This document shows positions 1 to 64,000 of a stretch of 64,000 nt of DNA, piece by piece. Under the pieces are notes generated by a model, which saw only the letters and a list, made by a program, of their open reading frames with translations, was not told the origin of the DNA and searched no databases. Positions within the stretch are counted from its first letter, which is position 1. Every line of letters starts with the position of its first letter. A program made the translations under genes and the position numbers. The stretch spans positions 9,168,501 to 9,232,500 of the forward strand of contig NZ_CP071091.1 in assembly GCF_017301635.1 (NCBI RefSeq). The letters run 5' to 3'. Origin of the DNA: Myxococcus landrumus (GTDB taxonomy: Bacteria; Myxococcota; Myxococcia; Myxococcales; Myxococcaceae).

Positions 1-1304
1 CGTTCGAGTCCGGACCGTGGAGCCGCATGTCCGCGCGCGAGCGAGGCAAGCTCATCCGCAAGCTGTCCGACATGCTGTGGCAACGTCGTGAGGAGTTCGC
101 CCTCGTCGAGTCGCTCAACAACGGCAAGACCTTCCGCGACGCCGTCCGAGGCGATGTGGCTCCAGGCGCGGGCACCCTCGCGTACTTCGCGGACTGGGCG
201 GACAAGATTCATGGCGAGGTGCTGCCCGTCGATGGGCCCTTCCACACCTACGTGCTCAAGGAGCCGGTGGGCGTCGCGGGCCTCATCGTCCCGTGGAACT
301 ACCCCACCTGCATCCTGTGCTGGAAGCTGGGCCCGGCGCTCGCGGCCGGGTGCACGGTGGTGGTGAAACCGTCGGAGATGACGCCGCTCACGGCGATGAA
401 GCTGGGCGAGCTCGCGCTGGAGGCGGGCTTCCCTCCTGGTGTCATCAACGTCGTCACCGGTTACGGCGACCCCGCGGGAGAAGCGCTCGCGCGGCATCCG
501 GACGTGGACAAGATTTCCTTCACCGGCTCCGGCCGTACCGCGCGCCGGCTGATGCAGGCCTCGGCGAGCAGCAACCTGAAGAAGCTGACCCTGGAGCTGG
601 GAGGCAAGAGCCCGCAGGTCATCTTCTCCGACGCGGACCTGGAGCGCGCGGTGGAGGCGTGCTTCTGGGGCATCTTCGGCAACAAGGGGGAGACGTGCAA
701 CGCGGGCAGCCGCGTGCTCGTGCAGGACGGCATCTACGATGACTTCGTGGGCCGCCTGGTGGTGCGCGCGCGGCAGTTGCGCGTGGGAGACCCGCTGGAC
801 CCGTCCACCGAGATGGGCGCGCAGGTGAGCCAGAAGCAGCTCGACACCATCCTGGGCTACGTCGAGAGCGGCCGTCAGCAGGGCGCCCACCTCCTCGCGG
901 GCGGTGAGCGAGACACGGAGAACATCAAGGCCAAGGGCTTCTTCATGCGGCCCACCGTGTTCGGCGAGGTGAAGCCCGACATGAAGATTGCCCAGGAGGA
1001 AATCTTCGGCCCGGTGCTGAGCTGTCTGCGCTTCAAGGACGACGCGCAGGCGCTGGAGCTGGCCAATGGCACGCTCTACGGGCTGGCCGCCTCGCTGTGG
1101 ACGCGCGACGTGGCCAAGGCCCATGCGCTGGCTCGCAAGGTGAAGAGCGGCGTGGTGTGGATCAACTGCTTCAACGAGTTCGACGATGCCGCTCCGTTCG
1201 GCGGCTACAAGGAGTCCGGCTGGGGCCGTGATTTGTCGCACCACGCGCTGGAGGGCTACCTCCAGTGCAAGGCGGTGTGGACACGACTGCCGTCCGACGT
1301 CTGA
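1..1304 (+). CDS. aldehyde dehydrogenase (NAD(P)+), 5' end outside window
   Basis: Oxidises an aldehyde to its acid; the sequence resembles betaine-aldehyde and aminoaldehyde dehydrogenases. The frame is open from base 3, and the residues before the first ATG (27) already match the family (FESGPWSR), so the true start lies upstream of the window. Visible motifs are IVPWNYP with the catalytic Asn, FTGSG of the Rossmann fold, LELGGKSP with the general-base Glu, and GETCNAG with the nucleophilic Cys at 696–698. The C-terminus carries PFGGYKESGWGRD, typical of class 9/betaine-aldehyde enzymes. It is followed 31 bp later by a glutamine-synthetase-like gene and then an iron alcohol dehydrogenase. 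This order suggests a pathway in which an amine or amino alcohol is glutamylated and then oxidised. The exact substrate cannot be read from the sequence. Confidence 0.93.
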   Translation, partial: FESGPWSRMSARERGKLIRKLSDMLWQRREEFALVESLNNGKTFRDAVRGDVAPGAGTLAYFADWADKIHGEVLPVDGPFHTYVLKEPVGVAGLIVPWNYPTCILCWKLGPALAAGCTVVVKPSEMTPLTAMKLGELALEAGFPPGVINVVTGYGDPAGEALARHPDVDKISFTGSGRTARRLMQASASSNLKKLTLELGGKSPQVIFSDADLERAVEACFWGIFGNKGETCNAGSRVLVQDGIYDDFVGRLVVRARQLRVGDPLDPSTEMGAQVSQKQLDTILGYVESGRQQGAHLLAGGERDTENIKAKGFFMRPTVFGEVKPDMKIAQEEIFGPVLSCLRFKDDAQALELANGTLYGLAASLWTRDVAKAHALARKVKSGVVWINCFNEFDDAAPFGGYKESGWGRDLSHHALEGYLQCKAVWTRLPSDV

Positions 1305-1335
1305 GCATTCCCTCACCCCAGGAAGGAAGGTCCCG

Positions 1336-2802
1336 ATGGCGACCCGTCCCAAGGCGAAGGTCCTCACGCATCCGGCCGTGGCTCGCAGGGCCCGCACGAA
1401 GGAGCGCAGAGGACCGGTGCGAGGAACTCCCGGGCCGAGGGAGTCAGGAGGCTCCGACTCCCTCAAGCGGTGGCTGGAGGACCACGGCGCGAAGAACGTG
1501 AAGGTCGGCGCCGTGGACATCGACGGTGTCTGGCGCGGCAAGTACGTCTCGCTGGAGAAGTTCCTGAGCGCGGCCAAGAACGGCATGGGCTTCTGTGACG
1601 TCGTGTTCGGTTGGGACCTGGCCGACGAGCTGCTCGACAACACCGAGGTGACGGGCTGGCACACCGGTTACCCGGATGCACATGCCACCGTGGATGTCTC
1701 CACCGGGCGGATGATTCCGTGGGAGCCAGACACCGCGGCCTTCCTGCTCGACTTCGTCAATCCGGATGGCACGCCCTTCGAGGCCAGCCCCCGGCAGCTC
1801 CTGCACAAAATCGCCGCACGCGCGCGGGAGTTGGGCTATCTGCCGCGCTTCGGCGCCGAGTACGAGTTCTTCATCTTCAAGGAGCAGCCCCAGAGCCTGA
1901 AGGAGAAGGGCTTCCAGGGCCTCACGCCGCTGACGCCGGGCATGTTCGGCTACTCGTGGCTGCGCACGTCCCTCAACGCGCCCCTGGTGCACTCGCTCAT
2001 CGACGGGTGCAACGGCTTCGGCCTCAACATCGAGGGCTTCCACACGGAGACGGGGCCCGGCGTCTTCGAAGCGGCCATCCGCTACGACGACGTGGAGCGC
2101 GCGGCGGACAAGGCGGCGCTCTTCAAGACGGTGGTGAAGGAGCTGTGCGCGCGTCAGGGCCTCACCGCGTGCTTCATGGCGAAGGTGAACGCGAAGCTGC
2201 CCGGGTGCTCGGGGCATGTGCACCAGTCGCTCTGGGATTTGAAGGGCGAGCACAACCTCTTCCATGAAGAGGACGTGCCTCACGGCATGAGCCGCCTCAT
2301 GCGCAACTACATCGGCGGGCAGATTGCGCTGATGCCGGAGCTGACGGCGCTCTACTGGCCCACCATCAACAGCTACAAGCGCAGCGTGGAGAACACCTGG
2401 GCGCCCACCACCGCGGCGTGGGGCCTGGAGAACCGCACCTGTGCCATCCGCGTCATCGGCGAGGACGCGAAGTCCATGCGCATCGAGTACCGGCAGCTCG
2501 GCGCGGACATGAACGCATACATCGGAATGGCGGCGAGCCTGGCCGCGGGCCTGTGGGGCATCGAGAACGAGGTCGAGCCACCGCCCCCGTGCAACGCCAA
2601 CGCCTACGCGTCCCACACGGCCGCGCCCCTGCCGCGCAACCTGAAGGAAGCGGTGGCCCTGCTCAAGCAGAGCGAGCGTGCCCGGGAGATTCTGGGCGAG
2701 GGCTTCGTGGACCACTTCGTGCGTACGCGCGAATGGGAGGTGCGCCAGTACGAGCGCGCCGTCACCAACTGGGAGCTGGAGCGCTACCTGGAGCTCATCT
2801 GA
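1336..2802 (+). CDS. glutamine synthetase family protein (gamma-glutamyl-amine ligase-like)
   Basis: A 488-residue member of the glutamine synthetase family, which joins ammonia or an amine to glutamate using ATP. Start chosen at ATG 1336 because GGAAGGAAGG lies at 1321–1330; the longer open frame overlaps the preceding gene. After a basic, low-complexity N-terminus of about 45 residues come the beta-grasp domain and the catalytic domain. That domain shows GAEYEFFIF, HTETGPGVFEAA (metal-binding Glu), SGHVHQS (His of the active site) and NSYKRSVENTWAP…NRTCAIR. Position between an aldehyde dehydrogenase and an alcohol dehydrogenase argues for a catabolic gamma-glutamylating role (compare PuuA and IpuC) rather than nitrogen assimilation. 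No adenylylation-type NLYDLP motif is evident. Substrate is inferred only from context. Confidence 0.88.
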   Translation: MATRPKAKVLTHPAVARRARTKERRGPVRGTPGPRESGGSDSLKRWLEDHGAKNVKVGAVDIDGVWRGKYVSLEKFLSAAKNGMGFCDVVFGWDLADELLDNTEVTGWHTGYPDAHATVDVSTGRMIPWEPDTAAFLLDFVNPDGTPFEASPRQLLHKIAARARELGYLPRFGAEYEFFIFKEQPQSLKEKGFQGLTPLTPGMFGYSWLRTSLNAPLVHSLIDGCNGFGLNIEGFHTETGPGVFEAAIRYDDVERAADKAALFKTVVKELCARQGLTACFMAKVNAKLPGCSGHVHQSLWDLKGEHNLFHEEDVPHGMSRLMRNYIGGQIALMPELTALYWPTINSYKRSVENTWAPTTAAWGLENRTCAIRVIGEDAKSMRIEYRQLGADMNAYIGMAASLAAGLWGIENEVEPPPPCNANAYASHTAAPLPRNLKEAVALLKQSERAREILGEGFVDHFVRTREWEVRQYERAVTNWELERYLELI

Positions 2803-2825
2803 TGAGCCCGAGGGAGGAACCTGAG

Positions 2826-4010
2826 ATGAAGCCGTTCGACATCCCCACCGAGCCCCGTGTCATCGAGATGGCCTGGCCCACCCGCATCGTCCTGGGCGCG
2901 GGAGCCCTCCAGCGGCTGCCCGCGCAGACGCAGCGCTTGAAGATGAAGCGACCCCTGCTGGTGACGGACGCGGGGGTGGTGAAGGCGGGGCTCGCCTCGC
3001 GGGTGCTGGAGGTGATGAAGACGGCGGGCATCGACTGCGCTGTCTTCGATGGCGTGGAACCCAACCCCACGGAGAAGGATGTCTTCGCGGGGCTGGAGGT
3101 CTATCGCCGCAATGACTGTGACGGCCTCATCGCGCTCGGCGGAGGCAGTGCGCTGGATGCGGGCAAGCTGGTGCAACTGCTCTCCACCCACGAGCCGCCG
3201 CTGAGTCGCTACGACGACGCGAAGGGCGGAGACCAGTTCGTCCGGGACGATGTGCCCCCGCTCGTCGCCATCCCCACCACGGCGGGGACGGGCTCGGAGG
3301 TGGGCCGCTCCGGCGTGGTGACGCTGGAGGACACGGGGCGCAAGACGGTGATTTTCAGTCCGCACCTGTTGCCTCGCGCCGCCATCGTCGACCCCGAGCT
3401 CACGCTGGGACTGCCCCCAGGCGTCACCGCCGCCACGGGCATGGATGCCTTCACGCATTGCCTGGAGGCGTACGTGGCCAGTGGCTTCCATCCGCTGGCG
3501 GACGCGGTGGCCATCGACGGCATCCAGCGCGTGGCCCGCTCGCTGATGACGGCCGTGCGCGAGGGGACGAACCTCGCGGCGCGCACCGACATGATGGTGG
3601 CCGCGATGGAGGGCGCCATGGCCTTCCAGAAGGGACTGGGCGCGTGTCACTCGCTGGCCCATGCGCTGACGCCCATCTCCGGCGTCCACCATGGGCTCGC
3701 GAATGCCGTCGTGTTGCCGGTGGTGATGGAGTTCAACCGGGCCACCAGCACCGCGCGCCTGGCGCGTGTGGCGGTGGCGATGGGGGATTCCTCCAACGCT
3801 CGGGAAGAGGTGCTCGCGAGCAACGCCATCGACCGGGTGCGCAAGCTCAACGCGGCCATCGGCATTCCCGCGCGGCTTCGCGACGTGGGCGTCCGCGAGG
3901 AGGACTTGCCGAAAATCGCCGACAAGGCCTTCCAGGACGCATGCCATCAGTGCAACCCGCGGAAGGTGACGGAAGCGGACCTGCTGGCCCTCGCCCGAGA
4001 GGCCTGGTGA
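2826..4010 (+). CDS. iron-containing alcohol dehydrogenase
   Basis: A 394-residue group III (iron-dependent) alcohol dehydrogenase, converting an alcohol to an aldehyde or the reverse with NAD(P). Motifs are GGGSALDAGK (dinucleotide binding), IPTTAGTGSEV, and the metal-site segments FTHCLEAYVA, GLGACHSLAHAL and GVHHGLANA, whose histidines are the expected iron ligands. Start at ATG 2826 is supported by AGGGAGG at 2811–2817. An in-frame ATG at 2802 overlaps the stop of the preceding gene but has no such site. It is the last gene of the aldehyde dehydrogenase–glutamine synthetase-like operon, 23 bp downstream, so it probably supplies or consumes the aldehyde intermediate. Confidence 0.9.
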   Translation: MKPFDIPTEPRVIEMAWPTRIVLGAGALQRLPAQTQRLKMKRPLLVTDAGVVKAGLASRVLEVMKTAGIDCAVFDGVEPNPTEKDVFAGLEVYRRNDCDGLIALGGGSALDAGKLVQLLSTHEPPLSRYDDAKGGDQFVRDDVPPLVAIPTTAGTGSEVGRSGVVTLEDTGRKTVIFSPHLLPRAAIVDPELTLGLPPGVTAATGMDAFTHCLEAYVASGFHPLADAVAIDGIQRVARSLMTAVREGTNLAARTDMMVAAMEGAMAFQKGLGACHSLAHALTPISGVHHGLANAVVLPVVMEFNRATSTARLARVAVAMGDSSNAREEVLASNAIDRVRKLNAAIGIPARLRDVGVREEDLPKIADKAFQDACHQCNPRKVTEADLLALAREAW

Positions 4011-4017
4011 GGTGAGG

Positions 4018-4062
4018 CGCCGTCCCGGGGTGGAGGCGCATGCCTCCCTCGGGGAGACGGCG
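4018..4062. terminator. bidirectional hairpin between convergent genes
   Basis: Two nested inverted repeats lie between the stop of the alcohol dehydrogenase and the stop of the convergent lipoprotein gene. The outer arms are CGCCGTC (4018–4024) and GACGGCG (4056–4062). The inner arms are GGAGGC (4032–4037) and GCCTCC (4042–4047). There is no clear T-run, so termination is inferred from position and structure. Confidence 0.5.
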
Positions 4063-4066
4063 GGCG

Positions 4067-4633
4067 CTACTTGTCTTCGCCCGACGCCGCGGGCTGGGCG
4101 GGCGCGGGGGCGTTGTCCTTGCTCACCGTGACGCCCATGTCCGGGGTGCCCGCGGGCGCCTTGGGGGCCTCGCCCTGTGCATCCATGGAGGGAAGCTCGG
4201 GGACGAAGTCCAACGTCTCCACCTGGACGCGGCCCGGCAGGCGCAGGTCCATGGCGCTGATGCGCTCCTGCGCGCGCAAGTCATAGAGCTGCTGCGCGAC
4301 GGGACCCGCGGGGATGCGGTCGTCGGAGAAGAAGATGTAGACCTTGACCTTCCCCTCCTGCGTGGGGATGCGGAAGCTGGTGTTCGCGACAGGCTTGTTC
4401 GCCTCGCAGCGGATGGAGCGGTTCTCCTTCGTCAGCGTGAGCTGGCGGATGACGCCCTTCTCCGACACCGTGTAGAGCATGCAGTAGGGAAGCTGGCCGT
4501 CGGAGGGGATGACCTCCATGGTGGCCGGGCCGGTCTTGCGAATCTGCGCCCGCGTCGGTTTGTCGTCTTGCACTTTGTCCTGGCAACCCGCGCACACCGC
4601 CGCCACTGCCAGCACCGCGCTCCAGCGCTTCAT
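4067..4633 (-). CDS. lipoprotein of unknown function
   Basis: I do not recognise a family. The 188-residue product begins MKRWSAVLAVAAVCAGC: a short basic start, a hydrophobic core and a lipobox ending in Cys, so it should be an outer- or inner-membrane lipoprotein. Start chosen at ATG 4633 because the signal peptide begins there and GGGAGG lies just upstream; the longer frame to 4753 adds only non-hydrophobic sequence. The mature part has a compact segment with several beta-strand-like runs and two Cys, then a Pro/Ala-rich acidic tail. The last residues (MDAQGEAP…GVTV) resemble the C-terminus of the truncated gene at 63888, suggesting a small paralogous family. It is convergent with the alcohol dehydrogenase operon. 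Confidence 0.75.
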   Translation of the reverse strand: MKRWSAVLAVAAVCAGCQDKVQDDKPTRAQIRKTGPATMEVIPSDGQLPYCMLYTVSEKGVIRQLTLTKENRSIRCEANKPVANTSFRIPTQEGKVKVYIFFSDDRIPAGPVAQQLYDLRAQERISAMDLRLPGRVQVETLDFVPELPSMDAQGEAPKAPAGTPDMGVTVSKDNAPAPAQPAASGEDK

Positions 4634-4866
4634 GTGTTCCTCCCGGGGCGTGGAAGATCCACCATTCGCGCTCGCCAGACTACTTCGAGCTTTGGAAACC
4701 GAGGGAGGACTACCGGTCGCCCGCTCTCCCACCACCCGACGGAAAGACCGCAAGTTTACATCCGCTCCGTTCGTCCCAAGTCGGCGCGCACGGTGGGTCT
4801 GGGGCTCTGGAGGCCCCGACGGACGGGGGAGTCACACGGGCGGTGGCCCCTCTCACCGTCCATCCC

Positions 4867-6069
4867 TCAGTCGAGGCGCGGAAGGGCCTGTTCGATGAGG
4901 TCCGCCGCTCGCCTCGCGCCGCCTTCCTCGCGCAGCTCACGTTGGAGCATTGCTGCTTGCTTCATGAAGTGTGGCTCACGGATGAGGCGTTCGAACGCAG
5001 CGCGCAATGACACCGCGGTGGCCTGGGCGGTGTCGAGCCTCAGGCCCACCCCCAGCTCGACGATGCGGTCCGCGTTGCTGAACTGGTCGGTGGCCTGGGG
5101 CACGGCGAGCATCGGCTTGCCGCACCACAAGCCCTCCTGCGCGCTGCCCATGCCCGCGTGGGTGATGAAGACGTCGGACTGCTGGAGCACCGACAGCTGT
5201 GGCAGCCATGCATGCACCTCGAAGTTGGAGGGAAGTGCTCCCAGCGCGGAGGGCTCGAGGTGCCGGCCGATGTTGAGCACCACATGCCAGTCCTCCAGCG
5301 CTCCGAACGCGGCCATGCACTGGCGATAGAACGCGGGCTGGTTCGTGAAGGTGGAGCCCAGGGAGATGAGCAGCACCTTCTTCGCGTGCGCGGGGCGGCT
5401 CCAGGTTCCCTGTGACGCCCGTTGCTCGTCGATGCACGGCCCCACGAAGGTGTAGCGCTTGGGGTCCACCCGGTCGGCGTGAGGCTGCATCGCGCGGGGA
5501 ATGAGGACGAGCGAGCGCGTGGGCAGGCCCACGAAGAGCGTGGAGTCCGTCTCCGCCACGCCGCAGTCCTTCAGCCACTGCGTGAAGCGGCGGTAGTAGT
5601 CGGCGCCACCCGGGGCCGCGCGCAGCGACTCCATCACTCCCGCCATCTCCTCCGTGTAGCCCTCCCACGCGACATAGGTGGGCGAGAGGTGCACGGCGGG
5701 GAGCCCCCAGTTCTCCGCGAGGATGCGCGCGACGAAGCCCGCGATGTCGTAGAGGAAGAGGTCCGGCCGGTCCTTCTCGTACGCGGCGCGGAGCCTGGGC
5801 AACTGGGCCATCGCATCGTCGAGGAACACCGAGAGCTGCCCGAGGGTGTCCTCCGGCCAGTCCCGTCCCGGCACGCCCTCTCGCGGCAACGTCGAGGGGT
5901 AGGGCACCAGCTCCGCTCCGGTGCGTGCGATGGCGTCCGCGAAGGATGGGTCATTGGCGTAGGTGACGCGATGGCCTCGGGCCACCAGCTCGCGGATGAC
6001 CTCCAGGCTCGGGTTCACGTGGCCATGCGCCGGGATGCTCACCATGGCGATGTGGGCGCGGCGTCGCAT
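4867..6069 (-). CDS. MGT-family glycosyltransferase (macrolide glycosyltransferase-like, GT1)
   Basis: A GT-B glycosyltransferase of about 400 residues that should move a sugar from a UDP-sugar to a small lipophilic acceptor such as a macrolide. The N-terminus reads HIAMVSIPAHGHVNPSLEV, the acceptor-domain signature with its catalytic His. The C-terminal half carries HAGMGSAQEGLWCGKPMLAVP followed by DQF, the donor-binding motif of the UDP-glucuronosyl/MGT group. Start ATG 6069 is preceded by AAGGAG; the longer frame to 6147 runs through the operator region. It is transcribed divergently from a TetR regulator, and both reading frames flank palindromic operators at 6093–6166. It may inactivate an antibiotic or decorate a secondary metabolite, with the TetR protein sensing the compound; that role is inferred. 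Confidence 0.87.
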   Translation of the reverse strand: MRRRAHIAMVSIPAHGHVNPSLEVIRELVARGHRVTYANDPSFADAIARTGAELVPYPSTLPREGVPGRDWPEDTLGQLSVFLDDAMAQLPRLRAAYEKDRPDLFLYDIAGFVARILAENWGLPAVHLSPTYVAWEGYTEEMAGVMESLRAAPGGADYYRRFTQWLKDCGVAETDSTLFVGLPTRSLVLIPRAMQPHADRVDPKRYTFVGPCIDEQRASQGTWSRPAHAKKVLLISLGSTFTNQPAFYRQCMAAFGALEDWHVVLNIGRHLEPSALGALPSNFEVHAWLPQLSVLQQSDVFITHAGMGSAQEGLWCGKPMLAVPQATDQFSNADRIVELGVGLRLDTAQATAVSLRAAFERLIREPHFMKQAAMLQRELREEGGARRAADLIEQALPRLD

Positions 6070-6092
6070 GCGAGGGCTCCTTGGAGTTGAGA

Positions 6093-6109
6093 CGAGACGA
6101 ATCGTCTCG
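6093..6109. promoter_or_regulatory. palindromic operator, probably for the adjacent TetR regulator
   Basis: A perfect 17-bp palindrome, CGAGACGA-A-TCGTCTCG, lies 23 bp upstream of the glycosyltransferase start and in the leader between two divergent genes. Size, symmetry and place fit a TetR-family operator. Binding by the product of the gene at 6193 is inferred. Confidence 0.7.
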
Positions 6110-6149
6110 CATGCGGCCACCATGGGTGGCGTGAAGTGAATTGTCAAGA

Positions 6150-6166
6150 CGAGACGTTGCGTATCG
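6150..6166. promoter_or_regulatory. second, degenerate operator copy
   Basis: CGAGACGTTGCGTATCG matches the palindrome at 6093–6109 in 13 of 17 positions and lies 26 bp before the TetR gene. A TTGACA-like -35 hexamer for the glycosyltransferase sits next to it on the minus strand (6147–6142), although no good -10 was found. The placement suggests autorepression as well as repression of the glycosyltransferase. Confidence 0.5.
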
Positions 6167-6192
6167 CCGCGGTCCCGCTACGGTGAGAGGTC

Positions 6193-6804
6193 ATGAGTGA
6201 AGGCAAGACACCGGACGCGGGTCGGCGCAGTGAGCGCTCGCACCAGGCCATCCTGAAGGCGGTGGTGGAGCTGGTCGGGGAGATGGGCTACGGGCGGCTG
6301 ACCATCGAGGCCATCGCCGCGCGAGCGGGCGTGGGCAAGCAGACCATCTATCGCTGGTGGCCGAACAAGGGCTTGCTGGTGCTGGATGCCTTCGCCGCGT
6401 TGATGGGAGACACCGCGCCCCTGCCGGACACGGGCGACGTGGTGGCGGACATGAAGCTGGTGCTTCGAGCCACGGCCGCCGAACTCTGCTCGCCCCGCTT
6501 CGAGGTGCCTTCGCGCGCGCTCACCGCCGAGTCGCAGCTGGACCCGGCCCTGGCGAAGCAGTTCGTGGACACGCTGCTGCGGCCGAGCCTGGAGGTGACG
6601 AAGGAGCGCCTGCGCGTGGCGCAGCGCGCGGGGCAGGTGGCGGCTGGGGTGGACCTGGATGTCGCGGTGGAGCTGCTGGTCGGTCCGCTCTTCCACCGCT
6701 GGCTGCTGCGCACCGCGCCGCTCACGCCGGAGTACGCGGACACGGTGGCGGAGTACGCGCTGGCGGCCCTGCGCCCCCCAAGGACTTCGGGGAGCGCGGG
6801 CTGA
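6193..6804 (+). CDS. TetR/AcrR family transcriptional regulator
   Basis: A 203-residue one-component repressor. The N-terminal helix-turn-helix is clear: LTIEAIAARAGVGKQTIYRWWPNKGLLVLDAF at about residues 37–68 is a textbook TetR DNA-binding unit. The rest is the all-helical ligand and dimer domain, with the C-terminal form common in regulators annotated TetR_C_11/16. It is divergent from the MGT-type glycosyltransferase, and two palindromic sites lie between them, so it most likely represses that gene and itself until a ligand binds. Its stop is only 13 bp from the stop of a convergent lipoprotein gene. The ligand is unknown. Confidence 0.92.
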   Translation: MSEGKTPDAGRRSERSHQAILKAVVELVGEMGYGRLTIEAIAARAGVGKQTIYRWWPNKGLLVLDAFAALMGDTAPLPDTGDVVADMKLVLRATAAELCSPRFEVPSRALTAESQLDPALAKQFVDTLLRPSLEVTKERLRVAQRAGQVAAGVDLDVAVELLVGPLFHRWLLRTAPLTPEYADTVAEYALAALRPPRTSGSAG

Positions 6805-6817
6805 GTTCCACCGGGGC

Positions 6818-7456
6818 TTACTCGATGCTGGGGCTGGGGCCTCCCATGCCGGGGCACTTGCCGGGCTTCATCTGGTCGGCGGCGTTGTGGATTTCGCTGC
6901 TGAGCTGCTGCTGCTTCTTGGGGTCCAGCGCGCTGTAGACGATGACGACGCCGTCCGGCGTGTCCTGGATGCTGGCGCTCGCGGGCATCGTCGGCGCGCC
7001 CGCCATGCCGGAGCCGCCCATGCCCGTCTCGTCCAGGCCGTCCTGCTCCTCGAACTGGCCGATGCCCAGGTCTTCCCGCTCCGCTTCTTCCATGGGCGTC
7101 GCGTTGCCGGAGCGCTGCTGGGTGGCGGTCGCCTGTTCTTGCAGCATGCGGCGGCTGCGCTGCTGGAGCTCGGACACCTGCGTGGGTTCCAGCGTGCTGA
7201 GCGTGAGGGCCACGCCTTCAGGCGTGTCCTCGGCCTTGGCCGTGGTGCCGGGGAGGGACATAGGGCAGTTGTCGTCGGAGACGCTCTTGGCCTTGGACTT
7301 GGGTTTGGGGGCCTGGGCCGTGGGCGCCGATGAAGGCGGCTGCGTGGTGGCCTGTGGCTCGGCGCCCTTCGATTGCGAGCCCCGCTTGGAACAGCCGGCC
7401 GAGAAGCAGAGCACCGCGGACACGGCGAGAATCGACGGAAGCTTGAGCAGATGCAT
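6818..7456 (-). CDS. lipoprotein with an internal duplication, function unknown
   Basis: A 212-residue product with a lipoprotein signal (MHLLKLPSILAVSAVLCFSAGC, lipobox ending at Cys22). The mature part is rich in Gln, Pro and Ser. It contains two related modules: one reads EDTPEGVALTLSTLEP…VSELQQR, the other QDTPDGVVIVYSALDP…QQLSSEI, each beside a Cys-Pro pair (NCPM and KCPG). I know no named family for it. The duplication suggests two copies of a small alpha/beta unit joined by a charged linker. Start ATG 7456 coincides with the signal peptide. It is convergent with the TetR gene and divergent from the Cys-rich lipoprotein at 7670. Confidence 0.75.
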   Translation of the reverse strand: MHLLKLPSILAVSAVLCFSAGCSKRGSQSKGAEPQATTQPPSSAPTAQAPKPKSKAKSVSDDNCPMSLPGTTAKAEDTPEGVALTLSTLEPTQVSELQQRSRRMLQEQATATQQRSGNATPMEEAEREDLGIGQFEEQDGLDETGMGGSGMAGAPTMPASASIQDTPDGVVIVYSALDPKKQQQLSSEIHNAADQMKPGKCPGMGGPSPSIE

Positions 7457-7669
7457 GGTGGACGTCCCCCCTGCGCATGAGCCTTCGCGCGGAAGGTGGG
7501 CAGGGGGGCCAGACGTCGGCAGTGCATCTCGTTAGAGGCACACGCCGTTGGCCCCTCCCTGGGGAAAGAGCTGTTCATTCAAAAGAAGACACTCCGGGCG
7601 GTGCGGGGCGCCGACGCATTGGATGTCATTGGCTAGGCTTTGGCCCTTCTCTCTCCCAAGGAGTGTCAG

Positions 7670-8122
7670 ATGCGCAGCTGGACTGGAGCGCTGGTGGCTG
7701 TGATGTCATTCGCGGTGCTGGCGGCGTGTGGCGGTACCGGTGGCGCGGACTCGGCCGAGGAGCCGCTGGGACAGCAGGAGGCGGGCATTGACCGGTGTGG
7801 CAACGGCATCTGCTACGCGACGGAGGTGAACAGCTGTCCCGCGGACTGCAACTACGGGGGCTACTGCGGTGACCAGGTGTGTGCTGGGCCCGAGACGTCG
7901 AACGGCTGTAATGACTGCCAGGGAGGAGGGGGCTGCTTCGCGCCGCAATCCCAGGCACCCGTTGAGTCGGAAATGCTGATTGACCGGTGTGGCAACGGCG
8001 TCTGCTATGCGACGGAGGTGGGCAACTGCCCAGCGGACTGCAACTACGGGGGCTACTGCGGCGACGGCGTCTGTGGGGGCTCTGAACCCAGCGTCTGCCC
8101 CAATGACTGTCTGGGGTGCTGA
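7670..8122 (+). CDS. Cys-rich lipoprotein with two tandem modules
   Basis: A 150-residue exported protein. Start ATG 7670 is chosen over 7640 because AAGGAG lies at 7658–7663 and the signal peptide MRSWTGALVAVMSFAVLAAC begins there, giving a lipobox. The mature protein holds two nearly identical modules of about 35 residues. Each begins DRCGNG, continues CYATEV, then CPADCNYGGYCGD, and ends with a VC…E segment. Cys spacing is kept between them. Similar CGNGxC…E…C…DC motifs occur in many myxobacterial secreted proteins, where they probably form disulfide-knotted units. Function is unknown; surface display is likely. Confidence 0.72.
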   Translation: MRSWTGALVAVMSFAVLAACGGTGGADSAEEPLGQQEAGIDRCGNGICYATEVNSCPADCNYGGYCGDQVCAGPETSNGCNDCQGGGGCFAPQSQAPVESEMLIDRCGNGVCYATEVGNCPADCNYGGYCGDGVCGGSEPSVCPNDCLGC

Positions 8123-8136
8123 GTCGCCCCAAGGGC

Positions 8137-8167
8137 AAGGTGCCCGGCGAACAGCTCCGGGCGCCTT
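8137..8167. terminator. hairpin terminator between convergent genes
   Basis: Arms AAGGTGCCCGG (8137–8147) and CCGGGCGCCTT (8157–8167) form an 11-bp stem with one G·U pair and a nine-base loop, placed exactly between two convergent stop codons. It can serve both strands. A long T-run is absent. Confidence 0.55.
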
Positions 8168-10010
8168 ACCGTGACTCAGGCCGGACGTAGACGACGACTT
8201 GCGGCGTCTCGTCCAGGTACAGGCCCATGGTGGGCGTGCGCGTGCCGAACGCCTGCCAGGTGTTGAACTCGAACTCTCGAAACTCCTGGTGGTACTGGTA
8301 CGCGACGATGTCCGCGTCGAAGGGACTGCCCACCGCGCGCAGGTCCGGACGCAGCATGCCGTTGTGTTGGTAGTCGCGGAACGAGCCGCCGTGCACCTCA
8401 TGCAGGAACAACCGCGCGCCCGGCTTCGCGTGCTCGTTGATCCACGGGAGCACGCCCGTGACGTGGCTGGACCAGAACTGCCGCTGCATCCCCATCGTCG
8501 CCGCGCCCGGCAGTCCGCCCGCGAGCTCCGAGTACGCCGCTGTGCCGTAAGGGAACACGCGCGCCGAGTACACCAGCGCGGGCGCCAGCAGCACCGCGAA
8601 CACGGGCACGGACACCGCCAAGCCCGGCAATGAGGGCCAGCGAGCGCGCAGCCGCTCCACCAAGGCCGCGCAGCCTCGGGACACCGCCTGGCCCGCGAGC
8701 AGGCCCAGGAACACCATGGACGGGAACCAATGCTTCACGCCGCCGAAGTGCGGCACCTGCGGATGGCTGATGACGAGGATGGACGCCATCGCGTTCACGC
8801 CCACCAGGGCCTCGGCCATCGTCACCGGAGCCACCCACGCGCGGGTCTTCTCGAACTGGCCCATCAGCACCCGAGCCGCCAGCGCGGCGAAGCCCGTCAC
8901 CATCGGCACGAAGAGGCTGGTCGGCACGGTGAGCGCGGTCTTCACCAGCACATAGGCCAAGGGGAAGGGCGGCTCGCGAAGCAGCGTGCCCAGATAGAAC
9001 CAGGCGTAGTGATTGTGCTTCGCGTGGAAGGCCAGGTACCAGGCCGTGCGGTCCACCGGCTGGTGCCAGAGATAGGGCCAGTGCAGATAGAAGATGACCG
9101 GTCCGAGCACCGCCATGGCCGCGATGGGGACCAGCGCGCGTGTCACCCGCGCGTTGACCTTCTCCAGTCCCTTGAGCGTCCACGCTCCGCCCGCGGCCAG
9201 ACTCACGAAGAGCAACGAGTGGGGGCTGAGCAGGAAGAACTTCCGCTGGAAGCCCTCGCCTCCGCCCAGGGACAGCACCAGCAAGCCGTAGAGCACCGCC
9301 ACCGAGGCGAACACGCCCACGAAGCGCAGCAGCCACGACCGTGTCTCGGGCTCACCTTCGCTCGCCGACCACGCGCGCCACAGCGCGAAGGGCGTCAGCA
9401 CGAAGGGCAGGAACAAGGCGTTGTGCTTGGCGGCCAGCGCCAATCCAAAGGCCACACCACACGCGATGCCCCACCGCGTGTCCTCCAGCGCGCGCCAGAA
9501 GCAATACACGACGAGCAGCCACAGCGCCGCCACGGCCAGGTCGAAGCACGCCAGCTCCGAATTGAAGTACTGACGCGGCACCAGCATGAAGGCGAGCGCG
9601 GCGAACAGTCCCGCGGTGCGGCCATACAGCGCGCTGCCCAGCAGGAAGCTCAGCGCGGGCACCAGCGCCGCCATGGCGAAGGCCGGCAGCCGGAATGCCG
9701 TGGCCGAGCGCATCCATCCCAGCGTGTCGTGGAAGAGCAGGTGGCTCAGTCCGAACAGCGTCTTCATCAACGCGGGGTGCTCGTGGTTGTAGTCCCACGC
9801 GCGGACGATGGCCGCGTCCGTCAGCGCTCTCGCTGGTGAGTGGAAGAGCTGCCGGAACCAGCCCGAGTAGCTCTCCGCCGCGGCGAAGTAGACGCTCTCG
9901 TCGCGCGTGTAGCCCACCGCGGACTCCGTCAGCCACAGCGCCACGAAGGCCAGCGTCCACAGCGCCCACGCCGTGTACTTCTCCTCGCGAGTGGCGGGCC
10001 TGCCCGTCAT
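8166..10010 (-). CDS. PMT/ArnT-type integral-membrane glycosyltransferase
   Basis: A 614-residue polytopic membrane protein with about a dozen hydrophobic segments. The first periplasmic loop carries YTRDESVYFAAAESY, whose acidic pair matches the Asp-Glu site of dolichyl-phosphate-mannose mannosyltransferase and ArnT-like GT-C enzymes. HPALMKTLFGLSHLLF nearby is also typical. Such enzymes move a sugar from a polyprenyl-phosphate donor to a lipid or protein outside the inner membrane. Start ATG 10010 overlaps the stop of the upstream gene by 4 bp (ATGA), so the two are translationally coupled. The longer frame to 10055 is rejected for that reason. It is the last gene of the carD–carG transcription unit. 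Acceptor and donor are unknown. Confidence 0.83.
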   Translation of the reverse strand: MTGRPATREEKYTAWALWTLAFVALWLTESAVGYTRDESVYFAAAESYSGWFRQLFHSPARALTDAAIVRAWDYNHEHPALMKTLFGLSHLLFHDTLGWMRSATAFRLPAFAMAALVPALSFLLGSALYGRTAGLFAALAFMLVPRQYFNSELACFDLAVAALWLLVVYCFWRALEDTRWGIACGVAFGLALAAKHNALFLPFVLTPFALWRAWSASEGEPETRSWLLRFVGVFASVAVLYGLLVLSLGGGEGFQRKFFLLSPHSLLFVSLAAGGAWTLKGLEKVNARVTRALVPIAAMAVLGPVIFYLHWPYLWHQPVDRTAWYLAFHAKHNHYAWFYLGTLLREPPFPLAYVLVKTALTVPTSLFVPMVTGFAALAARVLMGQFEKTRAWVAPVTMAEALVGVNAMASILVISHPQVPHFGGVKHWFPSMVFLGLLAGQAVSRGCAALVERLRARWPSLPGLAVSVPVFAVLLAPALVYSARVFPYGTAAYSELAGGLPGAATMGMQRQFWSSHVTGVLPWINEHAKPGARLFLHEVHGGSFRDYQHNGMLRPDLRAVGSPFDADIVAYQYHQEFREFEFNTWQAFGTRTPTMGLYLDETPQVVVYVRPESR

Positions 10011-11011
10011 CCCTTCACTCCCACCACCGGCTCCAACGCCAGCACGTCCAGGCACACCTGCCGCCGGTCCGGATTCTCCGAGCGGACCCAGACCTTCACG
10101 GTCCGCGCCTCACCCGGAGGCAGCAGCACCTCCGACTTCTTCACGCCTTCCTGTCCAGGAGGTATCGCCACTTCCACGAGGGGCGCGCCGCTGGCTGCAT
10201 CCTCCACGCCCAGGAACGCCGTCGTCAGGTGCGCGTCCCGAGCAAACGCGTACTCGAAGATGATGCCGCCCTCGAGCCTCAGCCCCACGCCACCGGGCAC
10301 ACCGTCGAACTCCGCCACCAGCCGGCGCGCTCCACCAGGCGCGGGCATCCACAGGCAGTGGCGCGGCTCGTAGAAGATTTCGTGCCACTCGGTGGCCACG
10401 TACACATTCCCGGGCCCCGGACAGCGGTGCGCCGTCCCGTCGAAGGGGCAGGGCGCTCGCGTGCCATCCGATGACTCCAGATACACACGCGCTCTTGCAA
10501 CCAGGTCCGCCGCGTTGAACCGTCGCGGACGATGACGGCCGTTCTCGTAGAGGCTCAGCGTCAGCGTGCCTTCCTGGACGGCCGGGCTCACGGCGCGGCG
10601 CTCGGGCAGGAAGTCCTTCAGGAACGCGGCTTCGTCGGAGCGAGGCAGCTCCGGCTGGCCCAGCACCCAGACTCGTGGATGCGCGGACAGGTCATCGCGG
10701 TCCGAGCCGAGGTAGCCGTAGACGGGCAACCCGGGAGGAACGAAGAGGCGGGCGCGCTCGGCCCACCAGGGGAAGAGCAGGACGGCGTCACCGGGACGGC
10801 CTTCCTCCTTCAGTCGCTCGGCCACCGCGCGGTAGCTCTCCTCGGAGGGGAGCTTGCCGGGCAGCCGGAGGTGGAAGACGAGACACAGGAGCGCGACCAG
10901 CAACAGCCCCCCCAGCTCCAGGAGGGGCAGCGCGCGTTGGATGCTAGGACTTCGCAAGGCGAATCTTCTGCTCGCTCTTTTCCCGGCAGAAGGTGCAGAA
11001 GATGGGCTCAC
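10007..11011 (-). CDS. membrane-anchored protein of unknown function, partner of the PMT-type enzyme
   Basis: A 334-residue protein with one transmembrane segment near residues 29–47 (ALPLLELGGLLLVALLCLVF) after a basic N-terminus, so most of it should be periplasmic. The first half (GDAVLLFPWWAERARLFVP…VYGYLGSD…RVWVLGQ) looks like the soluble periplasmic domain found at the C-terminus of some GT-C glycosyltransferases. The second half is beta-rich with four Cys and resembles a carbohydrate-binding sandwich. Its 4-bp overlap with the glycosyltransferase suggests the two act together as a split enzyme; this is inference. The start is uncertain: ATG 11011 overlaps the end of carG by 68 bp, and no better start was seen before the membrane segment. 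Confidence 0.68.
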   Translation of the reverse strand: MSPSSAPSAGKRASRRFALRSPSIQRALPLLELGGLLLVALLCLVFHLRLPGKLPSEESYRAVAERLKEEGRPGDAVLLFPWWAERARLFVPPGLPVYGYLGSDRDDLSAHPRVWVLGQPELPRSDEAAFLKDFLPERRAVSPAVQEGTLTLSLYENGRHRPRRFNAADLVARARVYLESSDGTRAPCPFDGTAHRCPGPGNVYVATEWHEIFYEPRHCLWMPAPGGARRLVAEFDGVPGGVGLRLEGGIIFEYAFARDAHLTTAFLGVEDAASGAPLVEVAIPPGQEGVKKSEVLLPPGEARTVKVWVRSENPDRRQVCLDVLALEPVVGVKG

Positions 11012-11456
11012 CCTGGGAGAACGACGGCGTCCAGGGCGGGTACATCGAGCACCGCGGGTCCAGGCAGTGGTGCAGCTCCCACAGATGTCCCAGCTGGTGC
11101 AGCGCCTGGCGGGCCACTGGCTTGAAGCCGACCTCCAGGTCCTTGTGCGGCTGGGTGGTGATGACGGAGCGGTCCTTGCCCTGGCGCGCGAAGCCCGGCG
11201 TGGGGGCCGTGCCGCTGGGCAGCTCGCGCTCCTTGAGCTTGCGCGAGGTGAGCAGCAGCACCTTGTCGTCCTGATAGGCGCGAATGCCCTTCACCTGCTC
11301 CAGCAGTTTCTCGGCGTCCACCGGCTCGCCCAGGCCCGGAGGCATCTCGGCGGAGCCAGAGTGCTCGCTGCCCACGCCGAACGCCGTGTAGAGCGTCCGG
11401 TTGAGCTTGGCGAGCTGCTTGTCGTCGAAGAGGTCCAGCGTCACGACGCGAATCAC
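10944..11456 (-). CDS. carG: CarG-like zinc protein (archaemetzincin fold, catalytic Glu replaced)
   Basis: A 170-residue protein with the archaemetzincin metal motif. H120, H124, H130 and C131, then C136, M138, C154 and C157, correspond to HExxHxxGxxHC…CxM…CxxC. The catalytic Glu is Gln (CAC-CAG at residues 120–121) and the usual Gly is Glu127, so proteolysis is not expected. In Myxococcus xanthus the protein next to CarD, CarG, has this feature; it binds zinc and works with CarD as a transcription factor rather than as a protease. Here it lies 44 bp downstream of carD on the same strand, which supports the name strongly. Its 3' end overlaps the next gene, so the operon continues. Confidence 0.88.
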   Translation of the reverse strand: MIRVVTLDLFDDKQLAKLNRTLYTAFGVGSEHSGSAEMPPGLGEPVDAEKLLEQVKGIRAYQDDKVLLLTSRKLKERELPSGTAPTPGFARQGKDRSVITTQPHKDLEVGFKPVARQALHQLGHLWELHHCLDPRCSMYPPWTPSFSQGEPIFCTFCREKSEQKIRLAKS

Positions 11457-11500
11457 GGGGCGTCACCTCGGCGCAAAGGGCCGGCTTCCAATGTCGACTG

Positions 11501-12469
11501 TCAGTCCTCTCCCCCCTCGGCGGGCTTCGCCTTGGGAGGACGGCCGCGCTTCTTGGGCGCGGCGGGTTCGGCGCCAGCCACCTCGGGCGGCTTGGGCTTG
11601 GGAGGACGGCCACGCTTCTTGGGGGCGGGAGCCTCCGCACCGGGCGGAGGTGCCTCCGGCTTGGGCTTCGGAGGACGGCCGCGCTTCTTGGGCGCGGCGG
11701 GCTCCGCGCCTTCCTCGGCGGCGGGCTTCTCCTTGGGAGGACGGCCGCGCTTCTTCGGCGTGGACTCCTCGTCGGACTTCTCCTCGCCTTCCTCGCCCTC
11801 TTCCTCGGAGGAGCTCTCCTCGTCGGAGGACTCCGACTGCGGCTCCTCGTCCGAGGGCAGGTCCAGGTCTCCGTCGAGGCCCAGGAGGTCGCCCTCCAGA
11901 CCCAGGTCGTCCTCGTCTCCTCGCGCGAACTCGGCGGCGGTGCGCTTGGGGCGCTCGCGGCCGGGCGGGAAGAGGACGATGTCGATGGCGTCCTCGGCGT
12001 TGACCTCGGCGGTGCCGAGCGCGGCGGCGACCTCCGACACCAGCAGGTGCCGGGCATTGTCGTACAGCTCGCGCTCCTTGGTGGGCAGCGGACGCAGCTC
12101 GCTGAGGACCTGGAGGTCCTTCACCACCTCGGCCAGACCCAGGATTCCGCCCTGCGTCATGCGGTCCAGGTTGGTGCGGGCACGCTGCTTCCAGTCGAGG
12201 TCTGCCTTGTCCCCGTCCGCGCGAAGGAATGAGAAGACGCTCTTCACGTCCTCGGGGCCAGCCACCTTTCGCACACCAATGGCCGCGACCTTGGCCTGGG
12301 GCACCATGACAACGGCGCCATCCTCCTCGCGACGCATGGTGACGAAGACGAGCTTCTGTCCCGCCACTTCCTTCGTGTCGATGGCGGTGACGCGGCAGAC
12401 ACCCTGATTCGGATAGACGACCCGGTCGTCGACCGCGAGTTGTGTGAGTGACGCGGACCCTTCAGGCAT
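11501..12469 (-). CDS. carD: CarD, HMGA-type global transcription factor
   Basis: A 322-residue protein with the full CarD layout. Residues about 10–165 form the CarD/CdnL RNA-polymerase-interacting domain (VDDRVVYPNQGVCRVTAI). Residues 184–235 are strongly acidic. The C-terminus carries four AT-hooks, KKRGRPPK, at Arg241, Arg263, Arg286 and Arg308. In M. xanthus CarD binds the RNA polymerase beta subunit and AT-rich DNA, and with CarG it controls light-induced carotenoid synthesis and fruiting-body development through ECF sigma factors. The acidic plus hook tail separates it from the shorter, ubiquitous CdnL. ATG 12469 has GAGGGGG upstream. The repeated hook codons make a local DNA repeat at 11520–11760. 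Confidence 0.95.
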   Translation of the reverse strand: MPEGSASLTQLAVDDRVVYPNQGVCRVTAIDTKEVAGQKLVFVTMRREEDGAVVMVPQAKVAAIGVRKVAGPEDVKSVFSFLRADGDKADLDWKQRARTNLDRMTQGGILGLAEVVKDLQVLSELRPLPTKERELYDNARHLLVSEVAAALGTAEVNAEDAIDIVLFPPGRERPKRTAAEFARGDEDDLGLEGDLLGLDGDLDLPSDEEPQSESSDEESSSEEEGEEGEEKSDEESTPKKRGRPPKEKPAAEEGAEPAAPKKRGRPPKPKPEAPPPGAEAPAPKKRGRPPKPKPPEVAGAEPAAPKKRGRPPKAKPAEGGED

Positions 12470-12541
12470 GTCCCCCTCGCGGGCAGGTAGACGTCAAAGG
12501 AGGCCCGGGCTTAGCACCGAGTCGCGTTCGACGCCACGAGA

Positions 12542-12754
12542 TTACCGGTGAACCGACGCCGTGCGTTCGCCCGTTCGCTGAGCCTCCAACAAGATGCCCA
12601 GCAACTCCTTCTGCCGCGCGTCGAGCGCCGCCTCCACCTGCGCCTGCGTCGGCTCTACCTCGGTGCTCCCCGGTCGCGCATCCACCCGGCCGGACAGTCC
12701 CACCGTTCCCAGGACCACGGCCCCGACCACGGCCACTGCCACCAGCTTCAACAT
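12542..12754 (-). CDS. small exported protein of unknown function
   Basis: A 70-residue product with an N-terminal hydrophobic stretch (MLKLVAVAVVGAVVLGTVGL) that is either a signal peptide or a membrane anchor, followed by a short helical, Gln/Glu-rich tail (EPTQAQVEAALDARQKEL). An excellent ribosome site, AAGGAGGG, lies just upstream of ATG 12754, which favours a real gene over the overlapping plus-strand frames. It is between carD and the kinase gene, same strand. No family recognised. Confidence 0.6.
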   Translation of the reverse strand: MLKLVAVAVVGAVVLGTVGLSGRVDARPGSTEVEPTQAQVEAALDARQKELLGILLEAQRTGERTASVHR

Positions 12755-12840
12755 GTTGAGCCCTCCTTGTTGCCCAGGGTAGGGGGCTCGCCGGGGGGAT
12801 CAACTTTTCGGCGACAGGCCGCTGCACGGCTGTAGCGCGC

Positions 12841-15516
12841 TCACGGGGTCGGGCGGCCGTGCCGGTGCCCCGCCGCCGGCATCCCCGCTTCGGAGGGGCG
12901 GACGACGGGGACGATGTCCACGAGGAGGGTGCCGGTGTTGTCGGCCAGATGGTCGTCCGGGAAGGAGAGCTGGAGCCACGACGCGCCGCGGAGCCGGGAG
13001 GGCTGGCCCACTTCCAGGAGCGCCAGGCCGCTGGGCGAGCCTTCGGGGCCCGGGTCCGTTCCCACCAGGCCGAGCACTCGCCCCACGGGGCCGCCGCCCA
13101 GGCCTCGGGTTCGGGCGGGCTCGGCGGTGTAGCGCAGCACGACGTCGTAGGTGGTGCCCGGGTCCAGGGCGTGGACGACGAAGCGGTCCGAGCGCGCGAG
13201 CTTCACGGCGTGGTGGCGCGCGTCCAGGCGGAACGGCGGGTAGCTGGGGCCGCCGAGCTCCCGCAGGTGGACCTGGAGACCTCCCCGGTTGTCCTCGCGG
13301 TGGGCGTCGAGGACGAAGACGAACAGGCTGGAGGCGTGGCGGATGAGCTGCTCCTCGGGGCCGAGGACGCCGAAGGACTCGTGGGCGGGCAGGTTCTTGT
13401 CGCCTTCGAGGAAGTAGCCCGCGTGCTCCACGGACATGGGGCCGCCGAGCGACATCCGTCCCTCGGTGTGAACCAGGTAGGTCCGAGCCGGGTCGAGTGG
13501 GACGCGCGCGGCGGAGGACACCGGGACGCGGAAGGAGTGGCTCACGGCGGAGATGCGGAAGCCGCCCGGGGCCCAGTTCGTGTCCTGGAGGGGTGGGGTG
13601 TTCGCGGCCTTGGCGGACGCGGTTCCCGATGCGGAGGAGGTGTTGATTCGTGGACGAAGCCGCGCGTGGACGGCGAGGGTCGAGCCTCGTTCGGCGCGGA
13701 CCACCTGACTCCACGGGACCATGCCGGGAATCTGGATTTCGAGCAGGTGCTCACCGTCGGCGGGCAGGTGCGTGAGGAGGGCGGGCGTGACGGAGTCGAG
13801 CGGGCGCCCATCGACGCGGATGGATGCGCCCGGAGGTGAGGAGCTGAGCTCCACGGAGAAGGTGCCGTTGCGGCCGAGGACCATCACGACGAGGACCGCG
13901 CCGAGGGCCGCGAGGACGGGTGCGCCCAGGGCCGCGAGCCGGAAGCCCAGGCGGGACGGTGGTGCTTGTGTTGGAGCCAGGTCCGGCGGGGGCGGGACGA
14001 GGGCTGTTGGTGAAGGCAGTCCCGTGGAGGGATGAGCGGCTGGCGGAGGCACTCCCGTGGGAGGACTCAGGAACGGGGAGGGGCGCGATGGCTCGGAGGC
14101 CGTCAGCGGGGGCTCGCCCGTGGGTGGCGGCGAGTGCGGATGCGACGCAGAGAGAGCCGTGGGGAGCGCTCCCTCCGTCGACAGCGTCGAGCGCGAAAGT
14201 GATGGCGCGGAGGGCGTCGGAGGCGCTGCTTCTGTCAGCGACGTCGAGCGCGGTTGTTGCTCCGGCGATGACTCAACGTCTGTCCGCGGAGCCTCGGCGG
14301 CTGTGTCCGAATCGGGCACGGCGGGGATGGGCTGAGTGGTGCGCTCCTTGTGTCCCCTGCTGCTGGACGCGGTCTCCGCGCCGGGTGACGAGAGCACATC
14401 GCTCAAGGCGTCGATGCGATGCGCGTCCGGTGCGGGGACAGGCTCGGTGATGCGGTCCCCGCGCGAACCGTCGGGCACGGGCGCATGGAAGACTCGGCGC
14501 TCCGAGGATGTGCGCGTCCATCGGGCCAACTGCGAGAGGAACTCCCGAGGCAGCAACACGGGCCGCCCGTCCGCGACGAGCTCCGCCTCGAACAGGTAGC
14601 CCATGAAGTGGGCCAGCGCGCTGGGCGAGATGTCCGGCGTGGTGGTGTTCAGGTACCGGGTGAGGGACTCCGCGAACAACTCCGCGGAGGCGTAGCGCTG
14701 CTCGCGCTCCACGGCGAGCGCGGTGAGGAGGATGCGCTCGAGCGCCGAGGGAATGTCCGGCGACAGCTCCCGAGGACGCGGGAAGTCCCCCAGGGCAATC
14801 TTCCGCATCACATCCGCGGCATCCCCCTCGAAGGGCCGGCGTCCGCACAGCGTCTCGTACAAGAGCGTGCCCGCCGCGAAGATATCGGCGCGAGCATCCA
14901 GCTCCCGTCCCCGGGCCTGCTCCGGCGCGAAGTACGCGTACTTGCCCATTCCATCGGGCTCATCGGACATGAGCCCGCCCGCCAGCCGAGCCCGAGCGAT
15001 GCCGAAGTCCACCAGCTTCACCTGTCCCTCGAAGCTGAGCAGCACGTTCTGCGGACTGACGTCGCGGTGGATGATGTGCAGGGGCCGGCCCCGGTCATCC
15101 AGGCGTGTGTGGGCATAGGCCAGCCCCTTGAGCACCTCGGCCGTCATCAGCAGGGCCAGCGGCTGCGGCAGGGTGTAGTGGCCCTTCTCGCGAGCTCGTC
15201 GCAGCACGCGCGACAGCGGGTGCCCGTCCACCCACTCCATGGCGATGAAGTACTGGCCCGCCACTTCACCGAAGTCGAAGACCTGGGCGATGTTGCCGTG
15301 ACTCAGGCCCGCGGCGATGCGCGCCTCGTTGACGAACATCGAGACGAAGGCACTCTTGTCCGCGAAACCCGGGAGGATTTTCTTGATGACCACCGGCTTG
15401 GTGACGCCTGCCATGGCGGTCATACGTGCGCGGAATATCTCCGCCATGCCGCCCGTCGCGATGCGCTCGAGCAACGTGTACCTGCCGAAATCGAGCCCTT
15501 CGGGCGGGTGCTCCAC
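12841..15516 (-). CDS. Ser/Thr protein kinase with PEGA domain
   Basis: An 891-residue Hanks-type kinase. The N-terminal kinase domain (about residues 12–285) has the Gly loop IATGGMAEIF, VVIKK with the ATP-binding Lys, HRDVSPQN catalytic loop, DFG (VDFGIARA) and APEQARG. A Pro/Ser/Thr-rich linker of about 235 residues follows, then a transmembrane segment near 523–547. Outside the membrane a PEGA domain (SSPPGASIRVDG, from about 553) and a roughly 250-residue beta-rich sensor domain complete the chain. The start is GTG 15516, with AGGAG upstream. Such kinases are very numerous in myxobacteria. The external domain should sense an envelope signal. No substrate or phosphatase lies nearby, so its pathway is unknown. 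Confidence 0.92.
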   Translation of the reverse strand: MEHPPEGLDFGRYTLLERIATGGMAEIFRARMTAMAGVTKPVVIKKILPGFADKSAFVSMFVNEARIAAGLSHGNIAQVFDFGEVAGQYFIAMEWVDGHPLSRVLRRAREKGHYTLPQPLALLMTAEVLKGLAYAHTRLDDRGRPLHIIHRDVSPQNVLLSFEGQVKLVDFGIARARLAGGLMSDEPDGMGKYAYFAPEQARGRELDARADIFAAGTLLYETLCGRRPFEGDAADVMRKIALGDFPRPRELSPDIPSALERILLTALAVEREQRYASAELFAESLTRYLNTTTPDISPSALAHFMGYLFEAELVADGRPVLLPREFLSQLARWTRTSSERRVFHAPVPDGSRGDRITEPVPAPDAHRIDALSDVLSSPGAETASSSRGHKERTTQPIPAVPDSDTAAEAPRTDVESSPEQQPRSTSLTEAAPPTPSAPSLSRSTLSTEGALPTALSASHPHSPPPTGEPPLTASEPSRPSPFLSPPTGVPPPAAHPSTGLPSPTALVPPPPDLAPTQAPPSRLGFRLAALGAPVLAALGAVLVVMVLGRNGTFSVELSSSPPGASIRVDGRPLDSVTPALLTHLPADGEHLLEIQIPGMVPWSQVVRAERGSTLAVHARLRPRINTSSASGTASAKAANTPPLQDTNWAPGGFRISAVSHSFRVPVSSAARVPLDPARTYLVHTEGRMSLGGPMSVEHAGYFLEGDKNLPAHESFGVLGPEEQLIRHASSLFVFVLDAHREDNRGGLQVHLRELGGPSYPPFRLDARHHAVKLARSDRFVVHALDPGTTYDVVLRYTAEPARTRGLGGGPVGRVLGLVGTDPGPEGSPSGLALLEVGQPSRLRGASWLQLSFPDDHLADNTGTLLVDIVPVVRPSEAGMPAAGHRHGRPTP

Positions 15517-15631
15517 GTGTCTTCCGGCTCCTCGGGGCGCACGGCCGCTGTGCTACCCCTCCACGACGCCTCGCAAGGCCCGTGAGAAGCTATCATCAGG
15601 GCTCGGCAAACATTAACACGAGAAAATTCCG

Positions 15632-16636
15632 ATGAAAACGCTCTCTCGCCTTTTTGCCGTGATGGCGGTTCTCAGTGTTTCTCCCGCCTTGGCGGCTCCC
15701 GCCGTATTGCTGGCGCCAGTGCTCGGGAGGCCCGATGGCGTCAGTCTTCATGGCCGCGTGTTGAAGCAAGCGCCCGCGGAGAGCAGCACGGCGCTGTCGA
15801 GGAATCTGCGACGCCTGGCTGCTCCCAACTGGGAGGGGGCGCAGGTGACGGTGCGCTTCCAGGACGTCACCTCGGTTGTCACGAGCCGGGACGATGGGGG
15901 CTTCGAGGTGAACCTGATTCCGCCCGAAGGTCAGCGCTTCAAGGTGGGCACCTCGGAAGCACAGGCGTCGGTGGAGGGCGCCAGCACCTCGGCTCGAGTG
16001 GAGGTGTTGCCGGAGTCGACGCCGCTGCTCGTGGTCTCCGACTTCGACGACACGGTCGCGCTGACGCACGTGACGAAGCCGACGAAGCTGGTGCAGACGG
16101 CGCTGCTCAAGGACTCCGACTCGCAGCAGGTCGTGTTGGGGATGGCCGGGTTCTACGGCTGTTTGCGCGGTGCTTCTCCGGCCGCGTTCGCGCTGGTGAG
16201 TGGCTCCCCCATCCAATATCTGCCGCGCGTGCAAGGGTTCCTGGAGCGCCACGCCTTTCCCTCGGGCTTCGGCGTGTACCTGCGGGACCTGGGCCCTGGG
16301 TCGCTGTCCGGTTACAAGCAGCCCACCATCCGCCGGCTGCTGATGCAGTTCTCGCTGCCCGTGGTGTTGGTGGGGGACTCGGGAGAGAAGGACCCGGAGG
16401 TGTACGCGCAGATTCGCGAGGAGTTCCCAGGCCGGGTGAAGGCCATCTACATCCGCGACGCGGGGCGCTCGGAGGATGCGAAGCGCTTCCCGGGCATGGT
16501 GCTGTTCAAGGACGCGAAGGAGGCGGCGGACCACGCGGTGGGGCTCGGGCTGGCGGATGCGGCGTGTGTGACGAGCGCCTTCGCGAAGCCTCCCGCCGCG
16601 ACACCTCCGGCCAGCGCGGGGAAGACGACTCCGTGA
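15632..16636 (+). CDS. exported App1-type phosphatase (DUF2183)
   Basis: A 334-residue protein with a cleavable signal peptide (MKTLSRLFAVMAVLSVSPALA). After a beta-rich N-terminal domain comes a HAD-like catalytic domain with SDFDDTVALT (DxDxT nucleophile and acid), LVSGSPIQYLPR, then SGYKQPTIRRLL and VLVGDSGEKDPEVYA. These are the motifs of the App1 family, whose yeast member is a phosphatidate phosphatase. Export suggests action on phospholipid or another phosphate ester in the periplasm or outside the cell, possibly prey lipid; that is inferred. The downstream lipoprotein gene starts with GTG overlapping this stop by 4 bp, so the two are coupled. Confidence 0.82.
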   Translation: MKTLSRLFAVMAVLSVSPALAAPAVLLAPVLGRPDGVSLHGRVLKQAPAESSTALSRNLRRLAAPNWEGAQVTVRFQDVTSVVTSRDDGGFEVNLIPPEGQRFKVGTSEAQASVEGASTSARVEVLPESTPLLVVSDFDDTVALTHVTKPTKLVQTALLKDSDSQQVVLGMAGFYGCLRGASPAAFALVSGSPIQYLPRVQGFLERHAFPSGFGVYLRDLGPGSLSGYKQPTIRRLLMQFSLPVVLVGDSGEKDPEVYAQIREEFPGRVKAIYIRDAGRSEDAKRFPGMVLFKDAKEAADHAVGLGLADAACVTSAFAKPPAATPPASAGKTTP

Positions 16637-17445
16637 AGACGTGGCTCAGGGCGGGCGTGGTGTCGGGGCTGGTGCTCGCGGTGGTGGGCTGTCGCGAGGA
16701 GAAGTCCGCGGAGCCGCTTCAGGCCTTGAAGCCCGCGCCGCTGCCAACACTCGCCACGAAGGCCGCGCCCCTCGAGGACGCCAGCGGCCAAGGCCCCAGC
16801 GAGGCGGTGCCAGTCTATGGCGAGGAACCTCCCTCGGACGCACTGAGGCTGGTGTTGGCGGGGGAGCACGTGCGCGTGGGCACGGAGATGTTCGAGCCCT
16901 TGCGCCCGGAGTCCGCCGCCCGGCTCTCGGAGCGGGTGAAGGGGCGGGTGGTCCTGGTGGTGCCGGACGCGGACACGTTCCTGGCGCAGACGTCGGAGCT
17001 GTTCTCCGTCTTGCGAGACTCCGCGGAGGCGGTGTGGCTGGCGCATCCGGACGCACCGGTGGCCTATCCATTGGTGCTGCGCGACGAGGACGGTTTTCGA
17101 GCGTGGCTGTCGGAGGTCGCACCCGGAAAGCTGCGCATCATCCAGCGCGCGGATGGCTTCGAGCTGAGCACCAGCGTGGGCAAGCTGCCCGGTCCGGATG
17201 CGAATGGCCCGTCGGTGCCCGTGCGAGAGGGGAAGCAGGACCTCGCGACCTTGCGGCGGGGACTGGGGTTGCTCAAGGGGCGCTTCAAGACATCCGAGGA
17301 CCTGTGCCTGGTGCCCTCATTCGGCACCGAGGTGGCGCAAGCCGCGCGAGCCCTGAGCGCCGTGTTCTCGGCTCCAGGAGCGCCTGTCTTCGAGACGCTG
17401 TGCCTGGTCTTCCCCACGCCTCGCCGCGTGGGCGACGCGGGGTGA
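16633..17445 (+). CDS. lipoprotein coupled to the App1-type phosphatase
   Basis: A 270-residue lipoprotein: GTG 16633 overlaps the preceding stop (GTGA), and the product begins VKTWLRAGVVSGLVLAVVGC, a signal with lipobox Cys. The longer frame from 16564 lies inside the phosphatase gene and is rejected. The mature protein has a mixed alpha/beta sequence; the stretch VFEPLRPESAARLSERVKGRVVLVVPD…DTFLAQTSELF…VWLAHPDAPVAYPLVLRD shows a repeated strand–helix pattern resembling ExbD-type or biopolymer-related regulatory domains. I do not assign a function. Translational coupling suggests it works with, or is made in proportion to, the exported phosphatase. Confidence 0.75.
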   Translation: MKTWLRAGVVSGLVLAVVGCREEKSAEPLQALKPAPLPTLATKAAPLEDASGQGPSEAVPVYGEEPPSDALRLVLAGEHVRVGTEMFEPLRPESAARLSERVKGRVVLVVPDADTFLAQTSELFSVLRDSAEAVWLAHPDAPVAYPLVLRDEDGFRAWLSEVAPGKLRIIQRADGFELSTSVGKLPGPDANGPSVPVREGKQDLATLRRGLGLLKGRFKTSEDLCLVPSFGTEVAQAARALSAVFSAPGAPVFETLCLVFPTPRRVGDAG

Positions 17446-17448
17446 CGC

Positions 17449-17583
17449 TCAGCGGGGAATGCGCGGCCCTTCGCGAAGCTCCGAGGACGGGGCGCGGGAG
17501 TCCTTGGCCGCGTGTGCTTGGGGGGCGCCGAGAACGCAGCTCAGGATGAAGATGAAACAGAACGCCGTGGGGACGCGTCGCAT
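17449..17583 (-). CDS. 44-residue exported peptide
   Basis: A short frame on the minus strand encodes MRRVPTAFCFIFILSCVLG, then APQAHAAKDS and a charged tail ending EGPRIPR. The first 26 residues form a classic signal peptide with an AHA cleavage site, leaving a mature peptide of about 18 residues (a Cys in the hydrophobic core makes a lipoprotein unlikely). CGGAG precedes ATG 17583. It is convergent with the lipoprotein gene, with only 3 bp between stops. The frame is short, so evidence is modest, but signal, start site and fit in the gap agree. Function unknown. Confidence 0.5.
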   Translation of the reverse strand: MRRVPTAFCFIFILSCVLGAPQAHAAKDSRAPSSELREGPRIPR

Positions 17584-17811
17584 GGGGGCTCCGAAAACCT
17601 GGAGTGCCCGGGATAGTCATGGACGCGGAGGGGTGCCAGTGGTCCGCGAGTCGGAGGACACCGCCGGTGTGAGGTTCGACGTTCCCACGAGAAAAGGGCG
17701 GACCGGTTCGTGACACCTCCTATGATGGTTCGCGGAGTTGCTTGTCATGAGCGGGACATGGCGCCCGCTCGGCGGAGGTTGGTCCCTCCGCGCACCCTGT
17801 GAGGTCTCGAG

Positions 17812-19614
17812 ATGTCCACGGCCAATACGCCGGCTGCGTCGAAGGATGTTCCCCCAGGCGGTGCCTTCCTCTTCCAGGAGGTCGGTGCGTCCCCCATCGT
17901 CACGCCCGAGACCTTCTCGGAAGAGCAGCGCATGTTCTTCCGGACGGCGCTTCAGTTCAGTCACGAGCAGATGCTCCCGCAGGCCGACAAAATCGAGCAC
18001 AAGGACAACGTCCTGCTGCGTGAGCTGCTGCGTCAGGCGGGGGAGCTGGGCCTGCTGAGCGTGGATATCCCCGAGGCCTACGGCGGCACGGGCCTGGACA
18101 AGACGACATCGCTGCTGCTCGCGGAGGCGATGGGCCTCAACGGCTCCTGGTCCGTCACCTTCGGCGCGCACGTGGGCATCGGCACGTTGCCCATTGTGTG
18201 GTTCGGCAACGCGGCCCAGAAGGCGAAGTACCTGCCCAAGCTGGCCACCAGCGAGTGGGTGGCCGCGTACGCGCTCACTGAGCAGGGCAGCGGCAGCGAC
18301 GCGCTGGGCGCGAAGACGAAGGCGGTGCTGTCTCCGGATGGCAAGCACTGGATTCTCAACGGCTCCAAGCTCTTCATCACCAACGCGGCCTTCGCGGACG
18401 TGTTCGTCGTCTTCGCCAAGGTGGACGGCGACAAGTTCACCGGCTTCATCGTGGAGAAGGACACCCCGGGCTTCACCGTGGGACCCGAGGAGCACAAGAT
18501 GGGCATCCGTGGCTCGTCCACGTGCCCGCTCTACTTCGAGGACGCGCGAGTCCCCGTGGAGAACCTGCTGGGCGACGTGGGCAAGGGCCACAAGATTGCC
18601 TTCAACATCCTCAACTACGGCCGCTTGAAGCTGGGGGCGGGAGTGCTCGGGGGCATGAAGCTCCAGCTCGCCCAAGCGCTGCGCTTCGCCCAGGAGCGCA
18701 AGCAGTTCGGCACGCCCATCGCCCACTTCCCGCTCTCGCGCGAGAAGCTGGCGCGCATGACGGCGCTCATCCACGCGCTGGAGAGCATGACGTACCGCAC
18801 GTCGGGCCTGGTCGACGCGCGCCTCGCCGCCCGCGACAAGTCCGCGCCCGACTACGAGTCCCACCTGCTGGCCGCGGTGGAGGAGTACGCCATCGAGTCC
18901 TCCATCATGAAGGTCTATGGCTCGGAGGCCCTGTGGCAGCTCGTGGACGACGCGGTGCAGTTGCACGGCGGCGCGGGCTACATCGAGGAGTATCCCGTCG
19001 AGCGCGCCTACCGCGACGCGCGCATCAACCGCATCTTCGAGGGCACCAACGAAATCAACCGCATGCTCATCACCGGCATGCTCCTCAAGCGCGCGGTGAA
19101 GGGTGACCTGCCGCTGTTCGCCATGGCGGGCAACGTGGCGGAGGAGATGGCGCGCGGCGAGAAGCCCCAGGCGCGGACGAACGACGCGCTGGCGCCGCAG
19201 GAGGTGGCCGCCGAGGCCGCCAAGCGTCTGGCGCTCCACGGCCTGAGCCTGGCCGCGCAGACGTTCGGCCCGGAGCTGGAGAAGCACCAGGACGTGCTCG
19301 CGGCCCTCACCGACGTGGTGATGGATGCCTTCGCGCTCGACTCCATGGTGGCGCGCGCGCGGCAGGCGGCCACGGATGGGAAGTTGGACCCGGTGCGCGT
19401 GGCGCTGATTCGCACCATCGCCTTCGACAGCACCTCCCGTATCCAGGACCGCATGCGTCGCGCCTTGTGCTCCACCCTCAAGGGGGACGCGCTGGCGAAG
19501 GAGCTGGGGCGGTTGGGCACGCTCGACACCTTCACGCCGTATGACCCGGCGGAGGTCCGGGAGACGGTGATGGCCGCCGTCGAGTCCGCGGGCGGCTACC
19601 CCTTCGCGGCGTAG
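17812..19614 (+). CDS. acyl-CoA dehydrogenase (VLCAD/ACAD9-like, with C-terminal extension)
   Basis: A 600-residue FAD enzyme that introduces the alpha,beta double bond in acyl-CoA during beta-oxidation. Seen are AYALTEQGSGSDA (FAD/substrate loop), HKMGIRGSSTCPLYFEDARVP, and QLHGGAGYIEEYPVERAYRDARI with IFEGTNEINR, the conserved C-terminal motifs. The domain ends near residue 420. The remaining ~170 residues form an extra helical domain, as in very-long-chain acyl-CoA dehydrogenases, consistent with long-chain substrates and membrane association. ATG 17812 follows GTGAGG. It stands alone, with a convergent PilZ-type gene 9 bp downstream. Confidence 0.93.
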   Translation: MSTANTPAASKDVPPGGAFLFQEVGASPIVTPETFSEEQRMFFRTALQFSHEQMLPQADKIEHKDNVLLRELLRQAGELGLLSVDIPEAYGGTGLDKTTSLLLAEAMGLNGSWSVTFGAHVGIGTLPIVWFGNAAQKAKYLPKLATSEWVAAYALTEQGSGSDALGAKTKAVLSPDGKHWILNGSKLFITNAAFADVFVVFAKVDGDKFTGFIVEKDTPGFTVGPEEHKMGIRGSSTCPLYFEDARVPVENLLGDVGKGHKIAFNILNYGRLKLGAGVLGGMKLQLAQALRFAQERKQFGTPIAHFPLSREKLARMTALIHALESMTYRTSGLVDARLAARDKSAPDYESHLLAAVEEYAIESSIMKVYGSEALWQLVDDAVQLHGGAGYIEEYPVERAYRDARINRIFEGTNEINRMLITGMLLKRAVKGDLPLFAMAGNVAEEMARGEKPQARTNDALAPQEVAAEAAKRLALHGLSLAAQTFGPELEKHQDVLAALTDVVMDAFALDSMVARARQAATDGKLDPVRVALIRTIAFDSTSRIQDRMRRALCSTLKGDALAKELGRLGTLDTFTPYDPAEVRETVMAAVESAGGYPFAA

Positions 19615-19623
19615 CCCACGCCG

Positions 19624-20334
19624 TCACGGCATCCGCGTCACCGCGTCCATGCCGAAGCTCACCCGCGCCTTCCAGGGCGCGGGGGGCAACGACTCCAGGG
19701 CGAGCAGCGCGTCCAGCCTCTGCTGCATGGGCGCGCGCAGCCTTCCGAATGTCGCGCCGAAGCCCGGCGTCACCGTGGCGGCGTCCTTGCGAGGAATCGA
19801 CGAGGTCCACACCACCTCGCCGTGCAGGACGAGCTCGCCCCCCATCAAGTCCATCTCCAGGAGGAAGGGCGTGCCCACTCGCACATGGCGGGGCAGGGCG
19901 GGCGCCATGACCTCCAGGCCCACGCCCCCTCGGGAGATGTCCCGGACGAGGAAGGCCGGCGACAGCGGCGTGGCCTCGGCCGCGCGCAGGGTCAGCGGCA
20001 GCCGGGGAAAGCGCCGCAGTCCTTCTGTTTCTTGCGCGGAGAAGATGCGCTGGAGCACCGCGTCCAGGGGGGAGCGGTCCTCACCGGCGCCGTAGCGCAC
20101 CGTGAGCAGGTAGCCCGGCTCCTCGCGAGGCGGCTCCACCGCCACCACCTCGCCCAGGACCTCCACCGGCCGGGGGACACCTCCGAGATACAGCTCGAAG
20201 GTGAATCGAGTGCCCAGCGGCAGGCTTCGGCGCGTCCGCAGGGTGACGCCTCCTTGACCCACGCTGCGCGTGTACTCCCCCACCAGGGACTGCGGGCTCT
20301 TGTAGGCCACCTTCAGTCGCACGCTCTTGTTCAC
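19624..20334 (-). CDS. tandem PilZ-type domain protein
   Basis: About 236 residues with two PilZ-like barrels. The second is clear: RRFPRLPL (RxxxR) followed by RDISRGGVGLEV (D/NxSxxG), the c-di-GMP-binding signature. The first (LVGEYTRSVGQGGVTLRT) has the fold pattern but lacks the Asp/Asn and Arg pair, so it is probably non-binding. In the C-terminal half MDLMGGELVLHGEVVWT is characteristic of the PilZ variant abundant in Myxococcus. Start is taken as GTG 20334, because conserved sequence begins there and the frame further upstream covers the mraZ promoter region. GTG 20322 is an alternative. It likely couples c-di-GMP to motility or envelope output; the target is unknown. Confidence 0.78.
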   Translation of the reverse strand: MNKSVRLKVAYKSPQSLVGEYTRSVGQGGVTLRTRRSLPLGTRFTFELYLGGVPRPVEVLGEVVAVEPPREEPGYLLTVRYGAGEDRSPLDAVLQRIFSAQETEGLRRFPRLPLTLRAAEATPLSPAFLVRDISRGGVGLEVMAPALPRHVRVGTPFLLEMDLMGGELVLHGEVVWTSSIPRKDAATVTPGFGATFGRLRAPMQQRLDALLALESLPPAPWKARVSFGMDAVTRMP

Positions 20335-20492
20335 GCACCCGTCACTCTGCGCTCTTCCAGGAGGGAGCTCAAGTTTACCCCAGTCTGATGGGTAGGGCGC
20401 CGCGTCGCGGCAAACACCTGACCTTCCAGGTGTGACGGGTTGTCTGGATGTCGTGGACCCACCGGCGGCGTGTACCGGCCTGTTGCGCTTTC

Positions 20493-20521
20493 TTGACCCC
20501 CCTGGGGGGGCCGCGTATGAA
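20493..20521 (+). promoter_or_regulatory. dcw cluster promoter, sigma-70 type
   Basis: TTGACC (20493–20498), a 17-bp spacer and TATGAA (20516–20521) give a near-consensus housekeeping promoter pointing at mraZ. A transcript would start near 20528, immediately before the MraZ boxes. No other good promoter was seen until after ftsA. Confidence 0.7.
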
Positions 20522-20532
20522 TGCCGCCCGGT

Positions 20533-20562
20533 AGTGGCAAGAAGTGGGAAGGAGTGGAGCTT
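20533..20562 (+). promoter_or_regulatory. MraZ operator: three direct repeats
   Basis: AGTGGCAAGA, AGTGGGAAGG and AGTGGAGCTT start at 20533, 20543 and 20553, exactly 10 bp apart. In Escherichia coli MraZ binds TGGGN repeats separated by 5 bp, the same period and core. The position just downstream of the promoter fits autorepression of mraZ and the cluster. Confidence 0.72.
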
Positions 20563-20598
20563 CATCCCTTCGCGGGCTGAAAAGGTGGATCGTCCCCT

Positions 20599-21051
20599 GT
20601 GTTCCGAGGCGTCTATGAGCACCAGATCGACGCGAAGGGGCGGACGAGCCTCCCGGCGAAGCTCCGGGAAACCCTGGTCGGGGCGTATGACGAGCGGCTC
20701 ATCATCACGACAGCCCTGGACCGGTGCCTCCACGCCTACCCGGTGCGGGAGTGGGAGGCGCTCGAGGCGTCTCTCGCGCGGCGCAACCCCATGGAGCCCG
20801 GGGTGAAGACGCTGATGCGCCTGTACGTGGCGAGCGCGCAGGAGTGCCCGTTGGACAGGCTGGGCCGCCTGCTCATCCCCCCTTCGCTTCGAAGCTATGC
20901 GGGGTTGGAGAAGGACGTGGTGTGGGCGGGGATGGTGAAGGTCATCGAGCTGTGGAGCCGCGAGGGCTGGGCGAAGGCCCAGGAAGAGGCCCGCCAGGAG
21001 GCGACCTCCGCGGACGTGATGAAGGTGCTCTCCGAGCTGCGGCACGCGTAG
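20599..21051 (+). CDS. mraZ: transcriptional regulator MraZ
   Basis: 150 residues with two AbrB-like halves: the first begins [19 protein letters not shown], the second carries [17 protein letters not shown], both holding the DxxGRxxxP signature. MraZ forms a ring that binds direct TGGGN repeats at the head of the dcw cluster and represses it. The matching repeats are present at 20533–20562. Start is GTG 20599, with AGGTGG upstream. It is first in the cluster, as usual, followed by a STAS gene not commonly found there. Confidence 0.95.
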
Positions 21052-21097
21052 CCGGAAAGTCGACAGAAGGCGTGAGTCCCGAGAGGGTGGTACGCGT

Positions 21098-21484
21098 ATG
21101 AATCAGGTTCTGGAGGTACGGCGGAGGGCGACCAGCGCGGTGGTGGGCGCGGAGCGTGTGGAGACGCTCATGCTGGAGGGCGAGCTGGACGAGCAGGACC
21201 TGGTGAAGCTGTGCGACGAACTCACCCAGCGGATGCACCGCGGGATGCGTCAGGTGGTGCTGGACCTGTCCGAGGTGGGGCACCTCAACTACCGGGGCGT
21301 CAAGCCGCTGATGTCCCGGGCGGAGGCGCTGCGCCGCGCGGGGGGCGACCTCAAGCTGTCCGGACTGTCGCCGTACCTGGCCGCCATCTTCCGGGCCGCC
21401 GGCGCGCACGACGCGTTCGAAATCTACCCGCACATGAACGATGCACGCGCCGCCTTCGCGCTCGCGCGGGCTCCTTTCGTCTGA
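21098..21484 (+). CDS. STAS-domain protein with altered phosphorylation motif
   Basis: A 128-residue single STAS domain, the fold of SpoIIAA-type anti-sigma-factor antagonists. The strand VVLDLSEVGHL is followed by NYRG, where phospho-regulated members have DSSG or DSTG. The phosphorylatable Ser is therefore absent (Arg in its place), and switching by kinase would need another residue or does not occur. The gene lies between mraZ and rsmH, 46 bp after mraZ, and rsmH begins at the base directly after its stop, so it is part of the dcw operon. A role as a protein-interaction module tied to division is inferred. Confidence 0.82.
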   Translation: MNQVLEVRRRATSAVVGAERVETLMLEGELDEQDLVKLCDELTQRMHRGMRQVVLDLSEVGHLNYRGVKPLMSRAEALRRAGGDLKLSGLSPYLAAIFRAAGAHDAFEIYPHMNDARAAFALARAPFV

Positions 21485-22405
21485 GTGCTCGTGGGGGCCT
21501 CGGACTTCCAGCACCACACCGTCTTGCTGCGTGAAGCGGTCGAGTTGCTTCGGCCAGGAGCGGGGAAGGTGATCATCGACGGCACACTGGGTGGTGGTGG
21601 CCACACGGAGGCGCTCCTGGCTCAGGGCGCGTCCGTGGTGGGCGTCGACCGCGACCCGGTGGCGCTCGCGGCGGCCACCTCACGCCTGGGGCCCAACCCC
21701 CGCTTCCAGGGGCGCGAGGGCAACTTCGCGGACCTGCCGCGCGTGGCCTCGGACCTGATGCCCGTGGATGGCGTGCTGGTGGACCTGGGCGTGTCCTCGC
21801 CCCAGCTCGATGTCGCCGAGCGCGGCTTCTCCTTCTCCAAGGATGGCCCGCTGGACATGCGGATGGGGGCGGACGGCCTCACGGCCGCGGAGCTCATCGC
21901 CTCCACCGACGAGCAGGAGCTCGTGCGCATCCTGAAGGAATACGGTGAAGAGCCGTTCGCGCGGCCCATCGCCCGCGAGCTCAAGCGCGCGCTGCCCACG
22001 CGCACGCTGGAGGCGGCGGAGGTCGTCAAGCGCGCGGTGCCTCGCAAGGCGTGGCCCACGCGCATCCATGTCGCCACCCGGACGTTCCAGGCGCTGCGCA
22101 TGGCGGTCAACCAGGAGCTGGAGGCGCTGGACTCGCTGTTGTCCGCGCTGCCCTCGCTGCTGAAGGTGGGGGGCCGCGCGGCGGTCATCTCCTTCCACTC
22201 GCTGGAGGACCGCCGGGTGAAGGAGGCGTTCCGGACGCTGGAGGGCCGCTGCACCTGCCCGCCGGGCCTGCCCATCTGCGCCTGTGGCTACGTGGGGAAC
22301 TTCACCGTCGTGACGAAGAAGGCCGTGTCCGCCTCGGAGGAAGAGGTGGAGGTCAATCCCCGCTCTCGGAGCGCGCACCTGCGCGTGGTGGAGAAAGTGC
22401 GATGA
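21485..22405 (+). CDS. rsmH: 16S rRNA m4C1402 methyltransferase RsmH (MraW)
   Basis: A 306-residue S-adenosylmethionine methyltransferase that N4-methylates C1402 of 16S rRNA. Motifs are [14 protein letters not shown] (SAM-binding motif I), [21 protein letters not shown]…PLDMRM, and the C-terminal [13 protein letters not shown]…K, all family hallmarks. GTG 21485 directly abuts the preceding stop; GTG 21491 is an alternative. The stop overlaps the ftsL start (ATGA), so the genes are translationally coupled. Confidence 0.96.
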
Positions 22406-22812
22406 GCAAGGCGTCGTCCCAGCGTGGCTCCGTGTCGGTGGCCGGCGTGCTGATGCACCTGTTGCCCGCCGTCCTCCTGTTCGCCCTCTTCGCCGCGGTG
22501 GGCATCCTTCACGTCACCAGCCGGGTGATGGTGGTGGACATGGGCTACCGCCTGTCTCGCGCGGAGGCGGAGAGCCGCTCGCTCACGCGGGAGAATGATC
22601 GCCTCAAGCTGGAGCTGGCCACGCTCAAGGCCCCGGGCCGTCTGGAGCGCGTGGCCCGTGAGCAGCTGGGCATGGCCATGCCCGCGGGCAGCGCGGTGGT
22701 GTCGCTGAGCGCGGACAAGCCCGCGCGCGGCAGTGCCTCCGCGGCGGCCCCGGCCCCGTCCCAGGACAAGCCCGGCGTTCGGGTGGCGGGACGTGGAGGC
22801 GCCGGGCGGTGA
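22402..22812 (+). CDS. ftsL: cell division protein FtsL
   Basis: A 136-residue bitopic membrane protein of the divisome. One transmembrane helix (about residues 18–40, [19 protein letters not shown]) follows a short cytoplasmic tail. A periplasmic coiled coil comes next ([28 protein letters not shown]), then [15 protein letters not shown], the usual FtsL end motif. A Pro/Ala tail of about 40 residues is longer than in E. coli. FtsL pairs with FtsB and activates FtsW–FtsI. Identification rests on topology and place between rsmH and ftsI. Both ends overlap neighbours by 4 bp. Confidence 0.88.
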
Positions 22813-24827
22813 GGGACTTCAAGGCGACCCGGGCTCCCGAGCCCAACGCGAAGGGCCTGAAGCTGCGTGTGCAGCTGCTGTTCGGCCTCTTCCTGCTCCT
22901 TCTGGGGGTTGCCTTCGGCCGCGCCGTGCAGTTGCAGGTGTTCGAGCAGGAGAAGCTGCGCGGCATGGCGCAGGACCAGTACGTCCGCCAGATTGAGATT
23001 CCGGCCCGCCGCGGCGACATCTTCGACCGTCGCGGTGCGCCGCTGGCCCAGAGCGTGGAGGTGGACTCCATCTGGGTGGACCCGTCCATGCTGCCCGACG
23101 TGCGCCAGTCCGCGCGGGCGATGGCCAAGGTGCTGAAGATGGACGCGGAGGAGCTGACCGCGCGTCTGACACGGGCCAAGCGCTTCGCGTGGGTGAAGCG
23201 CCAGGCCAAGCCCCAGGAAGTGGCCGCGGTGAAGGACCTGGGCCTGCCGGGGCTGGGCTTCACCAAGGAGCCCAAGCGCTTCTATCCGCAGCGAGAGCTG
23301 GGCGCGCACGTGGTGGGCACCGTGGGTCTGGACGGCAAGGGCCTGGAGGGCCTGGAGCTTGCCTTCGAGGACGAGCTCTCCGGCCAGAACTCCCGCATGT
23401 CGGGCTTCCGCGACGCCAAGGGCCGCAAGCTGCTGGTGCAGGGCGCGTTGGATCCGCTCCAGCGCCAGGGCGCGGCCGTCACGCTGACGCTGGACAGGCA
23501 TCTGCAGTACGTGGCCGAGAAGTCCCTGGCCAAGGCCGTGGAGGACGCCAAGGGCGTCGCCGGCATGGTGGTGGCGTTGGACCCGAAGACGGGGGAGCTG
23601 TTGGCGCTGGCCAACTACCCGCGCTTCAACCCCAACACCCCGGAGTCCAGCTCCCGCGCCGGGATGCGCAACCGCGCCGCCCTGGACACCTTCGAGCCCG
23701 GTTCGACGCTCAAACCGCTGGTGGTCGCAACCGCGCTGGACCAGAAGGCGATAACGTCCGAGAGCGTCTTCTTCTGTGAGAATGGCGCCTGGCGGGTCGG
23801 CCGCCACACCATCAATGACCATGGCTCCCACGGGTGGCTGGCCCCCCGGGACATTCTCCGGACGTCCTCCAATATCTGCATGGCGAAGATGGCCCAGGTG
23901 CTGGGACGCGAGAAGATGGTGGCCGGCTACCATGCCTTCGGCTTCGCCGAGCGCACCGGGCTGTCCCTGCCGGGCGAGGGCCGGGGTGTCATCCCCTTCC
24001 CGAAGGCGGAAGTCTCCCTGGCCACCCAGTCCTTCGGACAGGGCATGACGGCCACCGCCGTGCAGATTGCGGCCGGCATTGGTGCGCTGGCCAACGATGG
24101 CGTGCTGATGCGTCCCTACCTGGTGTCGAAGGTGGTGGACCCTGACGGAGTCGTGCTGTTGGAGAACCGCCCCACGGAAGTTCGCAGGGCGGTGTCCGCG
24201 AAGGTGGCGCGGGAGGTCGTGGGCATGCTCGAGTCCGTGGTGGGCAAGGGTGGCACCGCGACCCGCGCCTTCATGGAGGAGTACCGGGTAGCAGGCAAGA
24301 CGGGCACCGCTCAGAAGGCGGACCCAGTGGCCCGAGGCTATTCGGACAAGCGCATCGGCTCCTTTGTCGGCATGGTGCCGGCCGAGGATCCTCGCATCGT
24401 CATTCTCGTGGTGGTGGACGAACCCAAGACAGACGTGTACGGGGGGTTCGTGGCTGCCCCTGCTTTCAAGGAAATTGCGACCGCCGCCATGGCTCACCTG
24501 GCCGTGCCTCCGTCTCGGACGGCGGCACCTGGGGGAGTCGTGGCTGCCGCATCCTCCGCGCCTGCCGCGGCGAAGCCGGTGGCCAAGGCCACCGAGCCCG
24601 TCCGGCCGGTGTTGGTGGAAGCGGATTCGGAGAGCCCTGACCTCGGCACGGTGCGTGTGCCGGACGTCCAGGGCGCTGGTGGCCGTGAAGCCGTGGTGAA
24701 GCTGCTCGCCGCGGCGTTGGAGCCACAGGTACAGGGAAGTGGACGTGTGGTGTCTCAAACCCCCGCCGCCGGCTCGCTGGTGGAGAAGGGGGCCCGGGTG
24801 ACGCTGGAGCTGGCGGCGCGGCAATAA
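22809..24827 (+). CDS. ftsI: septal transpeptidase FtsI (PBP3) with PASTA domain
   Basis: A 672-residue class B penicillin-binding protein that cross-links septal peptidoglycan. After one membrane helix (LLFGLFLLLLGVAFGRAVQL) come the pedestal domain (RRGDIFDRRGAPLA) and the transpeptidase domain: STLK with nucleophile Ser299, SSN near 356, and KTGT near 497. The C-terminus carries a single PASTA domain (RVPDVQGAGGREAVVKLL…VSQTPAAGSLVEKGARV), after an Ala/Pro linker. PASTA is common in Gram-positive and some other PBPs but absent from E. coli FtsI; it may sense wall fragments. GTG 22809 overlaps the ftsL stop. Confidence 0.95.
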   Translation: MRDFKATRAPEPNAKGLKLRVQLLFGLFLLLLGVAFGRAVQLQVFEQEKLRGMAQDQYVRQIEIPARRGDIFDRRGAPLAQSVEVDSIWVDPSMLPDVRQSARAMAKVLKMDAEELTARLTRAKRFAWVKRQAKPQEVAAVKDLGLPGLGFTKEPKRFYPQRELGAHVVGTVGLDGKGLEGLELAFEDELSGQNSRMSGFRDAKGRKLLVQGALDPLQRQGAAVTLTLDRHLQYVAEKSLAKAVEDAKGVAGMVVALDPKTGELLALANYPRFNPNTPESSSRAGMRNRAALDTFEPGSTLKPLVVATALDQKAITSESVFFCENGAWRVGRHTINDHGSHGWLAPRDILRTSSNICMAKMAQVLGREKMVAGYHAFGFAERTGLSLPGEGRGVIPFPKAEVSLATQSFGQGMTATAVQIAAGIGALANDGVLMRPYLVSKVVDPDGVVLLENRPTEVRRAVSAKVAREVVGMLESVVGKGGTATRAFMEEYRVAGKTGTAQKADPVARGYSDKRIGSFVGMVPAEDPRIVILVVVDEPKTDVYGGFVAAPAFKEIATAAMAHLAVPPSRTAAPGGVVAAASSAPAAAKPVAKATEPVRPVLVEADSESPDLGTVRVPDVQGAGGREAVVKLLAAALEPQVQGSGRVVSQTPAAGSLVEKGARVTLELAARQ

Positions 24828-24878
24828 GGCCGCGCTGACTCCAGGCCCCGTGCTTGCAATGCGTGTGAAGGGGAAGAG

Positions 24879-26402
24879 ATGAAGCTGACGGATGTCCTCG
24901 CAGGGTGTGGTGCCGAGCAGACCTCGGGCGGTCGTTCCGCGGTCGACGTCACCGGTGTGACCCAGGACTCGCGGCGTGTGAAGCCTGGCGACTTGTTTGT
25001 CGCCATTCCCGGCACCAAGGAGGATGGTGCCCAGTTCATCGGCGAGGCCGTGTCACGGGGTGCCGTGGCGGTGGTCTCCGAGAAGCCGGTGCCTTCCTCG
25101 CAGGTGCCCTTCTTCAAGGTGGGCAGCGCGCGCAAGGCGCTGGCGCTCATCGCCGCGAACTTCCATGGCCGCCCGGCCGACAAGCTGACGCTCCTGGGCG
25201 TCACGGGCACCAACGGGAAGACCACGACGACGTATCTCCTGGAGGCGATGAGCACGGCGGCCTATCAGTCCACCGGTGTCATCGGCACGCTGGGCTACAA
25301 GTTCGGTGGGAAGACGGTGTCCACCGCGAACACCACCCCGGATGCGCTGGAGCTGCACCGCATCTTCAAGGAGATGGTGGACGCGGGGGTGGAGACGGTG
25401 GTGATGGAGGTCTCCAGTCACGCGCTCGCGCAGGAGCGTGTGCACGGGCTCACCTTCAAGGCCGCGGGTTTCAGCAACCTGAGCCGGGACCACCTGGACT
25501 ACCACAAGGACATGGAGGACTACTTCCAGGCGAAGCGGAAGCTCTTCGCTGAGAACCTGTCCTCCTCGGGCGTCGCGGTGGTGAACGGCGACGACACCTA
25601 CGCCAGCCGCATCTACAACGAGCTGCGTGGCCAGAAGCGCATGGCGTGGAAGTTCAGCCGCCAGGGCAACGGGGAGATCTCGGCCGCGGACGTGACCTTC
25701 TCGCTGTCCGGCATCACCGGCACGCTGAAGACGCCCTCGGGTGACATCCCGCTCAAGAGCAAGCTCCTGGGGCCCCACAACCTGGAGAACATCCTCCTGG
25801 CGGTGGGCATCGGCATCGGCGCGGGCTTCTCGCGCAGCGACGTGAAGGTCGGCATCGAGCGGATGACGCCGGTGGAAGGCCGCATGGAGCGCGTGGAGAA
25901 CTACGGCCCCGCGGGCGCGCCCTCGGTGCTCGTGGACTACGCGCACACGGACGACGCGCTCAAGCGCGCGCTGGAGGCCTCGCGTTCGCTGGCCAAGGGC
26001 CGCGTCATCGTGGTCTTCGGCTGCGGTGGAGACCGGGACAAGGGCAAGCGTCCGCTGATGGGCGCGGTGGCCGCGGAGGCCGCGGACCTGGCCGTCATCA
26101 CCAGCGACAACCCCCGCACCGAGGACCCGGACGAAATCATCGCCCAGGTGACGCCGGGCCTGGAGAAGGGCGGCCTGCGCCGCATCTCCGCGGGCAAGGC
26201 GAAGTCTGGCGAGAAGGGCTACCTGGTGGACGCGGACCGACGCGCGGCCATCGAGCAGGCCATTGGCCTGGCGACCGCGGACGACGTCGTCCTCATCGCG
26301 GGCAAGGGCCACGAGACCTACCAGCAGGTGGGCCAGGAGAAGCACACCTTCGATGACCGCCAGGCGGCGGCGAAGGCGCTGGCGAACCGCACTCCCGGCT
26401 GA
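24879..26402 (+). CDS. murE: UDP-MurNAc-tripeptide ligase MurE (meso-DAP-adding)
   Basis: A 507-residue Mur ligase that adds the third amino acid to UDP-MurNAc-L-Ala-D-Glu. It has the P-loop GVTGTNGKTTTTYLLE, the N-terminal UDP-binding domain (VTQDSRRVKPGDLFVAIPG), a Lys/His-bearing middle domain and the C-terminal domain with SDNPRTEDP. DNPR is the specificity motif for meso-diaminopimelate, so the peptide should be of the Gram-negative type. It is 51 bp after ftsI. Confidence 0.97.
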   Translation: MKLTDVLAGCGAEQTSGGRSAVDVTGVTQDSRRVKPGDLFVAIPGTKEDGAQFIGEAVSRGAVAVVSEKPVPSSQVPFFKVGSARKALALIAANFHGRPADKLTLLGVTGTNGKTTTTYLLEAMSTAAYQSTGVIGTLGYKFGGKTVSTANTTPDALELHRIFKEMVDAGVETVVMEVSSHALAQERVHGLTFKAAGFSNLSRDHLDYHKDMEDYFQAKRKLFAENLSSSGVAVVNGDDTYASRIYNELRGQKRMAWKFSRQGNGEISAADVTFSLSGITGTLKTPSGDIPLKSKLLGPHNLENILLAVGIGIGAGFSRSDVKVGIERMTPVEGRMERVENYGPAGAPSVLVDYAHTDDALKRALEASRSLAKGRVIVVFGCGGDRDKGKRPLMGAVAAEAADLAVITSDNPRTEDPDEIIAQVTPGLEKGGLRRISAGKAKSGEKGYLVDADRRAAIEQAIGLATADDVVLIAGKGHETYQQVGQEKHTFDDRQAAAKALANRTPG

Positions 26403-26435
26403 CGAAGGCGGCGCGGCCCGGACTCCCTCACCCGT

Positions 26436-27839
26436 ATGGCAGCTCGATTCAGCGACGAAGAGGTGGTGCAGGCGACCGGGGCGACCCGGCGTGGAGGCTC
26501 CGGGCCGGCCGTCTTCGATGCGGTCTGCACCGATACGCGCGCGCTCACCCAGGGCTGCCTCTTCGTGGCCCTGGTGGGCGAGCGCTTCGATGCGCACACC
26601 TTCGTGGACGCGGCGGCCCGTGCAGGCGCCGCGGCCGCGGTGGTGGCGAAGGGTCGTGCCCTTCCGGTGCTGCCGGAGGGCTTCGTCCTCTATGAAGTCG
26701 ACGACACGCTGATGGCGTTGGGGGCCCTGGGCCGCCATCACCGTCAGCGCTTCCGCATCCCCATCTGCGCGGTGGGCGGTTCCAACGGGAAGACGACCAC
26801 CAAGGAGATGGTGGGCGCCATCCTGGCCACGCGAGGGCCGGCGCTGAAGACGGAAGGCAACTTCAACAACGAAATCGGTGTTCCCCTGACGCTGTTCCGG
26901 CTGGAGCCCCAGCACGTGGCGGCGGTCATCGAGGTGGGGATGAACCGGCCCGGCGAAATCGAGCGGCTCACCCGGGTGGTCCAGCCGGACGCGGGTGTCA
27001 TCACCGTCGTCCAACCGGAGCACCTGGAGGGCCTGGGCAGCCTGCAAGGCGTGGCGAACGCCGAAGGCGAGATGTTCCAGGAGATGGGCACGGGGACCAC
27101 CATCGTGGTCAACGTGGATGACGCGCTCATCCCCGCCCAGGCCGAGCGCAGCTCGGCGAACCGGCTGACGTTCGGCCGCGCCGAGAGCGCCGACGTGCGG
27201 CTGGTCTCGGTGGAGACAAAGGGCCTCGAGGGCATGGTGGCCACGGTGCGCCACCTGGGCCGCGAGTGGCCCGTGCGCCTGTCCTTCATCGGTCCGCACA
27301 ACGCGCAGAACGCCACGGCGGCCTTCGCGGTGGCGCTGGCGCTGGGCTACACGCCGGAGGAGTGCGTGCGGGGGCTGGAGGTGGCGCGTCCGTACTCGCG
27401 GCGCCTCAACGTGGTGGCGGGGCAGGGCGGCGTGACGGTGATTGACGACTGCTACAACGCGAACCCCGCGTCGATGGACGCGGCGCTCGAGACGCTGGGC
27501 ACGCTGGTGACGGCCGGCGGCCGTGCGGTGGCGGTGCTGGGCGACATGCTGGAGCTGGGCCCGGGAGAGCTGGAGGAGCACGCGCGGTTGGGCGAGCTCG
27601 CCGGGAGCAAGGCGGCGCTGGTGGCCTTCTTCGGTCCCCGCTCCGCCGAGGGATTCAAGCGCGTGGGGCTGGGTGAGTCCGCGGCGCATTTCACGGAGGT
27701 CGAGTCGCTGGTGGCGTGGTTGGCGCCGCGGCTCCGGCCTCGGGACGTGGTGCTGGTGAAGGCGAGCCGCGGGATGCGGCTGGAGCGCGTGGTGGCCGCC
27801 CTGACGGGAACGGTCGCGTCCTCCGGAGGAAACCACTAG
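26436..27839 (+). CDS. murF: UDP-MurNAc-tripeptide–D-Ala-D-Ala ligase MurF
   Basis: A 467-residue Mur ligase that attaches D-Ala-D-Ala to complete the pentapeptide. Motifs are VCTDTRALTQGCLFVALVG (N-terminal domain), the P-loop AVGGSNGKTTTKEMVGA, EGNFNNEIGVPLTLFRL, VIEVGMNRPGEIERL and VIDDCYNANPASM, all diagnostic of MurF. It is 33 bp after murE, and its stop overlaps the GTG of mraY by one base. Confidence 0.97.
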   Translation: MAARFSDEEVVQATGATRRGGSGPAVFDAVCTDTRALTQGCLFVALVGERFDAHTFVDAAARAGAAAAVVAKGRALPVLPEGFVLYEVDDTLMALGALGRHHRQRFRIPICAVGGSNGKTTTKEMVGAILATRGPALKTEGNFNNEIGVPLTLFRLEPQHVAAVIEVGMNRPGEIERLTRVVQPDAGVITVVQPEHLEGLGSLQGVANAEGEMFQEMGTGTTIVVNVDDALIPAQAERSSANRLTFGRAESADVRLVSVETKGLEGMVATVRHLGREWPVRLSFIGPHNAQNATAAFAVALALGYTPEECVRGLEVARPYSRRLNVVAGQGGVTVIDDCYNANPASMDAALETLGTLVTAGGRAVAVLGDMLELGPGELEEHARLGELAGSKAALVAFFGPRSAEGFKRVGLGESAAHFTEVESLVAWLAPRLRPRDVVLVKASRGMRLERVVAALTGTVASSGGNH

Positions 27840-29017
27840 TGCTGTACCTGCTCTACGAGCTCATCCAGAACACGGAGGCGGGGCGCATCCTCAACTTCTT
27901 GCGCTACCCCACCTTCCGCATCATCGCCGCCGGAGTCTTCGCGCTCGTCCTGGGCATGCTGATTGGTCCGCGCCTCATCGACAGGCTGCGGCTGAAGCAG
28001 TACGGGCAGAGCAACGTGCGCGAGAACACGCCGGACTCGCATCAGAAGAAGAAGGGCACGCCCACCATGGGTGGCACGCTCATCCTCATCTGCATCGCGG
28101 CGGGCACGCTGCTCTTCGCGGACCTGAAGAGCCGGGTCATCTGGGTGGTGCTGCTGCTCACCTTCGGCTACGGCTTCATCGGCTTCCTGGATGACTGGCT
28201 CAAGCTGTCCAAGCGCAACTCGAAGGGCCTGGCCGGGCGCAAGAAGATGGCGCTGCAGACCTTCTTCTACCTGGTGGCCGTCTTCGGGCTGTTGACCACG
28301 TGGACGCAGCCGGATGGCTCATTCGGCCCCACGCTGCTCATCAACACGCGGCTGACGCTGCCCTTCATCCCCTCGCACTGGTTCAACCTGGACCTGGGCT
28401 GGTTCTACGTCGTCTTCGCGTGGCTGGTCATCGTGGGCACGTCCAACGCGGTGAACCTCACCGACGGCCTGGACGGGCTCGCCATCGTCCCGACGATTGT
28501 GTCGGCCATCACCTTCGCGGTGCTCTGCTACGTGGCGGGCACCACGCTGAGCATCGCGGACTCGGTGACGGTGGGTGGGGCGACGAAGCTGGTGGCGACG
28601 CCGCTGTATCAATACCTGGGCATCCTCCAGGTGCCGGGCGGCGCGGAGCTGGCGGTGTTCTGCGCCTCCATCGTCGGTGCGGGCATCTCGTTCCTGTGGT
28701 TCAACACCTACCCGGCCTCCGTCTTCATGGGCGACATCGGCTCGCTGGCGCTGGGTGGCGCGCTGGGCGCGCTGGCGGTGCTGTCCAAGAACGAGGTGGT
28801 GTCCGCCATCATCCACGGCATCTTCTTCGCGGAGGCGCTGAGCGTGATGATTCAGGTGGCCTCCTTCAAGATGACGGGAAAGCGCGTCTTCAAGATGGCG
28901 CCGGTGCATCACCACTTCGAGCTCAAGGGCCTGGCCGAGCCGAAGATCATCGTCCGTTTCTGGATCGTCTCCATCCTCTGTGGTGGCGTGGCGCTCCTAT
29001 CGCTGAAGCTGCGCTGA
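27839..29017 (+). CDS. mraY: phospho-MurNAc-pentapeptide transferase MraY
   Basis: A 392-residue polytopic enzyme that joins phospho-MurNAc-pentapeptide to undecaprenyl phosphate, giving lipid I. About ten membrane segments are apparent. Conserved motifs are TPTMGGTLIL, GFLDDWLKLSKRNSKGL (Asp-Asp pair), SNAVNLTDGLDGLA, NTYPASVFMGDIGSLALGG and APVHHHFELKG (HHH). GTG 27839 is chosen for the site GGAGGAAA just upstream and because the conserved N-terminus LYLLYELI starts there; the longer frame lies in murF. Confidence 0.97.
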   Translation: MLYLLYELIQNTEAGRILNFLRYPTFRIIAAGVFALVLGMLIGPRLIDRLRLKQYGQSNVRENTPDSHQKKKGTPTMGGTLILICIAAGTLLFADLKSRVIWVVLLLTFGYGFIGFLDDWLKLSKRNSKGLAGRKKMALQTFFYLVAVFGLLTTWTQPDGSFGPTLLINTRLTLPFIPSHWFNLDLGWFYVVFAWLVIVGTSNAVNLTDGLDGLAIVPTIVSAITFAVLCYVAGTTLSIADSVTVGGATKLVATPLYQYLGILQVPGGAELAVFCASIVGAGISFLWFNTYPASVFMGDIGSLALGGALGALAVLSKNEVVSAIIHGIFFAEALSVMIQVASFKMTGKRVFKMAPVHHHFELKGLAEPKIIVRFWIVSILCGGVALLSLKLR

Positions 29018-29041
29018 AACTCCTCGAGAGGTGACACATCC

Positions 29042-30409
29042 ATGACGGTCTCGCTGTCCGGGCAGAAGGTGTTGGTGTACGGGCTGGCGAAGAGCGGCGT
29101 GGCGGCGCTGCGCTTGTTGCGACAGCATGGCGCGCACGTCACGGCGCTGGATGCTCGCGGTGAGGACGCGCTGGGCGATGTGGCCCGCGAGGTGAAGTCG
29201 CTGGGTGCGACGCTCGTCACGGGCCCCGCACCGAAGGGGCTGCTGGAGTCGCAGGCCCTGGTGGTGGTGAGCCCCGGAGTGCCGTTGGCGTTGCCGGAGC
29301 TGCGTGCCGCCTCCGCCGCCGGAGTGCCTGTCTGGGGCGAGGTGGAGCTGGCGTCGCGCTTCCTGGAGTCGGTGCCGCTGTTCGGCATCACCGGCACCAA
29401 TGGCAAGAGCACCACCACGGCGCTGACGGGAGAGCTGTTCGCCAAGAGCGGCCGTCGCACCTTCGTCGGTGGCAATCTCGGCCGGCCCTTCAGCGAGGCG
29501 GCGATGTCGCCGGGGGACTGGGACGCGCTGGTGGTGGAGCTGTCCAGCTTCCAGCTCGAGGGCATCCAGAGCTTGCGCCCGCGCGGCGCCGTCATCCTCA
29601 ACCTGACGCCGGACCACCTGGACCGGTACGCGAGCCACTCGACCTACGGCGAGGCCAAGGCGCGCATCTTCCATCACCAGCGCGCGGGAGACTTCGCGGT
29701 GGTGAACGCGGACGACGCGGACGTGATGGGGCTGGCGCGCCAGGCGAAGGTGCCTGTGTACGGCTTCAGCATCACGGGCCAGCCGGTGGTGGACGTGCCG
29801 ACGCTCGCGGGGCTGGCCGTGGCGGAGGAAGGCGGCTTCCGGCTGGACTTCCAGGGCGAGCACTACCGGCTGAACAACCGCGCGCTTCGCGGGGCGCACA
29901 ACGCGCAGAACGCGATGGCGGCGACGCTGCTGGCGCGGCTGGGCGGCGTGTCGGCCGACGCGGTGCAGGCGGGGCTCGACAGCTACCCGGGCCTGCCGCA
30001 CCGGCTGGAGAGCGTGCGGGTGTTGGACGGGGTGGAGTGGGTGAATGACTCGAAGGCCACGAACGTGGACTCGGTGCTGGTGGCGCTGAGGGCTTTCCGC
30101 AGTGGCTTGTGGCTGATTGCCGGTGGCAAGGGCAAGGGCGCGCCGTACGCGCCCATGGTGGAGGAGGGGCTGGGCAAGGTGAAGGGCGTGCTGACCATCG
30201 GCGCGGACGCGGATGTGCTGGCGCAGGCGTACGCGGGCCGGGCGCAGGTGCACGCGTGCGAGACGTTGGCGGCGGCGGTGGCGAAGGCGCGAGAGCTGGC
30301 GAAGGCGGGGGAGACGGTGCTGCTGTCACCCGCGTGTGCGTCGTACGATCAGTTCAAGAACTTCGAGGACCGGGGCGACACGTTCAAACGCCTGGTCGGA
30401 GCGCTGTGA
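29042..30409 (+). CDS. murD: UDP-MurNAc-L-Ala–D-Glu ligase MurD
   Basis: A 455-residue Mur ligase adding D-glutamate to UDP-MurNAc-L-Ala in the cytoplasm. Visible are VLVYGLAKSGVAALRLL, GITGTNGKSTTTALTGELF (P-loop), VVELSSFQLEGI, LNLTPDHLDRY, WVNDSKATNVDSVLVAL and LLSPACASYDQFKNFEDRGD, the standard signature series. It is 24 bp after mraY and 4 bp before ftsW. Confidence 0.97.
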   Translation: MTVSLSGQKVLVYGLAKSGVAALRLLRQHGAHVTALDARGEDALGDVAREVKSLGATLVTGPAPKGLLESQALVVVSPGVPLALPELRAASAAGVPVWGEVELASRFLESVPLFGITGTNGKSTTTALTGELFAKSGRRTFVGGNLGRPFSEAAMSPGDWDALVVELSSFQLEGIQSLRPRGAVILNLTPDHLDRYASHSTYGEAKARIFHHQRAGDFAVVNADDADVMGLARQAKVPVYGFSITGQPVVDVPTLAGLAVAEEGGFRLDFQGEHYRLNNRALRGAHNAQNAMAATLLARLGGVSADAVQAGLDSYPGLPHRLESVRVLDGVEWVNDSKATNVDSVLVALRAFRSGLWLIAGGKGKGAPYAPMVEEGLGKVKGVLTIGADADVLAQAYAGRAQVHACETLAAAVAKARELAKAGETVLLSPACASYDQFKNFEDRGDTFKRLVGAL

Positions 30410-30413
30410 CGGC

Positions 30414-31577
30414 ATGAAGACCTCTCCTCCGTCGACCTCGCTCGTGCGGTTCGACCCCTTGCTGCTGTGTGCCGTGCTGGCCCTCGTCACCATCGGGCTG
30501 GTGATGGTGTACTCGGCGAGCGCGGTGCTCGCGCAGGACAAGCTGGGTGACAGCTTGTACTTCTTCAAGCGGCAGCTCACCGCGGCCGGCATGGGGCTGG
30601 TCGCCATGGCCGTGGCCATGAAGGTGGGTTGGCGCAAGCTGGCGCGCTGGGCGTATCCGCTGCTGCTCGCGGCCATCGTCCTCCTGGTGCTGGTGGCGAT
30701 TCCGGGCATCGGCTCGACGGCGGGTGGCGCGCGACGCTGGATTCGGTTGCCGGGCTTCAGCCTCCAGCCGGCGGAGGTGGCCAAGTTCGCGTGGGTGGTC
30801 TACCTGTCCTATTCGCTGGCGAAGAAGCGCGAGAAGGTGGCGACGTTCTCCGTGGGCTTCCTCCCGCACCTGGCGCTCTGCGGCATCCTGGTGATGCTTT
30901 GCATGCTCCAGCCCGACTTCGGCAGCAGCGTGCTGCTGGTGTTCATGTTGTTCGTGCTGCTGTTCGCCGCGGGCGCGAAGCTCAGCTACCTGGTGGGCTC
31001 CATCCTGCTCGCGCTGCCACTGGCCTATGTGGCCATCGCCTCCAGCCCGTACCGCATGAAGCGCATCCTGGCCTTCCTGGACCCGTGGGCGCATCGCCAT
31101 GACGTGGGCTACCAGGTGGCGGAGTCGCTCATGTCCATCGGCTCGGGCGGAGTGGTGGGCCTGGGGCTGGGCGACGGGCGGCAGAAGCTCTTCTTCCTGC
31201 CGGAAGCCCATACGGACTTCATCTTCTCCATCCTGGGCGAGGAGACGGGGCTGGTGGGCGTGGGCGTGCTCGTCACGCTCTACGCCATCGTCCTGTGGCG
31301 CGGCGTGCGCGCGAGCCTGGCGGCGGGGGAGACCTTCGGCACGTACCTGGGCCTGGGCTTCACCTCCATCATCGCGTTCCAGGCCACGGTGAACATGTGC
31401 GTGGCCATGGGGCTGCTCCCGACGAAGGGGCTGACGCTGCCGTTCGTCTCGTACGGAGGCACGTCGCTGGTGGTGCTGATGTCCGCGGCGGGGGTGTTGT
31501 TGTCGCTGAGCGCCAGCGCGCAGGGAGCGCCGAAAGGCTCACGGGCAGGCTCGGAGTTGAGGGAGGTGGCGGCGTGA
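30414..31577 (+). CDS. ftsW: septal peptidoglycan polymerase FtsW
   Basis: A 387-residue SEDS glycosyltransferase that polymerises lipid II with FtsI. It has about ten membrane helices. Motifs are VMVYSASAV near the start, GGARRWIRLPGFSLQPAEVAKFAWV, the catalytic-loop segment LMSIGSGGVVGLGLGDGRQKLFFLPEAHTDFIFSILGEE, and the end segment GLLPTKGLTLPFVSYGGTSL. Start ATG 30414 matches the family; the longer frame lies inside murD. Its stop overlaps the murG GTG. Confidence 0.97.
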   Translation: MKTSPPSTSLVRFDPLLLCAVLALVTIGLVMVYSASAVLAQDKLGDSLYFFKRQLTAAGMGLVAMAVAMKVGWRKLARWAYPLLLAAIVLLVLVAIPGIGSTAGGARRWIRLPGFSLQPAEVAKFAWVVYLSYSLAKKREKVATFSVGFLPHLALCGILVMLCMLQPDFGSSVLLVFMLFVLLFAAGAKLSYLVGSILLALPLAYVAIASSPYRMKRILAFLDPWAHRHDVGYQVAESLMSIGSGGVVGLGLGDGRQKLFFLPEAHTDFIFSILGEETGLVGVGVLVTLYAIVLWRGVRASLAAGETFGTYLGLGFTSIIAFQATVNMCVAMGLLPTKGLTLPFVSYGGTSLVVLMSAAGVLLSLSASAQGAPKGSRAGSELREVAA

Positions 31578-32715
31578 AGGTGCTCATCGCGGGAGGCGGC
31601 ACCGGTGGACATCTCTTTCCCGGCATCGCGCTGGCGGAAGAGGTGGTGACGCGTCACCACGCCAACGAGGTCGTCTTCGTGGGCACGGAGCGGGGCCTGG
31701 AGGCGCGCGTGGTTCCGCGCGAGGGCTATCCGCTGGAGCTGGTGAAGGTGCAGGGCCTCAAGGGCAAGGGCCTCTTCTCGCTGCTCAAGGCGCTGGTGGC
31801 GCTGCCCCTGGCCTTCATCGAGTCGTTTCGCATCCTCGTGCGACAGAAGCCGGACGTGGTGGTGGGCGTGGGCGGCTATGCGAGCGGGCCGGTGGTGCTG
31901 GCCGCGTGGCTGATGGGCATCCCCACCGCCATCCAGGAGCAGAACGCGCTGCCGGGCCTCACCAACAAGGTGCTGGGCAAGGTGGTGCGCGTGGTCTTCA
32001 TCGCCTTCGAGGAGGCGCGGCGCTTCTTCCCCGAGAAGAAGGTGCAGCTCATCGGCAACCCCATCCGCCGCAAGCTGATGGACAACTACCTGCGCAGCCA
32101 CGTGGCGCACGAGAACTTCTCGGTGCTCGTCTTCGGCGGCAGCCTGGGCGCGCGGGGCATCAACCAGCGGATGCTGGAGGCGCTCGACTCGCTGGGGGAC
32201 TTGAAGGGCGACGTGCGCTTCGTGCACCAGACGGGGAAGAACGACCTGGAGATGGTGCGCAAGGGCTACGCGGACAAGGGCTTCCAGGCGGAGGTGGTGG
32301 AGTTCATCGACGACATGTCGAGCGCGTATGCGAAGGCGGACCTCGTCGTCTGTCGCGCGGGCGCCACCACGCTGGCGGAGCTCACGGTGTGCAAGAAGGC
32401 GAGCATCCTCATTCCCTTCCCGCACGCGACGGATGACCACCAGACGGTGAATGCGCGGGCGTTGGTGGACGCGGGCGCGGCGTTGATGTTCCAGGAGTCG
32501 GAGCTGACGGGGCAGAAGCTGGCGGAGACGCTGCGGACGCTGAAGTCGCAGCCGGAGCGTCTCAAGGGCATGGAGAAGAAGGCGGCGCTGCTAGGCCGTC
32601 CCGAGGCGGCGAAGGAGCTGGCGGACGTGTGTGTTGACCTGATGGTGCAGACCTGGGGCCCCAGTGGCCGCGAGCGCGCCACCCCCGAGGCGAAGAAGGC
32701 ACCCAGGAGCGAGTC

Positions 32716-32719
<4 letters not shown>
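31574..32719 (+). CDS. murG: lipid II synthase MurG
   Basis: A 381-residue GT-B glycosyltransferase that adds GlcNAc to lipid I at the inner face of the membrane. The sequence starts [23 protein letters not shown] (first Gly loop), then [18 protein letters not shown] and [16 protein letters not shown], and [13 protein letters not shown] (second Gly loop), with [16 protein letters not shown] for donor binding. GTG 31574 and the GTG of murC both overlap neighbouring stops by 4 bp. Confidence 0.97.
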
Positions 32720-34134
<1,415 letters not shown>

Positions 34135-34139
34135 CCGTC

Positions 34140-35075
34140 ATGGTGGACGAGGGCGTGAAGACCGCGCTGGCGGCGCGCTTTGAGCAGGTGCCGGAGTGTG
34201 AGGTGAAGGCCGGGGCTCCCCTGGCGCCGCTCATCAGCGTCAGGGTGGGCGGGGCGGCGGAGGCGTTGGTGCGTCCGCGCTCGGTCGATGCGCTGGTGGC
34301 CTTGCTGAAGCTCGCGCGGGACGAGGGTGCTCCCGTCACCATCCTGGGTGGGGGCGCCAACACGCTGGTGGGAGACGGCGGCGTGCCGGGGCTCACCGTG
34401 AAGGTTCCGGGAACGCTGTTCCCGGAGGAGCTCGAGGTGGGGGCCGAGGAAGGCCTCATCACCTTGTGCGCGGGCTCGGCCATCGTGCGCATCGTCAACG
34501 TGATGCGGGCCCAGGGACTGGTGGGCGCGGAGTTCCTCGCGGGCATCCCCGGGACGCTGGGCGGCGCGGTGTCGATGAACGCGGGCACCAAGAATGGCGA
34601 GGCCTTCCGGGTCATCGACGCGGTGGAGGTGGCCACGGCCGACGGGGTGGGGTGGCTCACCAAGGCACAGATTCCGCATTCCTACCGGCACTCGGAGCTG
34701 CCTCCGGGTGGCGTGGTGACGCGGGTTCGCTTCCGTCTCCCCAAGGGCGATGTGGACGCCTCCAAGGCGGCGATGGACGCGGACCTGGGCTACCGCAAGC
34801 GGACGCAGCCCTTGAGCCAGCCCAACTTCGGGAGCGTCTTCACCAACCCGCCGGGCGACCATGCCGGGCGGCTCATCGAGCGCGTGGGCCTGAAGGGGCA
34901 CACGCTGGGGCGGGCGCAGATTTCGACGCTGCACGCCAACTGGATTGTGAACCTGGGCGGGGCCACCGCCCGGGACGTGCTGGGCCTCATCACGCTGATG
35001 CAGACGCGTGTGCGCGAGGAGACCGGCGTGGAGATGAAACCCGAAGTCAAACGCGTGGGGGAGTTCCTGCCATGA
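34140..35075 (+). CDS. murB: UDP-N-acetylenolpyruvylglucosamine reductase MurB
   Basis: A 311-residue FAD- and NADPH-dependent reductase making UDP-MurNAc. Motifs are ILGGGANTLVGDGGVPGL (FAD-binding), GAEFLAGIPGTLGGAVSMNAG, YRHSELPPGGVVTRVRFRL, and GSVFTNPPGDHAGRLIE; the last contains Ser-type proton donor in GSVF, placing it with the type II enzymes. The stop overlaps the ddl start by 4 bp (ATGA). Confidence 0.96.
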   Translation: MVDEGVKTALAARFEQVPECEVKAGAPLAPLISVRVGGAAEALVRPRSVDALVALLKLARDEGAPVTILGGGANTLVGDGGVPGLTVKVPGTLFPEELEVGAEEGLITLCAGSAIVRIVNVMRAQGLVGAEFLAGIPGTLGGAVSMNAGTKNGEAFRVIDAVEVATADGVGWLTKAQIPHSYRHSELPPGGVVTRVRFRLPKGDVDASKAAMDADLGYRKRTQPLSQPNFGSVFTNPPGDHAGRLIERVGLKGHTLGRAQISTLHANWIVNLGGATARDVLGLITLMQTRVREETGVEMKPEVKRVGEFLP

Positions 35076-36028
35076 CAGTCATTCGCGGTGCCTTCAGCAA
35101 GGATGAGCTCAAGCACAAGCGCGTGGGCGTGTTGTACGGCGGCCTCTCCGCCGAGCGCGAGGTGTCCCTGCGCACCGGCGCCGCCGTGGCCGAGGCGCTG
35201 CGCTCGCTGGGCTACACGGTGGTGGACATCGACGTGGGGAAGGACCTGCCCGCGCGCCTCGTCGCCGAGAAGGTGGACGTAGCATGGCTGGCGGTGCACG
35301 GCCGCTACGGCGAGGACGGCAGCCTCCAGGGACTGCTCGAGTCCATGTTCATTCCTTACACGGGCAGTGGCGTGCTGGCCTCCGCGCTGGGCATGGACAA
35401 GGTCTACGCCAAGCAGGTCTTCGTGGCGCATGGCATCCCCACGCCCGCCTACCGCGCGTTCCACGACGAGGCCTCCGCGCTGGTGGCGGGGGACTCACTG
35501 CCGTTTCCCTTCCCCGTCGTCGTGAAGCCCAGCCGCGAGGGCAGCAGCGTGGGCGTGCACATCTGCAAGACGCGCGACGCGTATGACGCCGCGGTGCGGG
35601 ATGCGGCGAAGTACGCGGGCACCCTCCTGGTGGAGCAGTTCGTCAAGGGCCGCGAAGTGCAAGGTGGAGTCCTGGACGATGAAGCCCTGGGCGTCATCGA
35701 GGTTCGCGCCGCACGCGAGTTCTACGACTACGATGCGAAGTACAAGGCGGGCACTGGCACGCAGTACCTCTTCCCCGCGCCCCTTCCTCCGGATCAGTAT
35801 GCACGGGTCAATGAGGTGTGCCTGGGCGCGCACCGGGCCCTGGGCTGTGCAGGGGCGTCGCGCTCGGATGTCATCGTCACCGAGGGAGGCGCTGTGTTCC
35901 TGCTGGAAACCAACACGCTGCCGGGTATGACGGCCACCAGCCTGCTGCCCAAGATTGCGGCTGGACGCGGGATTGATTTCCCGTCCTTGTGTGAGCGCCT
36001 GTTGCAAGGGGCCTGTCTCAAGGCTTAG
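35072..36028 (+). CDS. ddl: D-alanine–D-alanine ligase
   Basis: A 318-residue ATP-grasp ligase making D-Ala-D-Ala for MurF. Motifs are [70 protein letters not shown], and VTEGGAVFLLETNTLPGMTATSL, the last with metal ligands Glu and Asn. ATG 35072 overlaps the murB stop. The longer frame from 34466 is a shadow of murB. Place at murB–ddl–ftsQ matches ddlB of other dcw clusters. Confidence 0.96.
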   Translation: MTVIRGAFSKDELKHKRVGVLYGGLSAEREVSLRTGAAVAEALRSLGYTVVDIDVGKDLPARLVAEKVDVAWLAVHGRYGEDGSLQGLLESMFIPYTGSGVLASALGMDKVYAKQVFVAHGIPTPAYRAFHDEASALVAGDSLPFPFPVVVKPSREGSSVGVHICKTRDAYDAAVRDAAKYAGTLLVEQFVKGREVQGGVLDDEALGVIEVRAAREFYDYDAKYKAGTGTQYLFPAPLPPDQYARVNEVCLGAHRALGCAGASRSDVIVTEGGAVFLLETNTLPGMTATSLLPKIAAGRGIDFPSLCERLLQGACLKA

Positions 36029-36164
36029 AAGGCGCCCCCCTCTCGAATCCCCCCGAAGTCCCGGGCCCCTCGTGGGTTCCGGGGCGCTACAGCAACGTGG
36101 CTGTCGCCAAAAACTGGCGTGGAGAAACATCCGCGCGCAGCATGCGTGTCACCGTTCCCTCACC

Positions 36165-37022
36165 ATGGCCTTTGGTCGAAACAAGAACCGCCGACGTCAG
36201 GACGCCGCCCAGCGAAACGAGGCGGTCAAAGGCGCGGTGCGTTCGAAGGGACCGGGCGTGATGAAGGTGCTGGCGCTGACGCTGGCGACGGGCCTGTTGG
36301 TGTGGGGTGGGGTGGAGCTGCGGCGCTGGGCGCTCCAGTCTCCGCGGTTCGAACTGGCGGCGGTGTCGTTCTCCGGCCTGCAGCGCGCCTCGCGCGTGGA
36401 GTTGCTGCGGCTGGCGGCGCTGACGAAGGGGCAGAACCTGTGGGCGTTGGACGTGGGGGCGCTGGAGCGCACCATGCTTCAGCACCCGTGGGTGAAGAAG
36501 GTGGAGGTGACTCGGCGTTTCCCCAACCGCGTGTCGGTCGCGGTGACGGAGCACGTGCCGGAGGCACTGGCGGTGCTGGGCGAGCTGTACGTGCTGGACG
36601 AGGAGGGCGAGCCCTTCAAGCGGGTGACGCCAGGGGATGGACTGGACCTGCCGCTCGTCACCGGGGTGGACCGGGAGGGCTACGTGGCGGACCCGGAGCA
36701 GGCGCGCCAGCGGTTCCAGGCAGCGCTGGAAGTGGCTCGGGCGTACACGAAGGAGGCGGTGGCGGGCAAGCCCGAGCGGCTGTCCGAGGTCCGGATGGAA
36801 GGGCGGGACGTGACGCTGGTGGCGGCTTCCGGTCAGGAAGTGCGCCTAGGCGAAGGAGATTCTGAGGTCAAGCTGCAGCGGTTGGCCCGTGTCCGGCGCG
36901 AACTGGGCGCCAGGGGGCTTGCAGCGGAGATCATTCACCTGGATAACCGGGCCCGGCCCGGTTGGGTGGCGGTGAAGATTTCGAGCCCCGTGTCCGAGAG
37001 GAACGGGAGCGCGAAGCAGTAA
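36165..37022 (+). CDS. ftsQ: cell division protein FtsQ
   Basis: A 285-residue bitopic divisome protein. A basic cytoplasmic tail (FGRNKNRRRQ) precedes one membrane helix (about 40–57, VLALTLATGLLVWGGV) and the POTRA domain (FELAAVSFSGLQRASRVELLRLAALTKGQNLWALD). The FtsQ beta domain follows (HPWVKKVEVTRRFPNRVSVAVTEHVPEALAVL). It links FtsA/FtsK to the FtsL–FtsB complex. ATG 36165 is chosen because the conserved basic tail starts there; the ribosome site is poor. A 136-bp gap after ddl holds arms GCGCCCC (36032–36038) and GGGGCGC (36081–36087), possibly an internal regulatory structure. Confidence 0.9.
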   Translation: MAFGRNKNRRRQDAAQRNEAVKGAVRSKGPGVMKVLALTLATGLLVWGGVELRRWALQSPRFELAAVSFSGLQRASRVELLRLAALTKGQNLWALDVGALERTMLQHPWVKKVEVTRRFPNRVSVAVTEHVPEALAVLGELYVLDEEGEPFKRVTPGDGLDLPLVTGVDREGYVADPEQARQRFQAALEVARAYTKEAVAGKPERLSEVRMEGRDVTLVAASGQEVRLGEGDSEVKLQRLARVRRELGARGLAAEIIHLDNRARPGWVAVKISSPVSERNGSAKQ

Positions 37023-37066
37023 GAGGACGCCCCTTTCACGAGAGTGGGGGGCCTGGGAGGGTTGTC

Positions 37067-38299
37067 ATGGCGAAGCAGAAGTCGGGGGAGATTATTGTCG
37101 GCCTCGACATCGGCACGACGAAGATTTGCGCCATCGTCGGGGAGCTGACCGACAGCGGTATCGACATCATCGGTATCGGGACGCATCCGTCGAAGGGGCT
37201 GCGTAAGGGCGTGGTGGTCAACATCGAGGCGACCGTCTCCTCCATCCGCCGCGCGATTGAAGAAGCGGAGCTGATGGCGGGCGCCGAGATTTCCCATGTC
37301 TACACGGGCATCGCCGGTGGCCACATCAAGGGCTTCAATTCCCAAGGCATCGTCGCGGTGAAGGACAAGGAGGTCCGCGAGGCGGACATCGCCCGAGTCA
37401 TCGACGCGGCCAAGGCGGTGGCCATTCCCCTGGACCGGGAAGTCATCCACGTGCTGCCCCAGGAGTTCATCATCGATGACCAGGGCGGCATCAAGGAGCC
37501 CCTGGGCATGGCGGGCGTGCGCCTGGAGGCCAAGGTGCACATCGTCACGGGCGCCGTCTCCAGCGCGCAGAACATCGTCAAGTGCGCGAACCGGACGGGC
37601 CTGAATGTTTCAGACATCGTCCTGCAGCCCCTGGCGAGCGCCGAGGCGGTGCTGGGCGACGACGAGAAGGAGCTGGGTGTCTGTCTCGTCGACATCGGCG
37701 GCGGCACCACGGACATCGCCATCTTCTCGGGCGGCTCCATCGTTCACACGGCGGTGATTGCACTGGGTGGCAACAACCTCACCAGTGATATTGCCATCGG
37801 GTTGCGCACGCCGGCCCACGAGGCCGAGCGCATCAAGCAGAAGTACGGCTGCGCGCTGGCGTCGCTCATCAACAAGGACGACACGCTGGAAGTGCCGAGC
37901 GTGGGCGGGCGTCAGCCTCGCGTCCTCGGGCGGCAGATTCTCTGCGAGATTCTGGAGCCGCGCGTCGAGGAGATCTTCCAACTGGTGCACCGCGAGATCC
38001 AGAAGTGCGGCTACGAGGACCTGCTGGCCTCGGGCGTGGTGATTACCGGTGGCTCCACGCTGCTGGCGGGCATGCCGGAGCTGGCCGAGGAAGTGCTCGG
38101 GTTGCCGGTGCGTCGGGGCATGCCGCGCGGCATCGGCGGTCTGGTGGACGTGGTGAAGAGCCCGATGTACGCGACGGGCGTGGGCCTGGTCGTCTACGGC
38201 GCCAAGCACCTGGACCGGCGGATGTTCCGCATCCGTGAGGAGAACGTGTACAAGAAGGTGAAGGGCCGCATGCGCGAGTGGCTCGAGGAAATCTTCTAG
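37067..38299 (+). CDS. ftsA: cell division protein FtsA
   Basis: A 410-residue actin-like ATPase that tethers FtsZ to the membrane. Motifs are IIVGLDIGTTKICAIVGEL (phosphate 1), the SHS2/1C domain (SHVYTGIAGGHIKGFNSQG), VCLVDIGGGTTDIAIFSGG (phosphate 2) and VVITGGSTLLAGMPELAEEVLG (adenosine). The C-terminus KKVKGRMREWLEEIF forms the amphipathic membrane helix. It ends the main dcw transcript: a strong terminator lies 39 bp after the stop, and ftsZ does not follow directly as it does in many bacteria. Confidence 0.97.
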   Translation: MAKQKSGEIIVGLDIGTTKICAIVGELTDSGIDIIGIGTHPSKGLRKGVVVNIEATVSSIRRAIEEAELMAGAEISHVYTGIAGGHIKGFNSQGIVAVKDKEVREADIARVIDAAKAVAIPLDREVIHVLPQEFIIDDQGGIKEPLGMAGVRLEAKVHIVTGAVSSAQNIVKCANRTGLNVSDIVLQPLASAEAVLGDDEKELGVCLVDIGGGTTDIAIFSGGSIVHTAVIALGGNNLTSDIAIGLRTPAHEAERIKQKYGCALASLINKDDTLEVPSVGGRQPRVLGRQILCEILEPRVEEIFQLVHREIQKCGYEDLLASGVVITGGSTLLAGMPELAEEVLGLPVRRGMPRGIGGLVDVVKSPMYATGVGLVVYGAKHLDRRMFRIREENVYKKVKGRMREWLEEIF

Positions 38300-38337
38300 C
38301 GCCGCGAGGACGCGACAGCGTTCCGGTGCAACGCGAG

Positions 38338-38372
38338 GGGCCCTTCCATCTGGAGGGGCCCTTCTGCTTTTT
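38338..38372 (+). terminator. intrinsic terminator after ftsA
   Basis: GGGCCCTTCC (38338–38347), loop ATCT and GGAGGGGCCC (38352–38361) form a 10-bp stem with one wobble pair, followed by TTCTGCTTTTT. This is the clearest rho-independent terminator in the dcw region and separates ftsA from the next gene. Confidence 0.85.
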
Positions 38373-38669
38373 GGACGCAGTGCGCCATGGGTTTGATGGG
38401 CCGGGGGGCCCGGGCTGACGCGTCAGGGCGGGTGCGCTTCCCCGGATTGACGGGTCAATGGAGCCCAGAACGGGCGTTGGCTGGGGGGACAAAGGATCCG
38501 GTTTCCGGAATCTGGATCCGTGATTCGGATCCTCGGGCGGAAAGGTCCGGGAGTTGGCGCGACAACGTCCCGGAAGGATGTGCGCCGATAACTGGACGAG
38601 CACTGGCGCCGGGATTGCTATGTGCACTTCCAGCCGCCGGCATTTCCCTCTCCGTGTGGCGCAAGTCCT
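38373..38669. promoter_or_regulatory. leader of the giant adhesin–OmpA gene, with palindrome cluster
   Basis: No convincing coding frame was seen here. At 38494–38532 the hexamer GGATCC occurs three times (38494, 38514, 38527). Two perfect hairpins are also present: TCCGG-TTT-CCGGA (38497–38509) and GGATCCG-TGATT-CGGATCC (38514–38532). The density of symmetric elements suggests an operator region or a structured leader. No sigma-70 promoter stood out. An in-frame ATG at 38622 lies upstream of the chosen start of the next gene. Confidence 0.45.
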
Positions 38670-41600
38670 ATGAATCCGAACTTACAATCTCCAGATTCGC
38701 TCGATGTGGCACGGAGTGTACGGGCCCGGTTGCCCGTCGCGGCGCTGCTGGCGGTCCTGTGCACCGCGTTGATGGCACCTGCCGCCGCCCGGGCCGAGGC
38801 CGACACGTTCCACCTGGGTGACGGCTCGGATGGGGCCCTCACTGTCAACGCGCCGGACACGACCATCAACACCTACACACGGGTGACGGCCGCGGTTCCC
38901 CCGGCCCAGAACTTCGTGAACGTCGCTTCGACGACGGGCTTCGCCTTGGGCGACCTGGTGCTGGTGTTCCAGACCGCGGGATTGACGGCGCCGGCCTCGG
39001 GCAGCCAGGCGCCCGTGGACCTGAACCTCGCGGCGAACATCGGGGTGGGGCGCTGGGAGTTTGCTCGCGTCTCGGCTCTGACGGCCACGCGCCTCACCTT
39101 CTCGGCTCCGCTCACGGTGCCCTTCGCGGCCAACGCGACGCAGGCCATCCGGGTTCCCGAGTACACGACGGTGACGGTGAACGCGGCGGGCAGCATCATC
39201 GCCCAGCCCTGGGACGGACAGGTGGGTGGTGTCGTCATCTTCCTTGCCCGCAATGGCGTGACGAACGCGGGCTCCATCTCCGCGAGTGGCGCGGGTTTCC
39301 GTGGTGGCGTCTTCGCCAACGGCGACGGCGATAGCTGCACGGGGGTGAACCAGGGCTATCCGGGCGGTGCGCCGAAGGGCGAGGGCGTGGTGCTGGCCGC
39401 CTATGACACCGAATTCCCGTTTGCTGCCAGCACGACGGGTTACGGCAACATCGCGAACGGTGCGGGCGGTGGCATCTGCCACAACTCAGGTGGCGGTGGT
39501 GGTGGTAGCGCGGGCGCGGGCGGCAAGGGTGGTCGCACCTGGAGCGGTGACGCTCCTCCGTCGCGTGACGTGGGTGGTCGAGGTGGTACGCAGATGAACT
39601 TCACCGCCGTGAACCACCTGCTGTTTGGTGGTGGTGGTGGTGCGGGACACAGCAACGATGACTTCGGCGGTGGGGGCAGTGCGGCGGGTGGCATCGTGTT
39701 CATCCGTGCGGCGTCGCTGTCGGGGGCGGGAACCATTTCCTCCAATGGTCTGGCGGGCCTGAATACCAGCGGAGTCGGGAACGACGCGGCGGGCGGTGGC
39801 GGCGCGGGTGGCACCCTCTACCTGCGCTTCACTGGGAACCTGACCTGCAACGCGAACCAGGTTTCCGCGCGCGGTGGAAACGGTGGCAGCACCGTCTACG
39901 CCCAGCACGGGACGGGTGGTGGTGGCGGTGGCGGTCGTGTGTTGCTCCAAGGCAGCACCGTGGCCTGCTCGCCCAGTGTCTCGGGCGGTACGCCGGGAAC
40001 CCAAGCCGATGCGGCGGCTGTGGATGGACCCTCCTACGGAGCCATCGCGGGCAGCCCGGGCATTGTCGAGCCCATCGCGGGTGGTTTCGAGACGCCGACC
40101 GCGCCGACCGTGGTGACGCCGGCCAACGGCTCCACCACGGGCGTGCGTCCTCCCATCTCGGGTACGGCGACTCCCAACTCCACGGTCATCATCTACGTGG
40201 ACGGGGCGGAGCTGGCCCGGGTCCCGGCGGATGCTGCGGGGAACTACACGTACACGCCGGTCGCGGACCTGACGGTGGGTGGGCACACGGTGAGCGCCAT
40301 CTCCGTGTTGAACGGCGCGAGCAGCGTTCGCAGCAACACCAACACGTTCACGGTGCAGAACTCGCTGGCCCCTCCGGTCATTGTCAGCCCGGCGAACAAC
40401 GCGGTGCTGACGACGGCGCCGACGCAAATCACTGGTACGGCGCCCGCTGGCGCGACGGAAGTGGTCGTGACGCTCAATGGCGTGACGTACCCGGCGACGA
40501 CGGTGACGGGTGGCAACTGGACCTTCACGATTCCCATCCCCGTTCCGGACGGCGTCTACACCGTGTCGGTGGTCGCGCGTGACGCGACTCGCACGAGCTC
40601 TCCGACGAACTCCACCTTCACGGTGGATACGCAGACGAACGTCAGTGTCACGACGCCGGCGGAAGGCGCGGTGCTGACGAACGGCGTGGTGACCTATGCG
40701 GGCACGGCGGAGCCGGGCGCCACGGTGACGGTGACCGTGGACGGCACGACCGTCGGGACGGTGACCGCGAACGCGGGTGGCAACTGGTCCCTGCCGGTGG
40801 CAGCGCCGCTGGCGAATGGGCCGCACTCGGTGACGGCCACGGCGGAGGACACCGCTGGCAACACCGCGACGGACACGAACAACTTCACGGTGGACACGGG
40901 AACCTTCGTCAGTGTCACGACGCCCGCGGAGGGCGCGGTGCTGCCGAGCGGCGTGGTGACGTACTCGGGTACGGCGGAGCCGGGCGCCACGGTGACGGTG
41001 ACCGTGGACGGCAACGTCGTAGGGACGGTGACCGCGAACGCGGGTGGCGACTGGTCCCTGCCGGTGGCCGCGTCGCTGGCGGATGGTCAGCACTCGGTGA
41101 CGGCGACGGCGCAGGACATCTCGGGCAACACCGCGACGGACACGAACAACTTCGCGGTGGACACGGGGACCTCCGTCAGCGTGACGACGCCCGCAGAGGG
41201 CGCGGTGCTGACGAACGGCGTGGTGACGTATGCGGGCACGGCGGAGCCTGGCGCCACGGTGACGGTGACCGTGGACGGCGCCCTGGTGGGCACGGTGACG
41301 GCGGCGGCGAACGGAAGCTGGTCGTTGCCGGTGCCTGCGCCGCTGGCGGATGGCGCGCACTCGGTGACGGCGACGGCGGATGACGGCCGGGGCCACGTCG
41401 CTTCGGACACGAATGCCTTCACGGTGGATGCTCAGACGGCGGTGAGCATCTCGGGTCCGGCGGAAGGTTCGACGCTGACGAACCCGGTGGTGACGTACAC
41501 GGGTACGGCGGAGCCGGGTGCCACGGTGACGATCTCCGTGGATGGCACGGTGGTGGACACGGTGACCGCGGGCCCGGATGGCTCCTGGTCGCTGCCGGTG

Positions 41601-44600
41601 GCCACGCCGCTGGCGGATGGTCCGCACACGGTGACGGCCTCCTCGCGAGACACGAACGGCAACACCGCGACGGACACGAACACCTTCACGGTGGATTCGG
41701 GGACGGCGGTGAGCATCTCGACGCCGGCGGATGGCTCGGTCATCACCAACGGCGCGGTGACGTACACGGGCACGGCGGAGCCGGGTGCCACGGTGACGGT
41801 GACCGTGGACGGCAACCTCGTGGGCACGACGACCGCGGCGGCGAATGGCACCTGGACGGTGCCGGGTGTCTCGTCACTGGGTGACGGGCCGCACTCGGTG
41901 ACGGCCACGGCGGAGGACTCCGCGGGCAACACCGCGACGGACACGAACGCCTTCACGGTGGACACGACGACGGCGGTGAGCATCACGACGCCCGTGGATG
42001 GCTCGGTCATCAACGACGCGGTGGTGACGTACACGGGTACGGCGGAGCCGGGCGCCACGGTGACGGTGACCGTGGACGGCACGGTGGTGGGCACGACGAC
42101 GGCGGCGGCGAACGGAAGCTGGAGTGTTCCGGGCATCGCGACGCTGGGCGAGGGCCCGCACTCGGTGACCGCGACGGCGGAAGACGAGGCTGGCAACACC
42201 GCGACGGACACGAACAACTTCACGGTGAACACGCAGACGTCGGTGAGCATCACGACGCCGGCGGAAGGCGCGGTGCTGACGAGCGGTGTGGTGACGTACA
42301 CGGGTACCGCGGAGGCGGGTTCCACGGTGACGGTGAGCGTGGACGGCAACGTCGTCGGGACGGTGACGGCGCAGCCGGATGGCTCGTGGTCCTTGCCGGT
42401 TCTCGCGACGCTGGCGGATGGCGCGCACTCCGTGACGGCCACGGCCGATGACGGAAACGGCAACACCGCCTCGGATACGAACACCTTCCGGGTGGATACG
42501 CAGACCACGGTGACCATCACCACTCCGACGGACGGCGCGGTGCTGACCGATGGCTCGGTGACGTACACGGGTACGGCGGAGCCGGGCGCCACGGTGACGG
42601 TGAGCGTGGACGGCACGGTCATCGGGACGGTGGTTGCGTCGTCGGATGGCAACTGGATGCTGCCGGGGCCCTCGGTGCTGGCGGATGGTTCTCACGCCGT
42701 GACAGCCACGGTGGAGGACGATGCTGGCAACACCGCGACGGACACGAACGCCTTCCGCGTGGATACGAGCACGTCGGTGGACATCACCGGTCCGACGGAG
42801 GGTGCGGTGCTGACGAACGGCGTGGTGACGTACACGGGGACGGCCGAGGCGGGTGCCACGGTGACGGTCCAGGTGGACGGCGCCACGGTGGGCACGGTGA
42901 CGGCGGCGCCGGATGGCACCTGGTCGTTGCCTGTGGCGGCGCGGCTGCTCGACGGGGCTCACACGGTGGTTGCGACCGCCGAGGACTCCTCGGGCAACAC
43001 GGCCACGGACACGGTGAACTTCTCCGTGGACACGGTGCCGGACACGCAGATCACGCTGAACCCGCCGGCGGCCTCGACCACCGCGAGCGCGCGGTTCGAC
43101 TTCGTCTCGACCTCCGGCGACGTGCGCGACACCTTCGAGTGCTCGCTCGATGGCGCCGCCTTCACGGCCTGCACGGGGCCCATCGACTACGCGAACCTGG
43201 CGCAGGGGAACCACACCTTCCAGGTCCGCGCGGTGGACTTCGATGGTGACGTGGACGCCACGCCCGCGAGCTTCGCGTGGACCATCAACATCACCGTCGA
43301 CACCGACGGCGATGGCCTGACTGACGAGGACGAGGTGACGCGCGGCACGGACCCGACCAACCCCGACACGGACGGCGACGGCATCACGGATGGTGTCGAG
43401 GTGACCGTGGGCGGGACGGATCCGCTCGACGACGACACGGACAACGACGGTCTGCTCGACGGCACCGAGGACAAGGACCACGACGGCGTTGTCGACCCGG
43501 GCGAGACGAGCCCCGTGTTGGCGGACACCGACGGTGACGGCGTGCAGGACGGCACGGAGCTGGGCATCACGCAGCCCGAGGGTTCGGACACCGACACCAC
43601 GGTCTTCATCCCGGATGCGGACCCGACGACCACGACGGACCCGCTCAATGTCGACACGGATGGTGGCAGCGTGCGTGACGGCATCGAGGACGCCAACCAC
43701 AACGGCCGCGTGGACCCGGGCGAGACCGACCCGAAGGTCGCCGCGGACGACAAGGACTCCGACCTGGACGGCATCGACGACGAGACTGAAATCGAGCTGG
43801 GTCTGGATCCTCGTGACCCCGACACGGACGATGACGGCGTGCCCGACGGTCAGGACGGCATCACCGACACGGATGGGGACGGCCGCATCGACGCGAACGA
43901 CCCCGACAGCGACAACGATGGCGTGAACGACGGCACGGAGCGCGGCGTCACGCGCGAGACGGCGCCTCCGGGCACCAACGTCGACTCGCCCAACTTCGTG
44001 CCGGACGCGGACCCGTCCACCACCACCGACCCGAAGCGGGCGGACACGGATGGGGACGGCCTCAAGGACGGTGAGGAGGACGCGGACCACAACGGCCGCG
44101 TGGATGCCACGGAGACCAACCCGAACGACGCCGACACGGATGACGACGCGCTGCCGGATGGCGTGGAAGTCCGGGGCTCCAATGCGACCAACCCCCTCAA
44201 CCCGGACACGGATGGGGATGGCCTCAAGGACGGTGCCGAGGACGCGAACCACAACGGTGGTGTCGACAACGGCGAGACGGACCCGAACGACCGCGACACC
44301 GACCGCGGTGGTGCGAGCGACGGGGAAGAGGTCACCGGAGGCTCGAACCCGCTCAACGGCAATGACGACTTCGTCGTCGTCGGTCGTGGCTGCAGCACGG
44401 GCGGGGCGGGGACCTTCGCGCCGCTGGCGCTGCTGCTCCTGGCGGTCCCGATGATGCGCCGCTTTCGCCGCGCGACGGAGCGTTCGTCGCGGGGCCTGGC
44501 GGCGGGCGTCGCCGGGGGCCTGGCCCTCGGTGGAATGATGGTGGCTCAGCCCGCGCAGGCGCAGGTGGTGGCGCCCTCGGGGGCGTCGCAGTCCATCGAC

Positions 44601-46253
44601 GTGCAGCGCTTCAAGCCGGGGCCGGGCGCCGAGGACATCCTCGGCATCCATAGCGCCCGCGTGCAGCGTCACCTGGGGTTGAACCTGGGGCTGTCGCTGA
44701 ACTACGGCAGCAAGCCGCTGAACTTCATGGATCCCCGCTCGGACCGGTTCATCACCGCGTTGGTGAGCCGTCAGCTGGGCGTGGACCTGATGGGCGCGGT
44801 GGGTCTGTTCGACCGCTTCGAACTCGGCGTCGTGTTGCCGGTGACGTTCCAGGACTCGGACCCGGCGCCGCAGGTGGACTCGTCCTTCTCGAAGGGCGTG
44901 GGCTCCGGAGGCATCGGTGACCTGCGGCTCGTGCCGAAGGCGCGCATCGTCAACGCGGAGCACTTCGGCCTCGCGTTGGTGGTTCCGGTGTCGCTGCCCA
45001 CGGCGGGTGGCAACGACTTCCTCGGAAGCTCCGGGGTGGGGGTGCAGCCCAAGCTGGTGGCCGAGTACGGAGAGAAGGTTCGCTTCGCGGCCAACGTCGG
45101 TGTGGACATCCGCGAGAAGCAGGTGCTGCGCAATGTGACCGCGGGCAATGCCTTCACCTACGGCCTGGGCACGGAGATTCCCTTCACGCTGGGCCGGTTA
45201 CCGCTGTCCGCCGAGGCGACGCTGATTGGCGCCGTCGGTCTGGATGAGCAGGACACGGAGGAGACCCCGCTGGAGGTGCTCGCCGCGGTGAAGTACCGCG
45301 CGCCGAGCGGATTCACCGCGCACCTGGGCGGTGGGCCGGGCCTCACCCGTGGCTACGGCACGCCGGGCTACCGGCTGCTGGCGGGGTTCAGCTACAGCCC
45401 GCCGGTGGAGCCGCAGAAGTCGGAGCCGCCTCCTCCGTTGGACTCGGATGGCGACGGCATCTACGACCGGGATGACCGCTGCCCGAAGGAGGCCGAGGAC
45501 AAGGACGGCTTCGAGGATGCGGACGGCTGCCCGGACCCGGACAATGACCAGGACGGCATCCTCGATGGGGCCGACCAGTGCGTGAACCAGCCCGAGACGT
45601 CGAACGGCTTCCAGGACGAGGACGGGTGCCCGGACGAGGCTCCGCCTGTGGACACGGATGGCGACGGTCTCATGGACCCGGATGACCGCTGCCCGGGTCA
45701 GGCCGAGGACAAGGATGGCTTCGAGGACACGGATGGCTGCCCGGACCTGGACAACGACAAGGACGGCATCGCGGACGTGGCGGACAAGTGCCCGCTCGAG
45801 CCCGAGGTCATCAACGGCGTGACGGACGAGGACGGCTGCCCGGACAAGGGCAAGGTGAAGGTCCAGGTGGATGGCGAGCGCGTCGTCATCCTGGAGAAGG
45901 TCCACTTCGCCACGGGCAAGGACATCATCCTCCCGCGCTCCTTCCCGCTGCTGAAGCAGGTGGCCGCGGTGCTGCGCGCCAACCCGCAGGTGGAGCTGCT
46001 GCGGGTGGAGGGCCACACGGACAGCGACGGCAATGACGCCGCCAACCTGGACCTGTCGCGCCGCCGCGCCGCCAACGTGCGCGAGTTCCTGGTGAAGGAG
46101 GGCATCGCCGCCGCCCGCCTGGAGTCGCAGGGCTACGGCGAGACGAAGCCGGTGGACACCAACAAGACGGCGAAGGGCCGGGAGAACAACCGCCGCGTGG
46201 AGTTCACCATCCTCCGCGTGGGCAAGGTGGAAGTGGAGCGCGAGAGCCCCTGA
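38670..46253 (+). CDS. giant Ig-repeat/TSP3 adhesin fused through an internal MYXO-CTERM-like signal to an OmpA-family protein
   Basis: A 2,527-residue chain. ATG 38670 starts a signal peptide (about residues 18–42, ending APAAARAEA). Residues 43–470 are a Gly-rich beta domain. About 475–1456 hold eleven Ig-like units, nine of them nearly identical at 89 residues. One further beta domain follows (to ~1540), then calcium-type thrombospondin-3 repeats (DTDGDGLTD) to about 1897. Cys1908 opens a MYXO-CTERM-like tripartite signal: Gly-Cys, hydrophobic run, and RRFRR. The chain then continues with a second signal-like segment (1942–1964, ending QPAQA), a barrel-like domain of about 300 residues, a second TSP3 block and an OmpA C-terminal domain (FATGKDIILP…VEGHTDSDGNDAANLDLSRRRA). 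It may be cleaved into a surface adhesin and a peptidoglycan-bound outer-membrane protein. It lies between ftsA and ftsZ with terminators on both sides. Confidence 0.85.
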   Translation: MNPNLQSPDSLDVARSVRARLPVAALLAVLCTALMAPAAARAEADTFHLGDGSDGALTVNAPDTTINTYTRVTAAVPPAQNFVNVASTTGFALGDLVLVFQTAGLTAPASGSQAPVDLNLAANIGVGRWEFARVSALTATRLTFSAPLTVPFAANATQAIRVPEYTTVTVNAAGSIIAQPWDGQVGGVVIFLARNGVTNAGSISASGAGFRGGVFANGDGDSCTGVNQGYPGGAPKGEGVVLAAYDTEFPFAASTTGYGNIANGAGGGICHNSGGGGGGSAGAGGKGGRTWSGDAPPSRDVGGRGGTQMNFTAVNHLLFGGGGGAGHSNDDFGGGGSAAGGIVFIRAASLSGAGTISSNGLAGLNTSGVGNDAAGGGGAGGTLYLRFTGNLTCNANQVSARGGNGGSTVYAQHGTGGGGGGGRVLLQGSTVACSPSVSGGTPGTQADAAAVDGPSYGAIAGSPGIVEPIAGGFETPTAPTVVTPANGSTTGVRPPISGTATPNSTVIIYVDGAELARVPADAAGNYTYTPVADLTVGGHTVSAISVLNGASSVRSNTNTFTVQNSLAPPVIVSPANNAVLTTAPTQITGTAPAGATEVVVTLNGVTYPATTVTGGNWTFTIPIPVPDGVYTVSVVARDATRTSSPTNSTFTVDTQTNVSVTTPAEGAVLTNGVVTYAGTAEPGATVTVTVDGTTVGTVTANAGGNWSLPVAAPLANGPHSVTATAEDTAGNTATDTNNFTVDTGTFVSVTTPAEGAVLPSGVVTYSGTAEPGATVTVTVDGNVVGTVTANAGGDWSLPVAASLADGQHSVTATAQDISGNTATDTNNFAVDTGTSVSVTTPAEGAVLTNGVVTYAGTAEPGATVTVTVDGALVGTVTAAANGSWSLPVPAPLADGAHSVTATADDGRGHVASDTNAFTVDAQTAVSISGPAEGSTLTNPVVTYTGTAEPGATVTISVDGTVVDTVTAGPDGSWSLPVATPLADGPHTVTASSRDTNGNTATDTNTFTVDSGTAVSISTPADGSVITNGAVTYTGTAEPGATVTVTVDGNLVGTTTAAANGTWTVPGVSSLGDGPHSVTATAEDSAGNTATDTNAFTVDTTTAVSITTPVDGSVINDAVVTYTGTAEPGATVTVTVDGTVVGTTTAAANGSWSVPGIATLGEGPHSVTATAEDEAGNTATDTNNFTVNTQTSVSITTPAEGAVLTSGVVTYTGTAEAGSTVTVSVDGNVVGTVTAQPDGSWSLPVLATLADGAHSVTATADDGNGNTASDTNTFRVDTQTTVTITTPTDGAVLTDGSVTYTGTAEPGATVTVSVDGTVIGTVVASSDGNWMLPGPSVLADGSHAVTATVEDDAGNTATDTNAFRVDTSTSVDITGPTEGAVLTNGVVTYTGTAEAGATVTVQVDGATVGTVTAAPDGTWSLPVAARLLDGAHTVVATAEDSSGNTATDTVNFSVDTVPDTQITLNPPAASTTASARFDFVSTSGDVRDTFECSLDGAAFTACTGPIDYANLAQGNHTFQVRAVDFDGDVDATPASFAWTINITVDTDGDGLTDEDEVTRGTDPTNPDTDGDGITDGVEVTVGGTDPLDDDTDNDGLLDGTEDKDHDGVVDPGETSPVLADTDGDGVQDGTELGITQPEGSDTDTTVFIPDADPTTTTDPLNVDTDGGSVRDGIEDANHNGRVDPGETDPKVAADDKDSDLDGIDDETEIELGLDPRDPDTDDDGVPDGQDGITDTDGDGRIDANDPDSDNDGVNDGTERGVTRETAPPGTNVDSPNFVPDADPSTTTDPKRADTDGDGLKDGEEDADHNGRVDATETNPNDADTDDDALPDGVEVRGSNATNPLNPDTDGDGLKDGAEDANHNGGVDNGETDPNDRDTDRGGASDGEEVTGGSNPLNGNDDFVVVGRGCSTGGAGTFAPLALLLLAVPMMRRFRRATERSSRGLAAGVAGGLALGGMMVAQPAQAQVVAPSGASQSIDVQRFKPGPGAEDILGIHSARVQRHLGLNLGLSLNYGSKPLNFMDPRSDRFITALVSRQLGVDLMGAVGLFDRFELGVVLPVTFQDSDPAPQVDSSFSKGVGSGGIGDLRLVPKARIVNAEHFGLALVVPVSLPTAGGNDFLGSSGVGVQPKLVAEYGEKVRFAANVGVDIREKQVLRNVTAGNAFTYGLGTEIPFTLGRLPLSAEATLIGAVGLDEQDTEETPLEVLAAVKYRAPSGFTAHLGGGPGLTRGYGTPGYRLLAGFSYSPPVEPQKSEPPPPLDSDGDGIYDRDDRCPKEAEDKDGFEDADGCPDPDNDQDGILDGADQCVNQPETSNGFQDEDGCPDEAPPVDTDGDGLMDPDDRCPGQAEDKDGFEDTDGCPDLDNDKDGIADVADKCPLEPEVINGVTDEDGCPDKGKVKVQVDGERVVILEKVHFATGKDIILPRSFPLLKQVAAVLRANPQVELLRVEGHTDSDGNDAANLDLSRRRAANVREFLVKEGIAAARLESQGYGETKPVDTNKTAKGRENNRRVEFTILRVGKVEVERESP
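40631..43033 (+). repeat. nine tandem 267-bp coding repeats
   Basis: Starts near 40631, 40899, 41166, 41433, 41700, 41967, 42235, 42501 and 42768 keep a 267–268-bp step. Each encodes one Ig-like unit of 89 residues beginning with a segment such as VSVTTPAEGAVL. Similarity is high at the DNA level as well, which would favour copy-number change by recombination. Confidence 0.88.
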
Positions 46254-46269
46254 TGCGCTCGCGCCACCC

Positions 46270-46291
46270 CAGGCGCCCACCGTGGCGCCTG
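46270..46291. terminator. GC-rich hairpin after the giant gene
   Basis: CAGGCGCC (46270–46277), loop CACCGT and GGCGCCTG (46284–46291) form a perfect 8-bp stem just 17 bp after the stop. It lacks a T-run and probably acts with the stronger terminator that follows. Confidence 0.45.
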
Positions 46292-46318
46292 AGGGCTGAC
46301 ATTCGCAGTCGCTGATGC

Positions 46319-46361
46319 GAGGGTGGTTCCGGAAGGTCGTCCGGGACCACCCTCGGTTTTT
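46319..46361 (+). terminator. intrinsic terminator before ftsZ
   Basis: GAGGGTGGTTCC (46319–46330) and GGGACCACCCTC (46343–46354) form a 12-bp stem with one wobble pair and a 12-base loop, followed by GGTTTTT. It should end transcription of the giant gene, so ftsZ needs its own promoter. Confidence 0.82.
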
Positions 46362-46684
46362 GGAGCGGAGGCCTCCCATCACCCGGGGTCGTGGCTGCGA
46401 GACGGTCCGTGAAGACCTCGGGCGTGGGGGGAATCCAGGTGGTGATGCCGCGAGGGAGACCCGCCAGGGGGCGTGGCATTTCGCGAGTCAAGGGGCCAGG
46501 TGGACCCACCGTGCCGCGCCGCCTGCTTTCGACGCTGCTGTGTAAGTCCGCGTCAGGACTCGGCGCCGCGTCATCCCGCTACATGTGCGTAGCGGAATAC
46601 TTGCCAAAGATCTGGACTTGCTGATGATGGTGGAGGTTGGAGGCCCGCGCGCTGCGTCGCGCGACGCCTGCTGAAAGGACCGCC
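46362..46684. promoter_or_regulatory. ftsZ upstream region with a perfect inverted repeat
   Basis: Non-coding as far as I can tell. CCGCTAC (46576–46582), loop ATGTGC, GTAGCGG (46589–46595) is a perfect 7-bp inverted repeat about 90 bp before ftsZ. It has no T-run, so it is more likely an operator or mRNA structure than a terminator. TTGCCA at 46601–46606 could be a -35 element, but no good -10 follows. AAAGGA at 46674–46679 is the ribosome site of ftsZ. Confidence 0.5.
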
Positions 46685-47908
46685 ATGGACCAGTTTGATC
46701 AGAGCAAGCAGGCCGCCAAGATTCGGGTCGTCGGGGCGGGCGGGGCCGGCTGCAACGCGGTCAACACGATGATTCTGTCCAAGCTGGACCGGGTCGACTT
46801 CATTGCCGCCAACACCGATATCCAGGCGCTTGCCGCGAGCAAGGCGCCCACGCGGCTTCAGTTGGGCCAGACGCTGACCAAGGGGCTGGGGGCGGGGGCG
46901 AACCCGGAGATGGGCCGCGAGGCCGCGCTGGAGTCCAGGGACCAGATTGCCGCGGTGCTCGAGGGCGCCGACATGGTCTTCGTGACGGCGGGCATGGGCG
47001 GTGGTACCGGCACGGGCGCAGCGCCGATCATCGCGGACATCGCCAAGAGCCTGGGTTGCCTCACGGTGGGTGTCGTCACCAAGCCGTTCCTCTTCGAGGG
47101 CAACAAGCGCCGCAAGCAGGCCGAGCAGGGCATCGTCGAGCTCAAGGCCGCGGTGGACACGCTCATCACCATTCCGAACCAGCGCCTGCTGTCGCTCTCC
47201 AACGCGCCCATGCCGCTCCTGGAGACGTTCAAGCGCGCGGACGAGGTGCTGCTCAACGCCGTGCAGGGCATCAGCGACCTCATCCAGTACCACGGCTACA
47301 TCAACGTCGACTTCGCCGACGTGAAGACCATCATGAGCGACAAGGGTCTGGCGCTCATGGGCACGGGGCACTCGTCCGGAGAGAAGCGCGCCCTCACCGC
47401 CATGCAGCAGGCCATCGCCAGCCCGCTGCTGGAGGACGTCTCCATCGACGGCGCCACGGGCCTGCTCATCAACATCACGGGCGGCCGGGACATGACGCTT
47501 CAGGAGGTCAACGAGGCGCTGACCCTGGTCCACGACGCGGCCGACAGCGAGGCGGAGATCATCTTCGGCTCGCTCATCGACGAGAACATTCAGGACGAGG
47601 TGAAGATCACCATCATCGCCACGGGCTTCGTCCACCGCGACGCACCCAAGGTTCGCCAGGTGGCGCCGGTGGTGCAGGTCCCTTTGGCCCGTCCGCCGCA
47701 GCAGTCGGTGCTCATCGGCGCGCGTGAGGAAGTGGCCAGCCTGGTACCCGCGAAGGGTGGCGCGCCGCGTCCCCTGGCCGCGGTGGAGGCCAACAAGGCG
47801 ATCAGCAACCGCACGGCCGTGGTGAAGGACTCCGCGCTCCCGCTGGACGAGGACCAGTTCGACATCCCCACGTTCCTGCGTCGCCAGGGTCAGACCGAGC
47901 TCCCGTAA
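46685..47908 (+). CDS. ftsZ: cell division GTPase FtsZ
   Basis: A 407-residue tubulin homologue that forms the Z-ring. Motifs are [50 protein letters not shown] (the GTP-binding loop), NFADVK-like [21 protein letters not shown] and the T7 synergy-loop region. A linker of about 60 residues ends in the conserved FtsA/ZipA-binding peptide [12 protein letters not shown] 46685 follows AAAGGA. Its separation from ftsA by a terminated 7.6-kb gene implies independent expression. Confidence 0.98.
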
Positions 47909-47939
47909 CGGGCTCCTCCCAAGGCGTGTTTCGAGCGGG

Positions 47940-48323
47940 CTAGCGGGCGGGAAGTCGCGCCACGCTGGCCTCGTCGCGTCCGGCGAGCTTGTCCGCGCGG
48001 GCGAAGAGGGTGTCCAGCTCCTCGTAGAGCGCGTCGATGCGCTCCTGGAGCCGGGGCGCCGGAATCACGCCGTCACCGGCCAGCTCTTCCAACCGGGCGC
48101 TGGCGCGCTGCAGGAGCTGGAGCGCCTTGAGCAGCGCCAGCCCGCGGCGAGTGCCTTCCTGGGTGAAGAGGGTGCCGCTCTGCGTGAGCGCTTCGAGCGT
48201 GCCGCGCACGCCACGAACGCGGTCCGCCTGGCGGCTGCGGTAGAGGTCCAACCGTCGCGCGCGACGGGCGCCATGGAGGTCCACCACGCCAACGTCGGTG
48301 CCTGGAAAAGAGGAGGGCTTCAC
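47940..48323 (-). CDS. small helical protein, unknown function
   Basis: About 127 residues, or 147 if ATG 48383 is used. From RRARRLDLYRSRQADRVRGVRG onward the sequence is long amphipathic helix, rich in Arg, Leu, Glu and Ala (LALLKALQLLQRASARLEELAGDG…RLQERIDALYEELDTLFARADKLA), so a coiled coil is likely. There is no signal or membrane segment. GTG 48323 is chosen because the upstream 20 residues are poorly structured, but neither start has a good ribosome site. It is convergent with ftsZ, 31 bp away. Confidence 0.6.
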   Translation of the reverse strand: MKPSSFPGTDVGVVDLHGARRARRLDLYRSRQADRVRGVRGTLEALTQSGTLFTQEGTRRGLALLKALQLLQRASARLEELAGDGVIPAPRLQERIDALYEELDTLFARADKLAGRDEASVARLPAR

Positions 48324-48464
48324 GGTGTGGCAATGTACGACATGCCTTCGCGGAGCCGCAAATTTACGGGACTGTAGGGACATGTTGCACGCCCGTCCGC
48401 TCCCTTGTCAGGGTAGGAGGTGGGGGTTAGGTTCGCCGCCCTTCGCACACTGAGGATCCGCGCC

Positions 48465-49817
48465 ATGTTCCAGAAGCTGCTCATCGCCAACCGAGGTGAA
48501 ATCGCGCGTCGTATCGGCGCGGCCGCGCGGCAGATGGGGCTGAAGACCGTCGCCGTGTACTCGGACGCGGACGCGGAGCTGCCCTTCGTGAAGGAGGCGG
48601 ACGAGGCGGTGCGCATCGGCCCCGCGCCGGCGAAGGACAGCTACCTGAGCATCCCCGCCATCCTGGAGGCGGCGAAGAAGACGGGCGCCCAGGCGGTGCA
48701 CCCGGGCTACGGCTTCCTGTCGGAGAACGGGGAGTTCGCCCAGGCGTGCAAGGACGCGGGGCTCATCTTCGTGGGGCCTCCGCCGGAGGCGATGGCTCGG
48801 ATGAAGGACAAGAGCCATGCGCGCAAGCTGGTGGCCGCGGCGGGTGTGCCCGTGGTGCCCGGCAGCGAGAACGTGGTGCCGGACGTGGCCACCGCGTTGG
48901 TGGAGGCGGAGCGCATCGGCTACCCCGTGCTCTGCAAGGCGGCGGGCGGCGGCGGCGGCATCGGCATGGCCGCGGCGAACAACCCCGCCGAACTGGAGAA
49001 GGTGTTCCGCCAGTGCACGGACCGGGCGAAGGCCTCCTTCGGCCGCGAGGGTGTGTACCTGGAGCGCTACTTCCCCGCGCCCCGTCACATCGAGGTCCAG
49101 ATTCTGGGGGACCAGCACGGCCACCTCATCCACTGCCTGGAGCGTGAGTGCTCCATCCAGCGGCGCCACCAGAAGGTGGTGGAGGAGGCCCCGTCCGTGC
49201 TCTTCGCGGACGGGAAGAACGCGGCCCTGGCGGACAAGCTCTTCACCGCGGCCATCGCGGCGGCGAAGGCGTTCGGCTACGCCAATGCCGGCACCGTGGA
49301 GTTCCTGTACTCGGAGGGCGAGGTCTACTTCATCGAGATGAACGCCCGGCTTCAGGTGGAGCACCCGGTGACGGAGCTCACCACGGGGCTGGACCTCATC
49401 GGGTGGCAGCTGCGCATCGCCGCGGGCGAGCACCTCACGGTGAAGCAGGAGGACGTGAAGCGCAAAGGCGCGGCGCTGGAGTTCCGCATCTACGCGGAGG
49501 ACCCGGTGAAGTTCTTCCCGTCGCCCGGGCCGCTGAAGGTGTTCCAGCCGCCGTCGGGTGAAGGGGTTCGACTGGACGCCGGCTACGTCGAGGGCAACAC
49601 CGTCACGCCCAACTACGACCCGCTCATCGCCAAGCTCATCATCTCCGGCGCCACGCGCGCGGAGGCGATTGAGCGCTCGGTGGCGGCGCTCCAGTCCTTC
49701 CGCATCGAAGGCATCAAGACGAACATCCCGCTCCACCTGCGAATCGTTCAGGATGCGGCCTTCAAGGCTGGCGACCTGGACACGCATTTCCTGGAGCACC
49801 ACGCGAAGCCGGCGTAG
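48465..49817 (+). CDS. biotin carboxylase subunit of an acyl-CoA carboxylase
   Basis: A 450-residue ATP-grasp enzyme that carboxylates biotin on a carrier protein. The sequence opens MFQKLLIANRGEIARRI and has AVHPGYGFLSENGEFAQ, GGGGGIGMA (ATP loop), ERECSIQRRHQK, and EMNARLQVEHPVTE, all hallmarks. The C-terminus ends near TNIPLHLRIVQDAAF…DTHFLEHH, as in propionyl- and methylcrotonyl-type carboxylase subunits but without a fused carrier. A 70-residue carrier gene follows after 42 bp. No carboxyltransferase is nearby. AccC of fatty-acid synthesis is possible, but the context with an enoyl-CoA hydratase-like gene favours an acyl-CoA carboxylase. Confidence 0.92.
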   Translation: MFQKLLIANRGEIARRIGAAARQMGLKTVAVYSDADAELPFVKEADEAVRIGPAPAKDSYLSIPAILEAAKKTGAQAVHPGYGFLSENGEFAQACKDAGLIFVGPPPEAMARMKDKSHARKLVAAAGVPVVPGSENVVPDVATALVEAERIGYPVLCKAAGGGGGIGMAAANNPAELEKVFRQCTDRAKASFGREGVYLERYFPAPRHIEVQILGDQHGHLIHCLERECSIQRRHQKVVEEAPSVLFADGKNAALADKLFTAAIAAAKAFGYANAGTVEFLYSEGEVYFIEMNARLQVEHPVTELTTGLDLIGWQLRIAAGEHLTVKQEDVKRKGAALEFRIYAEDPVKFFPSPGPLKVFQPPSGEGVRLDAGYVEGNTVTPNYDPLIAKLIISGATRAEAIERSVAALQSFRIEGIKTNIPLHLRIVQDAAFKAGDLDTHFLEHHAKPA

Positions 49818-49859
49818 AGGGATGGCTTCATCCCCATCATCCTGAGGAGGAACGGACCT

Positions 49860-50075
49860 ATGGCGGACGTGGCGGCGCACATCACGGGCACGGTGTGGAA
49901 GATCGAAGTGAAGGTGGGCCAGCAGGTCAAGGAAGGCGAGACGCTCGTCATCCTCGAGTCCATGAAGATGGAGATGCCGGTGGATGCGCCCGAGGGTGGC
50001 GGCACCGTGAAGGAGATCCGCTGCAAGGAAGCGCAGTCGGTCAACGAGGGTGATGTCCTCGTGGTGCTCGAGTAA
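49860..50075 (+). CDS. biotin carboxyl carrier protein, minimal (biotinyl domain only)
   Basis: A 71-residue protein that is just one biotin/lipoyl domain. It starts MADVAAHITGTVWKIEVKVG and contains VILESMKMEMPV, in which the Lys of MKM is the biotin attachment site, followed by a hairpin ending NEGDVLVVLE. GAGGAGGAAC precedes ATG 49860. Being directly after the biotin carboxylase it should carry the carboxyl-biotin between that subunit and a carboxyltransferase encoded elsewhere. Confidence 0.93.
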   Translation: MADVAAHITGTVWKIEVKVGQQVKEGETLVILESMKMEMPVDAPEGGGTVKEIRCKEAQSVNEGDVLVVLE

Positions 50076-50081
50076 GTCCGG

Positions 50082-50846
50082 ATGGAGCCCTCGCTGGATG
50101 TCGAGGACCGCGAGGGCGGCGTTCGTGTGTTGACGCTGTCGAATCCGGCCCGCCGCAACGCGCTCAATGACGCGTTGCTGGCCCGGTTGGATGCGGCGCT
50201 GGAGCCCGCGGCACACGTTCGCGTGTTGCTGGTGCGAGGCGCGGGCGGCACCTTCTGCGCGGGCTATGACCTGACGCACCTGGGGCCTCCGGGTGCGGAT
50301 GGTCGCCTGCCAGACGATGCGCTGGTGGAGTGCCTCCTCAAGCTGGAGCGGCATCCGGTGCCCAGTGTGGCGCTGGTGCAGGGCGCGGCGGTGGGGGCGG
50401 GCTTCGACCTGGCGGCTTCCTGTGACTTCCGTGTGGGGGCCCCGGACGCGCTCTTCCTCATGCCGCCCGCGAAGCTCGGCATCGTCTATTCGCCGGAGGG
50501 CCTGGCGCGAGCGACACGGCTGGTGGGCCTGTCCCGAGCGAAGCAGCTCTTCCTCACCGCGAGGAAGCTCGACGCGCGAGAGGCGCTGTCGTGGGGCCTC
50601 CTGGACATGTGCGAGGACGACGCGGAGGCGCGTGCCTTCGCGCTGTGCGCGACGCTCGCGGGCCATGCGCCTGGGGCTGTGTCGGGGATGAAGGAGTCCT
50701 TCGGGCTGCTGTCCCGCGCGCCGCTGGGCGATGAAGCGCAGGCGCGGCTGCGGGCATTGCGCGCGAAGGCGTTTGGCAGCGAGGACGCGAAGGAAGGACG
50801 CGAGGCCTTCCTGGAGAAGCGTCCGCCCCGCTTCACCGGCCGCTAG
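50082..50846 (+). CDS. enoyl-CoA hydratase/isomerase family protein with altered catalytic residues
   Basis: A 254-residue crotonase-fold protein. The CoA/oxyanion-hole motifs RGAGGTFCAGYDL and GAAVGAGFDLAASCDFRVG are present. The two catalytic Glu of classical hydratase are changed: the first is Asp (GFDLA in place of GCELA), and the second is Ala (MPPAKLGI in place of QPEILIG). Simple hydration is therefore doubtful; isomerase, hydrolase or decarboxylase activity is possible. It is 6 bp after the biotin carrier gene, so it is probably in the same operon and may act on a branched or carboxylated acyl-CoA. Confidence 0.88.
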   Translation: MEPSLDVEDREGGVRVLTLSNPARRNALNDALLARLDAALEPAAHVRVLLVRGAGGTFCAGYDLTHLGPPGADGRLPDDALVECLLKLERHPVPSVALVQGAAVGAGFDLAASCDFRVGAPDALFLMPPAKLGIVYSPEGLARATRLVGLSRAKQLFLTARKLDAREALSWGLLDMCEDDAEARAFALCATLAGHAPGAVSGMKESFGLLSRAPLGDEAQARLRALRAKAFGSEDAKEGREAFLEKRPPRFTGR

Positions 50847-50860
50847 TCACGCGCGGCCGG
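50836..50860. terminator. GC hairpin between convergent genes
   Basis: CCGGCCGC (50836–50843) and GCGGCCGG (50853–50860) form a perfect 8-bp stem around the stop codon of the crotonase-fold gene, between convergent genes. No T-run, so it is tentative. Confidence 0.4.
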
Positions 50861-50877
50861 CGAGGCGGTGGGGTTCA

Positions 50878-51471
50878 TCAGGTGTCGCCGAACAGCTCGC
50901 CCATGCGCAGCTGGAGCGCCGAGGCAATCTTGTAGAGCGACGAGATGGACGCGGAAGACTCCGCGCGCTCAATCTGGGACAGCAGGGACACGGACAGGCC
51001 CGTGCGCCGAGCAAGCTGCTTGAGGGTGAGCTCCTGCGTCTTGCGCGCGTCGCGGATGGTGCGACCAATGGCGCGGTGCAGGTCGGCCTCTGGGTCCTGG
51101 GACAAGCCCTTCTTCTGGAGGGCGTTGCGGACCGCGGTGATGAACTGCTCGGGCTCCATGGGCTTCTTGACGTAGTCAGAAGCCTGGGCCTTGAGCGAGG
51201 CGACGGCCGTGTCCACCGTGGGGTACGCCGTGGCGACGATGACGGCCACGTCGGTGTCGTACTTGCGGATCTGCTCGAGCACCTCGGTCCCCGACATCTG
51301 CGGCATCATCATGTCGAGGATGACGAGGTGGAAGTCAGAGCCACGGAGGATCTCCACCGTCTGGGTGGGGTCCGTCGTGGTCACGACCTCATAGCCTTCG
51401 CGAGTCAACACCAGCTTGAGGTAGTCGCAGTTGTCCTGCTCGTCATCAACCACCAGGATGCGAATCTGCAC
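50878..51471 (-). CDS. response regulator with Xre-type helix-turn-helix output
   Basis: A 197-residue two-component regulator. The receiver domain (1–~120) has VVDDEQDN, phospho-acceptor Asp53 (ILDMMMP), Thr81 (ATAYP) and Lys103 (VKKP). The output (~132–192) is a Cro/CI-type helix-turn-helix: IRDARKTQELTLKQLARRTGLSVSLLSQIERAESSASISSLYKIASAL. REC–Xre pairing is uncommon; most response regulators carry OmpR, NarL or NtrC outputs. No histidine kinase lies beside it, so its partner is elsewhere. It is transcribed away from the FHA gene behind it on the same strand (98 bp). Confidence 0.88.
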   Translation of the reverse strand: MQIRILVVDDEQDNCDYLKLVLTREGYEVVTTTDPTQTVEILRGSDFHLVILDMMMPQMSGTEVLEQIRKYDTDVAVIVATAYPTVDTAVASLKAQASDYVKKPMEPEQFITAVRNALQKKGLSQDPEADLHRAIGRTIRDARKTQELTLKQLARRTGLSVSLLSQIERAESSASISSLYKIASALQLRMGELFGDT

Positions 51472-51569
51472 AGCGTCTCCTCGCTGCAGGTGAACTTCGT
51501 CGGGCTGCGGGGCTCGGGGAGGGGGAACGAGCGCACACAGCCGATGGGGGGATGTCCGCCTCCCTTGGG

Positions 51570-53366
51570 CTACTTGGTCTTGGCTTCGTCGTACGTCTTC
51601 AGTTGGGCCTCGACGCCCTTGCGATAGGGGTGATTCTCGGGGGCGAGCTCCAGGAACTTCCGGTAGTGCTTCGCGCCCTCATCAATCTCGTTGAGGCGAG
51701 CCTTGGTGATACCCATCAAGAGCTGGCAGTCCGGATTCGAGTTGTCCTTCTTGGCGCATTGCTCCGCGACGTTGAGGGCATCCCGGTACTTGCCCGCCTT
51801 GACGAGGGCCTGAGACTTCTTGACCAGCTCGGCGGTCTGCTCGTCGAGGACTTCGGCGGGAGTCTTGGCGACAGGCTGTTCCTTGCCACCCGCTGGCTTG
51901 ACCTCGGGAGGCGTCTTCGCCGCCGCGGCCTGCTGCGCCGCTGCCTCCGCATCCGCGGTCAACTTCGCGAACCGAGTCTTCAGCTCTCCATGGCGCTTGG
52001 CGAAAGCCTTGCTGCCTGCCGCGGCTTCGATCAGGCCACGAGCCTGTTCCAGGTCCCCATCCGCCAGGGCCTTCTCAGCAGCATCGAGCTGGGCCTTGTT
52101 CGCCCGCTCGGCCTTCACTTCTTCGCCGAGCGCCTTGGCTTCCTTGGTGAGCTGTCCCGCCGCCGCCATCTGCGCCGCCGTGGAGTCAGCAAGGTCGAGG
52201 TCCTGTGCCGCGAGTGCCTTGCGCGTCTCCGCCATCAACTGGTCCAGCGAAGGCTTCGCCGGGGCCGGAGGCGTCTCGGGCGGCTGGGTCTCCGGCTGCT
52301 CCACGGGCGGCGTCGGGTCGGCAACGGCCGTCTTTGGCGGAGTCGCGGGCTGTGCCGGCTGTGTCGCCACCGGGGGATTCTGGCCGGGCTGGGGATTCGT
52401 GCCCTGTCCCTGCACCATGTTCCAGATGAAGAAGCCACCGATGCCCAGCGCGAGGGCGAGGATCGGAGGCAGCACGAACTTCATCTTGCTGCCAGACGGC
52501 TGCTCCGAATCGTCGCCTTCGTCAGCGGCATCACCCGCGAGCAGGAAGCGCAGCTTCACATGGCCCAGCTCGACGATGTCGCCGCTGCCCAGGGACGCTT
52601 GAGCGTAGCTCTCGCCGTTGACCGTCATCCCGTTGGCGGACTGCATGTCGATGACGCGCCACTCGCCCGTCGCCTCGCGAACCAGCTTGGCGTGTGTGCG
52701 CGACAGCGAGCGATGATCCAACGCGATGTCGTTGTCGTCCGTGCGGCCGATGCGCAGCTCGGTCCTGATGCACGCGAACTCCTGACCGCGGAGCTCGTCG
52801 GGACTCAGCACCACCAGTCGGGGGGCATCATGGGTGGGGATGTCCTCGAGCTTGCGAGGGCGATCCGCCTCCACATGATCCAACCGGATGATGGACGTGG
52901 AGTTCCGGCGCTTGTCCGCCGAGTCCTGGGATGGGGGCGTGTGGTCGTTCTCGTCGCCACCTCCTCCCCCAGCCTCGTCCTCGTCCCGGGACGAGCGTGC
53001 GGGCTCGTTGGGCTCTGGCTCCGGTTCTTGCCGGCGCGCGGGTACCTTGGTGGTGATGGCGCCAACCGCATTGGCGCCCTCGGCCTGGAGCGCCAGGTCG
53101 TAGTCGCCAATCTGGATCAGATCACCCTCACTGAGGGGTGACTGACCCGCGATTCGCTCGCCGTTGATCCGGGTGCCGTTATAGCTACCCAGGTCCTCCA
53201 CCACGACATGGCCGTTCAACCGCACCAGTCGTGCGTGCCGACGTGACACGTTTCGTTCGGTCAGGCGGATGGTGTTTCCCTCCTGACGTCCGATGGTGAT
53301 CTCGTCGCGCACGAAGGGAACAACGGTCTTGCGCCCCTCGTCGTCTTCGATGATGAGCTTCAGCAC
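51570..53366 (-). CDS. double-FHA membrane protein with TPR-like tail
   Basis: A 598-residue protein. FHA1 (about 20–95) has ITIGRQEGNTIRLTERNVSRRHARL and GSYNGTRING; FHA2 (about 205–275) has LRIGRTDDNDIALDHRSLSRTHAKL and SANGMTVNG. Both keep the phospho-Thr-reading Arg, Ser and Asn. An acidic, Ser/Pro-rich linker joins them. One membrane helix (about 296–316, FVLPPILALALGIGGFFIW) comes next, then Pro/Gln-rich and helical Ala/Lys-rich periplasmic sequence ending in a TPR-like repeat (ALNVAEQCAKKDNSNPDCQLLMGIT). Start is GTG 53366, where conserved LKLIIEDDEGR begins; a long upstream frame is an antisense shadow of the rhomboid gene. It probably reads Ser/Thr-kinase phosphorylation and passes the state across the membrane. 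Confidence 0.85.
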   Translation of the reverse strand: MLKLIIEDDEGRKTVVPFVRDEITIGRQEGNTIRLTERNVSRRHARLVRLNGHVVVEDLGSYNGTRINGERIAGQSPLSEGDLIQIGDYDLALQAEGANAVGAITTKVPARRQEPEPEPNEPARSSRDEDEAGGGGGDENDHTPPSQDSADKRRNSTSIIRLDHVEADRPRKLEDIPTHDAPRLVVLSPDELRGQEFACIRTELRIGRTDDNDIALDHRSLSRTHAKLVREATGEWRVIDMQSANGMTVNGESYAQASLGSGDIVELGHVKLRFLLAGDAADEGDDSEQPSGSKMKFVLPPILALALGIGGFFIWNMVQGQGTNPQPGQNPPVATQPAQPATPPKTAVADPTPPVEQPETQPPETPPAPAKPSLDQLMAETRKALAAQDLDLADSTAAQMAAAGQLTKEAKALGEEVKAERANKAQLDAAEKALADGDLEQARGLIEAAAGSKAFAKRHGELKTRFAKLTADAEAAAQQAAAAKTPPEVKPAGGKEQPVAKTPAEVLDEQTAELVKKSQALVKAGKYRDALNVAEQCAKKDNSNPDCQLLMGITKARLNEIDEGAKHYRKFLELAPENHPYRKGVEAQLKTYDEAKTK

Positions 53367-53417
53367 GGGTCCGATCCGCGTACAGTCATAGCAGAACGGC
53401 CTTTCCACGCACAAGTC

Positions 53418-55082
53418 ATGCATCCCCCTCAAATGACAGGACTTTCTCCCCGGCAGGTGGGGCAAACGGCCCTGTTGTCCATCGGTCAACCGGCCGGAGA
53501 AGGTGGGGTTCGAGTGCATCCCTGGGTCACGGTGGCCCTGGCTGGGGTCCTCGTGGGGCTTCATGGCGTCCTCTGGACCCAAGGGCCGGTGGACGTGGAT
53601 GTGCTGGTGAGGTGGGGCGCCAAGGCGGGGCCGTTGGTGTTGGAGGCCGGGCAGGTGTGGCGCCTGCTGACGGCCAACCTCCTGCACCGGGACGTCCTTC
53701 ATCTGTTGCTCAACGTCACCGTGCTCGTGGCCGCGGGCAGCGCGCTGGAGCGGGTCTGCCGGCGGAGCGACTACCTCGCGTTCCTGGTGACGGTGGCGCT
53801 GACCACGATGGCCAGCTCGCTCGCCTGGTCGGGTGCGGTGAGCGTGGGGGCCTCGGGGCTGGTCTATGGATGTCTGGGGGCGCTGCTGGTGCTGGGTCGA
53901 CGCCACCGCTCGCTCTTCCGCGTCCGTTGGCTCTCGGGTGAAAGCGCGCTCCCCACGGTGCTGGTGTTCCTGTGGATGGGGTGGACGTCGGTCGGCGTGG
54001 ACAATGCGGGTCACCTGGGTGGGCTCGTTGCGGGAGGGCTCGCCGGAGCCTTCCTGGAGCCTCGCGACCTGGCGGCGCGGCGGAGCCTGTTGAGGCCGCT
54101 CGTGGGCGTTCTCGCCGCGATGGTGGTCGCGACCGTGGTGGTGACGGAGCGTTCGGGCTGGCGTGTGGAGCGCGATGACGGCTTCGGCGTGTCGGTGGAG
54201 CTGCCAGAGGGCTGGCGCGGCGAGATGGATGGGCAGGGGCGGCGGACGTTCTCCAACGGCTTGCCGGGCCTCGGGCGCGCGACGTTCTCCGCGGAGGCCA
54301 TCGAGACGGGCGAGCCGGTGGATGGATTCGCGCAGGCGCGGCGCTACCAGGAAGACATATTGCCGTTGGGAGTGCCCGGCCCCGAGGGGCGGACGCTGTC
54401 GGTGCAGGGACCGTCGACGACCCAGGTGGGCGGACGCATGGCGCAGCGGCTGCGCGCTCGGCTCGAGGGCCCTGGGGAAGGACGGCACCTCATCGCGTAC
54501 TTCGTGCCTCGCGGTGAGTGGGTCTACCGCCTCGTCTTCACCTGGCCCGGGCAGTGGCCCGCCTATCAGGATGTCGTGGGGCGCATGGTGGCGGAGTTGC
54601 GATTCGACGAGCCCTCGGTGCTGCGCGAGGCGAGGGGGCGGGCCTTGCTGATGCCGGGGGCCCCGGAGCCTCGGCGGGAGCTGGGCGCGGTGCTTCGCCG
54701 CCTGGGGCATCCCAGGTTCGCCATCACTCCGCTCTCGGAGTCGGTGAACCAGTCGCCCTCGCACGTGGGGGGACGCGTGGAGCTTGCTCGCGCGCTGCTC
54801 GAGGCCGGGAGAGTGGAGGAGGGGTGCCACGCCGCGGACGAGGCCCAGGTCTACGGGCCCTCTGACACAGGGGCGCTGGAGGCGGGCGTGCGGTGCGAGC
54901 TGGCACGAGGCGCACTGCCGCGTGCCCTGGAGCGACTGGAAGAAGCCCGGCGAGTGGACCCACAGGATGCGCGACTGCGGGCCGCGGAGGCCGTGCTGCG
55001 GACCATGATGGAGACGGTTCCGTCCGGGCCCCCACCGGAGCTGCCTCCGGCGGGGGGACCTGTCGTCAGTCCTCGTCCTTGA
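53418..55082 (+). CDS. rhomboid family intramembrane serine protease with C-terminal repeat domain
   Basis: A 554-residue protein. Six or so membrane helices fill residues 30–245. The catalytic dyad is visible: Ser146 in VGASGLVYG and His199 in DNAGHLGGLVAGG, with NVTVLVAAGSALE and HLLLN before them, so it should cleave membrane-anchored substrates. After the last helix comes a soluble beta-rich domain (about 248–415) and a TPR-like region (about 430–540: VELARALLEAGRVEEGCHAADEAQVYGP). ATG 53418 is the first start; ATG 53433 is an alternative. It is divergent from the FHA gene, 51 bp away, and its 3' end overlaps the RNA-ligase gene by 17 bp. Confidence 0.85.
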   Translation: MHPPQMTGLSPRQVGQTALLSIGQPAGEGGVRVHPWVTVALAGVLVGLHGVLWTQGPVDVDVLVRWGAKAGPLVLEAGQVWRLLTANLLHRDVLHLLLNVTVLVAAGSALERVCRRSDYLAFLVTVALTTMASSLAWSGAVSVGASGLVYGCLGALLVLGRRHRSLFRVRWLSGESALPTVLVFLWMGWTSVGVDNAGHLGGLVAGGLAGAFLEPRDLAARRSLLRPLVGVLAAMVVATVVVTERSGWRVERDDGFGVSVELPEGWRGEMDGQGRRTFSNGLPGLGRATFSAEAIETGEPVDGFAQARRYQEDILPLGVPGPEGRTLSVQGPSTTQVGGRMAQRLRARLEGPGEGRHLIAYFVPRGEWVYRLVFTWPGQWPAYQDVVGRMVAELRFDEPSVLREARGRALLMPGAPEPRRELGAVLRRLGHPRFAITPLSESVNQSPSHVGGRVELARALLEAGRVEEGCHAADEAQVYGPSDTGALEAGVRCELARGALPRALERLEEARRVDPQDARLRAAEAVLRTMMETVPSGPPPELPPAGGPVVSPRP

Positions 55083-56067
55083 GCAGGAAGTCGTTGTTGA
55101 TGACCTTGAACGACAGCCTGCTGCCACCGAGCGTGGGCGAGGTCCGCTCGACGAGGGGGCGGATGACGATGCCCTCCTTGCGGTTCTTCGTGCCGCTGTA
55201 GGTCCCCTGCGCGAGCTTCAGGTAGTGCTCCAGGCTGTGGTCGAACGTCCGCGCGGCCTCACCCGTGACGACGTGCTCCACGGGCACCGTGCGCAGCCCG
55301 AGCCGCGTGCAGAACGCGAGGAACTCCGAGTGGCCCAGGTACTGCTCGGTCCGGGTGTCGTGGACGCTGAAGACGAACAGGTCCACGGCGTCCAGCGCCA
55401 GCCGGTTCTTCTGGACGCTCGGGCCGCAGAGCTCACCCTGGATGGCGAAGCCCGGAGGGAGCACGGTGGCCAGGTCGTACTTCTGGGCCATGAGCCACAC
55501 CTTGCTCGTGCCCGGTCTCAGCGACCAGTTGCGCGAACACGCCACCAGGGTCCCATCGAGCGTCTTGAAGAACGTCGCGGAGGTGCCGTCCAGCTTGGTG
55601 GTGACGTAGAAGTCGTGGCCTCGAAGCTCGTCCAGCACGCCCAGGGCGGACTGCAACCGGATTTCATCTGTCTTCGGGACCTCAACAGGGAAGGGCGCGG
55701 CGACGTCACTGCCCTCGGGCGGCGTGGGCTCGAACTTCACCACGCCCAGTGGCTCGCGGACGTCCGTGCCCACGGGCGGTACCTCGCCACCGAGAATCGA
55801 CACTGGGAGGGCGAGCCCCTGGGAGAGGACGCCTCGAAGTCGCGCCGTCTTCACCCGGAAGCCTCGGGGCCGGAGGAACTCCGCCCAGTCCTTGCCCTCG
55901 GGAAGCTGGCTGTCGATTTCAAAGAAGACACACGCGTCGCCGACGCGGAACTCTCCCTTCCTCACCACCACGTCCCAGCCCATCACCCTCGCCCTCAGGA
56001 TGCTGTCGGCTCCAGGAATGTCCTCCAGGTGGTCCACCTTCTGAATCGAGACGAGCTTTCTCTCCAT
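55066..56067 (-). CDS. RNA ligase, DRB0094/Rnl5-like family
   Basis: A 333-residue nucleotidyltransferase. An N-terminal OB-type domain (about 1–110, with VGDACVFFEIDSQLP) is followed by the ligase domain: motif I KLDGTS with the AMP-accepting Lys158, motif III-like DLFVFSVHD, motif IV KEGIVIRP, and motif V LSFKVINNDFLLK. Order and N-terminal OB domain match the Deinococcus DRB0094 family, which seals 3'-OH/5'-phosphate nicks in RNA-DNA hybrids. A repair role after RNA damage is plausible. No toxin, end-healing enzyme or RtcB-type partner is adjacent. The stop lies inside the end of the convergent rhomboid gene, an unusual 17-bp overlap. Confidence 0.87.
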   Translation of the reverse strand: MERKLVSIQKVDHLEDIPGADSILRARVMGWDVVVRKGEFRVGDACVFFEIDSQLPEGKDWAEFLRPRGFRVKTARLRGVLSQGLALPVSILGGEVPPVGTDVREPLGVVKFEPTPPEGSDVAAPFPVEVPKTDEIRLQSALGVLDELRGHDFYVTTKLDGTSATFFKTLDGTLVACSRNWSLRPGTSKVWLMAQKYDLATVLPPGFAIQGELCGPSVQKNRLALDAVDLFVFSVHDTRTEQYLGHSEFLAFCTRLGLRTVPVEHVVTGEAARTFDHSLEHYLKLAQGTYSGTKNRKEGIVIRPLVERTSPTLGGSRLSFKVINNDFLLKDED

Positions 56068-56179
56068 GGAGCCTTCTCCTTAGTCCGGCGAACGCCGGCG
56101 CGCTTGGGACGAGGAGATGCGCCCCGGCTGACGTCACCCCTTCATGACGCGGGGCAGCACCCTCGAAACCAAGGGGCGT

Positions 56180-57055
56180 TCACCACTTCGTGCTGAAGGC
56201 GCGCACCACGAGGCCCGCGTCGAGCGTCCACTCGTCGCGGAACGAAAGCCCCGCATCACCTCGGACGTAGCCTCCCGCGAGCCGCAGCGCGATGGGCTGG
56301 TCCGCCACCGCGAGGAACACACGCTCCAGGGCCGCATCGGCGCGCGCCCGGAAGCGCGTTCCACCGTCGATGCTCAGGTTCCACCCTGCGAGTCCCGTCG
56401 CGCGAAGCGCCCACAGCCCGTCATCGCTCTCCAGTCCCAGGTCGACCATCAGCGAGGTGAAGGGGGACAGCATGTGGGTCGTGCTGTCGCGGGAGTGGCG
56501 CAGGGTGTGGCTCGCGGCCGGGCCAATGCCCAGCCACATCCTGCCCGTCTCCGAGCGCAAGGGGTCGATGAGGAGCCCCACTCGCCCGGTCTCCAGCGTC
56601 CAACCGGGGCCTTCCCACACACGACGCTGCAGGTGCGCCGCGCGCACCGCCACCGTCACGTCGAAGGGGAAGGGGATGCGCACCGGCCTCGCGGTGGGCA
56701 CCAGGATGAAGCCTTCCTCCAGATGCCGGCGCAGAAGCCCGTCATACGCGACGAGGTCCAGCCCTCGCTTGTCTCCGTCCCAGAGTTCCACCCCGAGGAG
56801 CCGATGGTTCGTGAACCACGGCGTGCCCTTGCTGTGGCTGCTGTACCCGGTGCGGATGCGGATGCCCGCGCGCAGGGACGCCGCGGTCGCGCCGCTGCGC
56901 CCCGTCATGCCCGCGCCGACGAGCAGCCCGTCCCCCGGGTCGAAGCAGATGGGATACCCATCGCCCGGCGTGTCCTCGCGGGTGCAAGGTGACGGGGGCT
57001 CTGCTCCCGTCGCCGGGGCCGAGGCCAGGAGCAATGCGAGTCCAAGGGCGAGCAC
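56180..57055 (-). CDS. exported beta-barrel-like protein, unknown function
   Basis: A 291-residue protein with a signal peptide (MLALGLALLLASAPATGAE). The rest alternates polar and hydrophobic residues in many short strands with frequent Gly and aromatic residues, and the last residue is Trp, a common feature of outer-membrane barrels. Two Cys near the N-terminus (PCTRED, PICFD) could pair. The start is GTG 57055, only 3 bp after the stop of the upstream gene, so both are one operon. No named family was recognised. Confidence 0.7.
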   Translation of the reverse strand: MLALGLALLLASAPATGAEPPSPCTREDTPGDGYPICFDPGDGLLVGAGMTGRSGATAASLRAGIRIRTGYSSHSKGTPWFTNHRLLGVELWDGDKRGLDLVAYDGLLRRHLEEGFILVPTARPVRIPFPFDVTVAVRAAHLQRRVWEGPGWTLETGRVGLLIDPLRSETGRMWLGIGPAASHTLRHSRDSTTHMLSPFTSLMVDLGLESDDGLWALRATGLAGWNLSIDGGTRFRARADAALERVFLAVADQPIALRLAGGYVRGDAGLSFRDEWTLDAGLVVRAFSTKW

Positions 57056-57058
57056 GGC

Positions 57059-58288
57059 CTAGTTCCGAGCCTTGTCAGCCAAGGGGGCGGTGTGGCGCGC
57101 GGGGGCCCACAGCGAGAAGCGCAGGCCCGCGGACGCGGACCATTCCCAGCGCGTGGGCAGGTGCGGGAGGTCGTTGCGCCACGAGCCGCGAGCATCCGCC
57201 ACCAGGCTCAAGGGCTGGTCATTGATGGCCAGCAGGATGAGTTCGTAGCCGGCGTAGACCTTCAGTCGCTCCGGGCGCAGCGGACGCCCTTCCACCCTGC
57301 GCGACAGCAGCACCTTCTCCGCCTCCGCGCCGAAGCGCAGGTGGTGGAACCCATCCCGGTCCAGCGTCAGGTCGCCCTCCAGCACCGCGCCCGGCACCAG
57401 CGTGTTGACGTCGTTCTTGTAGTCGCGCTCCGCGGAGGGGCCCGCGCGCACGCGCACGAAGGACACCTTGTCCGCCGAGTGCCACAGGTCCAGCGTGGCA
57501 TGCACGGTGCCCCAGGTGAGGAACCCACCCTCGAGCTCTCCGCGCTCCAGTTCCTCCACGCGCAGCACTTCAATCCACGTCCCCAGGTTGATGCTGATGT
57601 CGTGGCGGCGCGGCTCGCCGAAGAACGTCGTCACGCGAAACAGGGGCTCATCACGCTCGACGCTGAAGTCGTAGCGAAACAAGGTCGTGTCGAACGACGG
57701 CTCTCCCAGGAACAGCTCCGACTCCAAGAGCCGCATCCGGTGCAGCCGCTTCCCGTCGGGGATTTCCAGCGCGATGCCGAAGTCCAGGCGCACGCGGTTC
57801 TCCAGCACCTTGGCCGGCGTCTGCAGCGGACTCCAGGCGCCTCCGAGCCAGATGCGGCGGTGCAGGTCGAAGTTGAACTGCATCACCCGGCCCCGCTCGT
57901 CGCGGTACCAGCCCGGCGGCGCGTCCGCGATGGAGGGCTCCATCTGGTACGTCTTCAGCGAATCCCCCGGAACGGGCACATGTATCTCGCTGACGCAGGC
58001 GCGCACCCGCTCCAGGGGCCGCTCCGTCTCCTGCCCGCTCGCATCCAGCTCATGGCTGGGGGTGACGAGACAGTGCCGCTGCTCGTGGTTGCACTGGGCC
58101 CGCCACTGTCCCGAGGGCACCGACTTCGTCGGCCCCAGGTTGAGACACACCACGAGGCGCTCCGCGTCCTGCACGGGCAGCGGGTCCCTGGCCGGCTGAA
58201 GGACGAGCGTGGGGGGCTGGGCAGGGGGGCTGTCCTCCACCTGCGAGAGGAGCAGCGCGAACCCCAGGGTCACCGCTGAGACAAGCAT
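57059..58288 (-). CDS. exported protein with beta-rich C-terminal half, unknown function
   Basis: A 409-residue protein with an N-terminal signal-like segment (MLVSAVTLGFALLLSQ). A Cys-containing N-terminal section of about 100 residues (CLNLGPTKSVP, QCNHEQRHCLV) precedes a long beta-rich region (from about 140), with strands such as GIALEIPDGKRLHRMRLLESELFLG and HATLDLWHSADKVSFVRVRAGP. It looks like the partner of the smaller barrel-like protein directly downstream. Perhaps together they form an outer-membrane or secretion-related pair. ATG 58288 is the natural start. No family recognised. Confidence 0.7.
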   Translation of the reverse strand: MLVSAVTLGFALLLSQVEDSPPAQPPTLVLQPARDPLPVQDAERLVVCLNLGPTKSVPSGQWRAQCNHEQRHCLVTPSHELDASGQETERPLERVRACVSEIHVPVPGDSLKTYQMEPSIADAPPGWYRDERGRVMQFNFDLHRRIWLGGAWSPLQTPAKVLENRVRLDFGIALEIPDGKRLHRMRLLESELFLGEPSFDTTLFRYDFSVERDEPLFRVTTFFGEPRRHDISINLGTWIEVLRVEELERGELEGGFLTWGTVHATLDLWHSADKVSFVRVRAGPSAERDYKNDVNTLVPGAVLEGDLTLDRDGFHHLRFGAEAEKVLLSRRVEGRPLRPERLKVYAGYELILLAINDQPLSLVADARGSWRNDLPHLPTRWEWSASAGLRFSLWAPARHTAPLADKARN

Positions 58289-58435
58289 GAAGCCTCCGAA
58301 ACTGGACGGGAGGCCGCCCTTACAAGGCCCGTGCCCTCGGTCGCCCAGTCGGCGCGCTCATGTATGCCTCCCACCTTCGTGCAGGCTCTTGCACAATGGT
58401 GCGCACGCCGCCTCACGGGGGGCCTCCAGCGGAGG

Positions 58436-58464
58436 TCGACCCGAGGGGGAGGCGGGGATATAAG
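58436..58464 (+). promoter_or_regulatory. possible promoter of the GT83–ABC operon
   Basis: TCGACC (58436–58441), a 17-bp spacer and TATAAG (58459–58464) lie 62 bp before the chosen start. The -10 matches five of six positions; the -35 only four. Tentative. Confidence 0.35.
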
Positions 58465-58525
58465 GCCGCGTCCTGCCCTCAATACGCAGGCAACCGCCCG
58501 AAACGATTCAAGGAGCCCTTCACCC

Positions 58526-60835
58526 GTGGCGAGCGACGGCGAACAGCAGGAACAGCAGCGCGAGCAGACCTTCGCCGAGGCGGTCCTCGGCAAGGAGACC
58601 TTCTCCGCGCGGTGGATGCAGCGGTGGTTGGCGCTGTCGGACAGCGCTCGGGTGGTGACGGCGACGGCCTTCTTCGCCGCCTTGCTCTTCCTCCCGTACC
58701 TGGGCGCGGTGGGGCTCTGGGACTGCTGGGAGACGCACTACGGCGAAGTGGCGCGGAGCATGGTCGTCCGCCGCGACTACGTGTTCCCCTTCTGGGAGAA
58801 CGCGTGGTTCTTCTCCAAGCCTCCGCTCACCATGTGGATGCAGGCGCTGGGCATGCAGGTGGTGGGCACCGTGCGCGCCGGCGACAAGCTGGGCCTGTTC
58901 ACGGAGTGGGGCATGCGCGTGCCCTTCGCGCTCCTGAGCATCACCGCCGTGGCGCTGCTGTCGCTGGCGGTCTCTCGCGTGGTGAGCCGCCGCGCGGGCC
59001 TGGCCACGGGCTTCGTGCTGGCCACGATGCCGATGTACTTCCTGCTCACCCGCCAGACGGTGACGGACACCCCGTTCGTCACGACGCTCGTCTGCGCGAT
59101 GGCGTGCGCGTTCATCGGCCAGCTCGATGACACGACGAAGCACCGCGCCGCCTGGTGGTACGGGTTCTATTTCTTCGCGGGCCTGTCCACGCTGGCCAAG
59201 GGCCTGTTGGGCGTGGGCCTCCCAGCGGTCATCCTGGTCCTCTACGCGGCCCTGGCCGTCATCCCCTGGGATGGGCCGAGCCTCGATGCGCACCTGCGCT
59301 GGCTGATGGACGGTGGCTTCCGCAAGGACGTGCGCGAGGGCCGTCAGCCCATGCCCGTGCTGTGGGCGCAGATGTTCCGCATGAAGCTGGGCTCCGGCAT
59401 CCTCGTGTTCTTCGCGGTGGCGGCGCCCTGGTACGTCGTGATGACGCTCTTCAGGGGAGTGGACGACGAGGGCAAGCTCTTCTGGTACCGCTTCTTCGTC
59501 CACGACCACCTCAACCGCCTCACCGCGGGCGTGTACACGTCCACTCCCGGCGGCACCTTCATCTACTTCATCGAGCAGGGCGGCTACGGCATCTTCCCTT
59601 GGGTCGCGCTGCTGCCGGGGGCCTTCGCCATCGTCGCCCGGCTGAAGCTGCGTTCGGAGAAGAAGGCGGACCACCTGGCGCTGCTCGCCACGGTGTGGGT
59701 GGCCTTCGCTTTCTGGCTGCTGGCCTCCAGCGCCACCAAGTTCCACCACTACGTCTTCCCCGTGCTGCCGGGCCTCGCGGTGCTCATCGCGCTGTTCATC
59801 GACCGGCTGTGGGAGGAGGGCATCTCCGCGCACGCGGTGAGCCTCATCTTCGGACTCGTCCTCTTCGCCCTCATCGGCAAGGACCTGGCGGAGAACCCGA
59901 AGAACTTCACCGACCTGTTCGTCTTCAACTACGAGCGGCCCTATCCGCAGGACCTGGTCACCAAGCCCATCGCGTTCTTCTCTCGCGCGCTGTGGACCGG
60001 AGACCTTGTCACGCTGGTGCTGCTGGCCTTCGGCGTCTACCTCTCGTTCGAGGCGTTCTCTCCGAAGTCCCAGGACAAGGTGACGCCGAGCTCGCGCGCG
60101 GTGGCGGTGTTGATGCTCCTGGGCGGACTGGCCACGCTGGCCGCCGTGACGTCTGGCGCGAAGGTGTCCGCCACGGGCCTCGTCGGCGTGGCGGTGGCGC
60201 TGGCGGGCGGCTTCCTCGGATGGCAGTCGCTGAAGGAGAAGCCAGAAGGGCGCGCGTCGCTCCAGACGCTGGCCTTCGTGCTGGGGTTGGCGGGCGCCGT
60301 GCTGGCGGTGCGTGGCTTCAAGAACCCCGTGGGCGAGGACTCGCTGCTGCGCTCGCTGTCGGAGCCCGTCAACGTCAAGGGCGCGATGGGCTTCGTCTTC
60401 GCGGTGGCGGGAGCGATGGCCGTGGTGGCCACGCTGATGCGCGCCCGGGTGATGCTGTTCGGCACGTTCTGGATGCTGGCCGCCAGCTTCTCGCTCTGGT
60501 TCAACTGGAACCACTGGGTGGACCTGTCCCACCACTGGACGCAGCGCGACCTCTTCTGGCGTTACTATGACCAACGCAAGGAGGGCGAGCCCATCATCGC
60601 GTACCTGATGAACTGGCGCGGCGAGACGCTCTACTCCAGCAACACCGTGGAGCAGTACCGCGGCGGCGACTACAACGCGAAGCTGCGCGCGGCCGTCGCG
60701 CGGCCCGGGCGCGAGTGGGTGCTGGCCGAGCAGAAGATGCTCAACACGCTGCGCAACGCGGTGGGGCCCGACAAGGTCGTCACGCCCATCGACCGCGACA
60801 TCAACAACAAGTTCGTCCTGGTGACCGTCGATTGA
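58526..60835 (+). CDS. ArnT-like (GT83) integral-membrane glycosyltransferase
   Basis: A 769-residue membrane protein with roughly 13–15 hydrophobic segments. The first outside loop has LWDCWETHYGEVARSMV, whose acidic residues match the ArnT/GT83 catalytic pattern, and RRDYVFPFWENAWFFSKPPLTMWM follows, as in lipid A 4-aminoarabinose transferase relatives. VLATMPMYFLLTRQTVTDTPFV is also conserved. The C-terminal third has further helices and a soluble domain. Start is GTG 58526, with AAGGAG at 58510–58515. It is the first gene of an operon with an ABC exporter, so both probably modify or deliver an envelope glycolipid. Confidence 0.86.
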   Translation: MASDGEQQEQQREQTFAEAVLGKETFSARWMQRWLALSDSARVVTATAFFAALLFLPYLGAVGLWDCWETHYGEVARSMVVRRDYVFPFWENAWFFSKPPLTMWMQALGMQVVGTVRAGDKLGLFTEWGMRVPFALLSITAVALLSLAVSRVVSRRAGLATGFVLATMPMYFLLTRQTVTDTPFVTTLVCAMACAFIGQLDDTTKHRAAWWYGFYFFAGLSTLAKGLLGVGLPAVILVLYAALAVIPWDGPSLDAHLRWLMDGGFRKDVREGRQPMPVLWAQMFRMKLGSGILVFFAVAAPWYVVMTLFRGVDDEGKLFWYRFFVHDHLNRLTAGVYTSTPGGTFIYFIEQGGYGIFPWVALLPGAFAIVARLKLRSEKKADHLALLATVWVAFAFWLLASSATKFHHYVFPVLPGLAVLIALFIDRLWEEGISAHAVSLIFGLVLFALIGKDLAENPKNFTDLFVFNYERPYPQDLVTKPIAFFSRALWTGDLVTLVLLAFGVYLSFEAFSPKSQDKVTPSSRAVAVLMLLGGLATLAAVTSGAKVSATGLVGVAVALAGGFLGWQSLKEKPEGRASLQTLAFVLGLAGAVLAVRGFKNPVGEDSLLRSLSEPVNVKGAMGFVFAVAGAMAVVATLMRARVMLFGTFWMLAASFSLWFNWNHWVDLSHHWTQRDLFWRYYDQRKEGEPIIAYLMNWRGETLYSSNTVEQYRGGDYNAKLRAAVARPGREWVLAEQKMLNTLRNAVGPDKVVTPIDRDINNKFVLVTVD

Positions 60836-61749
60836 GCGGCATCGACGTTCGGGGACTGGGCAAGCGCTTTGGAAACCGCGTCGCGGTGGAGGGCTTGTCC
60901 TTCCACGTGCGGCCGGGCGAGGTGTTCGGCCTGCTGGGCCCCAACGGCGCCGGGAAGACGACGACGGTGCGCATGCTCACCGGCCTGCTGAGCCCCAGCG
61001 AGGGCGAGGCCGTCGTGTGGGGCCACCGCACGGACCGCGATGGCGAGTCGCTGCGCAAGGTGGTGGGGTTGCTCACGGAGCAGCCCGGCCTCTACGACAG
61101 GCTCACCGCGCGGGAGAACCTGCGCTTCTTCATGAAGCTGCACGAACTGGACGAGCCCAAGGTCTGGCCGCGCATCCGGCACTACCTGGCGCGCTTCGGA
61201 CTGGCGGACCGGGAAGAGGACCCGGTGGGCGGCTTCTCCAAGGGCATGCGGCAGAAGCTCGCCATCGTCCGCACGCTGGTCCATGACCCTCGCGTCATCT
61301 TCCTGGATGAGCCGACGAGCGGCCTGGACCCGGAGTCCGCCCGCACCGTGCGCGACGCGGTGGCGGAGCTGGCGTCCGAGGGGCGCACCATCGTCCTGTG
61401 CTCGCACAACCTCGCGGAGGTGGAGCGGCTGTGTGAGCGGGTGGCGGTAGTGAAGCGGCGGCTGCTCCTCATGGGGCCGGTGCGGGAGCTGCGCCGCGCC
61501 GGACAGTCGTTGGACGTGCGGGTGGAGGGGGACGCGGAGCGCTATCGCAACGTGCTCGCGACGTTGCCCTTCGCGCCCAACGTGCTGGCGGAGGGGATGC
61601 GGCTGCGCGTCATGCTGGAGGACGACGCCCACGCGCCGGACGTGCTGGCGTGCCTGGTGGGCGCGGGGGCTCGTGTGCACAGCGCGGTGCCCGCCCAGCG
61701 TCCGCTGGAAGAGGTGTACCTGGACCTGCTTCGCGAAGGGGGAGCGTAG
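60832..61749 (+). CDS. ABC transporter ATP-binding protein
   Basis: A 305-residue ABC ATPase with Walker A GPNGAGKTTT, the signature FSKGMRQK (a variant of LSGGQ), Walker B VIFLDEPTSGLDP, and switch His (CSHN). A C-terminal domain of about 80 residues, common in ABC-2 export ATPases, follows. Start is TTG 60832, overlapping the glycosyltransferase stop (TTGA). No ATG or GTG gives the conserved N-terminus IDVRGLGKRFGNRVAVEGLS, so the TTG is preferred. It pairs with the permease 2 bp downstream. Confidence 0.93.
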   Translation: MSGIDVRGLGKRFGNRVAVEGLSFHVRPGEVFGLLGPNGAGKTTTVRMLTGLLSPSEGEAVVWGHRTDRDGESLRKVVGLLTEQPGLYDRLTARENLRFFMKLHELDEPKVWPRIRHYLARFGLADREEDPVGGFSKGMRQKLAIVRTLVHDPRVIFLDEPTSGLDPESARTVRDAVAELASEGRTIVLCSHNLAEVERLCERVAVVKRRLLLMGPVRELRRAGQSLDVRVEGDAERYRNVLATLPFAPNVLAEGMRLRVMLEDDAHAPDVLACLVGAGARVHSAVPAQRPLEEVYLDLLREGGA

Positions 61750-61751
61750 CC

Positions 61752-62552
61752 ATGGCCTTCAGTCCTCGCCGGGCGCTGGCGGTGTTCTGGAAGGACTTCC
61801 TGGACCTGCGCAAGAACGTGGGCCTGCTGGCCTCCATGGTGGTGCTGCCGACCGTCCTGGTGGCGGTGCCCATCGGTGTCGTGTGGACGTACGTCAACAC
61901 GCCCCACCAGTCGGACCTGCGCAGCGTGGCGCAGTTCTATGACCCCTCGCTGCCGCTGGGCGCGAGCGCCGGACGCTTCCTCATCGACAAGACGCTGACC
62001 GACTGGTTCGGCCTGTTCCTGGTGATGCCCATCTTCGTCCCCATCCTCATCTCCTCGCAGAGTGTCGCGGGCGAGAAGGAGCGGCGGACGCTGGAGCCGC
62101 TCCTGGCCTCGCCCCTGACGGCCGCGGAGCTGGTGGCGGGCAAGAGCCTGGCGTCGCTCGTTCCCGCCGTGTTCATCACCTGGGTGGCCTTCTTCTTCTT
62201 CTGCGTGGGAGTGGACATCGTCGCGTGGCCGCTGGTGAAGGCGCCGCTGATGCCCAACGCGCTGTGGACGTTCGGCGTGCTGGTGATTGCGCCCCTGTTC
62301 GCCTTCTTCGGCAACGGCGTCGCGGTGCTCATCTCCGCGCGGGTGAGCGAGGCGCGCATGGCCCAGCAAATCTCGGCGCTGGTGGTGCTGCCGCTGGTGG
62401 GAATGGTGGGAGGACAGGTGGCGGGGGTCCTCCAGGCGGGGTTCGCCTTCTACGCCCTCCAGGGGGCGGTGGTGCTCGTCCTGGACCTGTTCCTCCTGTG
62501 GGCCAGCATCCGCCTGCTGGACCGGGAGCGCCTGGTCAGCCGCTGGAGCTGA
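61752..62552 (+). CDS. ABC-2 type transporter permease
   Basis: A 266-residue membrane protein with about six helices. The segment SVAGEKERRTLEPLLASPLTAAELVAGKSLAS is the EAA-like motif of ABC-2 export permeases, and ARVSEARMAQQISALVVLPL near the end fits too. ATG 61752 follows the ATPase stop by 2 bp. Together with the preceding ATPase it should form a homodimeric exporter. The cargo is not given by the sequence; the upstream glycosyltransferase hints at a glycolipid or a product linked to it. Confidence 0.9.
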   Translation: MAFSPRRALAVFWKDFLDLRKNVGLLASMVVLPTVLVAVPIGVVWTYVNTPHQSDLRSVAQFYDPSLPLGASAGRFLIDKTLTDWFGLFLVMPIFVPILISSQSVAGEKERRTLEPLLASPLTAAELVAGKSLASLVPAVFITWVAFFFFCVGVDIVAWPLVKAPLMPNALWTFGVLVIAPLFAFFGNGVAVLISARVSEARMAQQISALVVLPLVGMVGGQVAGVLQAGFAFYALQGAVVLVLDLFLLWASIRLLDRERLVSRWS

Positions 62553-62759
62553 GCGTCGCACCCGCTCCCGCCTGTTCACCCGGCGGCCGGCCTGTCGGGC
62601 GAGCGGCTAGGCAATTGCCAATGAAACTGGCATGTTGCAGGGAAGGCTTCGGGGGAAAGCGGGCGCGCTTTCGCCGCGGACGCCATGTTCTTAAGAGGGT
62701 CGGGTGTGGTGGCGCGGATTTGCCGGCCGCCATGGCGGCCACGGAGGCGCTGACTAGCA

Positions 62760-63818
62760 ATGGGTATCTTCGACACCATCAAGGGTGAGGCGAAGCGCAA
62801 CTTCATCGCCCGCGCGGACACGGCGAAGGGTCAAATCATCTACAAGTATCCGGAGAACAACATCCGGATGCTCACCCAGCTCACCGTCGACGCCGATGAG
62901 GTCGCCCTCTTCGTCAAGGACGGCAAGGTGGAGGGCAAGCTGGGGCCGGGCCGCCACCAGCTCGACTCGAACAACATCCCGTTCCTCTCGCGCTTCATCG
63001 AGAAGTTCACGGGCGGCAACCTCTTCATCACCGAGGTCTACTTCGTCTCCGTCCGCGAGTTCGCGGGCGTGAAGTTCGGTGGCCCCATCGGTGACGTGCG
63101 GGACCCGGAGACGGGCCTCGGCATCGGCACCATGGTGTACGGCGACTTCTCCATCCGCGTGACGGACCCGGAGAAGCTCGTGGTGGGCCTGGTGGGCATG
63201 GGCCGCTCCAGCAACGAGGAGCTGCTGGGCTGGTTCAAGAACCAGGTGCTCAAGGTGACGCGGGACCGCATCGCCGAGCTGCTGGTGAAGAAGCGCTGGC
63301 CGCTGCTCGACGTGACGAGCGGCGCGTACACGGAGGAAATCGAGACGGAGGTCATCGCCGGCCTCAAGCCTCACGTGGACGACTACGGGCTCACCGTGGT
63401 GCGCATGGGCAACTTCCACGTCAGCATCAAGGAGGAGGACGAGGCGACGCTGAAGAAGCTGTCCAAGGACGTGGCCTACTCCCGTCTGGCGGGCGGTTTC
63501 CAGCAGTACGCCCAGGGGCAGGCGATGCTCGGCGCGGCGGAGGGAATGGCCAAGGGCGGCGACGGTTCCGGTTCCGGCAACGCGCTGGGCGGCATGGGCA
63601 TGGGCATGGGCTTCGGAATGGCCCAGCAGTTCATGAACATGAACAACCAGCAGCAACAGCAGCAGCAGCGTCCCCCGGAGCCCGCTCCCCAGGCGGCTCC
63701 CGCCGACACGCGCAGCCCCGCGCAGCGTCTGAAGGAAATCAAGGAGCTGAAGGACGCGGGCGTCCTCTCCGATGACGAGTACAACGCCAAGCGCGCGGAG
63801 CTGATGAAGCTCCTGTAG
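62760..63818 (+). CDS. SPFH-domain protein with C-terminal SHOCT domain
   Basis: A 352-residue cytoplasmic protein. The N-terminal 240 residues (MGIFDTIKGEAKRNFIARADTAKGQIIY…) match the bacterial SPFH family relatives of YdjI/virion core protein, with VEGKLGPGRHQLDSNNIPFL and a long helix ending LSKDVAYSRLAGG. A Gly/Met-rich linker (GGMGMGMGFGMAQQFMNMN) and seven consecutive Gln lead to a SHOCT domain (RLKEIKELKDAGVLSDDEYNAKRAELMKLL). Such proteins probably form membrane-linked oligomers. It stands alone after a 207-bp gap and is followed by a terminator. Confidence 0.9.
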   Translation: MGIFDTIKGEAKRNFIARADTAKGQIIYKYPENNIRMLTQLTVDADEVALFVKDGKVEGKLGPGRHQLDSNNIPFLSRFIEKFTGGNLFITEVYFVSVREFAGVKFGGPIGDVRDPETGLGIGTMVYGDFSIRVTDPEKLVVGLVGMGRSSNEELLGWFKNQVLKVTRDRIAELLVKKRWPLLDVTSGAYTEEIETEVIAGLKPHVDDYGLTVVRMGNFHVSIKEEDEATLKKLSKDVAYSRLAGGFQQYAQGQAMLGAAEGMAKGGDGSGSGNALGGMGMGMGFGMAQQFMNMNNQQQQQQQRPPEPAPQAAPADTRSPAQRLKEIKELKDAGVLSDDEYNAKRAELMKLL

Positions 63819-63848
63819 TTCCCCGCGCGCTTCACGGCGCACGACGTC

Positions 63849-63887
63849 AGGGCCTCCGTCCTTCCCGGGCGGAGGCCCTTCGTGTTT
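63849..63887. terminator. hairpin terminator after the SPFH gene
   Basis: AGGGCCTCCG (63849–63858) and CGGAGGCCCT (63870–63879) make a perfect 10-bp stem with an 11-base loop, then TCGTGTTT. It can serve the SPFH gene and the convergent gene that enters from the right. Confidence 0.75.
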
Positions 63888-64000
63888 CTAGGGGGCCGGC
63901 GCGGCGGGGGCCGGGGTGACGGTGACGCCCTCGGGGCCCGGAGCCGGGACAGCGCTCGGCTCCTCGCCCTGCATGTCCAGGCGGATGGGGACCTGGAGCG
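63888..64000 (-). CDS. C-terminal end of a gene resembling the 4067–4633 lipoprotein
   Basis: Only the last 37 codons are in the window. The frame reads LQVPIRLDMQGEEPSA, then VPAPGPEGVTVTPAP and APAP, and stops at TAG 63888–63890. The tail shares DxQGExP and GVTV, followed by a Pro/Ala-rich end, with the lipoprotein at 4067–4633. It may be a paralogue. Most of the gene lies beyond the window, so nothing more can be said. Confidence 0.65.
   Translation of the reverse strand, partial: LQVPIRLDMQGEEPSAVPAPGPEGVTVTPAPAAPAP

Follow-up and report, generated by a model that had tools for sequence, protein, structure and literature searches.

The closest described system is the carD-carG pair of Myxococcus xanthus. 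In the passages of the literature available to us, carD is translationally coupled to carG, and the two genes form an operon that is restricted to relatives of M. xanthus (PMC8156234, PMC9304148). A review passage further describes carD as constitutively expressed and the CarDG complex as affecting at least 12 ECF pairs besides CarQ-CarR (PMC8156234), and the glycosyltransferase named in the excerpts on carD and carG is orf6 of the carotenoid cluster (PMC8156234, PMC9304148). The coupling of carD to carG is already published. The titles, abstract openings and passages that we searched contain no link between carD or carG and the two genes that follow them here, one unnamed ("gene 3") and one encoding a PMT-type glycosyltransferase ("PMT"), and neither the extension to four genes nor its deep conservation appears in the passages on carD-carG; primary papers may mention the downstream genes.

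We analysed a stretch of 64,000 bp from Myxococcus landrumus (hereafter the window; positions 9168501-9232500 of a single 10.37-Mb contig), whose genus and family we designate g1 and f1. Re-reading the sequence bore out the gene order, the strand and the end coordinates, 8166 and 12469, given in a first-pass annotation, as well as a 4-bp overlap between gene 3 and PMT, formed by the ATGA at 10010-10007. In the order of transcription the block reads carD, carG, gene 3, PMT (Table 1), with 44 bp between carD and carG. It is possible that the 70-aa open reading frame upstream of carD is the first gene of the transcript.

Table 1. Features of the carD-carG locus, in window coordinates.
Feature	Coordinates	Strand	Description
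70-aa ORF	12754-12542	minus	hydrophobic N-terminus, apparently exported; 72 bp upstream of carD
carD	12469-11501	minus	322 aa; CarD_TRCF_RID and CarD_C domains, acidic stretch, four RGRP AT hooks
carG	11456-10944	minus	170 aa, GTG start; Peptidase_M54-like, Q replacing the catalytic E
carG stop/gene 3 start overlap	10957-10944	minus	14 bp; CarG Leu codon CTT yields TTG
gene 3	10957-10007	minus	316 aa, TTG start (most likely); anchor-like helix, small alpha/beta part, beta-sandwich
PMT	10010-8166	minus	614 aa, ATG start; GT-C glycosyltransferase

CarD scored above cut-off with two profiles (39.5 bits against a cut-off of 23, and 75.7 bits against 23.1), and its four RGRP AT hooks were found in all 12 loci of g1, the window included. 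RGRP AT hooks were absent from 29 of 30 CarD proteins outside f1, and also from some genera within f1. The AT-hook tail is younger than the four-gene order. The CarG motif HQx2Hx2Ex2HCx4CxMx15Cx2C, in which Q replaces the catalytic E, occurs in both the window and M. xanthus AM003; the motif as given in a review passage has x16 where the window has x15 (PMC8156234). A search with this motif missed 40 of 81 CarG proteins because its first His is not conserved beyond close relatives.

The first-pass annotation proposed that carD and carG are co-transcribed with the two genes that follow, and named gene-order comparison as a test by which the proposal could be refuted. We found the order to be conserved. 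Among 145 genomes of the window's order, carG orthologues (E < 1e-20) were detected in 139 and gene 3 in 128, and the two lie within 600 bp of each other on one strand in 122 genomes (122 of the 128 with gene 3), as tallied by eye from two match tables. The remaining 23 genomes comprise 17 with no match to gene 3 (six of them also without a carG orthologue, and several incomplete), two in which carG and gene 3 are separated by ~4.5 and ~4.9 kb, three in which they are on different contigs, and one in which the contig breaks off 0.8 kb from carG and gene 3 is found on a different one. In one genome (G037) gene 3 adjoins carG and PMT is on another contig, which counts against the four-gene block. 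We then considered 80 loci, hand-chosen from 80 of the 145 genomes and covering 44 of 46 genera. Profile matches on the strand of carG were found for carG in 80 loci, carD in 79, gene 3 in 72 and PMT in 70; several loci stop at contig ends, which lowers these counts and, above all, those for flanking genes. The four genes occur in the same order, with the same TTG junction, in M. xanthus AM003, and in the same order in a genome from another order of the class (G163).

As a control for the synteny left by descent alone, we searched the same loci by tblastn for the neighbours of the block in the window. In the 30 loci outside f1, carD and carG were each detected in 30 and gene 3 and PMT each in 24, while the four nearest downstream genes (encoding a Cys-rich protein, a lipoprotein, a TetR protein and a UGT) were detected in none and the upstream kinase gene in one; the most frequent of 13 tabulated flanking genes, encoding an acyl-CoA dehydrogenase, was detected in seven. 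Counted over 44 genera, gene 3 and PMT were each found in 38, each of the four downstream genes in one and the kinase gene in 17. Flanking genes are thus lost while the four-gene block stays, which we count in favour of an operon. By tblastn, 15 of the 80 loci (genera g1, g5, g6 and g8) have a match to the 70-aa open reading frame in the corresponding position. A gene for MraW, on the plus strand at 21485-22405, is ~9 kb from carD in the window, and in loci of g7, g8, g18, g23 and g29 MraW is likewise found no more than ~6 kb away from carD. One sequence titled Comamonas sp. KCTC 72670 (BNCN01000001.1) carries a Myxococcus-type locus, and its title is probably wrong.

The junctions point the same way, although one of them differs from its first description. 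Gene 3 had been assigned a start at ATG 11011, which would give a 68-bp overlap with carG. The codon at 11011 is GTG, and the long overlap is very unlikely: four of the 12 g1 loci have no start codon near -68 (in one of the 12 an ATG is found at -65 instead), whereas all 12 carry a TTG at -14 (10957-10955). We rejected the start at 11011 on these counts. Of the 70 loci that have both carG and gene 3, 31 (16 genera) offer the -14 TTG, 16 offer a -4 start and 23 offer neither. The TTG is held within a CarG codon that specifies Leu in 56 loci, and this codon is CTT in 31 of them (16 genera); across the same genes, CTT accounts for 36 of 1822 Leu codons (2.0%). This comparison, like the counts of starts, draws on related genomes rather than independent observations. 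In the other 25 loci the codon is CTC (17) or CTG (8); the lack of a -14 TTG in these loci follows by construction, and the comparison of CTT usage with 2.0% does not. When codon conservation in carG was set against the expectation from codon bias, the last five codons gave a ratio of 1.53 (14 genera), the interval just before them 1.10, and positions elsewhere in the gene 0.97-1.25; over the span of the supposed 68-bp overlap, synonymous conservation showed no particular rise. Judged from these patterns, the most likely start of gene 3 is TTG 10957, which gives a 14-bp overlap with carG. Between gene 3 and PMT, 60 of 67 loci offer a -4 start, and between carD and carG 33 of 78 do so. Since the starts of gene 3 and PMT overlap the preceding stop, their translation is probably coupled to that of the gene before.

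From order, overlaps and conservation, all computed directly, we infer a single transcript and translational coupling. Order and strand are conserved over many genera, with overlapping or short junctions, which strongly suggests co-transcription of the four genes and makes it very likely that carD, carG, gene 3 and PMT constitute a single operon. A terminator search of positions 7400-13000 returned two sites, against 1.8 expected from shuffled sequences; one is inside gene 3 and the other on the opposite strand, so that no junction has a terminator-like site, as the first-pass annotation had also observed. Within the same positions, a search limited to consensus sites found no sigma-70-type promoter. 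We propose that the operon was inherited from the ancestor of the class containing M. xanthus, that carD and carG are promoter-proximal, and that the same message yields gene 3 and PMT, which would be made whenever CarDG is made. Gene 3 and PMT might instead be served by a promoter of their own inside carG and be co-transcribed with carD and carG only in part. Synonymous divergence is lower in carG than in gene 3 in all 13 pairs compared, and lower than in PMT in 12 of the 13, as an embedded signal could cause, but codons throughout carG share in the excess conservation, with only the last five standing out clearly, and the consensus-based search found no promoter-like site in the region. We regard an internal promoter as improbable; a separate promoter is possible in some genomes, given that the gap between carD and carG is variable and that 23 of 70 loci have neither the -14 nor the -4 start for gene 3.

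The two downstream genes had been described as a surface-glycosylation pair. That description holds in part: by profile and predicted fold PMT is a GT-C glycosyltransferase, but gene 3 is not detectably one. PMT matched the Pfam families PMT_2 (43.5 bits, cut-off 26.1) and PMT (27.3 bits, cut-off 22.7). Its structure was predicted with intermediate confidence (mean pLDDT 69.9), and GT-C chains led the matches in the PDB: Pmt4 (Z 17.5; rmsd 4.6, 380 aligned), chains of the yeast oligosaccharyltransferase (Z 16.4; rmsd 8.7 with 409 aligned, and 5.2 with 362) and ArnT (Z 16.0; rmsd 4.5, 329 aligned), the scores for ArnT and the protein mannosyltransferase being within ~1.5 of each other. An acidic DE pair after the first membrane helix is a GT-C motif; the corresponding D37-E38 of PMT is DE in 35 of 36 aligned proteins, and the motifs as a whole (DE 37-38, EHP 77-79, K83, PPFP, FGGxKHW and others) show few changes in 33 of the 36. 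The three aligned proteins from genera g31 (probably Anaeromyxobacter) and g36 have lost most of the GT-C motifs. By a simple Nei-Gojobori count on chosen pairs, dN/dS for PMT was 0.22-0.62 in five g31 pairs and 0.12-0.24 in eight other pairs. In six loci of these genera (L089-L093 of g31 and L103 of g36) the PMT gene is open and in place, and is either decaying or changing function. Two loci (L150 and L157) have tandem PMT-like genes after gene 3. The most likely activity of PMT is the transfer of a sugar, drawn from a polyprenyl-phosphate carrier on the outer side of the inner membrane, to an envelope glycan, lipid or protein.

Searches of Pfam and NCBIfam with gene 3 returned no family above cut-off. 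We considered and set aside two assignments. For a known domain recognisable by sequence, four weak Pfam matches, each confined to one of 37 members, and PDB profile matches to MazG (E 0.0087 and 0.013) were taken as chance; and a second glycosyltransferase found no support in the family searches or in a profile comparison with PMT (hhalign probability 0.2). The structural model of gene 3 (mean pLDDT 83.1) has a long N-terminal helix (residues 5-30), a small alpha/beta part and a beta-sandwich (~142-314). The beta-sandwich (taken as ~141-314) has the CBM51/CBM27-like fold: chains of CBM51 were matched at Z 10.9-11.8 (the best, 11.8, with rmsd 3.0 and 134 aligned), and CBM27 chains ranked after them at Z 9.1-9.8. 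Gene 3 is thus probably a membrane-anchored protein with a predicted carbohydrate-binding-type domain; because the beta-sandwich fold is common, sugar binding and a position outside the cytoplasm are both predictions for this protein. The fold class was also computed directly; the location of the pair, their partnership and the substrate are inferred. Gene 3 is most likely a membrane-anchored accessory subunit of PMT, whose beta-sandwich would hold the acceptor or the product glycan for the enzyme. Taken as a whole, we give a probability of about 0.65 to the explanation that the four genes form an operon, that PMT is an envelope GT-C enzyme and that gene 3 is its accessory subunit; the motif loss in g31 and g36 and the modest confidence of the PMT model count against it.

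To place the locus in a wider context, we counted matches in 195 genomes of the phylum. Gene 3 was found in 161 of them, made up of 128 of the 145 in the order, one of the two in the rest of the class and 32 of the 48 outside the class. The corresponding numbers for CarG (E < 1e-20) were 139 of 145, one of two and none of 48, with weaker matches, in the range of archaemetzincins, in four of the 48. We fetched 18 of the 32 loci outside the class. PMT adjoins gene 3 in 16 of these 18, where CarG is absent, which argues that the two belong together; they occur across the phylum without CarG, so that the glycosyltransferase pair predates its tie to CarDG. In 10 of the 18 loci, gene 3 is directly preceded by a barrel-like gene, a reading based on a signal peptide and a C-terminal aromatic residue, for which the Pfam search gave no match. 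In one family outside the class (f11), seven of nine genomes have an ECF sigma gene, a putative anti-sigma gene, a gene for a 159-aa protein with a signal peptide and a barrel-like gene, and this four-gene leader is directly upstream of gene 3 in five of the nine. The ECF sigma assignment comes from Pfam for one member and from BLAST for the rest, and that of the putative anti-sigma from a membrane helix together with, in one member, a Cys motif at the N-terminus, its Pfam search being without a match. Conversely, carDG occurs without gene 3, nearby or elsewhere, in family f9 (both loci), genus g23 (all three loci) and one additional genome (G030), and another genome (G140) also has carDG without gene 3.

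That carDG heads a conserved row with a GT-C pair hints at a link between this regulator and surface sugars. Each half occurs without the other, however, and this weighs against a strict functional tie. The operon may have been kept simply because the pair was parked behind a constitutive promoter, with no functional tie to CarD and CarG; separation would then be rare because the pair would lose both promoter and ribosome supply. This is a reading of why the operon is kept, and is compatible with the four-gene explanation above. It is consistent with the 32 of 48 genomes outside the class that have gene 3, none with a CarG match below 1e-20, with the genomes that have carDG alone (f9, g23, G030 and G140), with g31 and g36, which keep carDG beside a degenerate PMT, and with the constitutive expression of carD described in the review passage (PMC8156234). 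The block has nevertheless outlasted its neighbours over many genera, longer than chance parking suggests, and we put the chance that this reading is right at slightly less than even. Alternatively, the pair may belong to an envelope response in which CarDG acts by way of ECF sigma factors, and the shared message would itself have been selected. The influence of CarDG on at least 12 ECF pairs besides CarQ-CarR, described in the same review passage (PMC8156234), is in keeping with such a role, as is the ECF leader of f11, a family without CarG orthologues. Yet the ECF link was seen in that one family, a search of the other fetched loci outside the class with the f11 ECF sequences gave no match, and CarDG is kept in g31 and g36 beside an enzyme that, from its motif loss, is probably inactive. 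We consider selection for a shared message rather unlikely, and passive retention behind the carD promoter somewhat more likely.

A broader proposal is that, in the Myxococcota, the GT-C enzyme and its separate sugar-binding subunit make up an envelope-maintenance module under ECF-type control, exerted through the leader in f11 and through CarD-CarG in the class of M. xanthus. This is speculative, and we doubt it. If it were true, CarD-CarG would at root regulate envelope glycan and would have been put to use in carotenogenesis later, and polar carD insertions would owe some of their phenotypes to the glycosyltransferase. More generally, CarD-CarG is a much-studied regulator for which a conserved operon partner offers a lead to its physiological root, that lead being an envelope glycosyltransferase probably made from the CarDG message. 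Because an insertion in either carD or carG may also shut off the glycosyltransferase, developmental and surface phenotypes call for in-frame alleles.

The locus can be compared with three known systems. It shares with the M. xanthus carD-carG operon, as far as the available passages describe it, the two genes, their order and coupling, the four AT hooks and the inactive metzincin-like motif of CarG; those passages describe two genes, whereas here two more follow in the block. PMT shares its fold with GT-C enzymes such as the protein mannosyltransferases (Pmt), ArnT and STT3, and matches Pfam models PMT and PMT_2, but the fold alone does not settle which type of GT-C enzyme it is. Finally, in mycobacterial EmbC, as described in the part of the source available to us (PMC3044687), a GT-C enzyme is likewise served by a beta-sandwich of sugar-binding type; the binding domain of EmbC is built in, whereas here the predicted beta-sandwich is on a separate, probably membrane-anchored chain. 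Gene 3 thus represents a protein family without a Pfam model that resembles a stand-alone sugar-binding subunit of a GT-C enzyme.
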